From Desulfamplus magnetovallimortis (GTDB lineage Bacteria; Desulfobacterota; Desulfobacteria; Desulfobacterales; Desulfobacteraceae), in contig NZ_LT828564.1 of assembly GCF_900170035.1 (NCBI RefSeq), positions 1-64,000 of the forward strand: a stretch of 64,000 nucleotides of DNA, written 5' to 3'. The notes beneath the pieces were generated by a model. It saw only the letters and a list, made by a program, of their open reading frames with translations, had not been told where the DNA came from and did no database searches. This document shows positions 1-64,000 of the stretch, in pieces. The position numbers and the translations under genes were made by a program. Numbering within the stretch: the stretch's first letter is position 1; each line of letters opens with the position of its first letter.

Positions 1-233
1 TTGTGTTCATTAAGATTTTCAAATCCCTCATAGTAATCAGGATTAAGGTCATCAAACAGGACAGATGAGTGTTTTCTGACAACGACCACATCGAGAAGCT
101 GTTTTTTTAAGGATAAATCCACTTCAACCGTGACCTCACACCCGAGTTTTTCAAACAGAGGGGTCATCATTAAGCCGAGCAGTCGATGCCAACCGGTTCT
201 GTCTTCATTTTTAGTTTCCGTGTTATTTTCCAT
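1..233 (-). CDS. Rpn/PD-(D/E)XK nuclease-like protein, second copy, cut by window start
   Basis: Only the first 77 codons are in the window; the gene continues past position 1. The start is the ATG at 233-231. It matches the N-terminus of the complete gene at 403-1338 at a fixed offset of 1105 bases with a single difference (position 201 g versus 1306 c, giving NEDRTG instead of NEERTG). The near identity means a very recent tandem duplication. The missing part cannot be judged, so it could be a full paralogue or a fragment. Confidence 0.6.
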   Translation of the reverse strand, partial: MENNTETKNEDRTGWHRLLGLMMTPLFEKLGCEVTVEVDLSLKKQLLDVVVVRKHSSVLFDDLNPDYYEGFENLNEH

Positions 234-273
234 AAAATTAATATAATCAGAGTGGTTGGTTTTTGCAAGTTTT
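1..273. repeat. Direct repeat copy 1 (tandem duplication)
   Basis: Bases 1-273 repeat 1106-1374 almost exactly: one substitution inside the coding part and one extra A just after the start codon (cataaaatta versus cataaatta). The match ends in the shared gcaagttttta stretch, after which the flanks differ. The left limit lies outside the window. Confidence 0.9.
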
Positions 274-296
274 AGGAGAAGAAATGGGAAGAGATT

Positions 297-315
297 GGGG
301 ACAGGTACACAATGC
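297..315. repeat. GGGGACAGGTAC motif, copy 1
   Basis: GGGGACAGGTACACAATGC. Two near-identical copies occur at 1530-1548 and 2298-2316, so the motif brackets both the nuclease-like gene and the coiled-coil gene. Motifs of this type are often seen near REP-associated transposase modules; that link is inference here because no transposase is in the window. Confidence 0.7.
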
Positions 316-402
316 CTGCCCTTTTTTTGTTTACGTTTATTTTCAGGAAAGGGGATGTAGAAAATGGGGAGAGCCTGGAATCAGTCTATTAGGATTTCAT
401 TT

Positions 403-1338
403 TCAGTTTTGAACCTGTTTCCACTCTTTTTCCAGAATAATGTAGATATTTTGCAGCTCATCAATATTTTTTGCAAGCAACGCTTCTTTTGGAGAGACAG
501 GTTGTTTCAGAATCTGTTGAAGTAACTGGATTTTTCCTGTCAATTCCCCTTTCTGCATTCCTTTCTGCCATCCTTCCTGCCGTCCTTCCTGCCGTCCTTT
601 TTGGAGCCCACCTTGCCATCCTTCCTGTTTTCCAAGTAGAAATTGTCCATAGTGTTCTGGATAATTTTCTTTAACAAACATTTCTCTTGTATAAGGCATG
701 TCAACCCCCTGTAGATTATAGTGATCATATAGTTTGTTCAGATATGTGCTTGTATGTTGAAGCAGCCACCCATCATGTTGCAGTCTTTCTCTACTCAATA
801 TAATCTGCTTGATATTATTAGAAAAAAGACCAAGTATTGGATGATTGGAGTCTTTTGTAATGATGAAGCGTACCGGAGTTAAAACTTTTAAATCATAAAC
901 TTTATTTTTTTCAATAGCTTCAATAAGTTTGGTCTCTTTAAATCTATTGAACAGAGTTTCAGGAAAATGGTTTGTTACTGCATAGAGGTTGATATTGTTT
1001 TCTTCTTTAAGGTTTTTCATTTTTTTATAGTTTGTAAAGTGCCCGTAAAGCTCTTCAAGTGCATCCATATTGAAGACTTCCCGAAAGGATTTGAAGGATA
1101 TAAGATTGTGTTCATTAAGATTTTCAAATCCCTCATAGTAATCAGGATTAAGGTCATCAAACAGGACAGATGAGTGTTTTCTGACAACGACCACATCGAG
1201 AAGCTGTTTTTTTAAGGATAAATCCACTTCAACCGTGACCTCACACCCGAGTTTTTCAAACAGAGGGGTCATCATTAAGCCGAGCAGTCGATGCCAACCG
1301 GTTCTCTCTTCATTTTTAGTTTCCGTGTTATTTTCCAT
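403..1338 (-). CDS. Rpn/PD-(D/E)XK nuclease-like protein with C-terminal QEG repeats
   Basis: 311 residues. The N-terminal part holds EVDLSLKKQLLDVVVVRK, which looks like the Asp/hydrophobic-strand part of a PD-(D/E)XK restriction-endonuclease fold as in Rpn-type recombination-promoting nucleases and related DUF families. Near the C-terminus is a Gly/Gln/Glu-rich repeat (GKQEGWQGGLQKGRQEGRQ and on, about residues 236-265), typical of the tails of these families, followed by a short helical end. It stands alone between two repeat motifs and has a partial tandem copy at 1-233. Such genes are commonly multi-copy and mobile. The family assignment is from general sequence appearance only; a plain hypothetical protein is the alternative. 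Confidence 0.55.
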   Translation of the reverse strand: MENNTETKNEERTGWHRLLGLMMTPLFEKLGCEVTVEVDLSLKKQLLDVVVVRKHSSVLFDDLNPDYYEGFENLNEHNLISFKSFREVFNMDALEELYGHFTNYKKMKNLKEENNINLYAVTNHFPETLFNRFKETKLIEAIEKNKVYDLKVLTPVRFIITKDSNHPILGLFSNNIKQIILSRERLQHDGWLLQHTSTYLNKLYDHYNLQGVDMPYTREMFVKENYPEHYGQFLLGKQEGWQGGLQKGRQEGRQEGWQKGMQKGELTGKIQLLQQILKQPVSPKEALLAKNIDELQNIYIILEKEWKQVQN

Positions 1339-1374
1339 AAATTAATATAATCAGAGTGGTTGGTTTTTGCAAGT
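1106..1374. repeat. Direct repeat copy 2 (tandem duplication)
   Basis: Covers the first 77 codons and the upstream region of the complete nuclease-like gene; partner of 1-273. Between 1375 and 1529 I see no gene or clear signal. Confidence 0.9.
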
Positions 1375-1529
1375 TTTTAAATACTGTACAGGTTTCTTCT
1401 TGGGTCCCTGCGATTTGGGACTGTTGATTGTGGTTTAGGTACGGATGAGAGTGCCGTTTTTGTTGTACTGCTTGACAGAATTCCCTCTGAACCAATGTTT
1501 CATGCAGGGGAAAAGAGGGACAGGAAAAG

Positions 1530-1567
1530 GGGGACAGGTACATAATGCATGTGCTGTCCCCGTTTTA
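1530..1567 (+). terminator. GGGGACAGGTAC motif copy 2 in a terminator-like hairpin
   Basis: The repeat motif GGGGACAGGTACATAATGC (1530-1548) is followed by CTGTCCCC (1554-1561), which pairs with its first eight bases to give an 8-bp stem and 16-base loop, then a T-rich cgttttatttt. This could work as a rho-independent terminator or simply be the palindromic end of the repeat. It precedes the coiled-coil gene at 1644. Confidence 0.4.
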
Positions 1568-1643
1568 TTTTGAGATTGCCATTTTACGCCTTGATGGTTA
1601 TACTCATGTTAATAAGAGAGAAAAAACGATGGAGGTGAATGAG

Positions 1644-2291
1644 ATGAAATTGAGTGTATTAATATTAAAATGGACAATGGGTTTATGGCTGATAACTCAG
1701 ACGGTAATACCGGTCACGCTGTATGCCGTGGAGATCGCACCACGGATAACGGATCGTGAAATTACGGATAAACTGACCCGACTGGAGGTGGGACAGGATG
1801 CACTGCGGTCAGAGATGAAATCAGGCCAGGAGGCACTTTCAGTGAGGATTTCTGATTTGAGGGCGGAGATGAAATCGAGCCAGGAAGCTTTGAGGGCGGA
1901 GATGAAATCGAGCCAGGAAGCTTTGAGGGCGGAGATGAAATCGAGCCAGGAAGCTTTGAGGGCGGAGATGAAAACAGGGCTGGAAGCCATTGGCAAAAGA
2001 ATGGATGACTTAAGTGCAAGGCAAGCCGACACCAATGCGACCATGTTGGTTCTCTTCACCTCCCTTATCGCATTGATCGTTGCCCTTTTCGGCTATATCC
2101 TCTGGGATCGCCGCACCATGATGAAACCGGTTGCGGAGAAGCTTCATCGGTTTGAGCATGAGGTGATAAGCGATCTGGATTTGAATCATGCGGAAGGCTC
2201 CCTGTTGAGAAGGCAGTTAAACGTAATGAAGAAATTTGCAGCAAAGAATTCGGAATTTGCTGAAATCATGCAGGGGGAGGCATTGTTATAG
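1644..2291 (+). CDS. Exported coiled-coil membrane protein with tandem repeats
   Basis: 215 residues from the ATG at 1644, chosen because GGAGGTGA sits five bases upstream (1631-1638). The reading frame is open to 1545 without a comparable site. Order: signal peptide (about residues 1-28, ending near LYAVE), a coiled coil of 11-residue repeats of the form LRAEMKSSQEA (33-base DNA repeats at about 1861-1970), a membrane helix (about 130-152, ATMLVLFTSLIALIVALFGY), then ILWDRRTMMKPV and a charged tail. This predicts a periplasmic coil anchored by a C-terminal helix. A protein of the same plan, also with WDRRT after the membrane helix, is encoded at 60548-61066. Function is unknown. Confidence 0.7.
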   Translation: MKLSVLILKWTMGLWLITQTVIPVTLYAVEIAPRITDREITDKLTRLEVGQDALRSEMKSGQEALSVRISDLRAEMKSSQEALRAEMKSSQEALRAEMKSSQEALRAEMKTGLEAIGKRMDDLSARQADTNATMLVLFTSLIALIVALFGYILWDRRTMMKPVAEKLHRFEHEVISDLDLNHAEGSLLRRQLNVMKKFAAKNSEFAEIMQGEALL

Positions 2292-2297
2292 GAAAAA

Positions 2298-2316
2298 GGG
2301 GACAGGTACATAATGC
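2298..2316. repeat. GGGGACAGGTAC motif, copy 3
   Basis: GGGGACAGGTACATAATGC, identical to the copy at 1530, just after the stop of the coiled-coil gene. Confidence 0.7.
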
Positions 2317-2374
2317 TTGCCGATCCGTGGTCGGGCCATCACAACAAGTTATAATAATTGATAAATCCCTCTAT

Positions 2375-4369
2375 TTACCTCAACATAAAGGGCTTATATC
2401 GAACTTTTTGACACCGAAACGAGGACATTCCATTCCCATTGGTCGGGGGTGTCGGTCCAAAATCTCTGCATATTCCACACTCGCTGCATGTTTTCATGGG
2501 ACAGTCTTTTGATATTTTTTCCATGGATGCCTTTTGATATTCCTTTTTTAAAAAAGACTTTTTAATGCCTGCATCCAGAATATCCCATGGCAGGGTAGCA
2601 TCCATATCCAAAGGATTGAAAATTGTGGATTCAATCCCGGAGTTCTTGATGGCCTGTGACCACCCCTTCTTTTCTGCTGCTTCCAGAAGGTCGGCCATAC
2701 GCCTGTCCCCCCGCGACAAGAGTGCGTTAACTGCTGCCATTCTTGGAGATTCACTGTTAATGGTGATATTTCCTTCCCGCTTTAGCCCTTCCCTGATTAT
2801 TTTTATCTTTTTTTTAAAAGTGGATGGAGTATCCATTGCAGCCCATTGGAAGGGAGTGAAGGGTTTGGGAATAAAGGGGTTTATACTCAGGGTGATTGTA
2901 CCAATTTTTCTGTTTTTCCTGCTGGCCTCAAGAAAGGTTTGCTTGATTTTAAGAGTTAATGAGACAATATCCTGGATATCCACATCTGTCTCAAAGGGAA
3001 GCCCTGTCATGAAGTAGAGCTTTATATTAAGGATGCCATGGGCAACAATGCGTTGAACAGCAGATAGGATCTGGGCCTCTGTGATTTTTTTGTTAATTAT
3101 GCGGCGCATTCTTTCGGAACCGGCCTCTGGTGCAATGGTTGCTGTCTTTACCGAAGAATCCACAAGGGTCTGGATGGTTTCATCTGTAAGATTGTCAAGT
3201 CTTAATGAGCTAAAGGATATTTTCTGATTGTTGGCAATTCCTGCTGCACAGATGCTGTTGATGCCCGGATGGTCTGATACTGCTGCACTGACAAGGCCGA
3301 TCTTATCAGTCATCAAGGACGCTTTGTTCATGGCATCTATAATGATCTGATCCGGATAGAAGCGGGGGGGGCGGTAGATAAATCCTGCACTGCAAAATCT
3401 GCAACCATGGGGGCAACCCCTTCCGGTTTCAATTAAAAAGGTATTGTTGAATGCTGTGTCATTGGTGAGAATCTGGGTGGTGGTGGATATATTTTTAAGG
3501 TCAGGGGATCGTTGAACAGTTACTCTTTTGGGTATATCCGGGTAACAGGGTTTTATGTCTGTAAAGGTCTCTATGCCGTTTTTGATGCGGTATTCCGGAT
3601 TGTAGAGTGCAGGTACATATACCCCTTTCATTGTTGTTGCAAGTTTTTTTAAAAGATCATGCTTTTCTGGTTGTCTCCAATAGGGTTGTTCTTTGCGGTT
3701 GTGTTTTGTTTTGGTGTTTAATATTGGGGGATTTTGTTTCAGAGCATGGGAGTTGTCTTTATCTAATTGTTGGGTATAATAGGTAAAGAGAATATTGATG
3801 AAAGGATCAATCAACTCTTCGGCCTCACCCATAAGAAAACAGTCGATAAAAGGAGCAACTGGCTCAGGATTGAGAAAAGATGCAACTCCCCCGGCAATAA
3901 CCAAGGGTAGGGCGTGGATGGAATTTTCTCTCTCCCCGGATCTTAAGGGAATGTTTGCTGCCTTAAGGATGTGAAGAATATTCAGGTAATCATTCTCAAA
4001 GGAGAGGGAAAATGCAATTATATCATATGAGGAGAGATCCATTCCGGTCTCAATGCTTTGGGGAGTTGCGTTTCCGGCAGGATTATTATGAGTTGTTCCT
4101 ATATGATCTGGTGTTTCGTTGCCAAAGGGTTTAAATTGATGGCATTTTTGTTCTCTTGATGTTTCCGGAAGAAAAAAACGGTGGCAGGCTACATTGTCAT
4201 GGGCATTAAACAGTGAATAAACAGATTGAAAACCAAGGTTTGACATTCCTGCATGGTATGTGTTGGGATAGACAATCGCAATATTTAATACTCCGCTTTT
4301 TTTTAGTGTCACTGCCCCCTGTTCGTGATGAACAGGAGGCTTTCCAGACATCAATTTTTTTTTTCCCAT
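2375..4369 (-). CDS. B12-binding-type radical SAM protein (TIGR03960-like)
   Basis: 664 residues. The N-terminal third resembles a cobalamin-binding domain (VLNIAIVYPNTYHAGMSNLG at about 27-46). The radical SAM iron-sulfur motif is GRGCPHGCRFC (CxxxCxxC, about residue 325). The C-terminus carries four more cysteines (CPMKTCSECGIC), which may bind a second cluster. Size and layout fit the large radical SAM proteins often filed as TIGR03960, whose relatives act in tRNA or cofactor modification. An insertion around residues 200-230 (DKDNSHALKQNPPILNTK) looks low-complexity. It lies 45 bases after ftsZ on the same strand and may be the last gene of the dcw transcript. The substrate is unknown. 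Confidence 0.8.
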   Translation of the reverse strand: MGKKKLMSGKPPVHHEQGAVTLKKSGVLNIAIVYPNTYHAGMSNLGFQSVYSLFNAHDNVACHRFFLPETSREQKCHQFKPFGNETPDHIGTTHNNPAGNATPQSIETGMDLSSYDIIAFSLSFENDYLNILHILKAANIPLRSGERENSIHALPLVIAGGVASFLNPEPVAPFIDCFLMGEAEELIDPFINILFTYYTQQLDKDNSHALKQNPPILNTKTKHNRKEQPYWRQPEKHDLLKKLATTMKGVYVPALYNPEYRIKNGIETFTDIKPCYPDIPKRVTVQRSPDLKNISTTTQILTNDTAFNNTFLIETGRGCPHGCRFCSAGFIYRPPRFYPDQIIIDAMNKASLMTDKIGLVSAAVSDHPGINSICAAGIANNQKISFSSLRLDNLTDETIQTLVDSSVKTATIAPEAGSERMRRIINKKITEAQILSAVQRIVAHGILNIKLYFMTGLPFETDVDIQDIVSLTLKIKQTFLEASRKNRKIGTITLSINPFIPKPFTPFQWAAMDTPSTFKKKIKIIREGLKREGNITINSESPRMAAVNALLSRGDRRMADLLEAAEKKGWSQAIKNSGIESTIFNPLDMDATLPWDILDAGIKKSFLKKEYQKASMEKISKDCPMKTCSECGICRDFGPTPPTNGNGMSSFRCQKVRYKPFMLR

Positions 4370-4414
4370 TCGGATTCCAGTGATATCTTTCTTTACGTGA
4401 CAGCCCTCGGTGAT

Positions 4415-5632
4415 TCAGTCGGCCTTTCTGCGTAAAAATGTCGGGATCTCAAGGTTTTCAGAATCTCCAAAATGACGGTTGATGTTTCTTCCATCTTCAT
4501 TGGCAGCTCTTTTGACAACCCTTCTTACCACAGGGGCTTCTTCATCCCATGTTGCAAGTTCTTCCTGGGTGGGACTTCGGAGTTTGTCATGGGATTCCAC
4601 TTCAGGTGTTTCTGGTTTTGCTGGCTTTTTGTTTCGGGGTTTGTTTATGGAGAGAACATTGGGTGCTGTTATCTCTTCCTGACCTATACCGGTTGCAATT
4701 ACAGTTACCCTCATTTCATCGCCAAGGCTCTCGTCAAAGGTCTGGCCCCATATGATCTCTGCGTCATCTCCAACTTCCTGATGGATACGATCTGAAGCCT
4801 CTGTCATCTCCTCCATTGTAATGTCTGTGCTGCATGTAATATTCATGAGTACTCCCCTTGCACCTGCAATGGAGATATCTTCAAGCAGTGGATGGGAGAT
4901 TGCTTTTTCAGCAGCTTCAATGGCTCGGTTATCGCCGCTTGCAATACCAATTCCCATGAGAGCCATGCCCGCTTTGGACATTGTTGTCTTGACATCAGCA
5001 AAATCAAGATTAACAAGACCTGTAAGCATGATAAGATCTGTGATACCCTTTACAGAGTGGTGCAGGATTTCGTCGGCTTTGAGAAACATGTCAACAAGTT
5101 TGGTTCCCTGGCCTGCAAGTCCTCTTAGGCGATCATTGGGGATGGTAATAACAGTGTCAGTTATATCACGAAGATTGTTGATTCCCTCTTCTGCCTGCTG
5201 CGCCCTTTTTTTCCCCTCAAAGGAGAATGGCTTGGAAACAACAGCAACAGTGAGAATACCAAGATCTTTGCAGATTTCAGCAATTACAGGGGCAGCACCT
5301 GTACCTGTTCCACCGCCAAAGCCTGCTGTAATAAAGACCATATGACTGTCCTGCAACGCTTCTCTTATCTCATCAGTATTTTCAAGGGCAGCTTCCCTTC
5401 CTGTGTTGGGGTTTGCACCTGCACCCAAACCCTGTGTAAGCTTTGCCCCAAGTTGAATTTTGTGTTCTGCCTTTGATATGTCAAGTGCCTGTGCATCTGT
5501 GTTGGCAACAATAAATTTAACCCCCTTTAGCTCGGAGTCAATCATGTTGTTAACTGCGTTACCTCCGGCTCCTCCCACACCAATGACCTTTATTCTGGTC
5601 GGGCTCTCATTTTCCATGTAAGAAAAATTCAT
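4415..5632 (-). CDS. ftsZ: Cell division protein FtsZ
   Basis: 405 residues, usual length. This is the tubulin-like GTPase that forms the division ring at midcell. Visible motifs are the N-terminal GVGGAGGNAVNNM, the tubulin signature GGGTGTGAAPV (about 108-118), the T7-type region around NLDFADVKTTM, and the conserved C-terminal tail IPTFLRRK that binds FtsA and other tethers. The ATG at 5632 has an AGGGGAT site six bases upstream. It follows ftsA after about 210 bases that contain two copies of a palindromic repeat with Fur-box-like dyads, so ftsZ may have its own promoter there. Confidence 0.97.
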   Translation of the reverse strand: MNFSYMENESPTRIKVIGVGGAGGNAVNNMIDSELKGVKFIVANTDAQALDISKAEHKIQLGAKLTQGLGAGANPNTGREAALENTDEIREALQDSHMVFITAGFGGGTGTGAAPVIAEICKDLGILTVAVVSKPFSFEGKKRAQQAEEGINNLRDITDTVITIPNDRLRGLAGQGTKLVDMFLKADEILHHSVKGITDLIMLTGLVNLDFADVKTTMSKAGMALMGIGIASGDNRAIEAAEKAISHPLLEDISIAGARGVLMNITCSTDITMEEMTEASDRIHQEVGDDAEIIWGQTFDESLGDEMRVTVIATGIGQEEITAPNVLSINKPRNKKPAKPETPEVESHDKLRSPTQEELATWDEEAPVVRRVVKRAANEDGRNINRHFGDSENLEIPTFLRRKAD

Positions 5633-5709
5633 AAATATCCCCTGTCAAGATTGTAAAGTTAAAGGTTAGATTGTTTGTATAAGATATCTAATGTTGGTTT
5701 AGTTGTTTT

Positions 5710-5840
5710 TTTACCGTGAAAATGACTATCATTTTTATATTTGGGGGTGATTGATACGCAATCAATCATGCCCGTTTACCGTGAAAATGACTATCATTTT
5801 TATATTTGGGGGTGATTGATACGTAATCAATCATGCCTGT
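5710..5840. repeat. Fur-box-like double-palindrome repeat, two tandem copies
   Basis: Two direct copies of about 65 bases (5710-5774 and 5775-5840) differing at about two positions. Each has a first dyad, GAAAATGACTATCATTTTT, which resembles a Fur box, and a second dyad, TGATTGATACGCAATCAATC. The same unit returns at 26834-26991. It fills most of the ftsA-ftsZ gap. It is a dispersed repeat; whether Fur or another dimeric regulator binds it is inference. Confidence 0.8.
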
Positions 5841-5843
5841 TTA

Positions 5844-7070
5844 TTACAGAATATCCTTAAACCATTGCTTCATGCGTTCCAGCAATTTTGAAAAACTTAC
5901 GCTGTTATCTTTTTTCAAAGGTATTGTACTGCTATTCTTGCTGCCATAGATAACAAGTCCTACACCTGTTGCAAATGCAGGATTTTTGACAACATCTTTA
6001 AGCCCCCCAATATTTTCAGGCTGTCCTATGCGCACAGGTACAGCAAACACAGACTCCACAACCTCTGCAATCCCATCCAGCATTGAGCTTCCACCGGTTA
6101 AAACAATGCCCGATGGAAAAGAGTTTTCAAGTCCGTTACTGTAAATCTCGCTTTTAAGTATTGAAAACATCTCCTCAACCCTGGGTTCCAGGATTTCAGC
6201 CATGATACTTCTTGCAACAGTTTTTGACTCTTTGGCACCAACTGTTTTGACCTCAATGGTTTCTCCAGGTTTTATGTGGCTTGCAATACAGGTGCCGTGG
6301 GCAAGCTTTATCTTTTCTGCTTCAGCAAGCGGTGTTCTCAACCCTATGGATAAATCATTGGTCATGTTATGTCCGCCAAGGGTAAGCTCAAATGTATGCT
6401 TGATGTGGTTACCCTTGAAGAGAGCAAGATCCGTTGTACCGCCGCCAATATCGGCCAGGGCACATCCAAGGTCTTTTTCTTCCCTGTTAAGGACAGCTTC
6501 ACCTGAAGCAAGGGACTCCAGGACAATGTCACAAACTTCAAGGTTTGCCATATTACAGCACTTAATGATGTTTCTTGCAGAAGAGACGGCTCCTGTGACA
6601 ATGTGAATCTTTGTTTCCAGACGAACTCCTGTCATGCCAAGCGGATTCTGGATTGACTCCTGATCATCCACAATGAACTCCTGGGGAATGATGTGTATGG
6701 TCTCCCTGTCCATTGGTATGGCAACGGCACTTGCAGCTTCAATCACCCTGTCAATATCTAACTGGGTTATCTCTCCTCCCTTAATTGCAATAATACCGTG
6801 GCTGTTAAATCCCTTGATGTGCCCTCCGGCAATTCCAACATAGACAGAGGATATTTCGCACCCTGCCATGAATTCCGCCTCCTGCACAGCCTTTTTGATT
6901 GACTCAACTGTTGAGTCAATGTTTACGACAGCTCCTTTTCTCAAACCGATTGATGGATGTGAACCCATTCCGATAATATTGATTGAACCGTCAACGAGTT
7001 CCCCCACAACAGCGCATATTTTTGTTGTGCCGATGTCTAAGCCTACGATGATATTTTCTTCTCCCTGCAA
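5844..7070 (-). CDS. ftsA: Cell division protein FtsA
   Basis: 408 residues from a TTG start at 7070, chosen because AAGGAGGAG lies six bases upstream and the protein then begins MQGEENIIVGLDIGTTK, as FtsA proteins do. Starts further upstream (ATG 7106, TTG 7130) would overlap ftsQ and lack a ribosome site. It is an actin-like ATPase that tethers FtsZ to the membrane. Visible are phosphate-1 LDIGTTKICAVVG, phosphate-2 ADIGGGTTDLALF, the adenosine site VLTGGSSMLDG, and the C-terminal amphipathic helix SKLLERMKQWFKDIL for membrane binding. The gap to ftsQ is 16 bases. Confidence 0.95.
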   Translation of the reverse strand: MQGEENIIVGLDIGTTKICAVVGELVDGSINIIGMGSHPSIGLRKGAVVNIDSTVESIKKAVQEAEFMAGCEISSVYVGIAGGHIKGFNSHGIIAIKGGEITQLDIDRVIEAASAVAIPMDRETIHIIPQEFIVDDQESIQNPLGMTGVRLETKIHIVTGAVSSARNIIKCCNMANLEVCDIVLESLASGEAVLNREEKDLGCALADIGGGTTDLALFKGNHIKHTFELTLGGHNMTNDLSIGLRTPLAEAEKIKLAHGTCIASHIKPGETIEVKTVGAKESKTVARSIMAEILEPRVEEMFSILKSEIYSNGLENSFPSGIVLTGGSSMLDGIAEVVESVFAVPVRIGQPENIGGLKDVVKNPAFATGVGLVIYGSKNSSTIPLKKDNSVSFSKLLERMKQWFKDIL

Positions 7071-7086
7071 ATCAAACTCCTCCTTG

Positions 7087-8025
7087 TTAGCTCTCCGGCA
7101 GAGCATCCCCGTTTTTGACTTGAATGACAATATTTTCGGGGTTTATTAAATCAATTGAACAGATCAGTTTATTGAAATTGTTTTTTTGCATATATTTTAC
7201 TAAATGTCTAATTTTTTTAAATTTTTCCTTGAAATTATCAAATCCGAGCTTGATTTTCACCGGTGTTTGGTCTGGTTGCAGGGAAATGTGATTCTGGTTG
7301 AGCATTGTAAGTATTTCTATACCGGTTTCATTATCAGCAGATATGCTTTGTATCACCTCCTTTTTTTCCATTTTCAGCAGTTGCATGACACACTCATGCA
7401 GTTTTCCTGAAAAGTGGTAGTGGTTATTTTCATCCATTGAAAGCTTAAGGCCGTGAATCACAGGAAGAGGCTTTATAGTATTATTAAGCTCCTTAGTTTT
7501 GATGCTTTTACTCTTCTCTTTATTGTTGTTTTTATTGTAAACCTCATTGCCTATTCCATCATTTTCAACAAAGGGTTCTCCTTTTGTATTTATAATAATA
7601 TCAGCCTTGTCATCTATCCTTACCACGGCAAGGGGTTGCTGCTCTTTTATTTTTATTTCAAGGCCTGACGGCATTATCCTGGTTACCGAAGCATCATCAA
7701 TCCAGGGATGAGAAATTAGCCTTTTTTTTAAATGACCAAGGTTCAGGTCAAGGATATTTATCCTTTCTGTAATTCCTGAATATTCAATTATTGAATCTTT
7801 TGTAAGTTTTTGATTGCCGGAAACAGATATATTTACAAGAGAGAACAGCTTTGACTGTGTTGCAGCATTTTCCACAAAAATGAAAAAAAGGGTTGTAAGT
7901 GTGATTACAATAATAATTGTTATCACTTTAAGCCCTACTTCAATGTGTCCCATAAAATCAAAGGGAGCAACCGCAACATCATTTTTACGTGGGCGGTATC
8001 TGTTCTCTTTTTTCTTTTTGTTCAT
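7087..8025 (-). CDS. ftsQ: Cell division protein FtsQ/DivIB
   Basis: 312 residues. There is a basic cytoplasmic N-terminus (MNKKKKENRYRPRK), one membrane helix (about 31-52, VGLKVITIIIVITLTTLFFI) and then a POTRA domain (VSGNQKLTKDSIIEYSGI, about 68-85) and the FtsQ domain in the periplasm. It links FtsL/FtsB to the early divisome. An Asn/Lys-rich stretch (about 158-178, NKNNNKEKSKSIKTKELNN) is a low-complexity insertion not expected in the family. It lies between murB and ftsA as in many dcw clusters. Confidence 0.9.
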   Translation of the reverse strand: MNKKKKENRYRPRKNDVAVAPFDFMGHIEVGLKVITIIIVITLTTLFFIFVENAATQSKLFSLVNISVSGNQKLTKDSIIEYSGITERINILDLNLGHLKKRLISHPWIDDASVTRIMPSGLEIKIKEQQPLAVVRIDDKADIIINTKGEPFVENDGIGNEVYNKNNNKEKSKSIKTKELNNTIKPLPVIHGLKLSMDENNHYHFSGKLHECVMQLLKMEKKEVIQSISADNETGIEILTMLNQNHISLQPDQTPVKIKLGFDNFKEKFKKIRHLVKYMQKNNFNKLICSIDLINPENIVIQVKNGDALPES

Positions 8026-8057
8026 GGCCTTCTATTGTCTCTCAGGCTGTTTTATTT

Positions 8058-9053
8058 TCATTCCCCTTTAAGAATAACTTCTTCATAAAGGGTAATACCG
8101 AATTTATCCTTGATTTTGGCTTTTACAATCTCATTGAGGCTTAAAATATCCTTTGCAGTTGCATTGCCCATATTAACTATGAAATTGGCATGGATATCAG
8201 ATATCATGGCATCGCCTACTCGATGTTTTTTTAGGCCTGCCTTGTCAATGAGTGCACCTGCACTCTCTCCTGTTTGTGGATTTTTGTAAAAGCAGCCGGC
8301 AGATGGCACTCCATGCGGCTGTGAATGCTTCCGTTTTTCCATCAGGGTTTGCCAGGATGCTATGATTTTGCTCTTTTCTTCTTTTTTCATCAAAAATGAT
8401 GCTTTGAGCATCATTGGAGAACGGGGTGAATTCTTTGAAGCACAATCACATTCCAGGGAAGGGAATTGGGTTTTACGATGCGAAAATACAAGTTGTGATC
8501 TGTGAAGCTTCTCAACTGTTCCATCATCTTTTAGCATATCAATGGAGTAAAGATAGTCGGACATTGTTCCCATACCTGTTCCAGCATTCATCATAACAGC
8601 TCCGCCAACTGTTCCTGGAATACCTGCTGCAAAACTTAAATCCCCAAGTCCCCAGGCCATGGTTCTTTTGCAAAGGGTGGAAAGTCTTGTGCCCGCTGAT
8701 GTTGAGACAATAAATTCATCTCCATCCCTGTCATTGATTTCAATTTCATCTTTCATCCCTGCAAGGGAGAGCACAAGCCCCCTGATCCCTTTATCCCTTA
8801 CAAGAATATTTGTGCCACTGCCCATTATTGTGCATTGAAGAAAATTTTCTCCTGCAATTTCAAGGATCTGTTTAAGTTCATCCGAATTTGCAGGCCGTGC
8901 AAAATAGTCGGCAGGCCCTCCAATTTTGAATGAAGTGCAGGATTTCATCATTACATTTTTGCCAACAGGCAGGTTCAGAGGAAATTTGATATCTTTTTCC
9001 AGCTTTTTATCATTACATGATTTCAAGAAGCTTTTCTCCAACTCTGTAAACAT
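8058..9053 (-). CDS. murB: UDP-N-acetylenolpyruvoylglucosamine reductase MurB
   Basis: About 331 residues from the ATG at 9053; a TTG at 9065 is in frame but less likely. It reduces UDP-GlcNAc-enolpyruvate to UDP-MurNAc using FAD and NADPH in the cytoplasm. FAD-binding signatures are CTSFKIGGPADYFARP and IMGSGTNILVRDKGIRGL. The region that usually holds the catalytic serine reads SAGCFYKNP, with Cys in place of Ser; some MurB proteins are thought to use Cys here. The start overlaps the end of murC by 41 bases, indicating translational coupling. A short insertion with CDCASKN near residue 214 is odd. Confidence 0.93.
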   Translation of the reverse strand: MFTELEKSFLKSCNDKKLEKDIKFPLNLPVGKNVMMKSCTSFKIGGPADYFARPANSDELKQILEIAGENFLQCTIMGSGTNILVRDKGIRGLVLSLAGMKDEIEINDRDGDEFIVSTSAGTRLSTLCKRTMAWGLGDLSFAAGIPGTVGGAVMMNAGTGMGTMSDYLYSIDMLKDDGTVEKLHRSQLVFSHRKTQFPSLECDCASKNSPRSPMMLKASFLMKKEEKSKIIASWQTLMEKRKHSQPHGVPSAGCFYKNPQTGESAGALIDKAGLKKHRVGDAMISDIHANFIVNMGNATAKDILSLNEIVKAKIKDKFGITLYEEVILKGE

Positions 9054-10455
9054 TACCGGCACCAAGTGTTAAAACAAGATCTCCGGAAGATATTCTCTTT
9101 TTGAGCACTGTAAGACAACTTTCGGTGTCAGGGACAAACAACACATCTTTATGGCCGTGGTCACGGATGGCCTGACACAGGGACTCTGAGTTTACTCCTT
9201 CAATGGGAGCTTCACTTGCTGCATATATGGGCAGGGATATAAGAATGTCAGAGTGGTTGAAAGCTCTTGTAAAATCATCAAAAAGCGCCCTGGTTCTTGT
9301 GTATCTGTGGGGCTGAAACACCACAACCATCCTTCTGTTCGGCCTGCTCTCCCTTATTGCCTGGAGTGTTGTTGCTATTTCTGTGGGATGGTGGCCATAA
9401 TCGTCCATTACAATTACATCAGAGGAGTTTTCATCGGTAAATATTTTTTCTCCCGAAGTGTGTTCATTATATTTAAGATCAATATATTTAAGATCAATGT
9501 ACCCCTTCACCTCCATACGGCGTTTAACACCCTCTATTTTTTCAAGTGCACATTTAATTGTTTCAAAGGGGACATTCAGTTCAAGAGCAACTGCAATGGC
9601 CGCAAGTGCATTTGATATGTTGTGCCTGCCTGCAAGGCTTAGAGTAACATTTCCAAGGGTTTCGCCGTGGTGGACAACCTGGAAAATTCCGTTGTTGTCC
9701 TTAAAAGAGATATCCCTTGCCTGGAGATCTGCCTGGGCTGTCAATCCAAATGTTGTGTGGCGAACATGAATTTTCGGAAGAATGTCCTGTATATGCTCAT
9801 TGTCAAGGCACAGTACAGCAAGGCCATAGAAAGGTACAGAGTTTATAAATTGTATGAATTTCTCTTTTATATCTTCAATATCTTTATAAAAATCAAGATG
9901 TTCAAGGTCAATATTGGTTACAGCGGCAATTGCAGGGGCATATTTGAGAAAAGATCCGTCACTTTCATCTGCCTCTGCCACAATATACTCACCTTTGCCG
10001 TGGAGTGCATTGGTGCCAAGGCTTTTGAGCAGTCCTCCTATAACAACTGTTGGATCAAGGCCTGCACTGTTGAGAATATGTGCAATCATGGCTGTTGTTG
10101 AGGTCTTGCCGTGTGCCCCTGATACAGCAATGGCATATTTGATACGCATAAGCTCTGCAAGCATCTCCGCCCTTGGTATAATGGGAATTCCGTTATTTCT
10201 GGCTGCTGTGACTTCCGGATTGTCATGGGCAATGGCTGTTGATGTGACAATTACATTTGCATTTTTGATATTGTTCTCATTATGACCCTTGCAGATTGTT
10301 GCCCCAAGGGATTCAAGACGGTCAGTTATGGGAGATATCCTGATATCAGAGCCGGATACATTATAGCCGAGGGTGAGCAGAAGCTCTGCAATGCCGCTCA
10401 TCCCTATTCCACCTATGCCAGTGAAGTGTATGTGATAATTTTTTTGATACATCAA
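9013..10455 (-). CDS. murC: UDP-N-acetylmuramate-L-alanine ligase MurC
   Basis: 480 residues. It adds L-Ala to UDP-MurNAc, the first Mur ligase step. Visible are the Rossmann-like N-terminus IHFTGIGGIGMSGIAELL, the ATP site VSGAHGKTSTTAM (about 112-124), the central EADESDGSFL, and DDYGHHPTE. Between residues 328 and 357 is an insertion with a duplicated YIDLK unit (KYIDLKYIDLKYNEHTSGEK), matching a DNA direct repeat near 9470-9500. It lies 17 bases after murG and overlaps murB. Confidence 0.96.
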   Translation of the reverse strand: MMYQKNYHIHFTGIGGIGMSGIAELLLTLGYNVSGSDIRISPITDRLESLGATICKGHNENNIKNANVIVTSTAIAHDNPEVTAARNNGIPIIPRAEMLAELMRIKYAIAVSGAHGKTSTTAMIAHILNSAGLDPTVVIGGLLKSLGTNALHGKGEYIVAEADESDGSFLKYAPAIAAVTNIDLEHLDFYKDIEDIKEKFIQFINSVPFYGLAVLCLDNEHIQDILPKIHVRHTTFGLTAQADLQARDISFKDNNGIFQVVHHGETLGNVTLSLAGRHNISNALAAIAVALELNVPFETIKCALEKIEGVKRRMEVKGYIDLKYIDLKYNEHTSGEKIFTDENSSDVIVMDDYGHHPTEIATTLQAIRESRPNRRMVVVFQPHRYTRTRALFDDFTRAFNHSDILISLPIYAASEAPIEGVNSESLCQAIRDHGHKDVLFVPDTESCLTVLKKRISSGDLVLTLGAGNVYRVGEKLLEIM

Positions 10456-10472
10456 GGTTCCTTTTCAAGCCC

Positions 10473-11858
10473 CTAAAAAAGCAGCTTTTTATCATTTGCC
10501 ACGTTAATGCATATTTGGGCAATTGTTTCATCTGCATGGGGATGCCCAAGTTTTAAAGCATTTGCTGACATATTTTTCATTAATTCAGGATTTTCATATG
10601 CAAGGGTTATCTTTTCTATAATGTCATCAGGTGAAAGTTCCCTGTCATTAATCATCCAGGCAGCTTCATTATTAACAAGGGAAAGAGCATTAAAAGTCTG
10701 GTGATCATCTGCTGCATGGGGATATGGAACCAGCAAAGAAGGCTTGCCAAGTGCTGTTATCTCCGAAAGTGTCCCAGCACCTGACCGGCATATTACAAGA
10801 TCAGAGATGGCCATAATTTGAGGCATATCATGGAAAAATGCTTTTGCTGTTATTTTGTTGTGGAAGTTGTCCGTTTTCCTCTCTGATGCTGTTTCAGACA
10901 TTTCTGAAGAGAAAAATTTTTCATACTCTTTAATTATACGCTCTTCGTCAAGTGAGCCTGTCTGATGTATAATGTGATATCCTTTTACTGCGCAGCTTAG
11001 GGAATTTTCATTACAATTATTTCTGTTCTTTTGCTTTTCTATTTCTATTTCTTTGTATTTGCCTTTACCGTTAAAATCTTCTTTGTTTTTTGGGTCAGAA
11101 GTAAAGGAGGGATTTTGCCATGAAGTTTTAGACGAGTACACTTTTCTATTAAAGTTTGTATTGTTGATAAAGTTTATCTTTGTAACGGCATCCACAAAAG
11201 CACTGTTAATAGACTTTGCTCCCTGACTGCCTCCAGTAACGAGGATTGTGAATTTTTTGCAGTAGATGTTTTTGTGTTGATCTTCAGATGTTCCAGTTTT
11301 ACCGGAATTACTCTGACATCTATTTAGATGTTTGCTTATGTTTACACTTTGTCTGATGGGATTGCCTGTGTGCAGAGTTGATTTTTTATGCTCAAAACCC
11401 TTTGTATTTTGAAATGATGTAAATATAATATCAACAACTCTGGACAATATCCTGTTGGTAATTCCTGCAATGCTGTTCTGTTCGTGTATGGCCGTTTTGA
11501 TTCCACATAATTTTGCTCCTAAAAGCACAGATCCTGAAGAGAATCCTCCGACACCAATAACCATATCTGGTTTGAAATTTATTATTATCTTTATGGCTTG
11601 CAGAACGGAAACTGGTATCTGTAAAAGGGCTGTTATTTTTTGGAATATACCTTTTCCTTTTATTCCGCTTGAGATAATTTTTTTATGTTTAAATCCGTAG
11701 TTGTCAAGGGTCTTAGTCTCAAACGGTGCGCCTGTCCCCACAAAGAGTATTTGGCTCTCCTGTTCAAGGCGTAAAATAGCCTGGGCAATAGCAATCCCCG
11801 GGAAGAGATGCCCCCCTGTTTTTCCCCCTGCGATTATAAATTTCAATCTTTTTTTCAA
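10473..11858 (-). CDS. murG: MurG GlcNAc transferase
   Basis: 461 residues, about 100 longer than usual. This peripheral membrane enzyme adds GlcNAc to lipid I, making lipid II. The N-terminal glycine loop is AGGKTGGHLFPGIAIA, and the donor site region is VTGGSQGAKSIN and CRSGAGTLSEITALGKPSLL. The extra length comes from two low-complexity insertions: one before VTGGSQG (SNSGKTGTSEDQHKN) and one of about 60 residues after it, rich in Asn, Lys and Glu (KGKYKEIEIEKQKNRNNCNE). Both lie where loops are expected, so the enzyme is probably functional. Confidence 0.93.
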   Translation of the reverse strand: MKKRLKFIIAGGKTGGHLFPGIAIAQAILRLEQESQILFVGTGAPFETKTLDNYGFKHKKIISSGIKGKGIFQKITALLQIPVSVLQAIKIIINFKPDMVIGVGGFSSGSVLLGAKLCGIKTAIHEQNSIAGITNRILSRVVDIIFTSFQNTKGFEHKKSTLHTGNPIRQSVNISKHLNRCQSNSGKTGTSEDQHKNIYCKKFTILVTGGSQGAKSINSAFVDAVTKINFINNTNFNRKVYSSKTSWQNPSFTSDPKNKEDFNGKGKYKEIEIEKQKNRNNCNENSLSCAVKGYHIIHQTGSLDEERIIKEYEKFFSSEMSETASERKTDNFHNKITAKAFFHDMPQIMAISDLVICRSGAGTLSEITALGKPSLLVPYPHAADDHQTFNALSLVNNEAAWMINDRELSPDDIIEKITLAYENPELMKNMSANALKLGHPHADETIAQICINVANDKKLLF

Positions 11859-11911
11859 TGTTTTGCCTTAAAGAAAAAAGCGTAAAGTGAGCATTAAGGA
11901 ATTGATTTTTA

Positions 11912-12068
11912 ATAACCAACATGGCGGTTCACCGCCACAATCGAAGAGATGAAAGTCATTTTAAAACAGCCTGTTACAGAGACTTTCATATAACGTACAT
12001 GGCTGATGACCGCCACAATCGAAGAGATGAAAGTTGTTTTAAAAACAGCCTGTTACCGAGACTTTCAT
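11912..12068. repeat. Hairpin repeat family B, two tandem copies
   Basis: Two units of about 78 bases, 11912-11989 and 11990-12068, in the murG-ftsW gap. Each starts ATAAC(G)..ACATGGC, has a first hairpin (GGCGGTTCACCGCC in copy 1) and then a second, longer hairpin whose arms are TGAAAGTC and GACTTTCA around a TTTTAAAACAGCCTGTTAC core. Related units lie at 23709-23787 and 27173-27250. The remaining 12069-12171 holds a weak TTGGGT/ACCCAA dyad and nothing else I recognise. Confidence 0.85.
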
Positions 12069-12171
12069 ATAAAACTTGCCCATTCACCTCGCCCCCAGAC
12101 ACATTTTACAGACTTGGGAGGGGGAGTTTGGGTAAGTTAATTAAACCCAATTACTAAGCATGACTGATTTT

Positions 12172-13293
12172 CTATGACTTTTTATGGGAACCTATGTTCA
12201 TTAATATGCCCATGCCTGCCATGCTTATTAAAAGGGAAGTGCCGCCATAACTTAAAAAGGGCAGTGTCAGACCTTTTGTTGGCAGAAGTCCCATGGTAAC
12301 CCCTGTGTTTATTGTCACCTGTAGTGCCAGTGCAATGGTGAGGCCGGCTGCTGTTAATGTTCCGAAAAGGGTATCTGCCTCCTTTGCAATGCGCGCTCCT
12401 CTCATAAGTATTATCCCATAAAGTACAAGAATGATAAGTACTCCAAAAAGTCCAAGCTCTTCTCCAATTATTGAGAGTATAAAATCTGTATGTGGTTCCG
12501 GCAGGTAGTGCAGTTTCTGCATGCCAAGACCTATCCCTTTTCCAAAAAGTCCTCCTGAACCAAATGCCTTGAGGGAGTGAGTAATCTGGTACCCTGTATC
12601 CTGGGGATCATCCCATGCATAGAGATATGCAAAGAGCCTTTCCATTCTGTAGGGAATCTTGTACACCTGAAAATAGACAAGTGGTATAATAATGGGGATA
12701 AGGCTTGCCAGATGCAGGAGTCTGACTCCGGCAACAAACATCATTCCCCATGTTATAGCTCCAAGTATAACAACACTGCCAAGATCAGGCTGACTGAGTA
12801 TCAGCAACGATAAAAGTCCAAGCAGTATCAGATGGGGGAAAAAACCCACAAAAAAACGATGTATCTGTTCCTGTTTTTTATTAAGTGAATAAGCAAGAAA
12901 AATCACCATTGCAAGTTTTGTAAACTCTGAAGGCTGAAACGACATTCCGCCAAGTTTTAGCCATCTGTATGCTCCCCCTGCCTTAACTCCCAGCCCTGGA
13001 ATTTTTACAGCAGCAAGAAAAATAAATGCAGATACAAGAATAATATATGCCAGTGGATTGAGTATTTTGTAGGGTACAGAAGCTGCAATAAACATGACCA
13101 GAAAACCCAATGCACAGAATACAAGCTGTTTCTGAACATAGTGAAATGCTGTGCCGTGCTCGGAAAAACTTATTGATGCACTTGCACTGTGTATCATGAT
13201 AAGCCCAAGTCCTGCCAGAATTGCAACCGGAAACAGTATGGCAAGTTCATTGAGGAATGGGTGTATATCTTTTTTTGTTTTGTTTTGTGCCAT
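12172..13293 (-). CDS. ftsW: Lipid II polymerase FtsW (SEDS family)
   Basis: 373 residues with about ten membrane helices. This is the SEDS glycosyltransferase that works with FtsI to make septal peptidoglycan. Typical motifs are GLGVKAGGAYRWLKLGG (about 99-115), PSEFTKLAMVIFLAY, QPDLGSVVILG, and the C-terminal KGLTLPFLSYGGTSLL. It begins one base after the murD stop. FtsW rather than RodA is chosen because of the dcw location. Confidence 0.95.
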   Translation of the reverse strand: MAQNKTKKDIHPFLNELAILFPVAILAGLGLIMIHSASASISFSEHGTAFHYVQKQLVFCALGFLVMFIAASVPYKILNPLAYIILVSAFIFLAAVKIPGLGVKAGGAYRWLKLGGMSFQPSEFTKLAMVIFLAYSLNKKQEQIHRFFVGFFPHLILLGLLSLLILSQPDLGSVVILGAITWGMMFVAGVRLLHLASLIPIIIPLVYFQVYKIPYRMERLFAYLYAWDDPQDTGYQITHSLKAFGSGGLFGKGIGLGMQKLHYLPEPHTDFILSIIGEELGLFGVLIILVLYGIILMRGARIAKEADTLFGTLTAAGLTIALALQVTINTGVTMGLLPTKGLTLPFLSYGGTSLLISMAGMGILMNIGSHKKS

Positions 13294-13294
13294 A

Positions 13295-14683
13295 TCAACT
13301 ATTACATGCTTTTTCGTTATATTTTAGCTTTAAGCCAGCCACCTTTTGCACAAAATCCTCTCCTCTGTGTGCATAACTTTTATACATATCAAAGCTTGCA
13401 CATGCAGGGGAAAGTAAAATGGTATCACCATATGATGCGCTTTCAAAAGCAACTCTTACAGCATCTTCCATGGATAGTGCCATATTGAAATTTGCCCCTG
13501 CATCATAAAGGGCATCCTTTAATTTACTCCTTGCTTGTCCCATTGCAACAATTTGTTTTACTTTTGGTGTAATGAATGGCTTTAAAACTGAAAAATCAGT
13601 GGATTTTTCCTCTCCGCCCATGATCAGTATGATATTGCTTTCAAAAGCTTCAATGGCTCTTATTACTGCATCTGTGTTGGTTGCCTTGGAATCATCGTAA
13701 AAATTAACTCCATTAATGGTCTCCACATACTCTGTTCTGTGTGGAAGCCCCTTAAAATCAGCAAGTATTTTTTTTATGCCTTCATGGGTTCCGCCAGCAA
13801 AGATGGATGCCATTATTGCTGCTTCCATATTTTCACGGTTGTGTTTTCCCAGAAGAGTTGATGCCGACATATCTATTTTAAAATCATTCAATATATTAAG
13901 GTTTGTGATTGAATTAAAGTTGCTGATTAACGGGTTAGCAGAGGCATTAAACAGGCAAATAAGGGATTCAATACCAGAAATACGGGCTTCTGCGTCTGTT
14001 ATGGTACTGTTTATTATTGCATACCCATCCTTTTTCTGGTTTTTGAAGATGCTCCATTTTGATTCTTCATATGCCTTAAAACCAGGGTATCGGTTAAGAT
14101 GATCTTCTGTAATGTTCAGAAGTACTGCCACATCAGGAGCAAAATTTGTGGCTGTATCCAGTTGAAAGCTGCTCACCTCCACAACAACAACATCCGCAGG
14201 TACATCAAATTTACCTCTTATATCTTTTTCAAGGCAAGATATAAGAGGAGTGCCAATATTGCCGCCTGTAAAGACCTTTTTTCCGGATGACTCCAGCATC
14301 TTGCTTACCATTGTTGTGACTGTGGTTTTGCCATTGGTTCCTGTTATTGCAACAACAGGCTTTTTTATTAACTCACAGGCAATGTCCATCTCACCCCTTA
14401 TGGGAATTCCTTTACTGCGTGCCATCTGAAAGGGTTCACTGTTAAGTGGAATTCCAGGGCTTGCCACAACAAGATCTGCACTCTCAAAGGTGCCGAGGTT
14501 GTGAAAACCAATCTCTGTTTTTATACCAAAGGATTCAAGTAGCGGTGCTACATCCTGCCTTGCAGGATCAATATCGGTTGCCGTAACATCATAACCCTGT
14601 TGAGCAAGGAATTTTGATGCAGCAACCCCTGACTTGCCAAGACCTGCAACTACAATTTTTTTTCCCGCTGAAATAGAGTTCAT
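13295..14683 (-). CDS. murD: UDP-N-acetylmuramoylalanine-D-glutamate ligase MurD
   Basis: 462 residues. It adds D-Glu to UDP-MurNAc-L-Ala. Motifs are GLGKSGVAASKFLAQQGYDV at the N-terminus, the ATP loop VAITGTNGKTTVTTM (about 110-124), NITEDHLNRY, HRTEYVETINGVNFYDDSKATN as the segment before the C-terminal domain (split here in the usual way), and LSPACASFDMYKSYAHRGEDF near the end. It lies between mraY and ftsW. The 189-base gap to mraY contains a dispersed repeat. Confidence 0.96.
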   Translation of the reverse strand: MNSISAGKKIVVAGLGKSGVAASKFLAQQGYDVTATDIDPARQDVAPLLESFGIKTEIGFHNLGTFESADLVVASPGIPLNSEPFQMARSKGIPIRGEMDIACELIKKPVVAITGTNGKTTVTTMVSKMLESSGKKVFTGGNIGTPLISCLEKDIRGKFDVPADVVVVEVSSFQLDTATNFAPDVAVLLNITEDHLNRYPGFKAYEESKWSIFKNQKKDGYAIINSTITDAEARISGIESLICLFNASANPLISNFNSITNLNILNDFKIDMSASTLLGKHNRENMEAAIMASIFAGGTHEGIKKILADFKGLPHRTEYVETINGVNFYDDSKATNTDAVIRAIEAFESNIILIMGGEEKSTDFSVLKPFITPKVKQIVAMGQARSKLKDALYDAGANFNMALSMEDAVRVAFESASYGDTILLSPACASFDMYKSYAHRGEDFVQKVAGLKLKYNEKACNS

Positions 14684-14694
14684 TTTTACCTTGA

Positions 14695-14805
14695 TATAGC
14701 TTTCCAGAAAAAAATTTAATTTTGGTCAAAAAAATTAAACCAGATAACAGATAGTTAGACATTTCCATTATCAATTTAATTATCTGGAATACTATAGTAT
14801 AAAAA
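14695..14805. repeat. Dispersed element F, uninterrupted copy
   Basis: About 110 bases in the mraY-murD gap, from atagctttccagaaaa to ctggaatactata. It contains the inverted pair CCAGATAA/TTATCTGG. A second copy lies in opposite orientation at 23601-23810, where a family-B hairpin unit sits inside it. Confidence 0.8.
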
Positions 14806-14872
14806 ATTTTTATCATATCTTCTGCAAAAGCAAGATGTTATGGAAAAGCCCGTCTCAAGTGGGCTAAGTTCT

Positions 14873-15949
14873 TTATCTTATCTTAAGGGTACTTAAGGAT
14901 ACCAGTGCCAGTGTGATGGCAATGATCCAGAACCTTACAATTACCTTGCACTCCGGCCAACCCTTAAGCTCAAAGTGGTGGTGAAGCGGAGCCATTCTAA
15001 AAATTCTTTTTCCATTGCTCATTTTGAAGTAGGCAACCTGGATAATTACGGATAGGGCTTCAATTACAAAAAGACCTCCTACAACAAGCAGAATTATCTC
15101 CTGTTTGGTTACAACTGCAATGGTTCCAAGTATTGCACCAAGTGGAATAGAACCGGTATCACCCATAAAAACCTGTGCAGGATGGGCATTGAACCACAAA
15201 AAGCCAAGCCCTGCTCCGGCAAGAATTCCGCATATGATGGTTATCTCCCCACATGAAGCAATGTGCTGTACCTGTAGATATTTTGCTATATTTATATGAC
15301 TTGCAACATAGGCAAACAGCATGTATGTCACAGCCGCAATGATAATTGGTCCTATTGCAAGCCCGTCAAGCCCGTCTGTGAGGTTAACAGCATTGGATGT
15401 TCCCACAATGATTAATGTTGCAAACGGGATATACCACATACCAAGATCAGGTGAAAGTGTTTTCAGGAAAGGAATGGTAATTCTTGTGCTGAAATCAGGA
15501 CAATTGTATATAAGCCAGCTTATGCCGCCCGCAACTGCCACCTGAAGCATAAATTTCCCCTTTGCAGTAAGTCCCATGTTCCTTTTTTTTATGAGCATCA
15601 TGTAGTCATCAATGAAGCCTATCATGCCAAACGAGAGGATAGAGAGCAGAATTATTGTGACATAGTAGTTGTCAAGTCTTGCCCATAAAAGTATGGATGA
15701 AATTATTGAAAAAAGAATGAGAATTCCCCCCATTGTAGGGGTTCCCTCTTTTTCAAGGTGACTTTTGGGGCCGTCAGCCTGAATGAACTGGCCGATCTGC
15801 ATTCTTGAGAGCCTTTTTATTACATAAGGCCCCAGAATAAAGCAGATAAGAAATGCCGTCAGCCCACCGTATATGGTACGGAAGGTGATATAACGGAAAA
15901 TATTGAGAAAAGAGAGTACGTTATGGAAATTATGAAGTTCGTATAGCAT
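14873..15949 (-). CDS. mraY: Phospho-MurNAc-pentapeptide transferase MraY
   Basis: 358 residues, a polytopic membrane enzyme that transfers phospho-MurNAc-pentapeptide to undecaprenyl phosphate to give lipid I. Visible are GTPTMGGILIL, the Asp pair and basic loop GFIDDYMMLIKKRNMGLTAK, NLTDGLDGLAIG with the catalytic aspartate, and the histidine motif APLHHHFELKGW. It follows the murE-murF fusion after 54 bases. Confidence 0.97.
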   Translation of the reverse strand: MLYELHNFHNVLSFLNIFRYITFRTIYGGLTAFLICFILGPYVIKRLSRMQIGQFIQADGPKSHLEKEGTPTMGGILILFSIISSILLWARLDNYYVTIILLSILSFGMIGFIDDYMMLIKKRNMGLTAKGKFMLQVAVAGGISWLIYNCPDFSTRITIPFLKTLSPDLGMWYIPFATLIIVGTSNAVNLTDGLDGLAIGPIIIAAVTYMLFAYVASHINIAKYLQVQHIASCGEITIICGILAGAGLGFLWFNAHPAQVFMGDTGSIPLGAILGTIAVVTKQEIILLVVGGLFVIEALSVIIQVAYFKMSNGKRIFRMAPLHHHFELKGWPECKVIVRFWIIAITLALVSLSTLKIR

Positions 15950-16003
15950 GTTCTATCCGTTTGTTCTGGGGTTTCAGTGGCTGTTTGACGCAAGTAGCGT
16001 AAG

Positions 16004-19000
16004 TCAAGATAAAAGTGTATTGAGGATCTCTTCCATTTTCATGCCTCTTGAGCCTTTAATTAATATACAGATCTCTTTGGCATTTTCTTTTTTGCTCTTT
16101 TCAATGTATTCTGTAAGACTTTTGGTTATTTCACTTTTTGTGCCATTGAATAGAACATCCCTGGCAAGACCTGCATGCAGGGCACCTTTTATAATATCTT
16201 CAGATCTTTCTCCAGATGTATAAAGTCTTGATATTGAAGCATTTGCAGCCGCTTCCCCTACGCTGAAATGAAGAGCTGGGCTTTGTTCTCCAAGCTCCAG
16301 CATATCTCCAAGTACAGCAATGGCCTCTTTGCCTGAGCTGAGCTTCTGCAATGTGGCAATAGCACCTTTGACAGACGCAGGGTTTGCATTGTAGGTGTCG
16401 TCAATCAGAGTCAGATGCCCTTTTTTTATTATGTTCATCCTGCCTTTGACGGGCTGGAAAATTGACAATCCATCTTTGATTTCACTTATGGATATTCCGG
16501 CAGCAAGTGCAGCAGAGCAGGCTGCAAGTGCGTTGTCGAGCATGAAAGTTGCTGGGGAGTTTATGAAAAGAGTTTCATTCTTGAATCTGTAACCGCTCAA
16601 GGATGTGGAAATAGTGAATGAGATTCCGTTACCTGTGAACTCTTTTTTTTCTTCAGTGACAAAAAAGATATTATTCTCCCCTTTAATTTCAATGTCCGGC
16701 ACCTCTTTTAATTGCGTGCCAAAAAAGATAGTATTGCTTACACGGGGATTATTAGCTCGTTTTTTAAGAATAATCTGTTTGCTCGGATCATTTCCATTTA
16801 TTATAAGGGTGCTTTTATCTTTCATTCCTTCTGATATTTCTGCCTTTGCCATTGCGACATTATCTCTATTTCCCATGCCTTCAAGGTGTGCATCTGCTGT
16901 ATTTGTTATGATTGCAATGTCAGGCATGGCAATTTTTGAAAGTCTTGATATTTCACCAGGATGATTCATTCCCATTTCCACAACTGCCCATTCATGGTGA
17001 CCGGATAGTTTAAGAAGTGTGAGAGGCAGACCTACTTCATTGTTGAAATTTCCGGATGTGGAAAGGGTTCTAAATTTCTGACTGAATATGGACGCTGCCA
17101 TTTTTCTTGTGGTTGTTTTCCCGTTTGAGCCTGTAATGGCAAGGACTTGAACGCCTGATCTTATCCTCTGATATCTTGCAAGCATGCCAAGTGCTTCAAG
17201 GGTGTTATTGACCCTAAAAAAAATGGCATCTCCTTTGAGTCTCAGGAAAGTTTTGTCAACTATAAATGCCTTAACCCCTTTTTTGACAAGATCAGGAATA
17301 AAATCGTGGGCATCGAAATTTTCACCTTTTAGTGCAAGGAAAATATCATCTTTTTCTGTGATTCTTGAGTCAGTTGATACTCCTTTAAAGCAGGGTATCT
17401 TGTTTTTTAAAGCATCTTTTGTCCTGGAGGCGCTTTGAAATATGAAGTTTTTATTCTCACTTTCATTCTCCATATTGACCTGATCTGTAAAATCCAGAGC
17501 CTGTGAAATATCGTAAAAAGACCAGGCTATTGGTGAAAAATCACAGTCAGTGTATTTCTCTTTTCTGTTAGAAGATGATTTCTCTTTTCTGTTAGAAGAA
17601 GATTGGCAAAAAGGTTTTGCATCAAATATTGTGGCTGCCTGCCTTAATATCAGGCGGTCATCAAAATCAATTTTTCCACTTTTGATAATCTGATAGGTTT
17701 CATGACCCTTGCCGGCAGCTATTATGATGTCTCCTGGTTTTGATAAGGCCACTGACATTTCAAGGGCCTTTTGTCGGTCAGGTTCAATAATTAGCTCTTT
17801 TGCAGAATAAGTTTTATCTTCACCAATGCTCTTATTTTCAGAAAGGGTAGATGTTTCAGCAGTGGACTTTTTTATGGATGGTGTTACTTTGTTAACTCCA
17901 TCCATGATATCCGCTATTATTGAATCTGGATCTTCGGTTCTTGGATTGTCTGATGTTACAATCAGTATGTCGCTGTATCTTGCAGCAATCTCTCCCATTA
18001 TGGGGCGCTTTGTTCTGTCCCTGTCTCCTCCGCATCCACAAATTGTGATAAGTCGTGCAGGCGCTCTCATTTTCAGGGTTTTCAGGATGGATTCAAGGGC
18101 ATCCGGAGTGTGGGCATAATCTACAAAAATGTGGCGATTACCTCTGTTTTCAACCCTTTCAAGACGGCCTGGTACCCCATGACACGACTCAATACCTGAC
18201 TTTATGAAATTTGTGTCAACTCCAAGGGCATGGGCAGCACCTGCTGCACACAAAATATTTTCAAGGTTAAAATCCCCTGCAAGATTCGATGAAAAAGAGA
18301 ATGAACAGCGATCAATGTGTATATTTCCTTTAAGTCCCTTTATATCATCTTCAATATCACTTGCCGAAACCATTGAGGGGGTTGCAGAAACCATTGAGGA
18401 GGTTGCAGAAACCATTGAGGGGGTTGCCGAAACCATTGAAGGGGTTGCTGTAGGCTCTTTTTTCCCAGAAAAATTATCTCTTTTATGCTGGCGGGCTTCT
18501 GTGCAAAGGTGGTTTTTTGTGTTAAGGCCGTTTAGTGTGGCGCAAAGGTGATTGTCTGCTTTAAGGCAGGTTACTGTGGTGGAGTCTGCCGGAAGCAGGG
18601 AAGAAAGCTCTTTGCCATAGTCATCTTCAATATTGATGACAGATTTTCCATTCTTGCCACCTCGTTTCAGCAGTTTTGTAAAAAGCCTTTTCTTGCAGGC
18701 AAAGTATGCTCCCATGTTTTTGTGGTAATCAAGGTGATCACGGGTAAGATTGGTGAATATGGCAACGTCAAAAGCACACTCTCTGACCCTGTGAAGATCA
18801 ATGGCATGGGAAGATACCTCCATTATTACATGGGTTACACCTTGGTTTTTCATATCAGAGAGAATTCTGTGCAGATCAATTGATTCAGGAGTAGTAACGG
18901 GATTATCAAATGTCTGGCCTTTATATCTGTAATTGAGAGTGCCTATAACTCCTGTCTCAAAACCTGCCTCATTAAAGATGTTTTCAAGCAGCCAGGCAGT

Positions 19001-19396
19001 AGTGGTTTTGCCATTTGTTCCGGTTATGCCTGTTAGCACCATACTGCCTGAAGGATTGCCGTAAAAACGGGATGCAATTGATGACATTGCCTTTCGTGTA
19101 TCCTTTACCTGAGCTACTACAGGGTATTTTGTTGCCAAAGGATCTTTTATGGTAAGTTGTATGTCTCTTTTTGTATCTGTAATAATGGCGGAAGCTCCAT
19201 TGGCAACTGCCCTGTCAATGTAGTCATGACCGTCATGTTGAAATCCTTTTATGGCAATGAAAAGCCCTCCTTTTATTACATCCTGGGCAGATGCATGAAT
19301 TGATGTTATCTCAGGATCTGTGTCTGGATCTGACGCAGGGTCAATTGAACGTGTCCAGACAGGAGTACACTCTTTTATAAGATAGGAGAGTTTCAC
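16004..19396 (-). CDS. murE/murF: MurE-MurF fusion (meso-DAP ligase and D-Ala-D-Ala ligase)
   Basis: 1130 residues joining two successive Mur ligases. MurE (about 1-590) has ATP loop TGITGTNGKTTTAWL (about 122-136) and DNPRTEDP near 484; DNPR is the motif of meso-diaminopimelate-adding enzymes. MurF (about 640-1130) has ITGSNGKTTTRKMA near 757 and DDTYNANPASVKGA. The linker contains a doubled SSNRKEK unit. Inside MurE, residues about 319-346 are a tandem repeat of ATPSMVS-type heptads (DNA 18361-18440), an unusual insertion. The gene overlaps ftsI by four bases. Fusions of murE and murF are known in some proteobacteria. It supplies UDP-MurNAc-pentapeptide to MraY, encoded next. Confidence 0.95.
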   Translation of the reverse strand: MKLSYLIKECTPVWTRSIDPASDPDTDPEITSIHASAQDVIKGGLFIAIKGFQHDGHDYIDRAVANGASAIITDTKRDIQLTIKDPLATKYPVVAQVKDTRKAMSSIASRFYGNPSGSMVLTGITGTNGKTTTAWLLENIFNEAGFETGVIGTLNYRYKGQTFDNPVTTPESIDLHRILSDMKNQGVTHVIMEVSSHAIDLHRVRECAFDVAIFTNLTRDHLDYHKNMGAYFACKKRLFTKLLKRGGKNGKSVINIEDDYGKELSSLLPADSTTVTCLKADNHLCATLNGLNTKNHLCTEARQHKRDNFSGKKEPTATPSMVSATPSMVSATSSMVSATPSMVSASDIEDDIKGLKGNIHIDRCSFSFSSNLAGDFNLENILCAAGAAHALGVDTNFIKSGIESCHGVPGRLERVENRGNRHIFVDYAHTPDALESILKTLKMRAPARLITICGCGGDRDRTKRPIMGEIAARYSDILIVTSDNPRTEDPDSIIADIMDGVNKVTPSIKKSTAETSTLSENKSIGEDKTYSAKELIIEPDRQKALEMSVALSKPGDIIIAAGKGHETYQIIKSGKIDFDDRLILRQAATIFDAKPFCQSSSNRKEKSSSNRKEKYTDCDFSPIAWSFYDISQALDFTDQVNMENESENKNFIFQSASRTKDALKNKIPCFKGVSTDSRITEKDDIFLALKGENFDAHDFIPDLVKKGVKAFIVDKTFLRLKGDAIFFRVNNTLEALGMLARYQRIRSGVQVLAITGSNGKTTTRKMAASIFSQKFRTLSTSGNFNNEVGLPLTLLKLSGHHEWAVVEMGMNHPGEISRLSKIAMPDIAIITNTADAHLEGMGNRDNVAMAKAEISEGMKDKSTLIINGNDPSKQIILKKRANNPRVSNTIFFGTQLKEVPDIEIKGENNIFFVTEEKKEFTGNGISFTISTSLSGYRFKNETLFINSPATFMLDNALAACSAALAAGISISEIKDGLSIFQPVKGRMNIIKKGHLTLIDDTYNANPASVKGAIATLQKLSSGKEAIAVLGDMLELGEQSPALHFSVGEAAANASISRLYTSGERSEDIIKGALHAGLARDVLFNGTKSEITKSLTEYIEKSKKENAKEICILIKGSRGMKMEEILNTLLS

Positions 19397-21132
19397 TGGT
19401 TATGCTCCGTTTTTGTATTTATGTCAGGTGGAATTTTGAGATAGTGGAAACTTTCACTGAAGATTTTTTTTACAGCAGGAGCTGCAACAACTCCTCCGTA
19501 GTGGGATTTGGGCGGTTCATCAACAACCACAAGCACCGCAAGTTCAGGGTTTTCCATGGGAGCAAATGCTGCAAAAAGTGCAGTATATCTGCTTTTGGAA
19601 TAGCCTCCACTTTTTGACACCTTTTGTGCGGTTCCTGTTTTCCCGCAGACACTGTAACCGTTGAGATCAGCCTGGGTTGCTGTTCCTCCCTCCTCAACCA
19701 CGGCACGCATCATATCCTTTACCTTAATGGCGGTACTCTTTGAGATAACCCGTTTTATGCTCTCTGGAACAAATGGCTGCCTGATCTCACCGTTGCTATC
19801 TTTTATCTCTTTTATAATACGGGGTCTCATAAGAGTTCCACCATTGGCAATTGCACTTATAGCGTTGATAAGCTGTACAGCAGAGACAGAGATTCCCTGG
19901 CCAAAGGAAATTGCGGCTGTATCAATTGCTGACCATCTGTCGTAATGGCTTAGAAGACCTGGGGAATCCCCGGGACACTCAATACCGCTCTCTTTTCCAA
20001 AACCAAATGATAAAAGTGTGTTGTAAAGTTGTTTTTTTCCCATGATTTCAGATAATTTTATTGCCCCTATGTTGCTTGAATATTTGATTATCTGCTTAAG
20101 TGTGAGCCATTCATACTCGTGTGTATCATGGACAGTTGAACGCCCGACCCTGTATTTGCCGTTTTCACAAAAAAATATGGACATGGGGGTTGCAATCTCA
20201 AGCTCCATGGCTGCTGCTGCCACAAAAACCTTCATGGTGGAGCCTGGCTCAAAGGGATCTGTTACACTTCTGTTTCTCCATCTGTCTCTTTCAAAATCCG
20301 TGAAAGAGTTTGGATTAAAGGCGGGAGCATGTGCCATGGCAAGTATCTCCCCTGTGGATGGAATCATCACAATGGCCATGCCTGATTTGGCTTTATGCTC
20401 GGTGACTGCCTGTTCCAGAGCTTTTTCAGCAATAAACTGTATTGTGCTGTCAATGGTAAGCACAATTGTGTCACCTTTTAATTTGTCTCTAAGATCTTTC
20501 TCCTCGCTGTAGTATCTGCCGGCTGCATCTTTTTCTATGGTTATACGTCGGCTCTCTCCATTGAGTATCTTGTTGTACTGGAATTCAATACCTTCAAGCC
20601 CTTTGCCGTCTGAACCTGTAATTCCGGTAACCTGTGCTGCAAGCTCTTTTTGAGGGTGAAAGCGGATAAGATCATCCTTAAAAAATATTCCTTTAAAGTT
20701 GTATTTTTTGATTTTTTCAGATTCTGATGGGGATATTTTGCGTTTTATCCAGACAAAGCTCTTTTTGCTCTCTAAGTTTTTCTGAAGTTTTTTACGGTTA
20801 ACACCGAGAATTTCTGCAAGCTTTTTGGCTGTAGCGGAAGCATCAACAACCATGCGGGGATTAGCTGCAACCGACAGGGTGTCTATTGTTATGCAGAGCT
20901 TTTTCATGTTTCGATCCACAATATCTCCGCGCTTGCCATTGACAGTTATCTGGCGGATATACTCTTTTTCAGCCTTTTGTGTAAGCTCCGAGGATTGAAA
21001 TATCTGAATATCAACAGCTTTCATTGCAAGAAGCAGCATGACAAAAACAAGAGCCCATTGCAGAAATGTAATTCTGGCATTGATTCCCTGGTTGGTTTTT
21101 GCTTTGGAGTCTGGTTTCTTTCCTGGTGCCAT
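19393..21132 (-). CDS. ftsI: Septal transpeptidase FtsI (PBP3)
   Basis: 579 residues. It has an N-terminal cytoplasmic part and one membrane helix (about 25-45, FLQWALVFVMLLLAMKAVDI), a dimerisation domain, and a penicillin-binding transpeptidase domain. Catalytic motifs are SxxK in PGSTMKVFVAAA, SxN in YSSNIGAIKL and KTGT in VCGKTGTAQKVS. No PASTA repeats are present. It crosslinks septal peptidoglycan with FtsW. The start lies 11 bases after ftsL and the end overlaps the murE-murF start. Confidence 0.95.
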   Translation of the reverse strand: MAPGKKPDSKAKTNQGINARITFLQWALVFVMLLLAMKAVDIQIFQSSELTQKAEKEYIRQITVNGKRGDIVDRNMKKLCITIDTLSVAANPRMVVDASATAKKLAEILGVNRKKLQKNLESKKSFVWIKRKISPSESEKIKKYNFKGIFFKDDLIRFHPQKELAAQVTGITGSDGKGLEGIEFQYNKILNGESRRITIEKDAAGRYYSEEKDLRDKLKGDTIVLTIDSTIQFIAEKALEQAVTEHKAKSGMAIVMIPSTGEILAMAHAPAFNPNSFTDFERDRWRNRSVTDPFEPGSTMKVFVAAAAMELEIATPMSIFFCENGKYRVGRSTVHDTHEYEWLTLKQIIKYSSNIGAIKLSEIMGKKQLYNTLLSFGFGKESGIECPGDSPGLLSHYDRWSAIDTAAISFGQGISVSAVQLINAISAIANGGTLMRPRIIKEIKDSNGEIRQPFVPESIKRVISKSTAIKVKDMMRAVVEEGGTATQADLNGYSVCGKTGTAQKVSKSGGYSKSRYTALFAAFAPMENPELAVLVVVDEPPKSHYGGVVAAPAVKKIFSESFHYLKIPPDINTKTEHNQ

Positions 21133-21143
21133 GCACTATCTCC

Positions 21144-21569
21144 TCACATCTCCATGTAGATGACCTGCTCAGGTTCGGGAATTTTAAGTTTCAGTTTTGT
21201 TCTTGCAATGTGTGCAATTCTTTCCGGAGAGAGAAGTCGTTCATATTCAATGGCCAGGGATTCCCTGTATGCTTTCAGACGCTTCTGATTCTGTTTTTCA
21301 AGGGATATCCTAAAACCGGTTTCCGTATAGTTAACCCTGCACATTGTATAGAGAAACAGCTCCGCAAGAAAGAAGGCAAGCACAATCATCCATTTGCCAA
21401 GCATCTTTTTTTTTTGCATTATCTGCTCTTTTTTCATGGTGCTGTCTGCTCTCTGGATTGTCTTGTGCATTTTTCTCATCCTTTCCGGCGAGGGCTTCTT
21501 CAAGTTTAACGTGTGGGGTTGTTTTTTATATAATTCAAAGGTTAAAGGCATTGGCTGCCCGTCGATCAA
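21144..21569 (-). CDS. ftsL: FtsL-like cell division protein
   Basis: 141 residues as given; the ATG at 21551 (MPLTFELYKK) is another possible start. There is a long basic cytoplasmic part, one membrane helix (about 60-77, WMIVLAFFLAELFLYTMC), then a short periplasmic coiled coil (FRISLEKQNQKRLKAYRESL) and a tail. Size, topology and position between rsmH and ftsI identify it as FtsL, which bridges FtsQ, FtsB and FtsWI. The sequence itself is poorly conserved, as usual for this family. Confidence 0.8.
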   Translation of the reverse strand: MIDGQPMPLTFELYKKQPHTLNLKKPSPERMRKMHKTIQRADSTMKKEQIMQKKKMLGKWMIVLAFFLAELFLYTMCRVNYTETGFRISLEKQNQKRLKAYRESLAIEYERLLSPERIAHIARTKLKLKIPEPEQVIYMEM

Positions 21570-21592
21570 AGCTTGAAAGAAGAGGAGCCTGT

Positions 21593-22543
21593 TTACAGTT
21601 TTTCTGCAACCCTCATCTTTGCACTTCTTGAGAGGGGGTTTTCATGGATTTCGTCATTGCCGGGTATTACAGGTTTTCTGGTGATTGATTTCAGATCAGG
21701 GACAAATCCGCAGGTGCATCTTGGAAAATCCCTTGGACAACTGCACCCGTAACCCTCTTCCCTTGAACGGATGGCCTGTTTTACAATCCTGTCTTCAAGG
21801 GAGTGAAATGATATGACACATAGCCTTCCTGAGCTTTTGAGCATTTCAGGAGCTTTGTTCATGAATATTTCAAGTTGTTCAAGCTCCTTGTTCACGGCAA
21901 TTCTCAATGCCTGAAATACCCTTGTGGCAGGATCTGTCTTTTGGGTATGTATAAGTTTTGCAGGCATGGTCTCCCTTATAAGAGCTGCAAGTTGAGCCGT
22001 GGTTTTTATGGGTGCAACTCTTCTTTGTTCTACAATTTTTCGGGAAATTTTCCGTGACATTCGCTCTTCACCATAACGGAAAAAAATATCTGTCAGCTCT
22101 TTTTCAGAATAATTTTCTATAATGTCTGCTGCTGTAAGGTTGTTTCTTGTATCCATTCGCATATCAAGAAACTCATCTTTTTTAAAACTAAACCCTCTGT
22201 TGCTTTCCATAAGCTGATGAAAGGAGAGCCCAAGATCAACAAGAATTCCGTCAACAGCTTTTATTTCAAGTTTGTTCAGTATATCTGGCAGGGATGAGAA
22301 ATTGTCATGGAAGAGGAAAACTCTCCCATGGAAAGGCATCAGCTCTTTTCTGGCATTTTCAATGGCATCTGCATCCTGATCAATTCCGATGAGTATTCCA
22401 GAAGGTGCTGTTTTTTCAAGTATTCTGCGGGAATGGCCGCATCCGCCAAGGGTTCCATCCACATAAATGCCATTTTGTTTCAAATTAAGATGATGACATG
22501 TCTCCTTGGGGAGTACAGACTTGTGTGTAAATATCATGAGCAT
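21593..22543 (-). CDS. rsmH: 16S rRNA m4C1402 methyltransferase RsmH (MraW)
   Basis: 316 residues. It methylates N4 of C1402 in 16S rRNA using SAM. Motifs are the start HKSVLPKETCHHL, the SAM loop YVDGTLGGCGHSRRIL (about 28-43), VDLGLSFHQLMESNRGFSF, and VISFHSLEDRIVKQA. A cysteine cluster in the C-terminal part (GCSCPRDFPRCTC) is common in some relatives. It follows mraZ after 47 bases. Confidence 0.96.
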   Translation of the reverse strand: MLMIFTHKSVLPKETCHHLNLKQNGIYVDGTLGGCGHSRRILEKTAPSGILIGIDQDADAIENARKELMPFHGRVFLFHDNFSSLPDILNKLEIKAVDGILVDLGLSFHQLMESNRGFSFKKDEFLDMRMDTRNNLTAADIIENYSEKELTDIFFRYGEERMSRKISRKIVEQRRVAPIKTTAQLAALIRETMPAKLIHTQKTDPATRVFQALRIAVNKELEQLEIFMNKAPEMLKSSGRLCVISFHSLEDRIVKQAIRSREEGYGCSCPRDFPRCTCGFVPDLKSITRKPVIPGNDEIHENPLSRSAKMRVAEKL

Positions 22544-22590
22544 TTATCCATGGGGGGTATCCCGTAAAAACGCCTGAATTGATCTGCAAT

Positions 22591-23031
22591 CTACAAACCA
22601 AGAGAAGCAATCTCTTCCTTGACTTCCGGTTTTTCAAGCTCTTTTTCTATCCGCTTGTTTTCATTTTCCCATCTGTCCCGTGACCATATCTCAAAGTGGT
22701 CAAGGATTCCAACAAGGACAATGTCCTTGTCAAGGTCAGCATATTCCCTTAATGTCGGTGGAATGAGTATTCGGTCTTGTTTATCACACATGCATTCACA
22801 TGCATTTCCAAGAAAAAAACGCTTGAAATGACGCATGTGCATATTTTTTGCAGAAATTATCTTTTTTTCTATCTCTTTCCAGTCATTAAATGTATAACCA
22901 TAAAGACAGTTATCCATGTTTGTCAGCATGACTCCATTTCCACCACTTGCCCTTATATAATCCCTGAATCTTGCAGGAATTATAAGGCGACTCTTTGGGT
23001 CAATGGTATGAAATGAGCTTGACCTGAACAT
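22591..23031 (-). CDS. mraZ: Transcriptional regulator MraZ
   Basis: 146 residues with two SpoVT/AbrB-like halves: FHTIDPKSRLIIPARFRDYI (about 7-26) and CDKQDRILIPPTLREYADLD (about 83-102). MraZ forms ring oligomers and binds repeated TGGGN-type boxes in front of its own operon. It is the first gene of the dcw cluster; clusters of GTGGRG boxes at 10-base period lie upstream (23178-23565), consistent with autoregulation. Confidence 0.95.
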   Translation of the reverse strand: MFRSSSFHTIDPKSRLIIPARFRDYIRASGGNGVMLTNMDNCLYGYTFNDWKEIEKKIISAKNMHMRHFKRFFLGNACECMCDKQDRILIPPTLREYADLDKDIVLVGILDHFEIWSRDRWENENKRIEKELEKPEVKEEIASLGL

Positions 23032-23084
23032 GTTTTTATATGAAGGTCTCCGTAAATGGCTGTTTTAAGCTATCATGGCCGTAG

Positions 23085-23116
23085 GGTAGAGAGACAAGGC
23101 ATGCCTTGTCTCTACG
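23085..23116. repeat. GAGACAAGGC palindrome, copy 1
   Basis: A perfect palindrome with arms GAGACAAGGCA/TGCCTTGTCTC at 23091-23112 and partial extension on both sides. A second copy lies at 43025-43052. It is a REP-like extragenic palindrome; it could also fold as an RNA hairpin in the mraZ leader. Confidence 0.75.
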
Positions 23117-23177
23117 GATGGCTGCAAAATTGAATCAAGCCCCTTTTTTTTCTCCTGAAATTAGCGGGAACTTTTTA

Positions 23178-23193
23178 CTCCACAAAACTCCAC
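23178..23193 (-). promoter_or_regulatory. Putative MraZ operator A (two boxes)
   Basis: On the minus strand, GTGGAGTTTTGTGGAG: two GTGGAG boxes exactly 10 bases apart, about 150 bases upstream of mraZ and in its orientation. E. coli MraZ binds TGGGN boxes with 10-base period; the match here is by pattern only. Confidence 0.5.
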
Positions 23194-23417
23194 TTTTTTG
23201 ATTAATCTTGCTGAAAAAAAAGTGTATGTCAAGAAAAAAATTGTCATTTTCATGTTTGTTTAATCTTTTTCCTCCACCTATAGCACTTCTGATTAATGCT
23301 TCTGTTGGCATGTGGTTTTTTGATATAATAACAGATAGTTATATTATTTTTGTGCTTTGTGGCTGTTTTGGCTGTATGTTTTTCGGACAACCTTTAGATG
23401 CTTACAGATAAAAGGCT

Positions 23418-23443
23418 TTGGAGTAAAGTGGAGTAATGTGGGG
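23418..23443 (+). promoter_or_regulatory. Putative MraZ operator B (three boxes)
   Basis: Plus-strand boxes TTGGAG (23418), GTGGAG (23428) and GTGGGG (23438), each exactly 10 bases apart. This is the same three-box spacing as known MraZ operators. Confidence 0.5.
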
Positions 23444-23527
23444 GGTGTTTTGAAAGACTTTTGGCAAGCTTGTGTTTAATTATTGTGTTTTCTTGTCTGT
23501 TGTGCTAAGAATAAAAAATAAAAACAA

Positions 23528-23565
23528 GTGGTTATAAGTGGAGTGATCTGTGGGGCTTTGTGGAG
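23528..23565 (+). promoter_or_regulatory. Putative MraZ operator C (four boxes)
   Basis: Plus-strand GTGG boxes at 23528 (GTGGTT), 23538 (GTGGAG), 23550 (GTGGGG) and 23560 (GTGGAG), spaced 10, 12 and 10 bases. It is the third such cluster in the 790-base region between mraZ and the response regulator. Confidence 0.45.
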
Positions 23566-23600
23566 TACCTCTCCCTTGTATTTGGAGCAGGAATATCTAT

Positions 23601-23810
23601 TAAAAAATTATTATAGTATTCCAGATAATTAAATTGATAATGAAAAAGTCTAACTATCTGTTATCTGTATTAATAATTTATTTACTAATTTATTTACCAA
23701 AAAATAAAATAACGTACATGGCGGATACCTTCCACAATCTAAGGAGTGAAAGTCGTTTTTAAAACAGGCTGTTACAGAGACTTTCATATAAATTTTCTGG
23801 AAAGCTATAG
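23601..23810. repeat. Dispersed element F interrupted by a family-B unit
   Basis: Reverse-orientation copy of 14695-14805. Its two halves (tatagtattccagataatt... and ...ttttctggaaagctata) are separated by a B unit at 23709-23787, while the copy at 14695 has no such insert. This gives an occupied and an empty version of the same site. Confidence 0.75.
23709..23787. repeat. Hairpin repeat family B, single copy
   Basis: About 79 bases, ATAACGTACATGGCGG to GACTTTCAT, with the TGAAAGTC/GACTTTCA arms and the AAACAG/CTGTT core. It is nested within element F. Confidence 0.85.
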
Positions 23811-23822
23811 CTTGCGGGTATA

Positions 23823-24956
23823 ATGGTGTTAAAAATGGATATCAAACAACCTTTTACAATTCTTGCAGTAGATGATCATCTGATGAATCTTAAGCTGATT
23901 GAAAAATCTCTTTCCAAGGAAGGTTATCGGGTATTGTGCGCTCCGGATGGGCCAAAGGCAAGAGAACTTGCCATTACTGAACTACCGGATCTGATTCTTC
24001 TGGATATTCAGATGCCAGGAGAAGATGGCTTTGCTGTCATACGATTTCTAAAGGATAACCCTGCAACGGCATCAATTCCGGTGATTTTTCTCACAGGCGT
24101 CAGTGAGGTGCACTCCAAACTAAAGGGGTTTGATCTTGGAGCTGTGGATTACATAACCAAGCCATTTCACAATCTTGAAGTAATTGCCAGGGTTCGTATC
24201 CACCTGAAACTCTCCATTGCAACCAATTCTCTTATTGCAGAGCAGGCACATAAACTCCGTCAGGTTGCCGAAGCTCAGGAGTCAATGCTTCCGTTGCCTG
24301 AACACTATCCGGATGCAAGGTTCGGAGTATATTACAGAGCACTTGAGGAGGCAGGTGGAGATTTTTATGATATTCTTGAAATTTCTGATCAGATAACAGG
24401 ATATTTTGTTGCTGATTTTTCAGGGCATGATATCAAGACAAGTTACATGACAGCTTCTGTCAAAGCTCTTCTTGCTCAGAACTGCACACCTGTATATTCT
24501 CCGGCAGAGAGTATGAAGATGATTAATGATGTTCTTGTTGAAATACTGCCTGATGGAAAATATCTGACTGCTGTATATGCCAGGCTTAACAGAGGTACAA
24601 GAAAATTGACACTGATCAATGCAGGACATCCACCTGTGGTACATGTTCCTCTTAAAGGGGAACCTGTTCTGCTTAGTTCGGACGGAGATGTGCTTGGTAT
24701 GTTTAAGGATGCACAGTTTGGTATTACCCGTATAGATGTATCACCAGGTGATCGGATATTCATGTTCAGTGACGGCCTTGTGGAGTCTGCGGAAAACAAC
24801 ATTACATGGGCCACAGGTGCAAAGAGATTCCTTGCGGATTTTACAAGTGTTTCAACCTTTTCCATTGAGGATGTTCCCATGAAACTTATGGAAAAACTTT
24901 TTGGAACCCAAGAAGTTCCTGAAGATGACATTGTTGTGCTGTGTGTGGAGGTGTGA
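23823..24956 (+). CDS. Response regulator with PP2C/SpoIIE phosphatase domain (RsbU-like)
   Basis: 377 residues; the start may instead be the ATG at 23835 (MDIKQPF). The REC domain (about 10-130) has acidic pair VDDH, phospho-acceptor Asp in LILLDIQMPGEDGF, and Lys in DYITKPFH. A short helical linker follows (about 135-165), then a PP2C/SpoIIE serine phosphatase domain with metal-binding AGGDFYDILE, DFSGHDIKTSYM, NAGHPPVV and FSDGLVES. Such proteins, when phosphorylated on the REC domain, dephosphorylate an anti-sigma-factor antagonist. The next gene, two bases downstream, is an RsbW-type kinase, so the two are the core of a partner-switching module. No STAS antagonist is in the window. Confidence 0.9.
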   Translation: MVLKMDIKQPFTILAVDDHLMNLKLIEKSLSKEGYRVLCAPDGPKARELAITELPDLILLDIQMPGEDGFAVIRFLKDNPATASIPVIFLTGVSEVHSKLKGFDLGAVDYITKPFHNLEVIARVRIHLKLSIATNSLIAEQAHKLRQVAEAQESMLPLPEHYPDARFGVYYRALEEAGGDFYDILEISDQITGYFVADFSGHDIKTSYMTASVKALLAQNCTPVYSPAESMKMINDVLVEILPDGKYLTAVYARLNRGTRKLTLINAGHPPVVHVPLKGEPVLLSSDGDVLGMFKDAQFGITRIDVSPGDRIFMFSDGLVESAENNITWATGAKRFLADFTSVSTFSIEDVPMKLMEKLFGTQEVPEDDIVVLCVEV

Positions 24957-24958
24957 TT

Positions 24959-25402
24959 ATGCCAGAAGCCAACATGTTTGAAATTATTGAAAGCAATGAC
25001 TCCCTTAAAATTGTATTCAGTTCAACAATGGTTAATATTGATCGTACATGTGATGAGTCTGCCCGTTTTTTGACGAGATGCATCAAAGGGATTTCAGAAC
25101 ATCTTTTTGCAATTCAACTTGTTATGCGTGAAGGATTGACCAATGCTGTGCGTCATGGCAACCAATTGGATGCCGGTAAAATCGTTAAATGTTCGCTGAA
25201 AGTTCTGCCAGATCAATTTATACGTATGGAGATAGAGGATCAGGGGGACGGCTTTAACTGGCGCAGTGAACAGGTTCGCCAGATGGATGATGAAGCTGAC
25301 CATGGCAGAGGCCTTGTGATCATGTCACAATATTTTTCACGTTACTGGTATAATGACAGGGGCAACCGTCTTGTGCTGGAAAAGCAGATTGATATGAAAT
25401 AG
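24959..25402 (+). CDS. RsbW/SpoIIAB-type ATP-binding serine kinase
   Basis: 147 residues from the ATG at 24959, two bases after the stop of the phosphatase gene. The HATPase_c_2 fold shows the N box MREGLTNAVRHGNQ (about 58-71), the G1 box EIEDQGDGFNW and the G2 region DHGRGLVIMSQYF. Proteins of this kind phosphorylate a STAS antagonist and may sequester a sigma factor. Together with the preceding gene it forms a partner-switching pair; the target is not visible. After its stop, 25403-25608 holds a small TCCCATTTGGGA dyad and no gene. Confidence 0.85.
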   Translation: MPEANMFEIIESNDSLKIVFSSTMVNIDRTCDESARFLTRCIKGISEHLFAIQLVMREGLTNAVRHGNQLDAGKIVKCSLKVLPDQFIRMEIEDQGDGFNWRSEQVRQMDDEADHGRGLVIMSQYFSRYWYNDRGNRLVLEKQIDMK

Positions 25403-25608
25403 TTTGCCCGTTATTTGGTGTTTTATTACACTTTTGTGGACAACTCTCCCATTTGGGAACTTTTGGATAAGGCTACAAGTGTTGACCTGATTTAACGCAT
25501 TGAAATAATATGCTATTTTTTATAAATACAAGCGGTTTTTAGCACAAAGAAACAGCGCTGCTAAAAAAGGCTGAATCTCCATTTGTAAGGGCTTTGCCAT
25601 AAGGGAAG

Positions 25609-25781
25609 TACTCAAAGTCGAGACATATGATCTTTTAAGCCTTGTCAACACTGTCTGAATCAGGATTCCCAAGATTAACAAGATAAGGCAGGATTATCTA
25701 TCCTGAGCATCCTATCCATCCTGGTTCAGACAACTGCAATAACTTCTGAAAAAGCAATAAGATGTCGATTTTGAGGAAGTA
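25609..25781. repeat. MITE-like element C, copy 1
   Basis: About 173 bases between imperfect inverted ends TACTCAAAGTCG and CGATTTTGAGGAAGTA. Internal text includes ttgtcaacactgtctgaatc, aggattcccaagattaac and ggcaggattatctatcc. A reverse-orientation relative with the same internal segments lies at 31295-31502. No coding potential is visible; it looks like a small non-autonomous element. Confidence 0.75.
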
Positions 25782-25789
25782 CAATATAA

Positions 25790-26269
25790 TTACAACTCCT
25801 GTGCCGCCTGTAATGTGATTTCTATTATTCTCGTGCTTATTCTTATATCATGCTGCAACAACTTGGCTATTAAAGGCTTTACCTCTTTTATTAGCCCCTC
25901 TTTTTTGCCTTTTAACAATATTCCCATTGTCCCTATTACTTCAATTTCATTCATTTTTGCGAATCTTCTTGCTTTCAAGTCATCAATTAGAGCAACAGCA
26001 GGAAGATTCTCCAATGCTAAAACGATTGTTTCAGCCTCTCCCGCTCCTATATCTGATGACAGAATTCTGACCGCCATTTTGTTCTTCACGTTTTTAGTTC
26101 TAACGTGCAAAAACAGTTCAAGCTCATTTGCAAACGGTTTATCTGTCCTCACAACTTCTTGAAACACTGCGGTCGGAGCATAAACCTTTTTATACATTTT
26201 TTCGAGGATTGCCAATTTTTCTATAATTGCAAGAGCTATGAGCGGTGAAGAATCTGCAATGACAATCAT
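25790..26269 (-). CDS. PIN-domain toxin (DUF3368 type)
   Basis: 159 residues. PIN-fold acidic residues are visible: Asp in VIADSSPLIAL (about residue 5), Glu in GAGEAETIVLA (about 75-85) and the pair in VALIDDLKARRFA (about 91-103). This layout is that of DUF3368, a PIN-like nuclease family usually paired with a UPF0175 antitoxin. Its start overlaps the antitoxin stop by four bases (ATGA), giving a translationally coupled operon. The likely role is an RNA-cleaving toxin. Confidence 0.85.
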   Translation of the reverse strand: MIVIADSSPLIALAIIEKLAILEKMYKKVYAPTAVFQEVVRTDKPFANELELFLHVRTKNVKNKMAVRILSSDIGAGEAETIVLALENLPAVALIDDLKARRFAKMNEIEVIGTMGILLKGKKEGLIKEVKPLIAKLLQHDIRISTRIIEITLQAAQEL

Positions 26270-26532
26270 TTTTCCATTATCCTTTCTGCTTCCTCAATGA
26301 AATCATCAGTATCATAGTTTATTGCTGGTATCTCATATTTTCCAAGCTCAAACATAAAATCAATTTTGTTCATCTCTGCAAGCTCTGATGCTTTACCCAT
26401 TGACAACTTTTGCATTCTGTAAAGTTCCATTGCCGCATACAACTTCATCTTTTTTATAAAATCACTTTTTGTCTCATTTAATGTGTATAGTATGTCTTGT
26501 GGTATATTTAATTTCAATTCTGTCATATTCAT
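26266..26532 (-). CDS. UPF0175-type antitoxin
   Basis: About 88 residues from the ATG at 26532, preferred over 26577 because GGATGGA lies just upstream and the protein then begins MNMTELKLNIPQDIL, typical for the family. It is a helical DNA-binding-like protein: MKLYAAMELYRMQKLSMGKASELAEMN is the helix-turn-helix-like segment (shown in two parts in the sequence), ending in an acidic toxin-binding tail (DTDDFIEEAERIM). It partners with the PIN gene downstream. Confidence 0.8.
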   Translation of the reverse strand: MNMTELKLNIPQDILYTLNETKSDFIKKMKLYAAMELYRMQKLSMGKASELAEMNKIDFMFELGKYEIPAINYDTDDFIEEAERIMEK

Positions 26533-26533
26533 T

Positions 26534-26680
26534 TTATTCCATCCTATATTCTCTGGCAAACAGCACAGACTTATCAAAATACAACCTTTCTTTTCGGGTG
26601 TTGTTTAAGGATTCAAAATCTTTGGCCTGCACAAGCTCTTGAATCTCTTTTCCTACAAATTTCAGGATATCTATTTTTCG
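26534..26680 (-). pseudogene. Degenerate small ORF before the antitoxin
   Basis: An open stretch of 48 codons reading through FVGKEIQELVQAKDFESL and ending REYRME, whose stop lies just before the antitoxin start. It has protein-like composition but no usable start; a TAA lies in frame immediately upstream. It may be the tail of a lost gene of the same operon. I do not recognise the family. Confidence 0.3.
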
Positions 26681-26833
26681 TTATTTCATGTGGTCGGGGA
26701 AGTATAATTCAATAATACACCCTTAGATATTTCCATAAAATGGTCAATCGCTCTCTTGGAGAGATATAGAACAAATAGTTAATGTAGTCAATCCGATGAA
26801 TTATATATCTTCTATTTCCCGAACCGATAATTT

Positions 26834-26991
26834 TTTACCGTGAAAATGATTATCATTTTTATGTTTGGGGGTGATTGATACGCAATCAATCATGCCCGTT
26901 TACCGTGAAAATGACTATTATTTTTATATTTGGGGGGCAATTGATACGTAATTAATCAAGCCTGTTTACCGTGAAAATGACTGTCATTTTC
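26834..26991. repeat. Fur-box-like double-palindrome repeat, two and a half copies
   Basis: Units at 26834-26898, 26899-26964 and a partial one at 26965-26991. They match the repeat between ftsA and ftsZ. The first unit has GAAAATGATTATCATTTTT, the closest of all to a canonical Fur box. No iron gene follows. The flanks 26681-26833 and 26992-27172 hold nothing I can assign. Confidence 0.8.
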
Positions 26992-27172
26992 CGGCGCAAG
27001 CATACCCATTTTGGGGGAACCTTAATCCGGAAAGTGTAAAGTTGTGAGAGACTCTCAACCAGGCTGCACAAAGAGAGATATTTGAGAATACGGCATCATA
27101 ATTAAAGCATGTGAACCTGTTTACTCTTTTGAATTCATTGAGTATAATGAAAACAGTGCCGTTAAATTGCAT

Positions 27173-27250
27173 ATAACGAACGTGCCTGCTCACAGGCACA
27201 ATCTAATGAATGAATAGCGTTTTAAAAAACAGTTAGTTACGGAAACTTGC
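27173..27250. repeat. Hairpin repeat family B, diverged copy
   Basis: Starts ATAACGAACGTGCC. The first hairpin is GTGCCTGCTCACAGGCAC, with a different sequence but perfect pairing compared with GGCGGTTCACCGCC in the copy at 11912, a compensating change on both arms. The second half (AATAGCGTTTTAAAAAACAG...) is more degraded. 27251-27410 has a run of nine Gs (27302-27310) and no other clear signal. Confidence 0.65.
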
Positions 27251-27410
27251 TAATAAACGGCCATCTCAGCCCCCATCTGTCACAACGAACATTGAAACGA
27301 AGGGGGGGGGACTTTCCATATCCGCCTTTAACTGGTGCAGAAATGAATTCTGCCCTACTTGCGTTTTTAAAATCAGGCAAAATAAATTTTCAATACCATG
27401 GAGTATCAGA

Positions 27411-30400
27411 ATGACGAATGTTGGATTTGCTGAACATCAAAACGACCTTCCTTCCGGTTTTTCCATCATCCACTCCAATCATCTTGAGACTTTGAGAGAC
27501 GTAATGGTTGAGTGGATAAGAACCCACCCCTTGACTCCACTTGAGAATGAAATATTTCTTGTGCAGAGTAATGGAATGGCACAATGGCTGAAGCTTGGAT
27601 TTGCCGCTGATGCTGGTTGCGGAATCAGTGCTGCTCTGGATATTCAGCTTCCCGGCAGATTCATGTGGCAGGCATACCGTGCTGTCCTGGGGGATGATGA
27701 GATACCTTTATCTTCAGCCTTTGAAAAAGAGCCTCTTGTCTGGCGTTTGATGAGACTTATGCCCGAACTTCTTTCTGAAACCTGCTTTGCTCCATTGCGT
27801 AGATTCTTGGAATTTTCGGATATTGAAGATGAGGCGCTTCAATCTGCAAAAGATTTATTAAATGAAAGTGTCATACGTAAACGATATCAGTTGTCGAGAA
27901 AACTTGCTGATCTTTTTGATCAATATCAGGTCTATCGTTCGGATTGGCTTGAAGCATGGGCTGATGGAGATGAGTATCTTACAAACAGCAGAGGTGAAAG
28001 ATTTGCGCTTCCTGAAGAGCAGTTGTGGCAGGCGCGTATGTGGAGCAGAATCAGGGAGGATATGCCAAATCATCTGCGTCATACAAGTCGTTCCGAAGTA
28101 CATAAAAAATTTATGAATGCAGTAAAAAAACTTTCATCAAGGCCACTGAAGTTGCCAAGGCGGGTCATTGTGTTTGGTATTTCTTCATTACCTGTTCAGG
28201 TTCTGGAGCTGCTTCATTCACTTTCATTGCACTGTCAGGTGCTGCTTTTTGTCAATAATCCCTGCCGACATTACTGGGCTGACATTATTGAAAATATTGA
28301 TCTTCTCAAAATCAGGCGCGCACGCCATAGAAGAAAAGAAAAGAGACCGGATGATCTTGATCCTGATATTATGCACCATCACGTAAATCCTCTTCTTGCC
28401 TCATGGGGACGTCAGGGGCGTGATTATATTGGTCTTCTTTATGGATATGATACTCCTGAAGCATATCAGGGATCATTTGCTGCAATTGATATCTTTAAGG
28501 ATGTTGTTGAACATGGTGAAACCCCAACGCCTTTGATGGGAGCGGGACTCTCAGCCGATGGAGGTGCTGTTATAGATGATAAAACCCCGACACTTCTTCA
28601 GCAGGTTCAGCAGTCTGTGCTGGATCTTGAACCTCTGCCTGATAAAAAATCAAAAAAAAAGATATCAAAGCGTGACAGATCTGTCATGTTTCAGTTGACA
28701 CACAGCCGCCAGAGGGAAGTTGAGGTTCTTCAGGACAATCTTTTAAAAATGTTTGAATGTAATCCGGAACTTACTCCAAGGGATATAATTGTAATGACTC
28801 CGGATATTGATGCCTATGCCCCTTATATTTCAGGTGTTTTTGGAAATATCTTAAAGGAGGACAATCGCTATATACCATTTTCCATAGCTGATAATCCTGA
28901 GAGCAGGGTTGTGCCTTTTCTTCTTGCATTAGAGAGGCTTTTGGGATTGCCTGATTGCAGAATGACTTCCGGAGAGTTCATGGAGCTTCTTGAGGTCAGG
29001 GCATTCAGGCAAAGGTTTTCTATTAACTCAGGCGATCTTCCTGTTGTGCAAAGGTGGCTTGCTGATTCAGGTATCTGCTGGGGACTTGACAGTAACCACA
29101 GACAGAACTTTGATCTCCCTGGTGGTCTGGAAGAAAATACCTGGCTTTTTGGTCTCAGACGTATGCTTCTGGGTTATGCAACTGGTGCAGGAGAGTCATG
29201 GCGGGGTATTGAGCCATATGATGAGATAGGTGGGCTTGAGGCTGCTCTTGCAGGTCATTTGGCATCGGTGATTGAAAGGCTTGTTCTGTTGTGGAAAGAG
29301 CTGCAAACTCCGACAACTCCGGAACTGTGGGCATTGAGGATTCGTGAACTTGTTAAGCAATGTTTTGAGCCTTCTGAGAGTCGTGATCTCTTTGTTGTAA
29401 ATCAGCTCAATGATATTCTGGACAGGTGGATATCTTCATGCAGGGATGCATCTTTTCAAGAGCCTCTCTCCCTCTCAGTGGCAAGGGAGTATATTCTGGG
29501 TGAGATGACAGAATACAGTATATCACAGCGTTTTCTTGCCGGAATGGTGAACTTTTGTACTTTGATGCCCATGCGTGCAATACCCTTTAAGGTGGTTTGT
29601 CTCCTTGGTATGAATGATGGTGATTTTCCACGATCACATCCGCCCCTTGATTTTGATCTTATGGCCATTCCCGGCTGCTTTCGTCCCGGAGATCGTTCAA
29701 GGCGGGATGATGACCGCTATCTTTTTCTTGAGGCTCTGCTTTCTGCAAGGGAAACATTGTACATAAGTTATATAGGACGCAGCATTAAGGATAACAGTGA
29801 ACGTATGCCCTCTGTGCTGGTGGGGCAGCTTCGGGACTATCTGGAATCAGGATGGAGCTTTGGGTCAGAAGCTGCAGGCGACTTGAGTGACGACATTAAG
29901 ATTTCAGCCTCTGTTCTGGAGCATATCTCCTGTCAGCATCCTCTTCAGCCTTTCAGCCGTGCTTATTTTAATAGCAAGAAACCAGATTCTCTTTTTACAT
30001 ATGCCCGTGAATGGAGAGACATTCTGGAATCCGATGGAATAGGGGAGTCAGGCAGTAAGGGTGAAACAGGGGAATCTGGCAGGAAGGGAGAATCAGCAGA
30101 GACGGGCAGGGGAGTAGAAACAGAAGATTCCGGTGCAATATTGAATGGGATTGAAGAAACCAGAAGATGTGGAATGAAAAACAGATCTTTGCCTCACCCA
30201 CAGTTTGAAGGAGATCTCCAGGCTGCCGGCTTAATAAGATTTATGAAGAATCCTGTGCAGTTTTTTTTCAATCAACGCCTAAAGATCTATTTTGATGATG
30301 TCAGATCAAGTGATATTGAGAATGAACCTTTTGCGCTTGATAATCTCTCTCCGTTTCAACTGGGTTCTATTCTTTTAGGACAAGGGGTTGAAGCCTGTAC

Positions 30401-31199
30401 ACCTGTTAATCCTGATATCAAGGCAGCTCAAAGGGCAATACTCAGTAGCGCACAAAGTCTTCTTCGCACAGGCTGTTTGCCAATGAAAAGTGGTGGAGTT
30501 CGGGCGTTAAAACAGCTTGTTGAACCTGTTAACGTCATGCTGGAAAATCATTACAGACTCTGCATTAACTGGCCACAACCATGTGATGCTCTGGAAGTGC
30601 GACTCCCTTTTTCATTTAATGGATGTGGCTGTGATACCCTTGAAGACTGGCTTGACAGACTTTTTTGCAAGGAACAAAAATATGGGCGATGGGAGTTCTA
30701 TCATGGTAATATTACAGATGGCAGGGGGAAAATAACCCGCCCATACTCATTTGTGGGGTTATGGGTCAAACACCTTGAAGGTGCTGCATCCGGTTTGCCA
30801 TTGAAAAGTTATCTTGTTGCTCATGATGCTGTGGCAGGATTTTTACCCGTTGAAAGTGAAATGGCAAAAAAATGGCTTCTTGATATTATTGGATTGTGGT
30901 GGCAGGGAATGTCGTTGCCTCTTCCTGTAACTGCAAGGACAGGCATGTTGTGGCAGCAGGCCTTTGCAGGAGGGCAGGGTGATGATCTTGATCCTGAAAA
31001 ACATGCAAAGGTATTGAAAAGTGTACGTAAAAAATATGAGGGAGATGGCTATGCCTCTTCAGGAGAGCTTGGATTTTCTCCATATCTGAAGCGTGTTTAT
31101 CCCGATTTTGAGTCTCTGTGGAGTGCCTTTGATAACAGTTTTGATGCTATTTCTGAAAAACTTTACAGGCCATTGTTGAAAAATTTGCAACTGCATTGA
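27411..31199 (+). CDS. recC: Exodeoxyribonuclease V gamma subunit RecC
   Basis: 1262 residues. RecC is the Chi-recognising, inactive helicase-nuclease-like scaffold of RecBCD, which repairs double-strand breaks and degrades foreign linear DNA. Family hallmarks are the N-terminal VQSNGMAQWLKLGFA (about 50-64), the helicase-like FGISSLPVQVLELL, DIIVMTPDIDAYAPYI, and VCLLGMNDGDFPRSHPPLDF near residue 730. Between about 885 and 915 is a Gly/Ser/Glu low-complexity insertion with repeated GESG-type units. recB and recD are not adjacent; they would have to be elsewhere. AddB was considered, but the N-terminal motif and length fit RecC better. Confidence 0.9.
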   Translation: MTNVGFAEHQNDLPSGFSIIHSNHLETLRDVMVEWIRTHPLTPLENEIFLVQSNGMAQWLKLGFAADAGCGISAALDIQLPGRFMWQAYRAVLGDDEIPLSSAFEKEPLVWRLMRLMPELLSETCFAPLRRFLEFSDIEDEALQSAKDLLNESVIRKRYQLSRKLADLFDQYQVYRSDWLEAWADGDEYLTNSRGERFALPEEQLWQARMWSRIREDMPNHLRHTSRSEVHKKFMNAVKKLSSRPLKLPRRVIVFGISSLPVQVLELLHSLSLHCQVLLFVNNPCRHYWADIIENIDLLKIRRARHRRKEKRPDDLDPDIMHHHVNPLLASWGRQGRDYIGLLYGYDTPEAYQGSFAAIDIFKDVVEHGETPTPLMGAGLSADGGAVIDDKTPTLLQQVQQSVLDLEPLPDKKSKKKISKRDRSVMFQLTHSRQREVEVLQDNLLKMFECNPELTPRDIIVMTPDIDAYAPYISGVFGNILKEDNRYIPFSIADNPESRVVPFLLALERLLGLPDCRMTSGEFMELLEVRAFRQRFSINSGDLPVVQRWLADSGICWGLDSNHRQNFDLPGGLEENTWLFGLRRMLLGYATGAGESWRGIEPYDEIGGLEAALAGHLASVIERLVLLWKELQTPTTPELWALRIRELVKQCFEPSESRDLFVVNQLNDILDRWISSCRDASFQEPLSLSVAREYILGEMTEYSISQRFLAGMVNFCTLMPMRAIPFKVVCLLGMNDGDFPRSHPPLDFDLMAIPGCFRPGDRSRRDDDRYLFLEALLSARETLYISYIGRSIKDNSERMPSVLVGQLRDYLESGWSFGSEAAGDLSDDIKISASVLEHISCQHPLQPFSRAYFNSKKPDSLFTYAREWRDILESDGIGESGSKGETGESGRKGESAETGRGVETEDSGAILNGIEETRRCGMKNRSLPHPQFEGDLQAAGLIRFMKNPVQFFFNQRLKIYFDDVRSSDIENEPFALDNLSPFQLGSILLGQGVEACTPVNPDIKAAQRAILSSAQSLLRTGCLPMKSGGVRALKQLVEPVNVMLENHYRLCINWPQPCDALEVRLPFSFNGCGCDTLEDWLDRLFCKEQKYGRWEFYHGNITDGRGKITRPYSFVGLWVKHLEGAASGLPLKSYLVAHDAVAGFLPVESEMAKKWLLDIIGLWWQGMSLPLPVTARTGMLWQQAFAGGQGDDLDPEKHAKVLKSVRKKYEGDGYASSGELGFSPYLKRVYPDFESLWSAFDNSFDAISEKLYRPLLKNLQLH

Positions 31200-31294
31200 A
31201 CAGCTATTTAATGGGCACTGCAAATATCCTATTGAGGCAGAAGTCTTTTACTTTATGACTACATATAGGGCTTCCTTAAACTCAAACGGCAGAT

Positions 31295-31502
31295 ATACTC
31301 AAAATCGACATCTTATTGCTTTTTCAGAACTTATTGCATTTGTCTGAATCAGGATAACCAGGATAACCAGGATAACCAGGATAACCAGGATGGATAGGAT
31401 GTTCAGGATAGATAATCCTACCTTATCTTTGTTAATCCTGGGAATCCTGATGCAGACAGTGTTGACAAGGCTTACAGGAACATAGATGACGACTTTGAGT
31501 AT
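31295..31502. repeat. MITE-like element C, copy 2 with 9-base microsatellite
   Basis: About 208 bases, inverted relative to 25609-25781, with ends ATACTCAAAATCG and GACTTTGAGTAT that are near-perfect inverted repeats. At 31351-31391 is a run of four and a half AGGATAACC units not present in copy 1. 31200-31294 is otherwise empty. Confidence 0.75.
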
Positions 31503-31521
31503 TCTTAAAATCGAAATCTTA

Positions 31522-34500
31522 TTAACTGTCCAGGATATCACTCCTATCCAGGATATCTCTGATTTTTTCTGATAACTCATTCATGGAAAAAGGCTTCATA
31601 AGAAAAGCTTTAATGCCAATGGAAAGGGCATCGTCTTCTGATATATTATCACTGAATCCGGTACAAATAAGTATCGGGATGTCAGGACGGATTTTCAGCA
31701 TCTCAATTGCAAGTTGCTTACCCGACAATTTCGGCATTGCCATATCAGTTATTATAAGGTCAAATTTTTTACTGTCAGACCTGAAATCGTCAAGTGCTTC
31801 AAAGACACTTGTATGGGATGTGACTTGATATCCCATTTTTTCAAGAATTGGTTTTTCCATTTTGATAATGGACTCCTCATCATCAAGAAGCAGTATCTTT
31901 TCTGTGCCATATCTTAACGTTTTCTTGCTGTTCTCTATTTTTGTGTCTGAAAAGTTTTCTGCTATGGGTAGATATATAGAAAATACCGTTCCTTTGCCTG
32001 GTTTGCTCACTACCTGAATGTCTCCACCTGCGTTTTTGACAATACCATGTACAACTGAAAGGCCCATTCCTGTGCCTTTACCCTCTTTTTTGGTTGTAAA
32101 GAAGGGATCGAATATTTTTGTAATTATCTCTTCAGGAATGCCTTCACCTGTGTCTGACACCGTAAGGCAGACATATTGTCCCGGGGGAAGGGCAGGAGCA
32201 TTAATATTGAAGCCATGCAGAATCTCGGGAGTATCGGTTTTGAAATCGTGCAGAAGGTCAGGAGAATTGCTTTTGAAGTCGTTCTGAAGGTGAGGAGTAT
32301 CGCTTTTGAAGCCATGCAGTTGAACCTCAGAAAGTGTAACTGTCATTTCTCCTCCTGTCTCCTCCATTGCATGAAATGCATTTGTGGTAAGATTCATGAT
32401 GATCTGGTGAATCTGCGTAGGATCAGCCTTAACAGCCCTGCAATCGGAATTGATATTGTGCTTTATCTCTATTGTGGCAGGAATTGAACTACGGATAAGT
32501 TTTAAAGCCTCTTTGGCAATGTGCTGTATTTTTATCAGTTTGGCTTCGCTGCTCTCCTGACGTGAAAAAGTCAGTATCTGCTTTACCAGATCCCTTGCCC
32601 GAATGGAGGCTGAAAATATCTGATCAAGGCTCTCTCTCAAAGGGTTTTCCTGGGGGATATCATCCATCAGCATCTCTGTATGACCCATGATCGGGAAAAG
32701 AATATTGTTAAAATCATGGGCAATACCTCCTGCAAGGGTGCCTATGGATTCCATTTTTTGTGACTGCTGATATTGTTCGGCCATTCTAAGCTCTTCTGTG
32801 ATGTCCCTTTTGACTGCAACAAAATTGCTTATGGCTCCGTTATTTTCAAATACAGGAGAGATGGTTGCCTCTTCAGTAAAAAGAGTCCCATCTTTTTTGC
32901 GATTGATGATTCTGCCCTGCCATGTCTTTCCTGAAAGAATGGTTTGCCACATGTCACGGTAAAAAATTCTATCGTGTTGTCCGCTCTTTAAAATTTTCGG
33001 ATTTTGACCCATGGCCTCTTCCCTGGAGTAACCTGTTAGTTTTTCAAACACCGGATTGACATACTCTATATTGCCATTAATGTCAGTGATAACAATGGTT
33101 TCGGCAGAGTGTTCAATGGCTGTCAAAAGCCTTTCAAGAGCTTTTTTTGCCATCTCTCTTTCTGTGACATCTCTCGTAATTGATAAAATAATATTCTCAT
33201 CATTAAGATTCAGTATGCGTGCCGACATAAGTCCGATTTTTATCTCACCATTTTTTGCCCTGAACTTTGCTTCCAGATTTTCTACAAAGCCTTTTTCTTC
33301 AAGTTCTTTTCTCAGGATAGCTCTGTCTTCGGTATTGTTCCAGATTTGAAGCTCAATGGATGATCGTCCCACTGTCTCTTCACGGGTGTAACCCATAAGA
33401 TTTGTAAAACCTTCATTGATATCAAGGTATATGCCATCTTCAAGTCTGTTGATATTAATTGCATCAGGACTTGTAAGAAAGGCAAGCCGGAATTTTTCTT
33501 CGCTTTTTTGCAGTTCATAATGCGCTTTTTTAAGTTTTCTTTGGATCTTCTTTGGCATAATATATTCCAGGATAGCAGAAAAATTGTGGTTAACAGCAAA
33601 ATAAAGATAACAACAAGCCTTTGGATATATGGCCTGTTTTCTTTGTAAAATGCATAAGGCTCATTCAAGATTATTGACTTTGCAGGAAGTTGATCGCTTT
33701 TTATATTAAAGGCTTTTAACTGCTGATAGTCAAAAATCCAGGTGTTTGGGCTTTTAGTTGTAACGGGAATCATCTTCACAGGTTTGCCTTGTAGAATTTC
33801 CAGAACAATTTTTGCAGCTTCTTTGCCCTGTTCTTTATGGTTGATGATTTTTCCGCCAATTAACCCCTTGCCCATTCCATGGTGCCAGAGATGAAACAGA
33901 GGAATTGATAATTTTTGTTTGATTCTGGAGAGAGCTTCTTCAAAACCAAGTACTGTACCGTTTTTGTCCTTGTAGGTAGATAAGAGTATTGCAACGTTTG
34001 TTTTGTCAAGGCCGGCAAGTGCGTTTTCATACTCTTCCCATGTCATGGATACAAGTGAAAGCTCTGAAAACTCATGATAAGGAAAATAAGATGCACACCT
34101 GTAGAAGTGCTTCAAATCTGCCTGACCGCTTGGTGTATTATCCACAAGTGCAACAATTTTGGTAGCATTGGGTATAAGTTTAACCATGCATCCAATGGTC
34201 TCCTTCATTGATACAGATTCAATCACGCCTGTTATCTGGGTGTTGCTGTTCTGTTCCAGTGCAAGATCAATATTGTTGACCCCAAGGAAAACAATGGGAA
34301 TTTCTTTAAACATCTTTTTTTGCTGGCTGATTGCAAACATGAATGCATTGTCATCAGCAACAATTACAGCATCATATTTTGCTGTATGGTTGATTTTATA
34401 GGAAAGTGATTTCTGAAAATTTTCAATGTTGGTTTCATCCGGAAATCTTTTGGTATCCATAAATTCAATATCCATAAAAATATCATGGTTCCGGAATATG

Positions 34501-34739
34501 GATTGGATACCTTCAATCTGCTGATTGAAGGTTGGAAATAGAGGATGGTATGAGCTTATGAAGAGAACTGTTTGGGGATTTTTGGCAAACACATTGACAG
34601 GGAAAAAGAGACATACAAACAAAGAAGCAAGGGCAATGGCGCAAAAGAGGGGGGCAGCCATGGTTGTTTTGGCATTAATTATTGCAATTCTCATGGAGTA
34701 TGCCTGTTTGCATCGTCTTTCTGATGGCGTTTTTGTCAT
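31522..34739 (-). CDS. Hybrid sensor histidine kinase with ABC-type sensor domain, frameshifted
   Basis: Two reading frames make one protein: 34739 to about 33530, then from about 33530 to 31522. They join in the same text (LKK then AHYELQKSEE) if one A is added to the run at 33526-33531. Domains in order: signal/anchor, periplasmic ABC substrate-binding-like domain (about 50-350), membrane helix (about 375-395, LVVIFILLLTTIFLLSW), two PAS domains, HisKA with H box GGIAHDFNNILFP, HATPase, and a C-terminal REC domain (Asp in ITDMAMPKLSGK). Four DFKSDTP-type units form a repeat insertion in the HATPase domain (about 32195-32325). The start at 34739 has AGGAG five bases upstream. It is divergent from the SMC operon, with 184 bases between. 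Confidence 0.8.
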
Positions 34740-34923
34740 TGAGTCTCCTGTGCAATTTTATGAGTTTTTTAACTGACTCAATAGATTATGGCTTTCAGAC
34801 TAAAATGTTACACAGATGCACTGCATCAATATTCATCTTTACAATTCTCACGGATATTGGTAGTTTCCCCATTTTTGCAAACTGCTGTTTAAGATTATTT
34901 TTAGCAATTAAAGTATCTGGAGA

Positions 34924-36411
34924 ATGTCGTTGGACTGGGTAAGTCTTTTAAAGTCAACAATACGTCTTGGACATGTCTATGAGCTTGCCCGAACACCCGG
35001 GTCAGAGAGCACGTCTGTTGGAGAAGAGAGCCGATTTAATAATGCAACTGGCCTGTTCTATATGGTATCCTGCCGCCTGCTTGAATATCTTCAGAAGCGT
35101 GATATGGAAACACCCATGGGATTTCATTCCATAACACCATTTTATAATGAACTGGTCAAGGATTTCCCTCAGTTTTCGCTTGCAGATATCAAGTTTATTG
35201 TCAACTATCTATCCACTGAAATAGAACTTAAATTTCCGGAAGCATCAAACACTGCTCCTTCAGAAAATTCGGGGCATCTATCAGCACCTGCAATCCAAGG
35301 AAATGAACATACCGCAATTCAAAAAAATGAACATGTGGCTTTCCGTGGTGCCACAGGTGTGAAAAACCGTTTGATCAAGGCAGAGACACCTTTGCTGGAA
35401 AAGACCAGGGCAGGCTACAGGGTCAGGCTTTCAGCCAACGGAAGGACAACAGTAAATCTCTCCTATAACATTGAGGAGATTCTTTACGCAGAACAGAGTG
35501 CACGAAAGCTTATAAGGGCCATTGAAATTTCAGATTTCAAGGGTTTTGCAGCTCTTTCCGAGAAGCTTGTTCATGAGCTTTTTACCAAATCCTACGAGAT
35601 AAGAATCCTGATGGAGACCACAGGACGGGATGATCTAAGACGTGAATATGAACGAAAACACGGATTTTACAATGATACCCTTGAGAAGGTTCGCCTTACC
35701 ATAGAGGAGCTGCATGACACTCTAAGGGATGATAAAACCATCAGCAAGATAGAGCAGTTCATTGAAGAGAACCAGGCAGACAGCTATCTTGTATATTCAC
35801 TTAATGCAAAGCTGGAAAGGATTAATGAGGCACTTCTTGGTTTTCAGGCCAATCTCTCAGAGCTTTTGAAATCACTGCTTCTCCATACAGAAGAATTTGT
35901 TGCAAGCGTTAATTTTATGAATATAGCAAAAAACATTCTTAAAGTTGGAATTTCAGACAGAAAAATTGAGTCCATACTGGATCTTAACGGTGCCTGGATT
36001 CCCACCAACAGTGTTGCAAATCCGGTTGATATCTACAAACCCATTGATCTGCCTGCTGGCCCTTCCGAAGAGATACCGCTAACTTTTGACATGCAGGATG
36101 GCGAGGTTGTGGTGACTCGACTGAAACGCTTTTTAAATCAGAATCGTGATATGATTGTGGAGCGCCTTGACAGTGAAAAGCAGATTCCTCTTTCCGAGAT
36201 TATTAAGGATCCCCTGTTTGCAAATGATGACATAGAGGATCTTACAGCTCTTGTGGGCCTTTTTATCAACCCCCAGCCCCTTGATATTCCCATGGTGATT
36301 GCAATTGATTCAGAAAAGCTTTCTTCTTTTGATATGAATGGATGGCACATTAAATTTAACGATCTTGTACTTCAGCGTGCACCTGAACAGATTGATCTTT
36401 TTGAAAAATAA
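34924..36411 (+). CDS. Kleisin-like subunit of an SMC complex (MukF/MksF-like)
   Basis: 495 residues, first gene of a three-gene operon ending in a giant SMC-like ATPase. An N-terminal winged-helix-like region (about 35-105) is followed by a variable linker (KNEHT/KNEHV repeats), a helical bundle with long helices (about 175-345) and a C-terminal winged-helix-like part (about 385-470). This order is that of the MukF, MksF and JetA kleisins, which bridge the SMC heads. No sequence motif is decisive; the call rests on size, order and neighbours. The intergenic gap to the next gene is 110 bases. Confidence 0.6.
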   Translation: MSLDWVSLLKSTIRLGHVYELARTPGSESTSVGEESRFNNATGLFYMVSCRLLEYLQKRDMETPMGFHSITPFYNELVKDFPQFSLADIKFIVNYLSTEIELKFPEASNTAPSENSGHLSAPAIQGNEHTAIQKNEHVAFRGATGVKNRLIKAETPLLEKTRAGYRVRLSANGRTTVNLSYNIEEILYAEQSARKLIRAIEISDFKGFAALSEKLVHELFTKSYEIRILMETTGRDDLRREYERKHGFYNDTLEKVRLTIEELHDTLRDDKTISKIEQFIEENQADSYLVYSLNAKLERINEALLGFQANLSELLKSLLLHTEEFVASVNFMNIAKNILKVGISDRKIESILDLNGAWIPTNSVANPVDIYKPIDLPAGPSEEIPLTFDMQDGEVVVTRLKRFLNQNRDMIVERLDSEKQIPLSEIIKDPLFANDDIEDLTALVGLFINPQPLDIPMVIAIDSEKLSSFDMNGWHIKFNDLVLQRAPEQIDLFEK

Positions 36412-36521
36412 AATAACTAAAGGCATCCTTCATTTACCGGCTACACTTTCTGGCAAACCATGCCCGTTTTTCAGAACTCTTAATCCAGAAAGCGTAAAGC
36501 ACTTTTGGGATGAAATAAAGG

Positions 36522-37616
36522 ATGCCCAAATCAACAAGGACAATATATTCAATGTTTGAAGATCCACAGCTTCTTGGCAAGCTTTACGGATATCTTATCA
36601 CCCATAGGATTTTAAGAACCCGTGTGGCGGATAATGAAAAATTTTTTCCTGAAGAAAAAGAGCTTGCCCAGGCATATAAATCCGTTGACAAACACTCCAA
36701 AATTGCCTTTGAGGAGTTCCTGGCAGGTTCCGGATTTAAACTTGTGAGATACGATGCTTTTTCATATCCGGGTCTTCCCCAGGGAAGTACATGTTATGTT
36801 CTGATACGCAACAGCATGGAAAATGTTCCCCAGTGGTTAAAGCCCTCTGATATCTATGATGTGGTAATTGCAAGAAAGGGTCATAAGAGTAATACCCAGA
36901 GGGTGTTGAGACTGTGGTTCTTTTTTATATGGCTTAACATGCTCTCCATTTTGTATAAAGGAAACCGGCCTCTTTCTGCCATAAGTGACTCAGGACGGAT
37001 GAGTTTTTCCGATGACACTCTCATTAAGCAGATAACAGATTTCATTGAGATTGAGGTTCGTCAGAAAGATGATGCTGATGCATGTGATTCCTTCATAAGA
37101 GAGGTTTTGCTGGCGGACAACCCCCGGGATCTCAGGAAAAGAGTGACAGGTTTTCTGGATTTCATGACCAGGATCTCTTATCTTTCGCGTTACAGGTTTG
37201 AGGGGCAGAATATCTATACCCAGACCCTTGTCATGGCCTCTGAGATTGCATCGGGCTATTCGGACTGTTTTGCCTATCTTGTCAATGAGTTGGAATCAGA
37301 TGGTACTGCATCCCGTGGTGGTTTGGATGGAAGCCGTGGTGGTTTGTATGGAAGCCATGGTGATTTGGACGGAAGCCATGGTGGTTTGGATGGAAGACAT
37401 GGTGGTTTGTATGGAAGCAGTGGTGGTTTGGATGGAAGCCGTGGTGATTTGGATGGGAGTACCGGAAAGGGGAAAATAGATATAAATCAGGGTATCAAAA
37501 ATGAGTTCAAGTCTCGTTATTTTGCCGACTATTCAGAAGGAAATGGTGGCAAAGAGGATTCAGCGGCTTCGGGCGGTAAAGATTTGTTCGATAGTGATAA
37601 TGTAGTTGAGGAGTAA
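36522..37616 (+). CDS. Winged-helix-like SMC accessory subunit (MukE/MksE-like) with Gly-rich repeat tail
   Basis: 364 residues; the ATG at 36552 is an alternative start. The first 260 residues are helical with two possible winged-helix segments (FFPEEKELAQAYKSVDKHSK and DTLIKQITDFIEIEVRQ), fitting MukE, MksE or JetB, which bind the kleisin. Residues about 264-313 are seven 7-residue units of the type SRGGLDG (DNA 37311-37460), and the tail is Asp/Gly/Ser-rich. The repeat is unusual and may vary in length between strains. The stop is seven bases before the SMC start. Confidence 0.55.
   Translation: MPKSTRTIYSMFEDPQLLGKLYGYLITHRILRTRVADNEKFFPEEKELAQAYKSVDKHSKIAFEEFLAGSGFKLVRYDAFSYPGLPQGSTCYVLIRNSMENVPQWLKPSDIYDVVIARKGHKSNTQRVLRLWFFFIWLNMLSILYKGNRPLSAISDSGRMSFSDDTLIKQITDFIEIEVRQKDDADACDSFIREVLLADNPRDLRKRVTGFLDFMTRISYLSRYRFEGQNIYTQTLVMASEIASGYSDCFAYLVNELESDGTASRGGLDGSRGGLYGSHGDLDGSHGGLDGRHGGLYGSSGGLDGSRGDLDGSTGKGKIDINQGIKNEFKSRYFADYSEGNGGKEDSAASGGKDLFDSDNVVEE
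37311..37460. repeat. Intragenic 21-base tandem repeat
   Basis: Seven units of 21 bases of the form GGTGGTTTGGATGGAAGCCGT, coding GGLDGSR variants, in the tail of the MksE-like gene. The units differ by a few bases (D/G, Y/D, H/R/S), so it is an old but still regular array. Confidence 0.9.
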
Positions 37617-37622
37617 TATTTA

Positions 37623-40600
37623 ATGTCTCTGATTAACCGGATTGAATTGAGTAATTTTCTGCTTGGAGCATCAAGAACAGCACATTACCGTCATGCCATT
37701 TTTGATTTTGAAGGTAAATCCACGGCTGTTGTTATGGGCAATGGTGGCGGAAAAACAACCATAAACAATGCACTTGTGGGTATGATGTCCAGAAACAATG
37801 CCCTGATAGGCAAAACAAGGGCATTAATGGCCATTCCTGGAACCGGCTCTGTCTATTCTCATATTCGTATTGAGTTTATTGTGCCGGATGAAGAGAGCAG
37901 TCGCCAGAACAGCCTTCCGGGCTTGTCATCTGTTATTACAGGGGAAAAATGGGTATTTGGAATATGTGGCTATTCCGGTGATAATGGAATGCTTTACTAT
38001 TACTACTATCCTGGTGTGCTTGAAGATAGCGCTGTAGTCCAGAAAAATGGAGATGCTTCTGAACAAAGAACTCGTTCGGAAAAAGGAAATGATTCAGACA
38101 GGGCAAACAGTGAGGAAAAAAAAGATAACCCAGGCAGTGATGATGGAAGATACTCTTCTGATAACTCTTTGACCCTTATAAGCAATTCCAGATTCAGGGA
38201 AAAAATAAAATCTATTCCAAGGGCAAGAATAGGAAGACCAATTCCAAGGGATGAGTGGCTTCAGGCAATTCACGAGCATATATCTCCCCAGCAGGTGGAG
38301 CAGCATCGCCATTTCCAGACAGCAGGTGGCGGAGATAAATCAGCTGATCTGTACAAAACCAGCAGGGTTCCCCATGAGGCTTTCCATCAGACATTTTTTT
38401 ATGAACATATAGCACCTCAGCTTACCATGGGTTCTGCCCTTGATTTAAGGGAATCTGCCCACATAGGTGGAGAGGATGCGGTGCATGGAGAGTATTTTCT
38501 TGATGAAAAGATCCTTGATATCTCCCTGAGCATAATAAATACCCAAATCCAGGCACAGAATAAAAAAGCAGAGCTTCACAAGCAGGAAAAAGCAATTGAT
38601 CTTTTAAACATACTTGCAGGGGTTGTGGATGATATCTCTAATGCCGGGACCTCCAGAGAGGAGCTTAGAAGTGCGGTTGAGGAGACTGCCGCATTTATGA
38701 AATATCTTGTCCATGATCATCCCCTGCCAGGTATTCCTGTTGTCGTGGAAACCGGAGTTGAGATCATTGATGCTCTTGTCAGGGAGATGGTTATTGTCCC
38801 GAACATGAAACCTGTCTTCATGATTCGTGATAAAGGTATAGAAACCTTGACAGGACAGGCGGTTAAAAGGGTTAACGAGCTTGCCCAGCGTTGTGGCATA
38901 AACGGTGCGCAGCCATCCCAGGTTCTTGAAATTACAGGTGGTATGGAGAGCGTAAAAAACTTGGTCCGGGGTAAAAATAAAAAATATCCGGGCAGGCTTT
39001 ACTCCCTTGATCACTGCCTTGCCATGCTTGAGCGTGCATCCATGAAGTTTCTCTGCGGCAGTGATAATGAGTCTGAAGAGATTCGGGATTCAATGAAAAA
39101 AGCAGTTGAGCGGGCCTTTGACCATTTTGAATCCAAAGTTGATACAAGTTTTTTCAGAAAATCCCTTAAGCAGATACAGCGAAGGATTGCCGAGATTGCT
39201 GTCTCTGCTGAGCATCTTGCTGAACAGATACGAAGGGATGAGGCACGCAAGATGGATATAGAGAGCAATCTTGCGACTTTCAGGTCAGATCAGAGATGTT
39301 TTCTGGATCTGGAACAATCAGGACTTTTTTCCAGCCTTGAGCTTGAACACCCTGGTTCCTGTAAGACAAATCTCAAGGTTGAGCAGGAGAGCCTTCAGAC
39401 AGAGCTGTCAGACAGTGTAAGCCGTGAGGCCCTTCACAGGGCTGTTTTTGCAAAATGGCAGGGGTTCAGGGAGAGTTCTCCCCATGAATCCCCTGTTGAT
39501 GCACTTGCCCGAATTGAAAAAGAGGAAGATGCCCTGAAGGCACGAAGAAACCGTTTGAAGGAGCAGGCGCTTTCCGTCAAGTCAAGGATTGCAGATACTG
39601 TTAAAACAATCCATGAACTCAATGATGAGATTGAGATTGAGCGAAATTCCCTTGCCAGGCTTGAGCCTATGCATCAGATTCAACTTAAATTCATGGAAAA
39701 GTGGCCGGAAGAGGCTCCTGAAAAAAATCCTTGATATAATAACAGAGCAGGAAAGAGCGTTGCTGGCTGATATGGAGGATTGCAAAAAGACCCTTCATAC
39801 ACTTAAGTATGAGAAAATAGCAGTTGAAAAATCCCTGCAAAAGGTTTCACGGGAATATGAAAGTGTTAACCGCAAATTCCAGACACTGTCTGAATTTTAC
39901 CCTGCATATGAACAGATGGTGAAAACATGGCCGGAAGATGAAGTCACAGGGCTTGAGGACAGGATAAGGGGCAGCCGTTCAGCATTTGAAAGCAGACTTA
40001 AGTCAATAAATGCAGAGATTGCAAGGCTTGAAAATCTTTACCAGAAGGAGTTGATCTTTAAAAAAGATGTTTCGGAACTTCATCCCCAAAAATGGATTGA
40101 TGATATTGAAAAAGAGCGGGAAGCACTCTATAGCAGACGAAGCGATCTTGCAAGAATCCTTGCATCCCTTGAGGTTGAGCATGAGCTTCTTTTGAACAGA
40201 AAAATTGCACCTGCAAGGATATTTAGAGATGCCTTTGAGCTTATACCCTCTGATATCAAATGGAAATCTCTCTACTCTTTTATTATTGACTATAATATTG
40301 ATAATAAAACAACAGAGAGATATCTATCCCTTTTTTCCTCATTTTTATTTGCGCCTGTTGTCTCTTCAACCAATGATGCTGCCTTGCTTCTTGAGCTTTT
40401 TGAAAAGGGTTTCATTGTTGAAAAGGCTTTCACTGATAATACTTCTGTCGGGTCCGCCGGACATGATGGAGCGCAGGTGACCGCAATCGACAAGCCAGGA
40501 CGTTTAGTCGGTTCTGCCGGATATGATGGAGAGCCATTGCCGGTTCCGGTTTTTCTTGAAAATGAACTTGTAACCTTTTTTCGTGACACTCCGGCAGAAG

Positions 40601-42969
40601 AGCTTTTTGTGTGCGATAAAACCCATGTGGTATCTCATCTTTTTACAGGCAGAAAAAACGAGATTATTGAATGCATTCTCGATCCTGAAGCAATTGTCAG
40701 AAAGCGTATTGCTATTCAGGAGCGAATAGAGTTAACCCGCGGTGAAATATCTTCAATTCAGGTTCGCCTTGATGAAATTGCGCCTGACAGTGAAGTTATA
40801 ACCCTTGCTTTTCAGGCCATTGAGTCAATTGAAAAGGGGGCAGGGGAGGCCATTGAAGTTGCAAAAAAAGATGCAACTGACCTTCTTTCCCAAAAATCTC
40901 TTTTTGAGGAAAAGTACCCTGAGTCAGCATATTCAATTTTCAGGGAAGCAGAACAGTTTCATAAAAAAGGGGGAATCAGGGTCTGGGAAGAGCTTCAGGA
41001 GTCAGTAAAAAGTCTTGGGGAACAACGTGAAAAGCTCAAGGCAGATGAGAGGGAGCTTGCCGACAGAAGTGCAAGAATGGAAGATGAACATAAAAAGTCC
41101 AAACGTCTTTTTTATGATCATAAAGGCAAATATGACACACAAAAGAGTGAATTGCTCTCTCTTATTCAATTCAACAGCTCCGGAGGCCCTGAAAAATATA
41201 CCAGGCTATTTGAAGCTGTTCGCTTTAAAACCATGGAGCTTGAAGAGTTTGAGGCTGAAAGAGACAGGGAGATGGAGACAGAAGGCAGGCTTGCAAAGGA
41301 AAGAGAGCTTGCAGAAGAGCATTTTACAGATACCATGACTGCCAATGTCCCGGTAAAGCAGAGTTTAAAGGAGATTATTCTTTTTGTTAACAGCAATGAT
41401 TTTGGATTCATGAGCAAAGCTGGAGAAAAGATTGAAAAGATACGGGAAAAAATTGCCACGATTAACAAAAAGCTCAATTTCAGGCTTGATGAAGCACAGC
41501 GTTTTGTGGATCACCTTGCCACAAGTGAGTCAGGTGAAAAAGAGCGTATTGAAGAGATAAATCATCTTCTTCAGAAGTCCCGCATGAAGATGGATGAACT
41601 CAATAAAAAGAAGCAGTTTCTGATAGACCAGCAGACAGACTTAAGCATTGCCTCTCCCCAGTATGACAGAATTTTATGTCACATTGTTTCACATTTTAAC
41701 ACACCCGGCATCCAGTATAAAAAGGCAGTTCCAAAGGGTTTTGAGTTTCCGGAATCCCTTGCAACAAAAGTCGATAGGCTGTATCAACTTGGTGGGATCG
41801 GCGAGATTGTTTCTGAAAAAAGCAGAGGAGATAAGCTCTCTTCTTTTTCAACCCAGGAGATAATTTCCGATATTGACTCCCTCAATGATCATTTTGATAA
41901 TGTGGGTATTGCATCATTTGCCGACAAAATCAAAAATATGACAAAAAAGATAGACTCCTTTAGAAAACAGTATCGAGAAACCCTTGAAAAAGGGCTTGCA
42001 GATCCTGAGATCCCTTTCAGACACTATGAGAAGGAGCACCTTCAGGATACAATGGAGCATCCTGAATATCTCTTGAAAATCAGAAAAACATATTTGGAGA
42101 TTTATAACAGGGAAAAGGCAAACTACGAGAGGGTGGCAAAAACAGAAGAGGCATTAAGGCAGGGGCTTGCAAAGGATCTTACCCGTCTTACAGATAAGGC
42201 ACACGATAATTTTATTATTTTGAGAAAGATTCTGAAGCACTACAGAAAATCAAGTGGCGCATCATTTGATGTCAGGGTAACCATTGCCGGTCGGGATAAT
42301 ATTGAAGAAGCCATTGAAGGGCTTATAAAAACTATAAAATCAAGGCATGAGCTATATATTTCCAATGACAGTGAGGTTATTAAAAAAAGCCCTTCCAGGT
42401 TGAAGAGGGATGACAGGGAGTATTACGGAGATCTTCGTACCCTTATAAGCCGTGACTGCTACCGCCAGATTTTTCTTAATCCTGAGATCAGGTTTATACA
42501 TCCCGAGATCCGCAATGGTGTTCCCACAATTTTTGTCAATGATGGCTCCATAAGCAATGGGCAGAAGTCAGCCCTTGCTCTTTTGTGGGTGGTGGCTCTT
42601 GCAGATTTTGCAGTGCAGAGAAAGCTTCATGAAGACCGCAGTCGTGGTGTAAGACATCAGGATGGAAGCAGGGTTTCAAGTTTTCTTCTTATTGACGGGC
42701 TTTTTTCCCAGCTTTCTGATGAAAATCTTATCTCCCTTAGCATGAAATCATTGCCGGACACAGAGGGAAATTTTCAGATAATTGGCTTTATACACAGCCC
42801 CACATATGTTCATCAGCATGACTTCAAGGTTTTTCCTGTGCTCATTCAGGGAGTGCAGCATCAGCAGATAGAAGGGGGACGCAAAGTGAAGTGGGTCTCA
42901 CTTGAAAAACAGAGCACGACACAGGGACAGATGTTCATGAAAGTGATGGTAACCCGGAGGAACGAGTGA
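37623..42969 (+). CDS. Giant SMC-like ATPase (MukB/MksB/JetC-like), frameshifted
   Basis: About 1780 residues if one A is removed from the A7 run at 39721-39727; as written, the frame stops at 39734 and continues in another frame to 42969. The N-terminal head has Walker A GNGGGKTT (residues 39-46), then long coiled coils; the C-terminal head has the signature SNGQKSALALLW and Walker B FLLIDGLFSQLSDE. The residue after the Walker B Asp is Gly where SMC proteins have the catalytic Glu. It is longer than MukB (about 1490) and MksB or JetC. Two insertions near 38040-38160 and 40440-40540 are low-complexity. It probably loads with the two preceding gene products on DNA, in chromosome organisation or anti-plasmid defence. 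Confidence 0.7.
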
Positions 42970-42970
42970 T

Positions 42971-43063
42971 ATGTTTGGCATCGAAAGTGCATTTTCAAAG
43001 CGAAAAATTAGGGTCCGGTTAATTGTAGAGACAAGGCATGCATTGTCTCTACGTTGCATATAA
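42971..43063 (+). pseudogene. Truncated fourth ORF of the SMC operon
   Basis: An ATG at 42971, one base after the SMC stop, with a GGAGG site at 42958-42962 starts MFGIESAFSKRK and then runs into a palindromic repeat and stops after 30 codons. The good ribosome site and spacing suggest a real downstream gene was lost. In Wadjet and some Mks operons the fourth gene is the nuclease JetD/MksG, but these 12 residues do not identify it. Confidence 0.4.
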
Positions 43064-43069
43064 CCCTAA
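43008..43069. repeat. Palindromic element containing GAGACAAGGC copy 2
   Basis: About 62 bases bounded by TTAGGGT and ACCCTAA, with a long near-perfect palindrome at 43025-43052 (arms GTAGAGACAAGGC and GCATTGTCTCTAC, one mismatch). It shares its core with 23091-23112. It lies inside the truncated ORF. Confidence 0.75.
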
Positions 43070-43120
43070 AATTAAGTCTTGACAGTGTACTATCCTTACA
43101 GGTCGCAAAAATAGTGGGGG

Positions 43121-45738
43121 CTACATCATTTCAATATGATTTATGGAACTGTCATATTGATGGGGGAAAAGTGCTGGGGAAGTGTGTAACTTACACATAT
43201 CTTCTTTTAGATCAATAAGTTCCGGGGTTTTACCAGATAGATAGCGTTCAAAGATTTTAATATATGCCCTTTCAAGATTAAGTGTAAAGCCAAGGGTATC
43301 AAAAAGAGGTTCTTTATGGGTATTGTTTTTAAGTTTGTTTTTCAGGCTTCTCATATAATCTTTATTTTTAGCTATTTTAATTGCAATATCACAATATGAA
43401 TCAAGATTGTCTGTAACAAGTTCTTCAAGACCTATTGCAGTAAGAATACTTGCAGACATTCTGGATGCAAATCTGTTGCCGGTGATGGTAATGACGGGAA
43501 TTCCGGCATAAAGGGCATCACTTGTTGTGGCAGCTCCTCCAATTTCAAGGGTATCAAGTGCTAAGTCAGCCAGCTTGAGACGTGCAAGGTGTTCATCCAA
43601 GGGATATTTAGTGGCAAATACAAGGCGATCTCTGTCAATACCATGTTTTTCTGCATATTGTGCAAGATTTTCACCTGCACCTGTTTTTCCCGGCATGAGC
43701 CACAATACACTGTTCTCAACTTCTCTGAGGATATTGAGCCAGGTTGAGAAAATTTCAGGATCTATTTTATAGGGTTGATTAAAGGAACAAAATACAAAGC
43801 TGTTTTCAGGAAGATTGAACATTTTTCTATTGACAGGTTTGTCTGATATAACCTTGTTGCGATCATTTATCTGGTAGGTGTGGGGCATGTAGATTGGTTT
43901 TTCAGCGTAATTTTCTTCCTGATCCCGTGGCACCACAATCTCGTCAACTATGATGTAGTCAAAGAGATTTCCCCCTGTTGTACCGGCAAGTCCCATATAG
44001 CGTACCTGAAGAGGGGCCGGGCGAAGAGCTGCAATCTCCAGACGGCCTCCCTGGGTATAACCCATTAAATCCACAAGGATATCAACTTCATCATCATATA
44101 TTAAACTGGAAGCTTCACTATAGCTTAAATGCCTTATATCCCTGAATATGTCAGCATGTTCCATAAATCGTTTTCTGTAGGGACTTTTATCATCCTCACC
44201 CAGGGAATAGGCATTTATTCTAAACTGGTTTCTGTTATGAAATTTAAATAGATCCGCAAGAAGATGTGCCATGGGATGATCTTTAAAATTTGCTGAAAGA
44301 TACCCTATGGTGATTGGATATTGTCTCTTTTGTCCATTTTTTTTTCTTTTATGATGATCAAATTTAATATCAAGATGTTTTACATTATCAAGTGTTATAA
44401 GTGTAAAGGAATCAGCGATTTTTTTGTTCATAACAGGATCTGGTACCCTTATTATATTCATAAAAGGGGTTTCACCCACAAGGTCACCTTTTGCAAGCTG
44501 ACCTTCAATGATAGCGTCCATTTTTTTTGATATACGGGAAAATTCATTCCAGTTGCACTGCCATTTTAAAAGATATGCGTAGCGTGTGTTTGCCACAGCA
44601 AGATCAGGCTGGAGGTCAAGCGCCCTTCTAAAATGCTTTGCAGAAGAATCATATTCTCCAACCTCCCTTTCACTTTCAGCGAGGTTGTGAAGTGCCTCCA
44701 CAAAATCCGGGGAGATTTTTGTGGCTTCTTTGAAGTTTTCAAGAGCTTCATCCATTTTTCCAAGGGATTTATAGGATAGCCCTAAATTGTTGTAAGCTTT
44801 AAAAAAATTTGGTCTGTTTTTTATTGCCCTTTCAAAAAACGGCATTGATTTACAGTATTCCCCAATATGGTAATGTATAAGACCCATGTTGTTATTTGCC
44901 CTGGGGTCATCAGGGAGAATGGCAAGTAATTTCTGGAAATATGGCATGGCACCCTTTCTATCCCTTGCTTCCATAAGTGTTGTGCCAATATTATATAAGA
45001 TTCTTGTGTCACCGGGGGCTTTTTCAAGGGCTTTTGTAAAGCATAATACAGCTTTTTCTATATTTTCATCTTTTTGGTACAAGTTCCCAAGATTGAAAAG
45101 GATTTCAGGGTGATCGGGAAGAAAAGTGAGTGCATTTTCAAGGAGTTTCTTTGCATGGTCACGTTTTCCATCCTTTTCAAGTGCTATGCTGAAATTGACG
45201 TTAGTTGCCAAATCCAATGGGTTAAGCTCAATGGCTTTTTTAAAATGCTGGAAGGCTTTTTGAGGCTTTCCCATTCCCATATAGATTGTACCCAAGTTGG
45301 TGCGGGCATCGCAAAAATCAGGATTTTTTTTGACGCATAGCTGAAAACTTTTCAGAGCCAGATTGTTCTCTCCAAGTTTCATGGCTGTAAGTCCAAGGTT
45401 ATAATGGGCATCAATAAAAGATGGTTTGAGTTCAATTGCCTTTTTAAAAGCTTCAAGAGCTTCACAATATTTTTCCATGCTGAAAAGAAAATTCCCAAGA
45501 TTGTTTCTGTACATGGGGGAAACTGGATTGATATCAATGGCTTTTTTGATAAGCTCCATACTGGCGTCATGATTTCCCGTCTCATGAAGTATACAACTGA
45601 GCATATTCATTATATCAGCATTGTCTGGTTGTATCTCAAGGGCCTGGCTGTATAGTTCCAAAGCTTTTTTGTAGTCTGATTTTTTATAAGCTTGATTTGC
45701 GTCATGCAGAATGGTGGAAATATTTGTTTTTTTTTCAT
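43121..45738 (-). CDS. TPR O-GlcNAc transferase-like protein (GT41, SPINDLY type), start in a homopolymer
   Basis: About 870 residues. About eleven TPR units fill residues 1-390, followed by a GT41 catalytic region (about 450-820). Visible are NFKDHPMAHLLADLF, DILVDLMGYTQGGRLEIAALRPAPLQVRYMG (split here as DILVDLMGYTQGG then RPAPLQV), FCSFNQPYKIDPEIF, and LDTLEIGGAATTSDALYAGIP. The first ATG in frame is at 45661, but a better N-terminus (MKKKTNISTILHDANQAY) appears from the ATG at 45738 if the A9 run (T9 at 45727-45735) had ten. Bacterial members glycosylate proteins, often flagellin or surface proteins. Eight bases separate it from the Uma2 gene. Confidence 0.85.
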
Positions 45739-45746
45739 TTGGCTAT

Positions 45747-46313
45747 TTATATCTTATTATATATTTGTTTAAGTGTTAGTCTGGTATCTATTGATTGTAT
45801 GTTTATTGTATCTTCTTTTTGTTTATATTCATTTAGATGCCATTTGGCATTGGAGTCATTTTTAGAGAAATATTCAACATGATATTTATATTGATTTATC
45901 AATATATAGTCTCTTAAGGTATCAATATTTCTATATGCAGTGAATTTAGAACCTCTGTCATAATCCATTGTGGATTGTGACAAAATTTCTATGATCACAA
46001 CAGGGTTTGTAATCACGTCATTGCGGTTTGGTATAAGTTTGATCCCACCGCAGACAACACTTATATCAGGATATGTGTAATGGTGTGCCGGATCAATTTC
46101 CACCTTCATGTCACTTGTGAAAACGGTGCATTCAGAACCTTGTAATGCCATGCCAAGCTCAATGATGGTATTTGAAGCAATAATATTGTGTGCAAGGGAT
46201 GCACCAGTCATTGCAAATATTTCACCGTGGAAATATTCATTTTTAACATCTGATGTTTCTTCTGAATAAAAATACTCTTCAGGAGATATTATTTTAGATG
46301 ATGGTTGTGCCAT
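45747..46313 (-). CDS. Uma2 family PD-(D/E)XK endonuclease-like protein
   Basis: 188 residues. The Uma2/DUF820 fold shows YFHGEIFAMTGASLAHN at the start, the active-site Asp in HHYTYPDISVVCG and the Glu in PVVIIEILSQSTMDYDRG, followed by KFTAYRNIDTLRDYILI. Members are abundant, often in many copies, with a nuclease fold but unknown biology. It lies two bases after the propeller-like gene and eight bases before the GT41 gene, so all three are probably one transcript. Confidence 0.85.
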   Translation of the reverse strand: MAQPSSKIISPEEYFYSEETSDVKNEYFHGEIFAMTGASLAHNIIASNTIIELGMALQGSECTVFTSDMKVEIDPAHHYTYPDISVVCGGIKLIPNRNDVITNPVVIIEILSQSTMDYDRGSKFTAYRNIDTLRDYILINQYKYHVEYFSKNDSNAKWHLNEYKQKEDTINIQSIDTRLTLKQIYNKI

Positions 46314-46315
46314 AT

Positions 46316-47431
46316 TTATCCTTCAAAATGATTTACAGGCTTATTGTTTCCAGATTGGTATATGTATATATGGGAAAGGGAAGAAGCTGCAATAATTAAA
46401 TCGTCAGAAGTTGTGCTTAATAACTTAATTTCTTTTTTAGAGGCAGGTTCAAGTGAAAAAGATTCAACTATTTCTCCTTCCATATTAATATATTCAATGG
46501 AGTTATTGGATATATTTTCCATAATAATGCCATTTTTATAATTTTTTACAAAACAGGTTCCGTCTGGAATGGAAAGTGATTTATGCAGTGAGCCATTCTC
46601 CTTGGCATAAAAAAGCAGGTTAAATTTATTGCTGTAAAAATAGAGAGAATCACCTTTCACAAAAGCTGATGATAATCCCATCTCATTGTTAGGTTGAGGA
46701 TAATTATATGAAGCAGTATCAGAATTATTTAAAACAGGATCAAATGGAGCTATGTAGATGCAGTTAGCTGTTTTGTTGTGGTTGATCTGGTAGCCTTCAA
46801 TAAATTTATTGCTTTTAAGATCAAAAACAATAATGGCATCAAATAAAGTGCTCACCATGAAAATTTTGGTTCCTGAAATAAAAATATCCTGGCAGCTTTG
46901 GATAAATTTGCATTGAAAAGTTTGTTTTATCTCCATTTTTTTATTAAAAAAGATAAGTGAGCTTTGTATTATTGTACAAAAGATATCTTTATATTTATGT
47001 AATCTATAAAAATTAATATCGGGAATATTAGAGGTTTTGCTGTTCTTTTCAGTATTGTATTTTTTTGTCTTTAGATCAAGTTGGGTGGTCTGTGTATCAT
47101 ATATAGTTGTCAGTAATCTATTCTTATCTTCCGCCTTTAAAGGATATCTGGAAACTATGTTTTGTTGCTCTATAGTATAATAATAGATTTGGGAAGGTTG
47201 TTGCTCTGAGGATCTTTCAGTTGCAAGAAGAAGTGGTTCTGTTTCAATATCAGATGTCGGTAATGCCCCAACTATGCTATTATCTCCATTAGTGGTTGGT
47301 ACTTGATCATTAAGATTTATTGGTATTGGATCATGAAAATTTTTGAGCGATAACAGACAAGATCGTTTTATAATATTTTTTATAATTTTTTTATGATATT
47401 CTTTATAAATAGTATCCATTTCAAAAACCAA
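46316..47431 (-). CDS. Predicted beta-propeller-like protein, unknown function
   Basis: 371 residues. I do not recognise the family. From about residue 85 there are repeated short strand-rich blocks such as TKIFMVSTLFDAIIVFDLKS, GDSLYFYSNKFNLLFYAKE and DDLIIAASSLSHIYIYQSG, each ending in a hydrophobic-aromatic pattern as in six-bladed propellers. The N-terminal 85 residues are basic then polar and probably disordered. Codon use is AT-rich compared with the dcw genes. It heads the operon with Uma2 and GT41, so it may bind a substrate or glycan; that is inference. Confidence 0.5.
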   Translation of the reverse strand: MVFEMDTIYKEYHKKIIKNIIKRSCLLSLKNFHDPIPINLNDQVPTTNGDNSIVGALPTSDIETEPLLLATERSSEQQPSQIYYYTIEQQNIVSRYPLKAEDKNRLLTTIYDTQTTQLDLKTKKYNTEKNSKTSNIPDINFYRLHKYKDIFCTIIQSSLIFFNKKMEIKQTFQCKFIQSCQDIFISGTKIFMVSTLFDAIIVFDLKSNKFIEGYQINHNKTANCIYIAPFDPVLNNSDTASYNYPQPNNEMGLSSAFVKGDSLYFYSNKFNLLFYAKENGSLHKSLSIPDGTCFVKNYKNGIIMENISNNSIEYINMEGEIVESFSLEPASKKEIKLLSTTSDDLIIAASSLSHIYIYQSGNNKPVNHFEG

Positions 47432-47734
47432 CTATTTTTCAACCACAGCAACAAGATTATCAAATTGTAATCTGTTTGCATGGTTTATTTTTGTAAAATG
47501 AAGATTAGACTCAATCCGTAAATGACCGATTTTTTTTATCTGCTTTGCTATCATGATTCTCATCATAACAGCAAAGCTTTAAAAAACAATAATTAAATTG
47601 AATATTTTTTACTCAACAAAATCAGGTGCTTGTGTTTTAAAAAAGTCTAAATGCACACGAAATTTTGAGAAGTAGATCACCTGCTATTTCAGGTAGTTAC
47701 ATTTCATGTGCCGATCTCTGAACTCAGGTTGATT
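47432..47734. other. Intergenic, no gene seen
   Basis: About 300 AT-rich bases between two same-strand genes. It contains only weak dyads such as gctttgctatcatgattctcatcataacagcaaagc, which can fold as a GCTTTGCT/AGCAAAGC hairpin near 47541-47579. No ORF or RNA gene is recognisable. Confidence 0.4.
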
Positions 47735-48289
47735 TTAAGAATTAACAATAATTTTTGCAGGATTCCCAAAGGCTTTTTTTCCTGAAGAGATATCATTAAC
47801 AACAAGACTATTTGCACCTATTATACAGTTATCTCCAATAGTCACTCCTTTGGCAATGATCGCATTAGGTCCAATATAACATTGAGAGCCAATTGACGTT
47901 GGGGCATGTTCTATTGTATCTTTTCCTCCACTAATAGCCCATCTAACAGAATCATGTGTATATATTTGAACGCCAGCAGATATAGAACAATTATTTCCAA
48001 TTATAAGTCCACCTGATCCATCCAATAAGGAAAATGGTCCAATCCAAGTATTGCTTCCTACCTTAACATCACCAATAACAATGGCACTATCATAGATACT
48101 TGTCCCTTCGCCAAAACCAAGATATGAAGCTTTTTCCCATCGATCCGTAAAAAGTTCATTTATAGGCAGGCAGCGTTTCCATTGGCTCATTTTATTTCGT
48201 CTTAATGTATTTAATAAAGCCTTGATTTGCTTAAGTAGAGTATTTGTTTTAGAGTGTAATGAATTGAGTTTTTTTTTATTTTTACCCAT
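47735..48289 (-). CDS. Hexapeptide-repeat acyltransferase (LbetaH)
   Basis: 184 residues. The left-handed beta-helix hexapeptide pattern is clear: [37 protein letters not shown], and [26 protein letters not shown] contains a likely catalytic His. It resembles sugar O- or N-acetyltransferases (WbbJ, NeuD relatives) used in surface glycan synthesis. The N-terminal 40 residues are basic and helical. It belongs to the glycan cluster that follows. Confidence 0.85.
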
Positions 48290-48524
48290 AATTTTTATAC
48301 TTAAATTAAAATTTATCTTGTTGATAATGATAGCATCTTTGAAGCTTTTAGGTGATTATCATGAATAGATGTACCGATTAAGTACCAACCCACAAATAAT
48401 CATAGAAAAAAGTCTAAAAACTATCGGATTAATTTTGTTTCGGTACTTATCAAGAGATAAGGCTTGAATAACAGGAGTTTGAAGCAGGGTATGGTATCTG
48501 GGATTTTGTTTTACGCAAATCACC

Positions 48525-50457
48525 TTATTGGTTACTGTCTGGAAAGCCATTGTTTTTACCCGTATTCATATAATTTTTTAACCACCATTCAAAATTGAGT
48601 AAAGACCATATCAGCAACCGCCTGTTTTTTTTTCCTGTCAAATGTTCATTCACAAGAGATAAAACTGCTTTTTTATCCATATAATCATATATTCGAGCTT
48701 TTGAGTTAAAGAGTTGCTCTTTTACATAGTCTATACTCTCACCTTTAAACCAGGATGCATCAGGTGCTGAGAACCCTTGCTTTATAGCTGTATATATTTT
48801 TTTAGGTACGTATCTTTGCATTGCTTTTCTTAAAATCAATTTTCCATCTCTGGTCTTCTGAAAATATTGTTTTGTTTTGCCAGGTTCATTTTCATCAAGC
48901 CTGACAACATTTTTAAGATTGCCAAGTTTCATACTGATGGGCACCTGCATGGCAAAATCAACCAGTTCATTGTCAAGAAATGGCACTCTGCTTTCCAGGC
49001 CATGTGCCATGGAAAGCTTGTCTTCCACCAGAAGTAAACCATGTAAAAAAGTCTTGGCTTCAAAATACAATGAGCTGTTAACGTAATCTTCCGGTCTTCT
49101 GAGTTCATTTTGGTGGTATTTGAAGACATCCTTAAAAATGTCTTTTGTCCAGACGTTCCCGCATCTGTTCCAGATGGGTGAAAATATATTTTTTATCTCC
49201 TTATTTGGGATCAAACGTTGCCAGAACAGATAATATTTATCCACATAATCTTCAAAACTGTCGTTTACAACCGCTCTATAGTAACGCCAAGGATAGCCTC
49301 CAAACAATTCGTCTCCTCCTGTACCTGACAAAACAACTTTTACAAATTTTGATGCCAACTGTGTGGCATAAAAATTGGGGTAACTTTGTCCTACACGCGG
49401 TTCTTCAAGGTGCCAGGCTAATTTGGGAAGAACTCTTTCCATATCACCCGCTTTAAGAACCATTTCGTAATGTTCTGTCTTAAAAATGTAGGACATGTAT
49501 TCTGACATTACCCGTTCGTCAAATGCAAGTTCAAGGCCTGAAGCAGAGTGGAGGTCAAAACCACAGGTAAAGGTTTTAATGTATGGTAGCTGTTGTGCTG
49601 CAATGGCTGTAATTGCACCTGAATCCATGCCTCCACTCAAGAACGCTCCAAGTTCAACATCACTCACTAATTGACGTTTTACTGCTTTATAAAAAAGGCG
49701 ATCAAGCTCTTCAACGTATTCTTGAGTGTCAGCAGATGGAGTATCTGGTTCCCTGAAATTATAGTCCCAGTAATAACGGAGATCTAAAAATGACGTATTT
49801 TTGTTTGAAAGAGTATTTGTTTTTATTGTTGCATAGTGAGCTGCGGGAAACAGCTTAATTCCTTTTATAAGAGTTTTATCAGTAAAAAAAATTCTGGAAG
49901 GTAAAATATTCAATAAGCCCTTCAAAATCGACACTCCTTTTGACATCTGGATGCTCAAGGATAGCTTTTTGTTCGGAGGCAAAAATAAAGAGCTTGGGTG
50001 TTAATGTATAATAAAGTGGCTTTATTCCATAGCGATCTCTGGCAATAAACATGGTATCATTTAATCTATCCCATATTGCAAAAGCAAACATACCATTAAA
50101 CCTAATTACACATTCTTCACCCCACTCTATATATGAAATAAGAATTACCTCGGAATCAGTGTTTGAATTAAATCTATGGCCGGCTTGCTCCAATTCAGAG
50201 CGTAACTCTTGGAAATTATAAATTTCACCATTAAATACAAGAATAAATTGACCGTTTTCTGAAATCATGGGTTGATGACCTGCAGAAGAAAGATCAATGA
50301 TAGCAAGACGTCTATGAGCTAATCCTGCAAAGCGGTCTATATAGAAACCTTCACCATCTGGTCCTCTGTGAGAAATAGCATCTGTCATCCTTTTTAAGAT
50401 GACCTGCGAGACCGGCTCTGTTTTGGTAATATTTATTATTCCACATATTCCACACAT
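48525..50457 (-). CDS. asnB: Asparagine synthetase (glutamine-hydrolysing), frameshifted
   Basis: About 640 residues in two frames: the N-terminal part 50457-49879 and the C-terminal part from about 49890 to 48525. They join cleanly (EYFTFQNFF then TDKTLIKG) if one base is removed from the A8 run at 49884-49891. The Ntn glutaminase domain starts MCGICGIINI with Cys2 as nucleophile. The synthetase domain has the pyrophosphate loop VELGAFLSGGMDSGAI and LSGTGGDELFGGYPW. Such AsnB paralogues in polysaccharide clusters often amidate uronic acids or make amidated glycans rather than free Asn. The start overlaps the DegT gene by 22 bases. Confidence 0.85.
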
Positions 50458-51551
50458 AGTTTTTTTATCTCTTTTATTACCTCTGCTTGTTCATTTTCAG
50501 TCATATCGTGATACATTGGCAAAGTCAGGCAGTGTTCATAGGCGTATTTACTACCATCCATATCTCCAACTATACGGCATCGAGGATTGTCATAAAATGC
50601 TTTATGCATGTGCAGTGCATATGTTCCAATTTGCGTTTCAATCCCTTTCTCTGCAAGTTTTAAAATAATTTGGTTTCTATTTTGCACAAAAATACAGCAT
50701 GATTGAAATGAATGTCTTCCATTTGTCAGCGTTTTTGGGATTCCTATGGTATCAACTTTTTTGAAAACGTCATAATATTGTGCTGCAAGTTTTCTTCTTC
50801 TGACAAGAAGTTCATTGACATGAATCATCTGCCCCAGACCCACTGCTGCTTGAATATTGCTCATTTTATAATTGGTTCCGATATGTTCGAAAGTGGCAGT
50901 AGATCTTAACTCTTGTATGTCCATACCAAAATGTTTATATGATTGCATCCATTGTGCAAGCTGATCATTATTTGTCGTTATAAGTCCCCCTTCTCCAGTA
51001 GTAATAAATTTTCTGGGATGAAGACTGAATACACTGATATCTGCTTGATTCCCTGTTTTGACTGAATTATATTCAGAACCTAATGAACAGGCTGCATCTT
51101 CAATTATATGAAGGTTGTATCTGTTTTTTATTACATTAAGGCTATTATAATCTAACGGGTTGCCAAATATTGAAACTGGCATAATTGCTTTTGTTCGAGG
51201 AGTAATTGCGTTTTCAATGGCACTTTTATCAATAAGCATTGTTTGTGGATCTATATCAACAATGACAGCAGTTGCTCCGACAATGTTTACCACTGATGCC
51301 GTTGCAGGATAAGTATAATCTGGTATAATTATTTCGTCTCCAGAAGTGATGTTAAGAGAACGCAGTGCTGTCTCAAGCCCTACAGTACAATTACATACGG
51401 CTAAAACATGTTTGACTTCAAGATATTTTTGTATTGTGCTTTCAAATTTTTTTGTAACAGTGCCTTCGGTTAAATATCCGCTTTCAAGAACTTTTAAAAC
51501 CTCTTCTTTAATATTTTCATTAATATAAGGTTTTATTAGTGGAATTTTCAT
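50436..51551 (-). CDS. DegT/DnrJ/EryC1/StrS PLP aminotransferase
   Basis: 371 residues. A nucleotide-sugar aminotransferase of fold type I. Visible are LEVKHVLAVCNCTVGLETAL, GDEIIIPDYTYPATASV, the Asp/Ala region IIEDAACSLGSEY, and the PLP-binding Lys in SLHPRKFITTGEGG (about 181-194). It installs an amino group on a keto-sugar. Its start overlaps the epimerase stop by four bases (ATGA), and its stop overlaps asnB. Confidence 0.93.
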   Translation of the reverse strand: MKIPLIKPYINENIKEEVLKVLESGYLTEGTVTKKFESTIQKYLEVKHVLAVCNCTVGLETALRSLNITSGDEIIIPDYTYPATASVVNIVGATAVIVDIDPQTMLIDKSAIENAITPRTKAIMPVSIFGNPLDYNSLNVIKNRYNLHIIEDAACSLGSEYNSVKTGNQADISVFSLHPRKFITTGEGGLITTNNDQLAQWMQSYKHFGMDIQELRSTATFEHIGTNYKMSNIQAAVGLGQMIHVNELLVRRRKLAAQYYDVFKKVDTIGIPKTLTNGRHSFQSCCIFVQNRNQIILKLAEKGIETQIGTYALHMHKAFYDNPRCRIVGDMDGSKYAYEHCLTLPMYHDMTENEQAEVIKEIKKLCVEYVE

Positions 51552-52555
51552 TCTTTCACCTTTGACCGTCTTTTCTGCACAGCATCCTTATGGGAGTCTC
51601 TCCATTTAATCAATTCTTTTAAACCTTGTTTCAGCTCTATTTTTGCTTTAAACCCGATCTCTTTTTTAGCCATGTCAGGAGAGCCAACACGGTTTTTTAC
51701 AAAGGTTAATCCACCGGGAGCATACTCAATTTGCATATCTGAGTTTGTCACTTCAAGAATTAGTTCTGCCAGCTCTTTTATTGATGTTTTAATTCCTGTG
51801 CCCACATTGTAAAATGAGTCTGTTACATCTGATTTCATAGCATCAATATTTGCCTGGGCACAGTCTTTGACATAAATGAAATCATATGCCTGGGAACCGT
51901 CTCCGTAAACAACCGGTGGCAGACCCTGATCAAGTCTATCAAGAATTTTCATAATAACTGCGATGTAGGTGCCCTGATAATCTTGTCTTGAACCGTATAC
52001 ATTCATATAACGTAATCCTGCATAGTTGAAATATTTTTCCGTATCTTTATAACGATGATACAGTGCACGACACATCTGCTCTCCTGCAATCTTGGTAGCT
52101 CCATAAAAATTTGTATTGTTATACGGATGATTTTCTGTGATGGGTTCTTCCACAGCATCCCCATAAACACTTGCCGAGGAGGAGTACACCAGACGTCTGA
52201 TGCCATTATTGAGCATAGCTTCAAGGACATTGAATGTACCTCCCATATTGACTTCAAAAGCAGAGCGTGGGAAATCATAGCAGTGCAGCAGCCACAGGGC
52301 AGCCAGATGAAAAACTCCATCCATGCCTTTCATGGCTGAATCAAGAATGTCTCTATGCAGCAACTCTCCACCAAGATCAAAGACTTTTACCCGTGGATCC
52401 ATTAATGCATGGGCAATGTTCTCCTCACTACCTCTGGTGAAATTGTCAAAAATACGAATTTCTGCAACATCCTCTTTGGTGAGTAAGTCAACCAGATGAG
52501 AGCCAATAAATCCTGCTCCACCAATAACAAGAAATTTCTTTCCATTGATGTCCAT
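51548..52555 (-). CDS. NAD-dependent nucleotide-sugar epimerase/dehydratase (SDR)
   Basis: 335 residues. The Rossmann motif is VIGGAGFIGSHLVDLL (about 10-25) and the catalytic motif YGATK with SSSASVYGD before it. It is a GalE/WbpP/dehydratase-type extended SDR acting on UDP- or GDP-sugars. The substrate cannot be told. It lies eight bases after the large fusion protein and overlaps DegT by four bases. Confidence 0.93.
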   Translation of the reverse strand: MDINGKKFLVIGGAGFIGSHLVDLLTKEDVAEIRIFDNFTRGSEENIAHALMDPRVKVFDLGGELLHRDILDSAMKGMDGVFHLAALWLLHCYDFPRSAFEVNMGGTFNVLEAMLNNGIRRLVYSSSASVYGDAVEEPITENHPYNNTNFYGATKIAGEQMCRALYHRYKDTEKYFNYAGLRYMNVYGSRQDYQGTYIAVIMKILDRLDQGLPPVVYGDGSQAYDFIYVKDCAQANIDAMKSDVTDSFYNVGTGIKTSIKELAELILEVTNSDMQIEYAPGGLTFVKNRVGSPDMAKKEIGFKAKIELKQGLKELIKWRDSHKDAVQKRRSKVKE

Positions 52556-52563
52556 GGGGTTCC

Positions 52564-55500
52564 TTAAAATGTATATATTTTAGATGCTTTAGTGTTACCT
52601 TGCTGATACTTTTCATGATTCATTATCAAATCATATGTATACAAACAGCTTTTTATAATATTCTTAATACGAAAATACTTTAGTGCAAATTTTCTGCTTT
52701 CCATGCCTGTTTTTACAAGTTTATCTCGATTTTCCACAAGATCTATTATCTGTGCCTCAAGGCTCTCCCTGTCAACAACAATAGAGGGGGCATCCGGATA
52801 AAGAGATAATACAAAAGGATCAAGACAGCACATCACAGGGTGACCCAGAAACATGCTTTCCACTCCGCTCAATCCCCATCCTCCATGTAGAGAAGTAAAG
52901 GTAATATGACATTTTTGTTTGCGATGGAGGCATTCATTATTAGAAACACCTTTAATTATTTCCACATCAACCGGAAGACCTTTTTTTTGCAATTTTTTTA
53001 CAGTAGTTTGTAAAAAATCATATCCCTTTAATGGGGAACCTCCAGAGCCTGCTACAATTTTAACTATACCTTCTGGATATTCAGCACAGGGAATATCTTT
53101 TTCATCCATATCTCCATATTTACTGAAATAGTAGTGGTGTACATGATAAAAAGATTTGTCAAGAAGTGAAGTGATCGTAAAGTCGTTGGCGGTCAATGCC
53201 GCAATGCCAGTTTTTTTATGCCATGCATTGCATTTTTTTCCATTTTCTCTAAGGACAGAGCCGTAATAAGCTACAAGACAATTGCGTGGTGTTACAAAGT
53301 TATCAAACTTAATTCCTGGGAAATCAAAAATGTATCGTCCAAAATGGTAAAAATCTGCATTTTTTACAATTTCAATTGCCTCATCATAATCATTACCACA
53401 TTCATCCAAAATAATATCTTTGTCATAAGAAAAATGATCGTCATGCCAAATAATACATCTTGCTTTATGCTCTGAGTATTTATTGATTCCTCTCATTAAC
53501 CCGGTAAGTCCGCCTGCTATGTTAAAGTCAGAAATAATACATATATTCATGCCTGTCTTTAAGTGCCACTGATCCGGTGGAATCTGTTTTAGAAAAACAT
53601 CATTGATTTGAGTTGAAGAAAAAACATTCTGCTCATTATCATTATTTTGCGCTTTAATTTTTTCTAATGATTGAGATTTTTTATGATAACTGCCCTCTTC
53701 AATAAGAGTATTGATTTTTGAGTAACACTCTTTGACATTTAGAATTATTTCTGCATCTGTACCCTGTGCAAGAAGATAAGGAATCATATAGTAATAAGGC
53801 GATATCTCGGATTCATATCCACCACGATCAATACTTTTATCATCAAGAAGATAACATAGCATCCCATTGGTATACCCAAGAACAAACGTGTTCTCTGGAT
53901 AGCTGGTAATGTTTTTAAGGCTGATCCCCAATTCTGCTACAGACCCTGCAGGAAAACAGATAAATGTGGAATTATTTCCAATGGATGAGACTAACACATC
54001 AAGAGCAAGAGCGTTTGGAAAATCGCCTAAAGGATATGTCGCAGATAATCTTGCTGCCCACTCCCTTATAACAGGGGCTGATAGCAGGTCGTTTTTAAGC
54101 TGATTAATTCGATTGATATCAGGAACTTTTTTGAGCCGTAAATACATGGTTTGACTGGTGCAGAAAATGCTTGATTCTGTCAATGGTTTCAATAGAGCAT
54201 TATCAAGGGCAGTTTCAATGCATTGTGCCATGATCCTGCCATTTTTTTGGGCATCCTGTGATGTGCTGGAAAGGACTTGCTTGCCATTGAGTGTTGACGC
54301 CTCCTTTATGTCACCGGATGCCCCCTGAAGATACATGACATGGTCAACCTTACCTGTTTTTAAAAGCTCTTCCCTGAAATATCCCGGAAAATCAGCAGAT
54401 ATATTGTTTTCCATTCCAAGCCCGGTTGGTTGGCAGCCGTGATTGACCATTATAATTTTCTTGTTACTCTTCTTTAGTTCCAACAGAAGAAAAGGGGTGT
54501 GTTGATCATAAATTCCAGTCTTATAAGGCTGGAACTCTATTTTTTCGTTTTTTCCAGGTATGCCGTGTACGTTTACTCCAATACTGACATCTGTATTGCC
54601 TGAGTAGATATGTGACTCTTCAAGGTTATCATGAAGCATTGATAGTGAATTTCCGACAATACCCGCAATTTCCGTTGCATACTCTTTAAAATATGGACCC
54701 ATCGTCCTGAATGTATGAGACAATGTTCCTGGTCCGTAATGGGTGTGAGATGCATTTAAGATAATTCTCTCTGATGATATTCCCCATTGTGAAGCAGTAT
54801 TTCGGATAATTTCCACCATTTCACTGCCAAATCCAAAAATATCTGCTGCAACAAACAGGATTTTTGTCTGGCTTTCATCTTCAATTAAAAGAAGCTGCAT
54901 TCTCAGAGGAGAGCCCACTCCAATTGCTTTTCTATCTTCTCCTATAATGCCCTGAAGAAAAACCGGATTTTCATCTGATACCTTTGGTGTTATATTGAAA
55001 TCTCCAAACGAAGTGTGGAAACAGGCAGGAGAATCTGATTCAGATACAACTGGCCTTTTGATGTTATCTATATGTATCTTTAATGAATGGGTATTGGAGT
55101 CTTTAACAGGTTCGTTGACAGGTTCTTTTATTGTAATATTTTCGGATATTGCAATATTGCCAGGCTGGAAAATTCCGCCTTTTTTCAAGTTTTTGATAGA
55201 ATCAAGATAGCATTGGTCATCAGACAGAATCCAGGCAATATTCAGACAGGCCAATGCTGTAATGTTGCCTTTTATTGTGCTCTCTTGCTGCTGGGCGACC
55301 ATGTTATATGCCAATGCCAGCTTTTTGGTATTTTTTACGTTATCAAGTTCATGCTCAAGATAATTGTTCAATATGACGGCTGTTATTTGAAGAAATGATT
55401 TTCCATTGTTTACCTTGAGCATATACTCGGCAATAATTACAAGAGTTGCAAGATTCATTGTTTCGTAATCTTTAGTCAGATCCAGAAATTTTGTAATAAC

Positions 55501-56823
55501 AGCTTCGAGGGATTGGAATGCATCTTTTTTTCTTTCCAGAAAAATTTTATATTCAAGCATTGCTGTTTCAAACTCTTCCGAGTATGTGTTCTGGCGATTT
55601 GAAAGAGCATAGATTACTTTTTCAAGAAGATCCCATCTATCTGCCCTCTCAAGAGCTGATAGAAGAGGTTCGTGAAGTTCGGTGTTTTTGAGAAACGCTT
55701 CCTGACACCTGTTCCATAATTTTTCATAATCATCAAATCTTTTTAGTGCTATGTAGGCACTCATTAGCCAGAATTCAAGTGCAGATACTGCATCGGAAGT
55801 TGTGGTGGAGACCAGACAGGTATTGTTAACCTGTATAATCTTTTCAGAAACAGAATCTTTAGCTGAGGATCTGTTTTTCTGTTGATCAACAGACCGGATA
55901 AAGGCTTCCCCGCCTTCAATGACAATATTATGATGATTGAGGAAGTATCCTGTACAGGCAAGATCATAAAGAAGATCTGTTTCATCAGGAAGTTTCTCAA
56001 GTCCCTCCTGTACAATCTCAAGAGCAGTATCATAATCTTCTTTATCTATTAAAGTTATAGACAGTATGTGATAGATTGAGTAATAAAAATGGATATCGGC
56101 ATCTTTCTCTTGTACGGTTTTAAGCAAATCAAGACATCTTTTTGCATACTCAATGCCTTTATCCTCCTCGTTCATCTGCATACATAGCTGACTCAGATAA
56201 AAATATGCATGATAATCATCAGTATTTTGTTCCACTCTGCGATGCAGAAGATAGGATGTCCTTTTATATCTCTCCTGCATCTTCTCTTCAGGCAGTGCAT
56301 ATCCATAGTGGAAAAGATTTAGATCAAGTTCACCAGCACCCCCTTTGTATTCAGGCGTATTATGCACAGTTCCTCTGTAAATAAAATCCGCATTATTTCT
56401 GAAAAAGCGTACACGCTTGATTGTATTGGTAACTTCACCAGCTATGTTTTTTTCCAGAACAGGAATAAACAATGCATTTTCATTTTTAGATTTTTTCTTT
56501 AATGTCTCTTTTAATTTGTTTTTTGTAATAGCAGTTGCATCCAGTTCTTCATCAGCATCTATGACAAGTATCCAGTCTCCGGTTGCATAGCTGATCGACT
56601 GATTTCTGTGTCTGCTGAAATCATCTTCCCAGGGATGGTGGAATATTCTTGTATTAAAAGATTGTGCAATTTTAACTGTTCTGTCTGTTGATCCTGTATC
56701 AACAATGATAATCTCGTCCACAAGATGTTTAATGCTGTTGAGGCATCGCTCAAGCATTGCTTCCTCATTTTTTACGATCATGCAGGCAGATAGTTTTATA
56801 TTTGTTGTTTTCTTTTTTTTCAT
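52564..56823 (-). CDS. GT2-TPR-ceramidase-like-GT4 fusion protein
   Basis: 1419 residues with four blocks. (1) GT2 glycosyltransferase (about 9-220): LSACMIVKNEEAMLERCL, IIVDTGSTDRTVKIA and the DxD-type DADEELD. (2) Helical TPR-like region (about 220-570). (3) A domain like neutral/alkaline ceramidases (about 600-1060), with FGDFNITPK, NASHTHYGPGTLSH (the THTHSGPG-type zinc site), VNHGCQPTGLGMENNISADF and LQGASGDIKE. (4) GT4/GT-B-like C-terminus (about 1090-1400) with ICIISDFNIAGGLTGLMRG, GGSPLKGYDF and HGGWGLSGVESMFLGHPVM. The fusion suggests one protein that both cleaves or binds an amide-lipid-like substrate and adds sugars. It starts the glycan operon. Confidence 0.85.
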   Translation of the reverse strand: MKKKKTTNIKLSACMIVKNEEAMLERCLNSIKHLVDEIIIVDTGSTDRTVKIAQSFNTRIFHHPWEDDFSRHRNQSISYATGDWILVIDADEELDATAITKNKLKETLKKKSKNENALFIPVLEKNIAGEVTNTIKRVRFFRNNADFIYRGTVHNTPEYKGGAGELDLNLFHYGYALPEEKMQERYKRTSYLLHRRVEQNTDDYHAYFYLSQLCMQMNEEDKGIEYAKRCLDLLKTVQEKDADIHFYYSIYHILSITLIDKEDYDTALEIVQEGLEKLPDETDLLYDLACTGYFLNHHNIVIEGGEAFIRSVDQQKNRSSAKDSVSEKIIQVNNTCLVSTTTSDAVSALEFWLMSAYIALKRFDDYEKLWNRCQEAFLKNTELHEPLLSALERADRWDLLEKVIYALSNRQNTYSEEFETAMLEYKIFLERKKDAFQSLEAVITKFLDLTKDYETMNLATLVIIAEYMLKVNNGKSFLQITAVILNNYLEHELDNVKNTKKLALAYNMVAQQQESTIKGNITALACLNIAWILSDDQCYLDSIKNLKKGGIFQPGNIAISENITIKEPVNEPVKDSNTHSLKIHIDNIKRPVVSESDSPACFHTSFGDFNITPKVSDENPVFLQGIIGEDRKAIGVGSPLRMQLLLIEDESQTKILFVAADIFGFGSEMVEIIRNTASQWGISSERIILNASHTHYGPGTLSHTFRTMGPYFKEYATEIAGIVGNSLSMLHDNLEESHIYSGNTDVSIGVNVHGIPGKNEKIEFQPYKTGIYDQHTPFLLLELKKSNKKIIMVNHGCQPTGLGMENNISADFPGYFREELLKTGKVDHVMYLQGASGDIKEASTLNGKQVLSSTSQDAQKNGRIMAQCIETALDNALLKPLTESSIFCTSQTMYLRLKKVPDINRINQLKNDLLSAPVIREWAARLSATYPLGDFPNALALDVLVSSIGNNSTFICFPAGSVAELGISLKNITSYPENTFVLGYTNGMLCYLLDDKSIDRGGYESEISPYYYMIPYLLAQGTDAEIILNVKECYSKINTLIEEGSYHKKSQSLEKIKAQNNDNEQNVFSSTQINDVFLKQIPPDQWHLKTGMNICIISDFNIAGGLTGLMRGINKYSEHKARCIIWHDDHFSYDKDIILDECGNDYDEAIEIVKNADFYHFGRYIFDFPGIKFDNFVTPRNCLVAYYGSVLRENGKKCNAWHKKTGIAALTANDFTITSLLDKSFYHVHHYYFSKYGDMDEKDIPCAEYPEGIVKIVAGSGGSPLKGYDFLQTTVKKLQKKGLPVDVEIIKGVSNNECLHRKQKCHITFTSLHGGWGLSGVESMFLGHPVMCCLDPFVLSLYPDAPSIVVDRESLEAQIIDLVENRDKLVKTGMESRKFALKYFRIKNIIKSCLYTYDLIMNHEKYQQGNTKASKIYTF

Positions 56824-57044
56824 AAATATTTTCCGATGATTTTATGAGGTTAGGCTTGACGTTTTATTTGTTGGTGCAATTTTGCATCAATGTTGGGCAT
56901 CCTTCATTCTTCAGTTGACACTTAGCTGAAATAAAATTTTTTTTTGGGGGCAAGGGCCACTTTTTTTTAAAAAAAGTTGTGAGCAGATTCCCTTTTGATG
57001 TATCTTTGTAATATACAAAAAAAAACACTGATACAGGAGAGAAT

Positions 57045-57303
57045 ATGCTGCTCAAAGATTTCAATAACTTACCAGAATTTATTTTTAAGGGAAAGCAATT
57101 TGTACGCCGTGAAGATCTCACAGAATCAATTCGGTCATATATTGCTGTTATTTTGCATTTATTGGTTATTATTATAAAAACTCCATCAAGATCCCTTTGA
57201 TCGTATATTAATTGCCCAGGCTGAAAGTGAAGGAATGAGCCTGCTCACTGTGGATAAGATTGTTATTAAATATGGAGGAGCGGTTTTGGATGTTTCCGCT
57301 TAA
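57045..57303 (+). pseudogene. Decayed antitoxin/VapC (PIN) toxin locus
   Basis: An ATG at 57045 with AGGAG upstream opens a 51-residue ORF (MLLKDFNNLPEFIFKGKQF...) that stops at 57200. From 57181 in another frame comes LHQDPFDRILIAQAESEG and KIVIKYGGAVLDVSA, the typical C-terminal third of a PIN-domain VapC toxin, ending at 57303. The N-terminal two thirds of the toxin are gone, so this is a deletion remnant. The region 56824-57044 is otherwise AT-rich and empty. Confidence 0.6.
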
Positions 57304-57408
57304 TGGTTAACTCTATTTTCTGAAAGTTTTTTTAGTGCCCATTTGAATTTTTTAATTCAGTATGGACAACATTATGAGACCATCAAAGTTTGTTATAAGG
57401 AGAAAAAA

Positions 57409-60373
57409 GTGCATAATTTCTGGGATAAAAACATTGAACTTCTTCGTCAAAAGGATCAAAAACTTTGTAATAGTGTACTTTCTTTCACTCCTTCTGATAT
57501 CGGAGATATTATTGAAACATCCACTTTGCCTACCCTTCGTTTTAGAACTCCTGGAAAAAAATATACCTATGCATATGATCCTGTTGATCCTTTAAGTAAT
57601 ATTGAACAAAAGCTTCCAGTACTTAAAAATAAAAATAATCTCAATGAGACCGTATGCATTTTCACTGGTATGGGGCTGGGGCATCTTCCCATTGTGGCAA
57701 TGGAGCGTAGAAAAGATATTTTCAGGGCAGTTATTCTTGAACCCTCCATGGATATCTTTTACTTAGCCCTTAAATATGTTGATCTCTCCCCGCTTTTTAC
57801 ATCTCCAAAGATTTCCATATTTGCAGGGGAGATTGACTGGAAGCAGTTTGATGAAACCATCAATAGAAAAACAATTAATACTGATTTTCTTTTCAGCGAT
57901 TTTCTTGCACTTTTTGACTGGAATCCTGAACTTTACAACAACGCAAAAAATAAGGCCAGGGCATATGCTGTCAGGGCTGTCTCCGGCATGGGTGTGCTTG
58001 GAAAGTTTGGAGAGCATATTTTCAGAAACAGAATGCGTAATCTTGAGCTTTTCAGAGAAGCATCCTTTGCAGACAGGCTAAAAGATGCTTTTAAGGGGAA
58101 ACCCGCTGTTCTTGTTTCAGCAGGCCCATCACTTGACAAAAGTATCCCTTTGTTAAAAAAGGCTGTTGGTAAATGTGTAATGATTGCTGTGGATTCTGCT
58201 CTTGTTCCCTTACAAAGGAATGGTATCAACCCTGATTTTGTGGTTACCTTGGATTACAGGGAGCTTAATTCCGAAAAGTTATCTCCTGATGTTGTGTCAT
58301 CAGCAGATTTTTCCCTTGTTGCGACCATAACATCATCTGTTCCCACTGCACGAAGGTTGCCATTGAAAAATCTTTTTTTCTGCTTTCAGGATAATGATAC
58401 TCAATCCTGGCTAATTGAGGCTCTTAAAATCAAATATCTCATGGAGCCGGTTGGTACAGTTGCCTCCCTTGCGTTGAGTTTTGCCCAGATGATAGGTGCT
58501 GATCCAATAATTATGACAGGCTATGACTTTGCATTAACAACAGAGGAGACAGACCATGTTGGAGGTGTGGTTTTTAACCATGGATGGCATTTAAAGGATG
58601 GAAGCTTTGTTGTTAAGAGTATTGACGGGCATGGCGTTCGTACCCTTGATTTTCTATTTGAGTTTAAGCAAAATTTTGAGCAAAATCTCAAAAAATATCA
58701 ATGTGAATATATAAACGCAACAGCAGCAGGTGCCCATATTGAAGGTACCAGAGTGGAAAGTCTTGATAATGTTATCAATAACTATCTGAGAGAACCTTTA
58801 GATCAAGGGCAGATTATTAAGGCAGCTATGGAGGATTCTCCAACTCCTGCAATTTCCAGTTTTATTGCTGCAGCAAAACTTCAGATTGATGTTGCAAACA
58901 AAAGTTTAAAGCAGATACAGGCGCTGCAAAAACAGAATAGCAAGGTTGTTCAAGCTATTCAAAAGTACAGCAAAAAATTGAAAGGAAGGGTGGATGGCAT
59001 AAACCGTTTGTCCCAACTTACTCCGCAAGTGCAAAAAGATAAGAAAAAGCTTAATCAAATGTATAAGCGATTAAAGCCTTTTATGCCAATGGAAGAGGTG
59101 GCAGCTAAAAAGATACATGAAGCCAGATCTTTTGAAGAGACAGAAGCGGTATCTAACTACATTGAAACGGTTTTAAAGGAGTCAAGGGTTCTGGAGCTGG
59201 AGATGGAGGGGCATCAATATGGCGTTGAAGTTTTTATTGCCTCGGTGGAGGGTCTTGTTAAATTCTTGGAAATGGAAGAGAATATTCTTGGAAAAGAGTT
59301 TGCAGGAGGTAGGGAGGGGATTGTTGGGGGGAGAAATGGAGTTGCAGAAGACAAAATTTCTACCGTAAATTTCGGGGAAAACAACGAAATGACGGCACTT
59401 ACAGAACATTATATTAATGAGCGTTGTCCCATTAAAGCTCTTTCAATACTGAGTTGTGAGCCCGAAATAACTCATTTTAATTCCAACTCCACTTTAATAG
59501 AGATCGGGAGAGGGCAGAATGGTGAAAGCTCCAAGGAGGTTAATGGAGATTCTGCCAGGTACCATTTTTTTAATGGGAAATATATATGTCCAGCTTTTAA
59601 ATTTTGATATGGCCTTTAAATACTGGGAAGTTGCCCTGAACAAGGAACCCGGCTTAAGCTTGGAAATCAAGGATTATCAGAGAAAAGAAGCAGATTACTG
59701 GCTGGAGCGGGGCAGAACAGAACCTTCTATAATGGATAAGGCCATGACACGGGCATTGCAATTGTGCCGTGAAGAGGATTTTATCGTAAAGGCTAAAAAT
59801 GTGGGCTGGCAGCGTTCATCAGCAATGTTAAATACTTGGATCAATAAACATGCCCGATTTAAAGATGCAGAACTGTTTCTTTGCTATCTTGAACCTTTGC
59901 GTGGATTAACACCTGAGTGGGATTATCTAATGGGACGTCTTTGTTCACAAAAGGGTGACATTGAAAATGCCTTGGTTCATGTTGAAGATGCACTGAAATA
60001 TGAATTTGAAGAGGCTGAAAAACCAAAAGATTACCCTTCGTGGATTGGATTATCAGCAAGACTTTTTTTGGAAAACAACAGGTTTGAGGAGGGAATTAAA
60101 AGGCTTCAGGAAGCTGTTGAGATGGATAAAAATCAGGCAGTTCTTTGGGAAGAGCTTGGTGATACGCTTTTTGGTATGCAAGATTACACTACTTCTGCAA
60201 TTGCCTATGAAAAATGTTATATTGCAATGCCAGACAGGCATGATATCCTGAAAAAGTTTGGTGATTGTTACTGTAAGATGGGGGAGATTGAAGCGGCAAG
60301 GGCTGCATATCAAGCGGTACTTGAAAAAGATTCATCCAATGAAGCAGCAAAAAAAGCCTTGGATGAATTATAG
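57409..60373 (+). CDS. Maf/DUF115 motility-associated glycosyltransferase with TPR tail, frameshifted
   Basis: About 985 residues. GTG at 57409 is chosen as start because AAGGAG lies six bases upstream; a TTG at 57343 is in frame. The N-terminal Maf domain (about 1-190) is followed by the DUF115/MptE-like domain (about 230-420) with GKPAVLVSAGPSLDKSI and GINPDFVVTLDYRELN. A coiled region and C-terminal TPRs follow. The frame closes at 59607 but continues at 59519-60373; removing one T from the run at 59565-59571 joins them as HFLMGNIYVQLLNF, a TPR. Maf proteins transfer sialic- or pseudaminic-acid-like sugars to flagellin. Confidence 0.82.
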
Positions 60374-60374
60374 T

Positions 60375-60570
60375 ATGGATGAACATTTATTTGTTGAATG
60401 TTGTTTAGCTATTGCAAGCTTGCAGGTTTTTCCTATGAAAAATGATTTTTTTGATGATATGAAAAATGTGGTGGTGTCCCAAATATGTTGATGAGCTCTT
60501 CAAAAACCTTGATTCAGCAGGGCTTTCACAAAAAGATATCAACACTTTTATGACACTACCAAAAATGTGA
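60375..60570 (+). other. Two short doubtful ORFs after the Maf gene
   Basis: ATG 60375-60491 would code 38 residues (MDEHLFVECCLAIASLQVF...) and ATG 60466-60570 34 residues (MWWCPKYVDELFKNLDSAG...) in another frame. The second reads like the tail of a helical protein, so this may be a small broken gene (one base shift joins parts of both). No family is recognised. Confidence 0.25.
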
Positions 60571-61066
60571 GGTTCGATATGGAAGCTGCTGTTGTTCTTC
60601 TGTCCCATACTGCAAAGGATATGGTTACAGCTACAATGCCGGCAAATGAAGCGACTATGGCAATGAAAATTGCAATCAGATCTGCCATACGTTTGTCAAA
60701 TTGACTGGTCTGCTCTGCCATGCGTTTGTCCATGGCTTCAAACCTGTCATTCATATTTTTATTCATGGCTTCAAACCTGTTGTTCATATTTTTATCCATG
60801 GCTTCAAACCGCTGATTCATGGCTTCAAACTGGTCATTCATACTTTTGTCCATGGCTTCAAACCGATCATTAATACTTTTGTCCATGGCTTCAAACCGGT
60901 CATCTGTACGTTTTTCAAGTTCATTGACCCGGACATTAAGTTGAATGAGCAACTCTCTATCTTTTTGTGTAAAACCGAGATCTTCAGCACAACTATTATG
61001 GTATGGGACAAATAGCAATGCAAATATAATGGTAACCAACCATAAATAATTGAATTTGTAATTCAT
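60548..61066 (-). CDS. Exported coiled-coil membrane protein with DRFEAMDK repeats
   Basis: 172 residues. Signal peptide (about 1-27, ending NSCAED), then a coiled coil of about seven 7-to-11-residue repeats of the form NDRFEAMDKSM (DNA repeats at about 60720-60900), a membrane helix (about 132-152, DLIAIFIAIVASFAGIVAVT), then AVWDRRTTAAS. It shares its plan and the WDRRT motif with the protein at 1644-2291. Function is unknown. Confidence 0.7.
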   Translation of the reverse strand: MNYKFNYLWLVTIIFALLFVPYHNSCAEDLGFTQKDRELLIQLNVRVNELEKRTDDRFEAMDKSINDRFEAMDKSMNDQFEAMNQRFEAMDKNMNNRFEAMNKNMNDRFEAMDKRMAEQTSQFDKRMADLIAIFIAIVASFAGIVAVTISFAVWDRRTTAASISNLTFLVVS

Positions 61067-61150
61067 AATATCTGCCTCTTCTTTACTGTGAAAATGTATA
61101 GATCAAGAATATACACATCGGCATGTAAGGGTCAATGCTTTTTTCCGTTA

Positions 61151-62098
61151 TCAAGCCCTCTTTCTGACAATACATTTTCTACACGACGGAATTTCCTGAT
61201 CTGTATTTACAGTTTTCCGAAGGTTTTGTGCCACAGGCCCGAACCAGCAATCATCGAAACGGCTGTGGTTGAGATTACCCAATGCCGGAGAACCATAGCA
61301 ACATCCAAAAACATTGCCATTAACATCAATAAAGCATGTATTCCATGGCCGCCTGCATATCTCCCCACCCCTGTTTTCAGGCTCAATAATATTAGCAAAT
61401 GATGCTGCTTCCTTTATTTTTGCCTTTGCCATATCAGGGCCAATACTTTCCTTTCTTTTAAGCTCTTGATCACTGAAGGCTGGATAAAATAGGTTTATGT
61501 AGTCAATTCCAAGTATTTTGGCTCTTTGTGCAAGTTCTGGCAAAGAATCAATGGTTGTGCGGGTAAGAAGGTAGTTTATCTCAATGGTTGGAGAAGAGAT
61601 CTTGCCGGCAATGGCTTTTTGGGTGAGAACCTTGCCTATTCCCTTTAATGGTTTGGCAATTGAAGAACCTCTCATTTCACGGTAGGCAGCGTCTGTTCCG
61701 CCATCAATACTCACAATCAATCTATCCACATGGGCCACAATGTTTTCGGCAACTTTATCTGTTATCAGGGTACCGTTAGTTATGATTTTTATTTTACAGT
61801 TATTCTTCAATGCCAGCGTATAAATGGGATCAAGGTCACAAAGCAGTGGTTCCCCTCCAATGGGGTGGAGAAGCTCAAGCTGGGGAATTACATGGGAGAG
61901 CTTGTCAATAAGAGTCATATTGAAACTGGATGCAAACTCCTGTTGCAGACATACTTTACATCTCATGTTGCATTTTGTTGTGATAACAATACTTAACTCT
62001 TTTGGGTATGATTCTTTTTCTCTATTTTTATCTTGCAAATTTCCACCATTATTTTTGTAACTGGGGTTGGCAGATAAAGGAGATGATGGTTTTGTCAT
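61151..62098 (-). CDS. Radical SAM/SPASM-type protein
   Basis: 315 residues. The iron-sulfur motif is TTKCNMRCKVCLQQ (CxxxCxxC, about 37-50), followed by PIGGEPLLCD and the SAM-binding IKIITNGTLITDK. The C-terminal cysteines (ICRRPWNTCF, GCCYGSPALG, CRKC) resemble a SPASM auxiliary-cluster domain, as in peptide- or protein-modifying enzymes. It overlaps the GT2 gene by four bases (ATGA), so it is in one transcript with GT2 and Fe-ADH. The substrate is unknown; glycan or glycoprotein modification is a guess from context. Confidence 0.85.
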   Translation of the reverse strand: MTKPSSPLSANPSYKNNGGNLQDKNREKESYPKELSIVITTKCNMRCKVCLQQEFASSFNMTLIDKLSHVIPQLELLHPIGGEPLLCDLDPIYTLALKNNCKIKIITNGTLITDKVAENIVAHVDRLIVSIDGGTDAAYREMRGSSIAKPLKGIGKVLTQKAIAGKISSPTIEINYLLTRTTIDSLPELAQRAKILGIDYINLFYPAFSDQELKRKESIGPDMAKAKIKEAASFANIIEPENRGGEICRRPWNTCFIDVNGNVFGCCYGSPALGNLNHSRFDDCWFGPVAQNLRKTVNTDQEIPSCRKCIVRKRA

Positions 62099-63228
62099 GG
62101 AAATGGATTTTCTCCCTTGCCGTTAAAAAAATATTCTTCTGGTACGGTAATAAGACGTTTTTGCCATTTTTGTCTGCTTTTATACCATCTTGGAGTGTGA
62201 AAACAGATATATTGCCATATATACAACCATGTGGAGCGTGTAAAAATCTCTTGATTATCTTCTGTAATTTTGAGCAATTCCCTTAATGTTGCAAGGCGGC
62301 ATAAAATTTTAACAATCCCTTTTTCCATATATATACGGTAAAATTTATTGTAATGCTTTATTATATGATTAATCATTGTCCAGCGAAATTCATCGTGGGG
62401 AGGGTGTTGATCCAGGCATCCCACAGAATTTATTGCCCCAACAATGGGATTGGAGCCAAAGTTGTTTTCTCCATGGCGTCTGTAACATCCGTGAAAAGAG
62501 GGTATTAAAAGGGAGTTACCCAGTTGGTTTGCAAAATGTGCAATGTAGTAATCTGCACAGATACGAAATGTTATACCAGGGTCGGGCATAATGAGTCTTA
62601 ATGTATCCATACGAAAAACCATGGAACTTGCTGTTGCCCATATCCAGTAACCTTTATGAAGGTGTGTGTCTGGTATATAGCGATATTTCCCCTTGGACAT
62701 GTGATCAGGGTGGTCACCTGCAATGACCTTTCCCTGTCCATCAATTTGGTACTGGTTGGACGAGGTAAAGGCCACAGATCTTCTTCCGAGGTGTGCCTTG
62801 ATATGTGTTTCCATGAAATCCGGCAGAAGTACATCATCGGAATCCAGCATCATGCAGAAGTTGCCTTGGGCTTTTGAAAGGCCATCCCTAAATGCTTCCA
62901 TCTGTCCGCCATTGGTTTTTCGGCAGATCAGGGTAAATTTTTCCTTTTCCATTGGTGGAGCATTATCTATAAACTCTTTTATCCTGCTCACGGAATCATC
63001 CATTGACACATCATCCACAACAATACATTCCCAATGGGTATAGGTTTGTTTTATAACAGATTCAAGGGTTTCAATCACGTATTGGGCATAATTGTAATTG
63101 GTTATGATTACCGAGAGCAATGGATAGTTTATGCCGGCGGCAAAGAGCCTTTCATCACCGAAGGTGTCAATAGGTGGAGATGACTGGGGGGCGGGTGGAA
63201 CTACTGAGGTAACCGAGGTTTTGGACAT
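62095..63228 (-). CDS. Family 2 glycosyltransferase
   Basis: 377 residues. The GT-A core has LLSVIITNYNYAQYVIETL, WECIVVDDVSMDDSVSRI and the acceptor/metal motif MLDSDDVLLPDFM. The last 100 residues are helical and basic. It probably adds a sugar to a surface glycan. It starts one base before the Fe-ADH stop and overlaps the radical SAM gene. Confidence 0.92.
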   Translation of the reverse strand: MSKTSVTSVVPPAPQSSPPIDTFGDERLFAAGINYPLLSVIITNYNYAQYVIETLESVIKQTYTHWECIVVDDVSMDDSVSRIKEFIDNAPPMEKEKFTLICRKTNGGQMEAFRDGLSKAQGNFCMMLDSDDVLLPDFMETHIKAHLGRRSVAFTSSNQYQIDGQGKVIAGDHPDHMSKGKYRYIPDTHLHKGYWIWATASSMVFRMDTLRLIMPDPGITFRICADYYIAHFANQLGNSLLIPSFHGCYRRHGENNFGSNPIVGAINSVGCLDQHPPHDEFRWTMINHIIKHYNKFYRIYMEKGIVKILCRLATLRELLKITEDNQEIFTRSTWLYIWQYICFHTPRWYKSRQKWQKRLITVPEEYFFNGKGENPFP

Positions 63229-64000
63229 CTATATCTCCAGGCTTTGTTTAAGTAATTGGGTCAAAAGATTGTAGTCCATATCTTCTGAATAGTTTGCAGC
63301 TCTTTCCGGGTGAAACATTTCAGGGATATATTGCAGGATATCGGAATCTTTAATGTATCTATAAATCTCTTTGGGCAGGTTGATTTTTTGCAATAGTTCA
63401 AAAACACCTTCTATTATTTTTTTTTCAATACAGCCCGACATATTATTATGCTTCTTGTCAAGTCTTGAAAGGTAATTGCGGGCTAACCTTGGCAGGGTAA
63501 AGCTGCAAGCCAGGCCATGGGGAACGCCCTTATGTATTGTAAGGGGGTATGAGATTGCGTGGGCGATTGCTGTACGGGATTGACTTATTGCCATTCCAGC
63601 CAGAAGACTTGCTTCCTGCATAAGAGTTCTGCTGTAAAGTTTTGCAGGATTTTCAAGAACCATGGGAAGTGCTTTTACTGTAATGGAAAGCGATTGAAGG
63701 GCAAGTGCAGCGGTGATGGGTGTTCTGTTTATGTTCCAGAGGGATTCCAGTGCATGGGATATGGCATCTAAACCTGAATACAAGGTTTCGTTGTATGGAA
63801 GGGGTAACGTCAAGGCCGGGTCAAGAATGGCATGGGAGGGATAAATGCAAAAATGTGACAGGGAGAATTTTTTTTTGCTGTTTTGATCCCAAATGGTTGC
63901 AAATGGGGTGACTTCTGCCCCGGTTCCCGAGGTGGTAGGTATTGCTATGACTGGAATTTTGCTCTTTACCTGGGAAGGGTTAAAAGGTCTTTGTTTTATA
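63229..64000 (-). CDS. Iron-containing alcohol dehydrogenase, partial at window end
   Basis: The last 256 codons are in the window and the frame stays open to 64000 (the most upstream ATG inside is at 63813, which is not the true start). The dehydroquinate synthase/Fe-ADH fold shows the NAD-binding IPTTSGTGAEVTPFATIWD, metal-binding residues in GLDAISHALESLWN and AIAHAISYPL, and the last His in KGVPHGLACSF. Length and motifs fit Fe-ADHs, including phosphonoacetaldehyde reductases, which also read DAxSHALES. The context (GT2, radical SAM) makes a role in making a decorated glycan possible. Confidence 0.85.
   Translation of the reverse strand, partial: IKQRPFNPSQVKSKIPVIAIPTTSGTGAEVTPFATIWDQNSKKKFSLSHFCIYPSHAILDPALTLPLPYNETLYSGLDAISHALESLWNINRTPITAALALQSLSITVKALPMVLENPAKLYSRTLMQEASLLAGMAISQSRTAIAHAISYPLTIHKGVPHGLACSFTLPRLARNYLSRLDKKHNNMSGCIEKKIIEGVFELLQKINLPKEIYRYIKDSDILQYIPEMFHPERAANYSEDMDYNLLTQLLKQSLEI

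Follow-up and report, generated by a model that had tools for sequence, protein, structure and literature searches.

A GT2-TPR-ceramidase-like-GT4-like protein of Desulfamplus magnetovallimortis with an incomplete ceramidase-type metal site

The reading frame and its neighbours

The window analysed here is a 64,000-nucleotide stretch of Desulfamplus magnetovallimortis DNA (contig NZ_LT828564.1, positions 1 to 64,000). It contains a frame that is open for 1419 codons from an ATG, whose parts and neighbours are listed in table 1. Reading of this frame, Pfam matches and profile comparisons bear out the four-part order given in a preliminary description of the locus: GT2, TPR, a ceramidase-like (PF04734-type) domain that we call CerL, and a GT4-like C-terminus. 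The GC content of the segments is alike throughout (0.345–0.392), with no sign of a misjoin.

Table 1. Features of the four-part reading frame and of the surrounding genes
Feature	Coordinates	Strand	Basis
Whole frame, GT2-TPR-CerL-GT4-like	52564..56823	-	1419 aa, 161 kDa
GT2 domain, aa 12-136	56416..56790	-	Pfam Glycos_transf_2, E 1.2e-24
TPR and helical region, aa 169-545	55189..56319	-	TPR_14 match, alignment
CerL, short-form PF04734 domain, aa 598-1060	53644..55032	-	Pfam, hhalign to short forms
H693-T-H695: retained counterparts of PaCD H97 (zinc) and H99	54739..54747	-	alignment
V752 in place of catalytic R160: lost	54568..54570	-	alignment
H795 to Q798; Q798 in place of zinc ligand H204: lost	54430..54441	-	alignment
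G960 in place of zinc ligand E411: lost	53944..53946	-	alignment
Y991 to Y1003: retained counterparts of PaCD Y448 (zinc) and Y460	53815..53853	-	alignment
Linker between CerL and GT4-like domain, aa 1061-1091	53551..53643	-	segment reading
GT4-like domain, aa 1092-1419	52567..53550	-	PF00534 under cut-off; alignment; PDB PglA
NAD-dependent sugar epimerase/dehydratase, GalE/LegB-like, 8 bp downstream of the frame	51548..52555	-	Pfam Epimerase above cut-off; NCBIfam names under
PseC/LegC-like DegT aminotransferase	50436..51551	-	Pfam DegT above cut-off; NCBIfam names under
AsnB-like amidotransferase, split over two overlapping frames	48525..50457	-	family matches; NCBIfam name under cut-off
Hexapeptide acyltransferase, NeuD-like	47735..48289	-	Pfam Hexapep above cut-off; NeuD under
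MptE-like/PseD (Maf)-like protein, upstream, divergent	57343..59607	+	Pfam MptE-like above cut-off; PseD under

The GT2 domain carries the motifs DTGSTD and DADEEL, which we take to be of the sugar-nucleotide/metal type. Among PDB entries the frame best matches GmaR (22ao, E 3.8e-34) and also SunS (7msp, E 2e-19); its score against the SunS model TIGR04195 is 92 bits (E 2.7e-26) where the cut-off is 350, so it is not SunS itself. The layout of these proteins, a GT2 profile followed by TPR, is present in the frame: TPR_14 passes its cut-off of 23.5 at aa 253-289 with 24.1 bits, the remaining TPR models lie under theirs, and in alignment part of the helical region recurs in congeners, where GT2-TPR and TPR-CerL are proteins of their own. 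GmaR of Listeria and the S-glycosyltransferase SunS thus share the N-terminal GT2, and GmaR also the TPR after it, but neither has a CerL or GT4 domain; in the excerpt of PMC3150276 GmaR comprises a GT domain (6-103), TPR (165-350) and an anti-repressor C-terminus.

The C-terminus alone matches PF00534 (GT group 1) weakly, under the cut-off (E 8.8e-4), and a six-sequence profile of it finds PglA in the PDB (E 3.4e-4). Stand-alone GT4-like proteins are akin to aa 1085-1419 (21–24% identity), and in the alignment M1092 falls at or near their start position; unlike the domain studied here they are separate genes in nonulosonate-type clusters, adjoining a NeuB gene or lying one gene away from it at four of five loci. 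In genome G242 the stretch that follows a decayed CerL was suspected by eye to be what is left of a GT4, but it gave no Pfam match and was set aside.

By their family matches the genes downstream of the frame look like amino-sugar synthesis, and together with the frame's own GT domains they support the glycan-synthesis setting that had been proposed. A flagellin-island reading is weakened by the finding that the six flagellin matches are on other contigs; it is the MptE/PseD-like gene that adjoins the frame.

Only one genome among those searched, that of D. magnetovallimortis, has the full four-part order. A single-protein scan of genome contigs with the frame gave zero confirmed relatives, an alignment scan of such contigs matched two Desulfamplus MAG records and nothing else, and no relative was confirmed among the viral contigs scanned. 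The literature matches listed, mostly off-topic for several of the queries, describe neither the four-part architecture nor a function for bacterial short-form PF04734 proteins, and the excerpt of PMC13260240 does not mention ceramidase.

CerL and its relatives

Pfam Ceramidase_alk (PF04734) matches aa 623-806 under its cut-off of 32.1 (26.2 bits, E 4e-6). This weak match reflects real homology, since the CerL homologue of the Desulfamplus congener G004 exceeds the cut-off (33.9 bits) and since hhalign joins three Desulfamplus CerL sequences to 13 short-form PF04734 proteins with probability 100 and E 6.9e-45 over 421 columns; profile comparison therefore upholds the assignment of the third domain to PF04734. 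Its closest kin are uncharacterised short forms of about 420–490 aa, while the ceramidases of about 700 aa stand farther off; against seven of these the hhalign E value is 1.9e-7 and the match spans only columns 40-504 of 706. The short forms, named "neutral/alkaline non-lysosomal ceramidase N-terminal domain-containing protein", align with CerL over the whole length, but they are free-standing and have a complete metal site where CerL is fused and eroded. PaCD (2zws) and human neutral ceramidase (4wgk) are remotely homologous in their catalytic domain; they have about 650–700 aa with a C-terminal domain that CerL does not possess. In plasmid records at least 80% of CerL is covered by one place in eight of the nine found, and seven of the nine plasmid short-form genes are annotated as ceramidase-domain proteins. 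Predicted models of CerL (from a three-row alignment) and of the GT4-like domain (from the single sequence) had mean pLDDT values of 36 and 33, too low for use.

TPR-CerL occurs in other surroundings in related genomes. Two other Desulfamplus (G003 and G004) encode it as a separate protein without GT4, with a likely GT2 remnant at the N-terminus, so that the GT2 has seemingly been deleted and TPR-CerL retained. In two other families of the order the TPR-CerL core is followed by sulfotransferase-GT2 (G306) or sulfotransferase-GSCFA (G346). These more distant relatives, G306 and G346, do not match PF04734 at E 0.01, which speaks against the assignment, but they are tied in by the 44 and 43% identity of their CerL to that of the frame. 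By sequence comparison, TPR-CerL is a module that recurs in different architectures. The suspicion that the frame is a chimera of genes that are separate in relatives holds in part: TPR-CerL is separate in the two congeners and GT4-like relatives stand alone elsewhere, but the GT2 remnant in the congeners and the other TPR-CerL-transferase fusions make fusion look like a habit of the module and not an accident of assembly. In a 23-row tree, in which the Desulfamplus rows deviate in composition, the five fusion CerL sequences form one clade (100/100) and five long ceramidases another (100/100); the forks that set the fusion clade among the short forms have weak support (85/88 and 88/91).

Site residues and selection

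PaCD residue numbers were checked against 2zws and compared with CerL in an alignment from which row L062, a wrong-frame ORF, had been removed. We take H97, H204, E411 and Y448 to be the zinc ligands of PaCD, and H99, R160 and Y460 its catalytic residues. In the frame the four ligand positions read H/Q/G/Y and the three catalytic positions H/V/Y, so two of four ligands and the arginine are lost; the HTHYGPG zinc motif named in the preliminary description is indeed there, but its zinc site is incomplete. The 13 short forms have 12 invariant columns, which include all seven of these positions, and all seven residues are kept in each of the 24 valid rows that do not belong to the clade of fusions (G632 is included in this comparison). 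Within the clade, G003 has lost the same number of ligands as the frame together with the arginine, G004 has lost one ligand and the arginine but keeps the second histidine, and the metal sites of G306 and G346 are complete. The position of H795 is histidine in all five fusion-clade rows and tyrosine or phenylalanine in all 24 others; it did not arise as a ligand replacement, since it is also found in G306 and G346, whose normal ligands remain.

CerL is still constrained by purifying selection: dN/dS against the two congeners is 0.18/1.24 and 0.17/1.32 (about 0.13–0.15, with dS near saturation), and between G003 and G004 it is 0.17/0.73. With its metal site decayed and purifying selection continuing, the domain probably serves some function different from that of its ancestor.

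Possible roles of the protein and of the short forms

We favour, with a probability of slightly under one half, the reading that the product of the frame is a multi-domain protein of the cytosol that assembles glycans and uses CerL, an amino-sugar amidase fold deprived of zinc ligands, as a binding module; this reading draws on the domain homologies, the residues lost from the site, the purifying selection, the exchange of modules and the gene neighbourhood. The GmaR/SunS-like GT2 would put a sugar onto a protein or glycan acceptor gripped by the TPR helices; CerL, having lost zinc ligands, would most likely be non-catalytic and bind or position an N-acylated amino-sugar product; and the GT4-like domain would attach another sugar. 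The sugar nucleotide could come from the downstream epimerase/dehydratase, PseC-like aminotransferase, AsnB-like amidotransferase and NeuD-like acyltransferase. As the metal-holding site of CerL is worn away, the protein probably helps in building sugar chains and is not a lipid cutter.

Several other readings deserve weighing against this one. CerL might instead still be catalytic: as a metal amidase or N-acyltransferase whose site has been rearranged (H693, H695, H795 and Y991), it would take off or exchange the N-acyl group on an amino sugar, and GT2 and GT4 would meanwhile assemble the chain. The retained H97, H99, Y448 and Y460 equivalents, the purifying selection, the full sites of G306 and G346 in similar fusions, and the clade-specific H795, which could replace a lost ligand, all suit this view, which we nevertheless think unlikely given the losses in the frame, G003 and G004 of residues that every row outside the clade keeps, and the presence of H795 beside normal ligands. 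A GmaR-like regulator or scaffold, in which a protein is glycosylated or held by GT2-TPR and the domains after it mainly make protein-protein contacts, would agree with the similar domain plan in the GmaR excerpt (PMC3150276), with GmaR being the best PDB match, and with the retention of TPR-CerL where GT2 is seemingly deleted; it is decidedly improbable, as the frame has a C-terminal GT-like domain, and the sulfotransferase with GT2 or GSCFA in other fusions points to catalysis on glycans.

We regard as very improbable the possibility that the GT4 fusion is an artefact of a lost stop or a sequencing error and that two proteins are made. The absence of the GT4 part from G003 and G004, the position of M1092, and two neighbouring gene pairs that are frame-split in the draft (AsnB; MptE-like/TPR) speak for it, but the frame continues uninterrupted across a linker of 31 aa at similar GC, and by eye no good ribosome site precedes M1092. 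Least probable of all is action on a ceramide-like N-acyl lipid, with sugar transfer coupled to cleaving or recognising that lipid. The coupled cleavage of an N-acyl lipid, as first suggested, finds a basis in the distant relationship to PaCD and human neutral ceramidase, but it fits poorly with the eroded site, with the closer kinship to short forms, of which some belong to GlcNAc-type amino-sugar operons, and with the separate ceramidases of about 700 aa encoded by some genomes within the same family and order.

The free-standing short-form relatives may themselves handle N-acylated amino sugars. NagA-type genes lie beside three of the 13 short-form loci viewed (G409, Devosia and Martelella), and a BshB1-like deacetylase or PseC-like aminotransferase lies beside two more; no clear amino-sugar gene adjoins the other eight. 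The independent NagA cases are two, as the Devosia and Martelella sequences are sisters, and the strongest is G409, whose NagA alone exceeds its curated cut-off; G409 falls on the long-ceramidase side of the tree (85/88, on a long branch), away from the fusion clade. Nine further genomes of the phylum had matches, of which the neighbourhoods of five were taken and four counted; G632, with long GC-rich overlapping frames, stands outside the count, as do G446, G509, G610 and G651. A wider reading, tentative and with the odds against it, is that short-form PF04734 proteins are unrecognised zinc amidases for N-acylated amino sugars, of which one Desulfobacterales lineage was fused to TPR scaffolds, swapped among polyfunctional glycan assemblers (with GT2, GT4, sulfotransferase or GSCFA) and turned, within Desulfamplus, into a catalytically silent amino-sugar reader that is part of a two-transferase protein. 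The fusions show the CerL-type domain recruited, in several architectures, into what is likely glycan assembly, and the gene contexts and site pattern of the short forms, annotated as ceramidase-domain proteins, suggest that some of them act on amino sugars.

Domain order and relationships of the ceramidase-type domain

The ORF encodes a 1419 aa protein, and the GT2, TPR, ceramidase-type and GT4-like order put forward in the preliminary description is real, as judged from its Pfam domains, its nearest structures and the C-terminal glycosyltransferase matches. Among solved structures, the GT2-TPR part comes closest to GmaR (E 3.8e-34) and to SunS (E 2e-19). The GT4-like part is the least certain of the four; the C-terminus shows a weak glycosyltransferase group 1 match under the cut-off (E 8.8e-4), and PglA is retrieved (E 3.4e-4) when the C-terminus is combined with five stand-alone homologues into a profile. 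Stand-alone GT4-like relatives adjoin, or lie one gene from, NeuB-SAF proteins at four of the five loci viewed. (An arrangement of NDP-sugar dehydratase-like gene, NeuB-SAF/xylose-isomerase-like TIM barrel fusion and GT4-like gene recurs at loci L080, L081 and L082, and in interrupted form at L027.)

Features and their positions (ORF and window features are from contig NZ_LT828564.1)
Feature	Position	Strand	Remark
ORF under study	52564-56823	-	
GT2	aa 12-136 of ORF		Pfam E 1.2e-24
TPR	aa 253-289 of ORF		Pfam 24.1 bits, above cut-off 23.5
CerL (ceramidase-type domain)	aa 598-1060 of ORF		
PF04734	aa 623-806 of ORF		Pfam 26.2 bits, below cut-off 32.1
Congener loci compared	L022 15157-17625; L004 675-3173		DNA identity about 90% before codon ~480, about 72% after it
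Two long overlapping ORFs	37623-42969	+	703 and 1126 aa, different frames; no Pfam match at E 1e-4
371-aa ORF inside amino-sugar gene run	46316-47431	-	no Pfam match at E 1e-3, no NCBIfam match at E 1e-10
AsnB-like gene	48525-50457	-	
MptE/PseD-like and TPR ORFs	57343-60373	+	
Phosphonate biosynthesis set	L030 6230-10573		contig C25 of the same genome, outside the window

As a single-sequence query the ORF matches the ceramidase PaCD (2zws) at E 0.5 only, and a profile built from the five fusion CerL domains (window ORF, congeners G003 and G004, and G306 and G346 from two other families of the order) reaches it at E 0.025 only. The ceramidase homology claimed for the third domain nevertheless held in a profile check: three Desulfamplus CerL match 13 short forms (nine plasmid and four chromosomal uncharacterised PF04734 proteins of ~420-490 aa) at E 6.9e-45 over 421 columns, and seven ~700 aa ceramidases from genomes of the family and order with probability 93.7 (E 1.9e-7). 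The short-form profile in turn finds PaCD at E 1.4e-39 and human neutral ceramidase at E 2.5e-33. A tblastn search of plasmids with CerL gave nine records, eight with one place spanning at least 80% of it at 21-24% identity; these relatives are 423-485 aa long, and seven of the nine genes carry a ceramidase N-terminal domain annotation. In a 23-row tree the five fusion CerL form one clade and five long ceramidases another (support 100/100 for each); 11 short forms group with the fusion clade, and the two from genomes G409 and G427 join the long ceramidases. Support is weak (85/88 and 88/91, midpoint root) at the forks that set the fusion clade among the short forms, and composition deviates in the three Desulfamplus rows.

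Modularity and spread of the fusions

The G003 and G004 genomes (Desulfamplus MAG contigs JADFZJ010000016.1 and JADGBE010000141.1) encode TPR-CerL proteins of 822 and 832 aa, respectively, without GT2 and GT4. Their first 34 residues align with the GT2 domain start of the window ORF (scores 69 and 71; the best of 2000 shuffles reached 48). This suggests an ancestral GT2-TPR-CerL protein from which GT2 may have been excised in these two. G003 has a separate GT2-TPR gene directly upstream, and G004 and G006 carry such a gene on other contigs; the 10 of 14 first-look candidates scored in the window genome included no other strong match. The DNA of the G003 and G004 genes shares 85-97% identity as far as codon ~480, which lies inside CerL, and 68-81% beyond it, and their last 22 codons are unlike; this drop in identity suggests a recombination breakpoint at codon ~480.

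The G306 protein (1251 aa) is TPR-CerL-sulfotransferase-GT2 and that of G346 (1213 aa) is TPR-CerL-sulfotransferase-GSCFA; neither yields a Pfam PF04734 match at E 0.01, and their CerL is assigned from 44 and 43% identity to the window ORF. The five-row CerL profile matched 7 of 389 order genomes at 1e-8, namely G000, G003, G004, G306, G346, G242 (a truncated CerL adjoining a TPR frame) and G113 (a ceramidase of the usual ~700 aa kind). CerL profile matches occur in three of 86 family genomes (at 1e-10), one of 22 in the family of G306 and one of eight in that of G346. In the phylum 10 of 395 genomes matched at 1e-8. The window genome did so at 1e-249; values for the other nine ran from 1e-17 to 1e-9, and the open frame is 450-499 aa long in seven of these and longer in two. 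Among the matches of the genome, family, order and phylum searches, the exact four-domain order occurred once, and it was absent from the papers listed by the literature searches. The parts (GT2-TPR, PF04734, GT4-like) are known; what appears new is their order, together with the degenerate metal site.

Loss of site residues and the role of CerL

Residues 97, 99, 160, 204, 411, 448 and 460 of 2zws (H, H, R, H, E, Y and Y), which we take to have active-site roles, have equivalents among the 12 columns that are invariant in the 13 short forms. In a 30-row alignment (one row, L062, was a wrong-frame ORF and was set aside) all seven are kept in 24 of 24 rows outside the fusion clade, and also in G306 and G346. 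In the window ORF, G003 and G004, respectively, R160 is replaced by V/S/S, the H204 place is Q/Q/H, and E411 is replaced by G/G/A. CerL dN/dS is 0.18/1.24 (window ORF against G003), 0.17/1.32 (against G004) and 0.17/0.73 (G003 against G004), and that of the TPR part is 0.45/1.32 (window ORF against G003) and 0.06/0.26 (G003 against G004), with dS between window ORF and congeners near saturation. From these values, with the site residues lost, selection maintains CerL despite a broken ancestral site in all three Desulfamplus species.

From the loss of these residues we infer that CerL is non-catalytic. It would bind, without hydrolysing, an N-acylated amino sugar that the downstream genes would make, while the TPR helices would hold an acceptor on which GT2 and then the GT4-like domain would act in sequence. 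The main rival is that CerL is an active amidase with a rearranged site. H795, three residues ahead of the H204 place, is His in all five fusion-clade rows, and the 24 remaining rows have Tyr (14) or Phe (10) at this place. It might be a substitute ligand, though its equivalent coexists with normal ligands in G306 and G346. Cleavage of an N-acyl lipid, which the preliminary description suggested alongside mere recognition, is unlikely. Among 13 short-form loci viewed, NagA-type genes stand beside three: G409 (NagA and SIS isomerase above cut-off, NagK-like below), Devosia (SIS above; NagA and NagB below) and Martelella (NagA below; a sugar isomerase by annotation). The Devosia and Martelella proteins pair as sisters in the tree, and that of G409 is set apart from the fusion clade; the two independent NagA contexts are suggestive of a link between short forms and amino sugars. 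A BshB1-like deacetylase (G731) or a PseC-like aminotransferase (G541), both below cut-off, adjoins two more, and eight have nothing clear adjoining.

Genes around the ORF

A same-strand run starts 8 bp downstream of the ORF, with a sugar epimerase/dehydratase, a PseC/LegC-like aminotransferase, an AsnB-like amidotransferase and a NeuD-like acyltransferase, followed by a family-less ORF, a Uma2 gene and a GT41 protein; a divergent MptE-like/PseD-like protein lies upstream (Pfam matches of the run and this neighbour are above cut-off, NCBIfam names below theirs). Further out, the phosphonate set comprises PEP mutase with cytidylyltransferase and phosphonopyruvate decarboxylase (both above cut-off), an Fe-alcohol dehydrogenase and an APS-kinase-like protein; this gene content suggests that glycans or lipids may be decorated with phosphonate. 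The GATase and synthase parts of the AsnB-like gene fall in two frames that overlap, a frameshift or draft error. The MptE/PseD-like ORF has a TTG start; a TPR ORF in a different frame overlaps it, and the two may be a single gene whose frame is broken.
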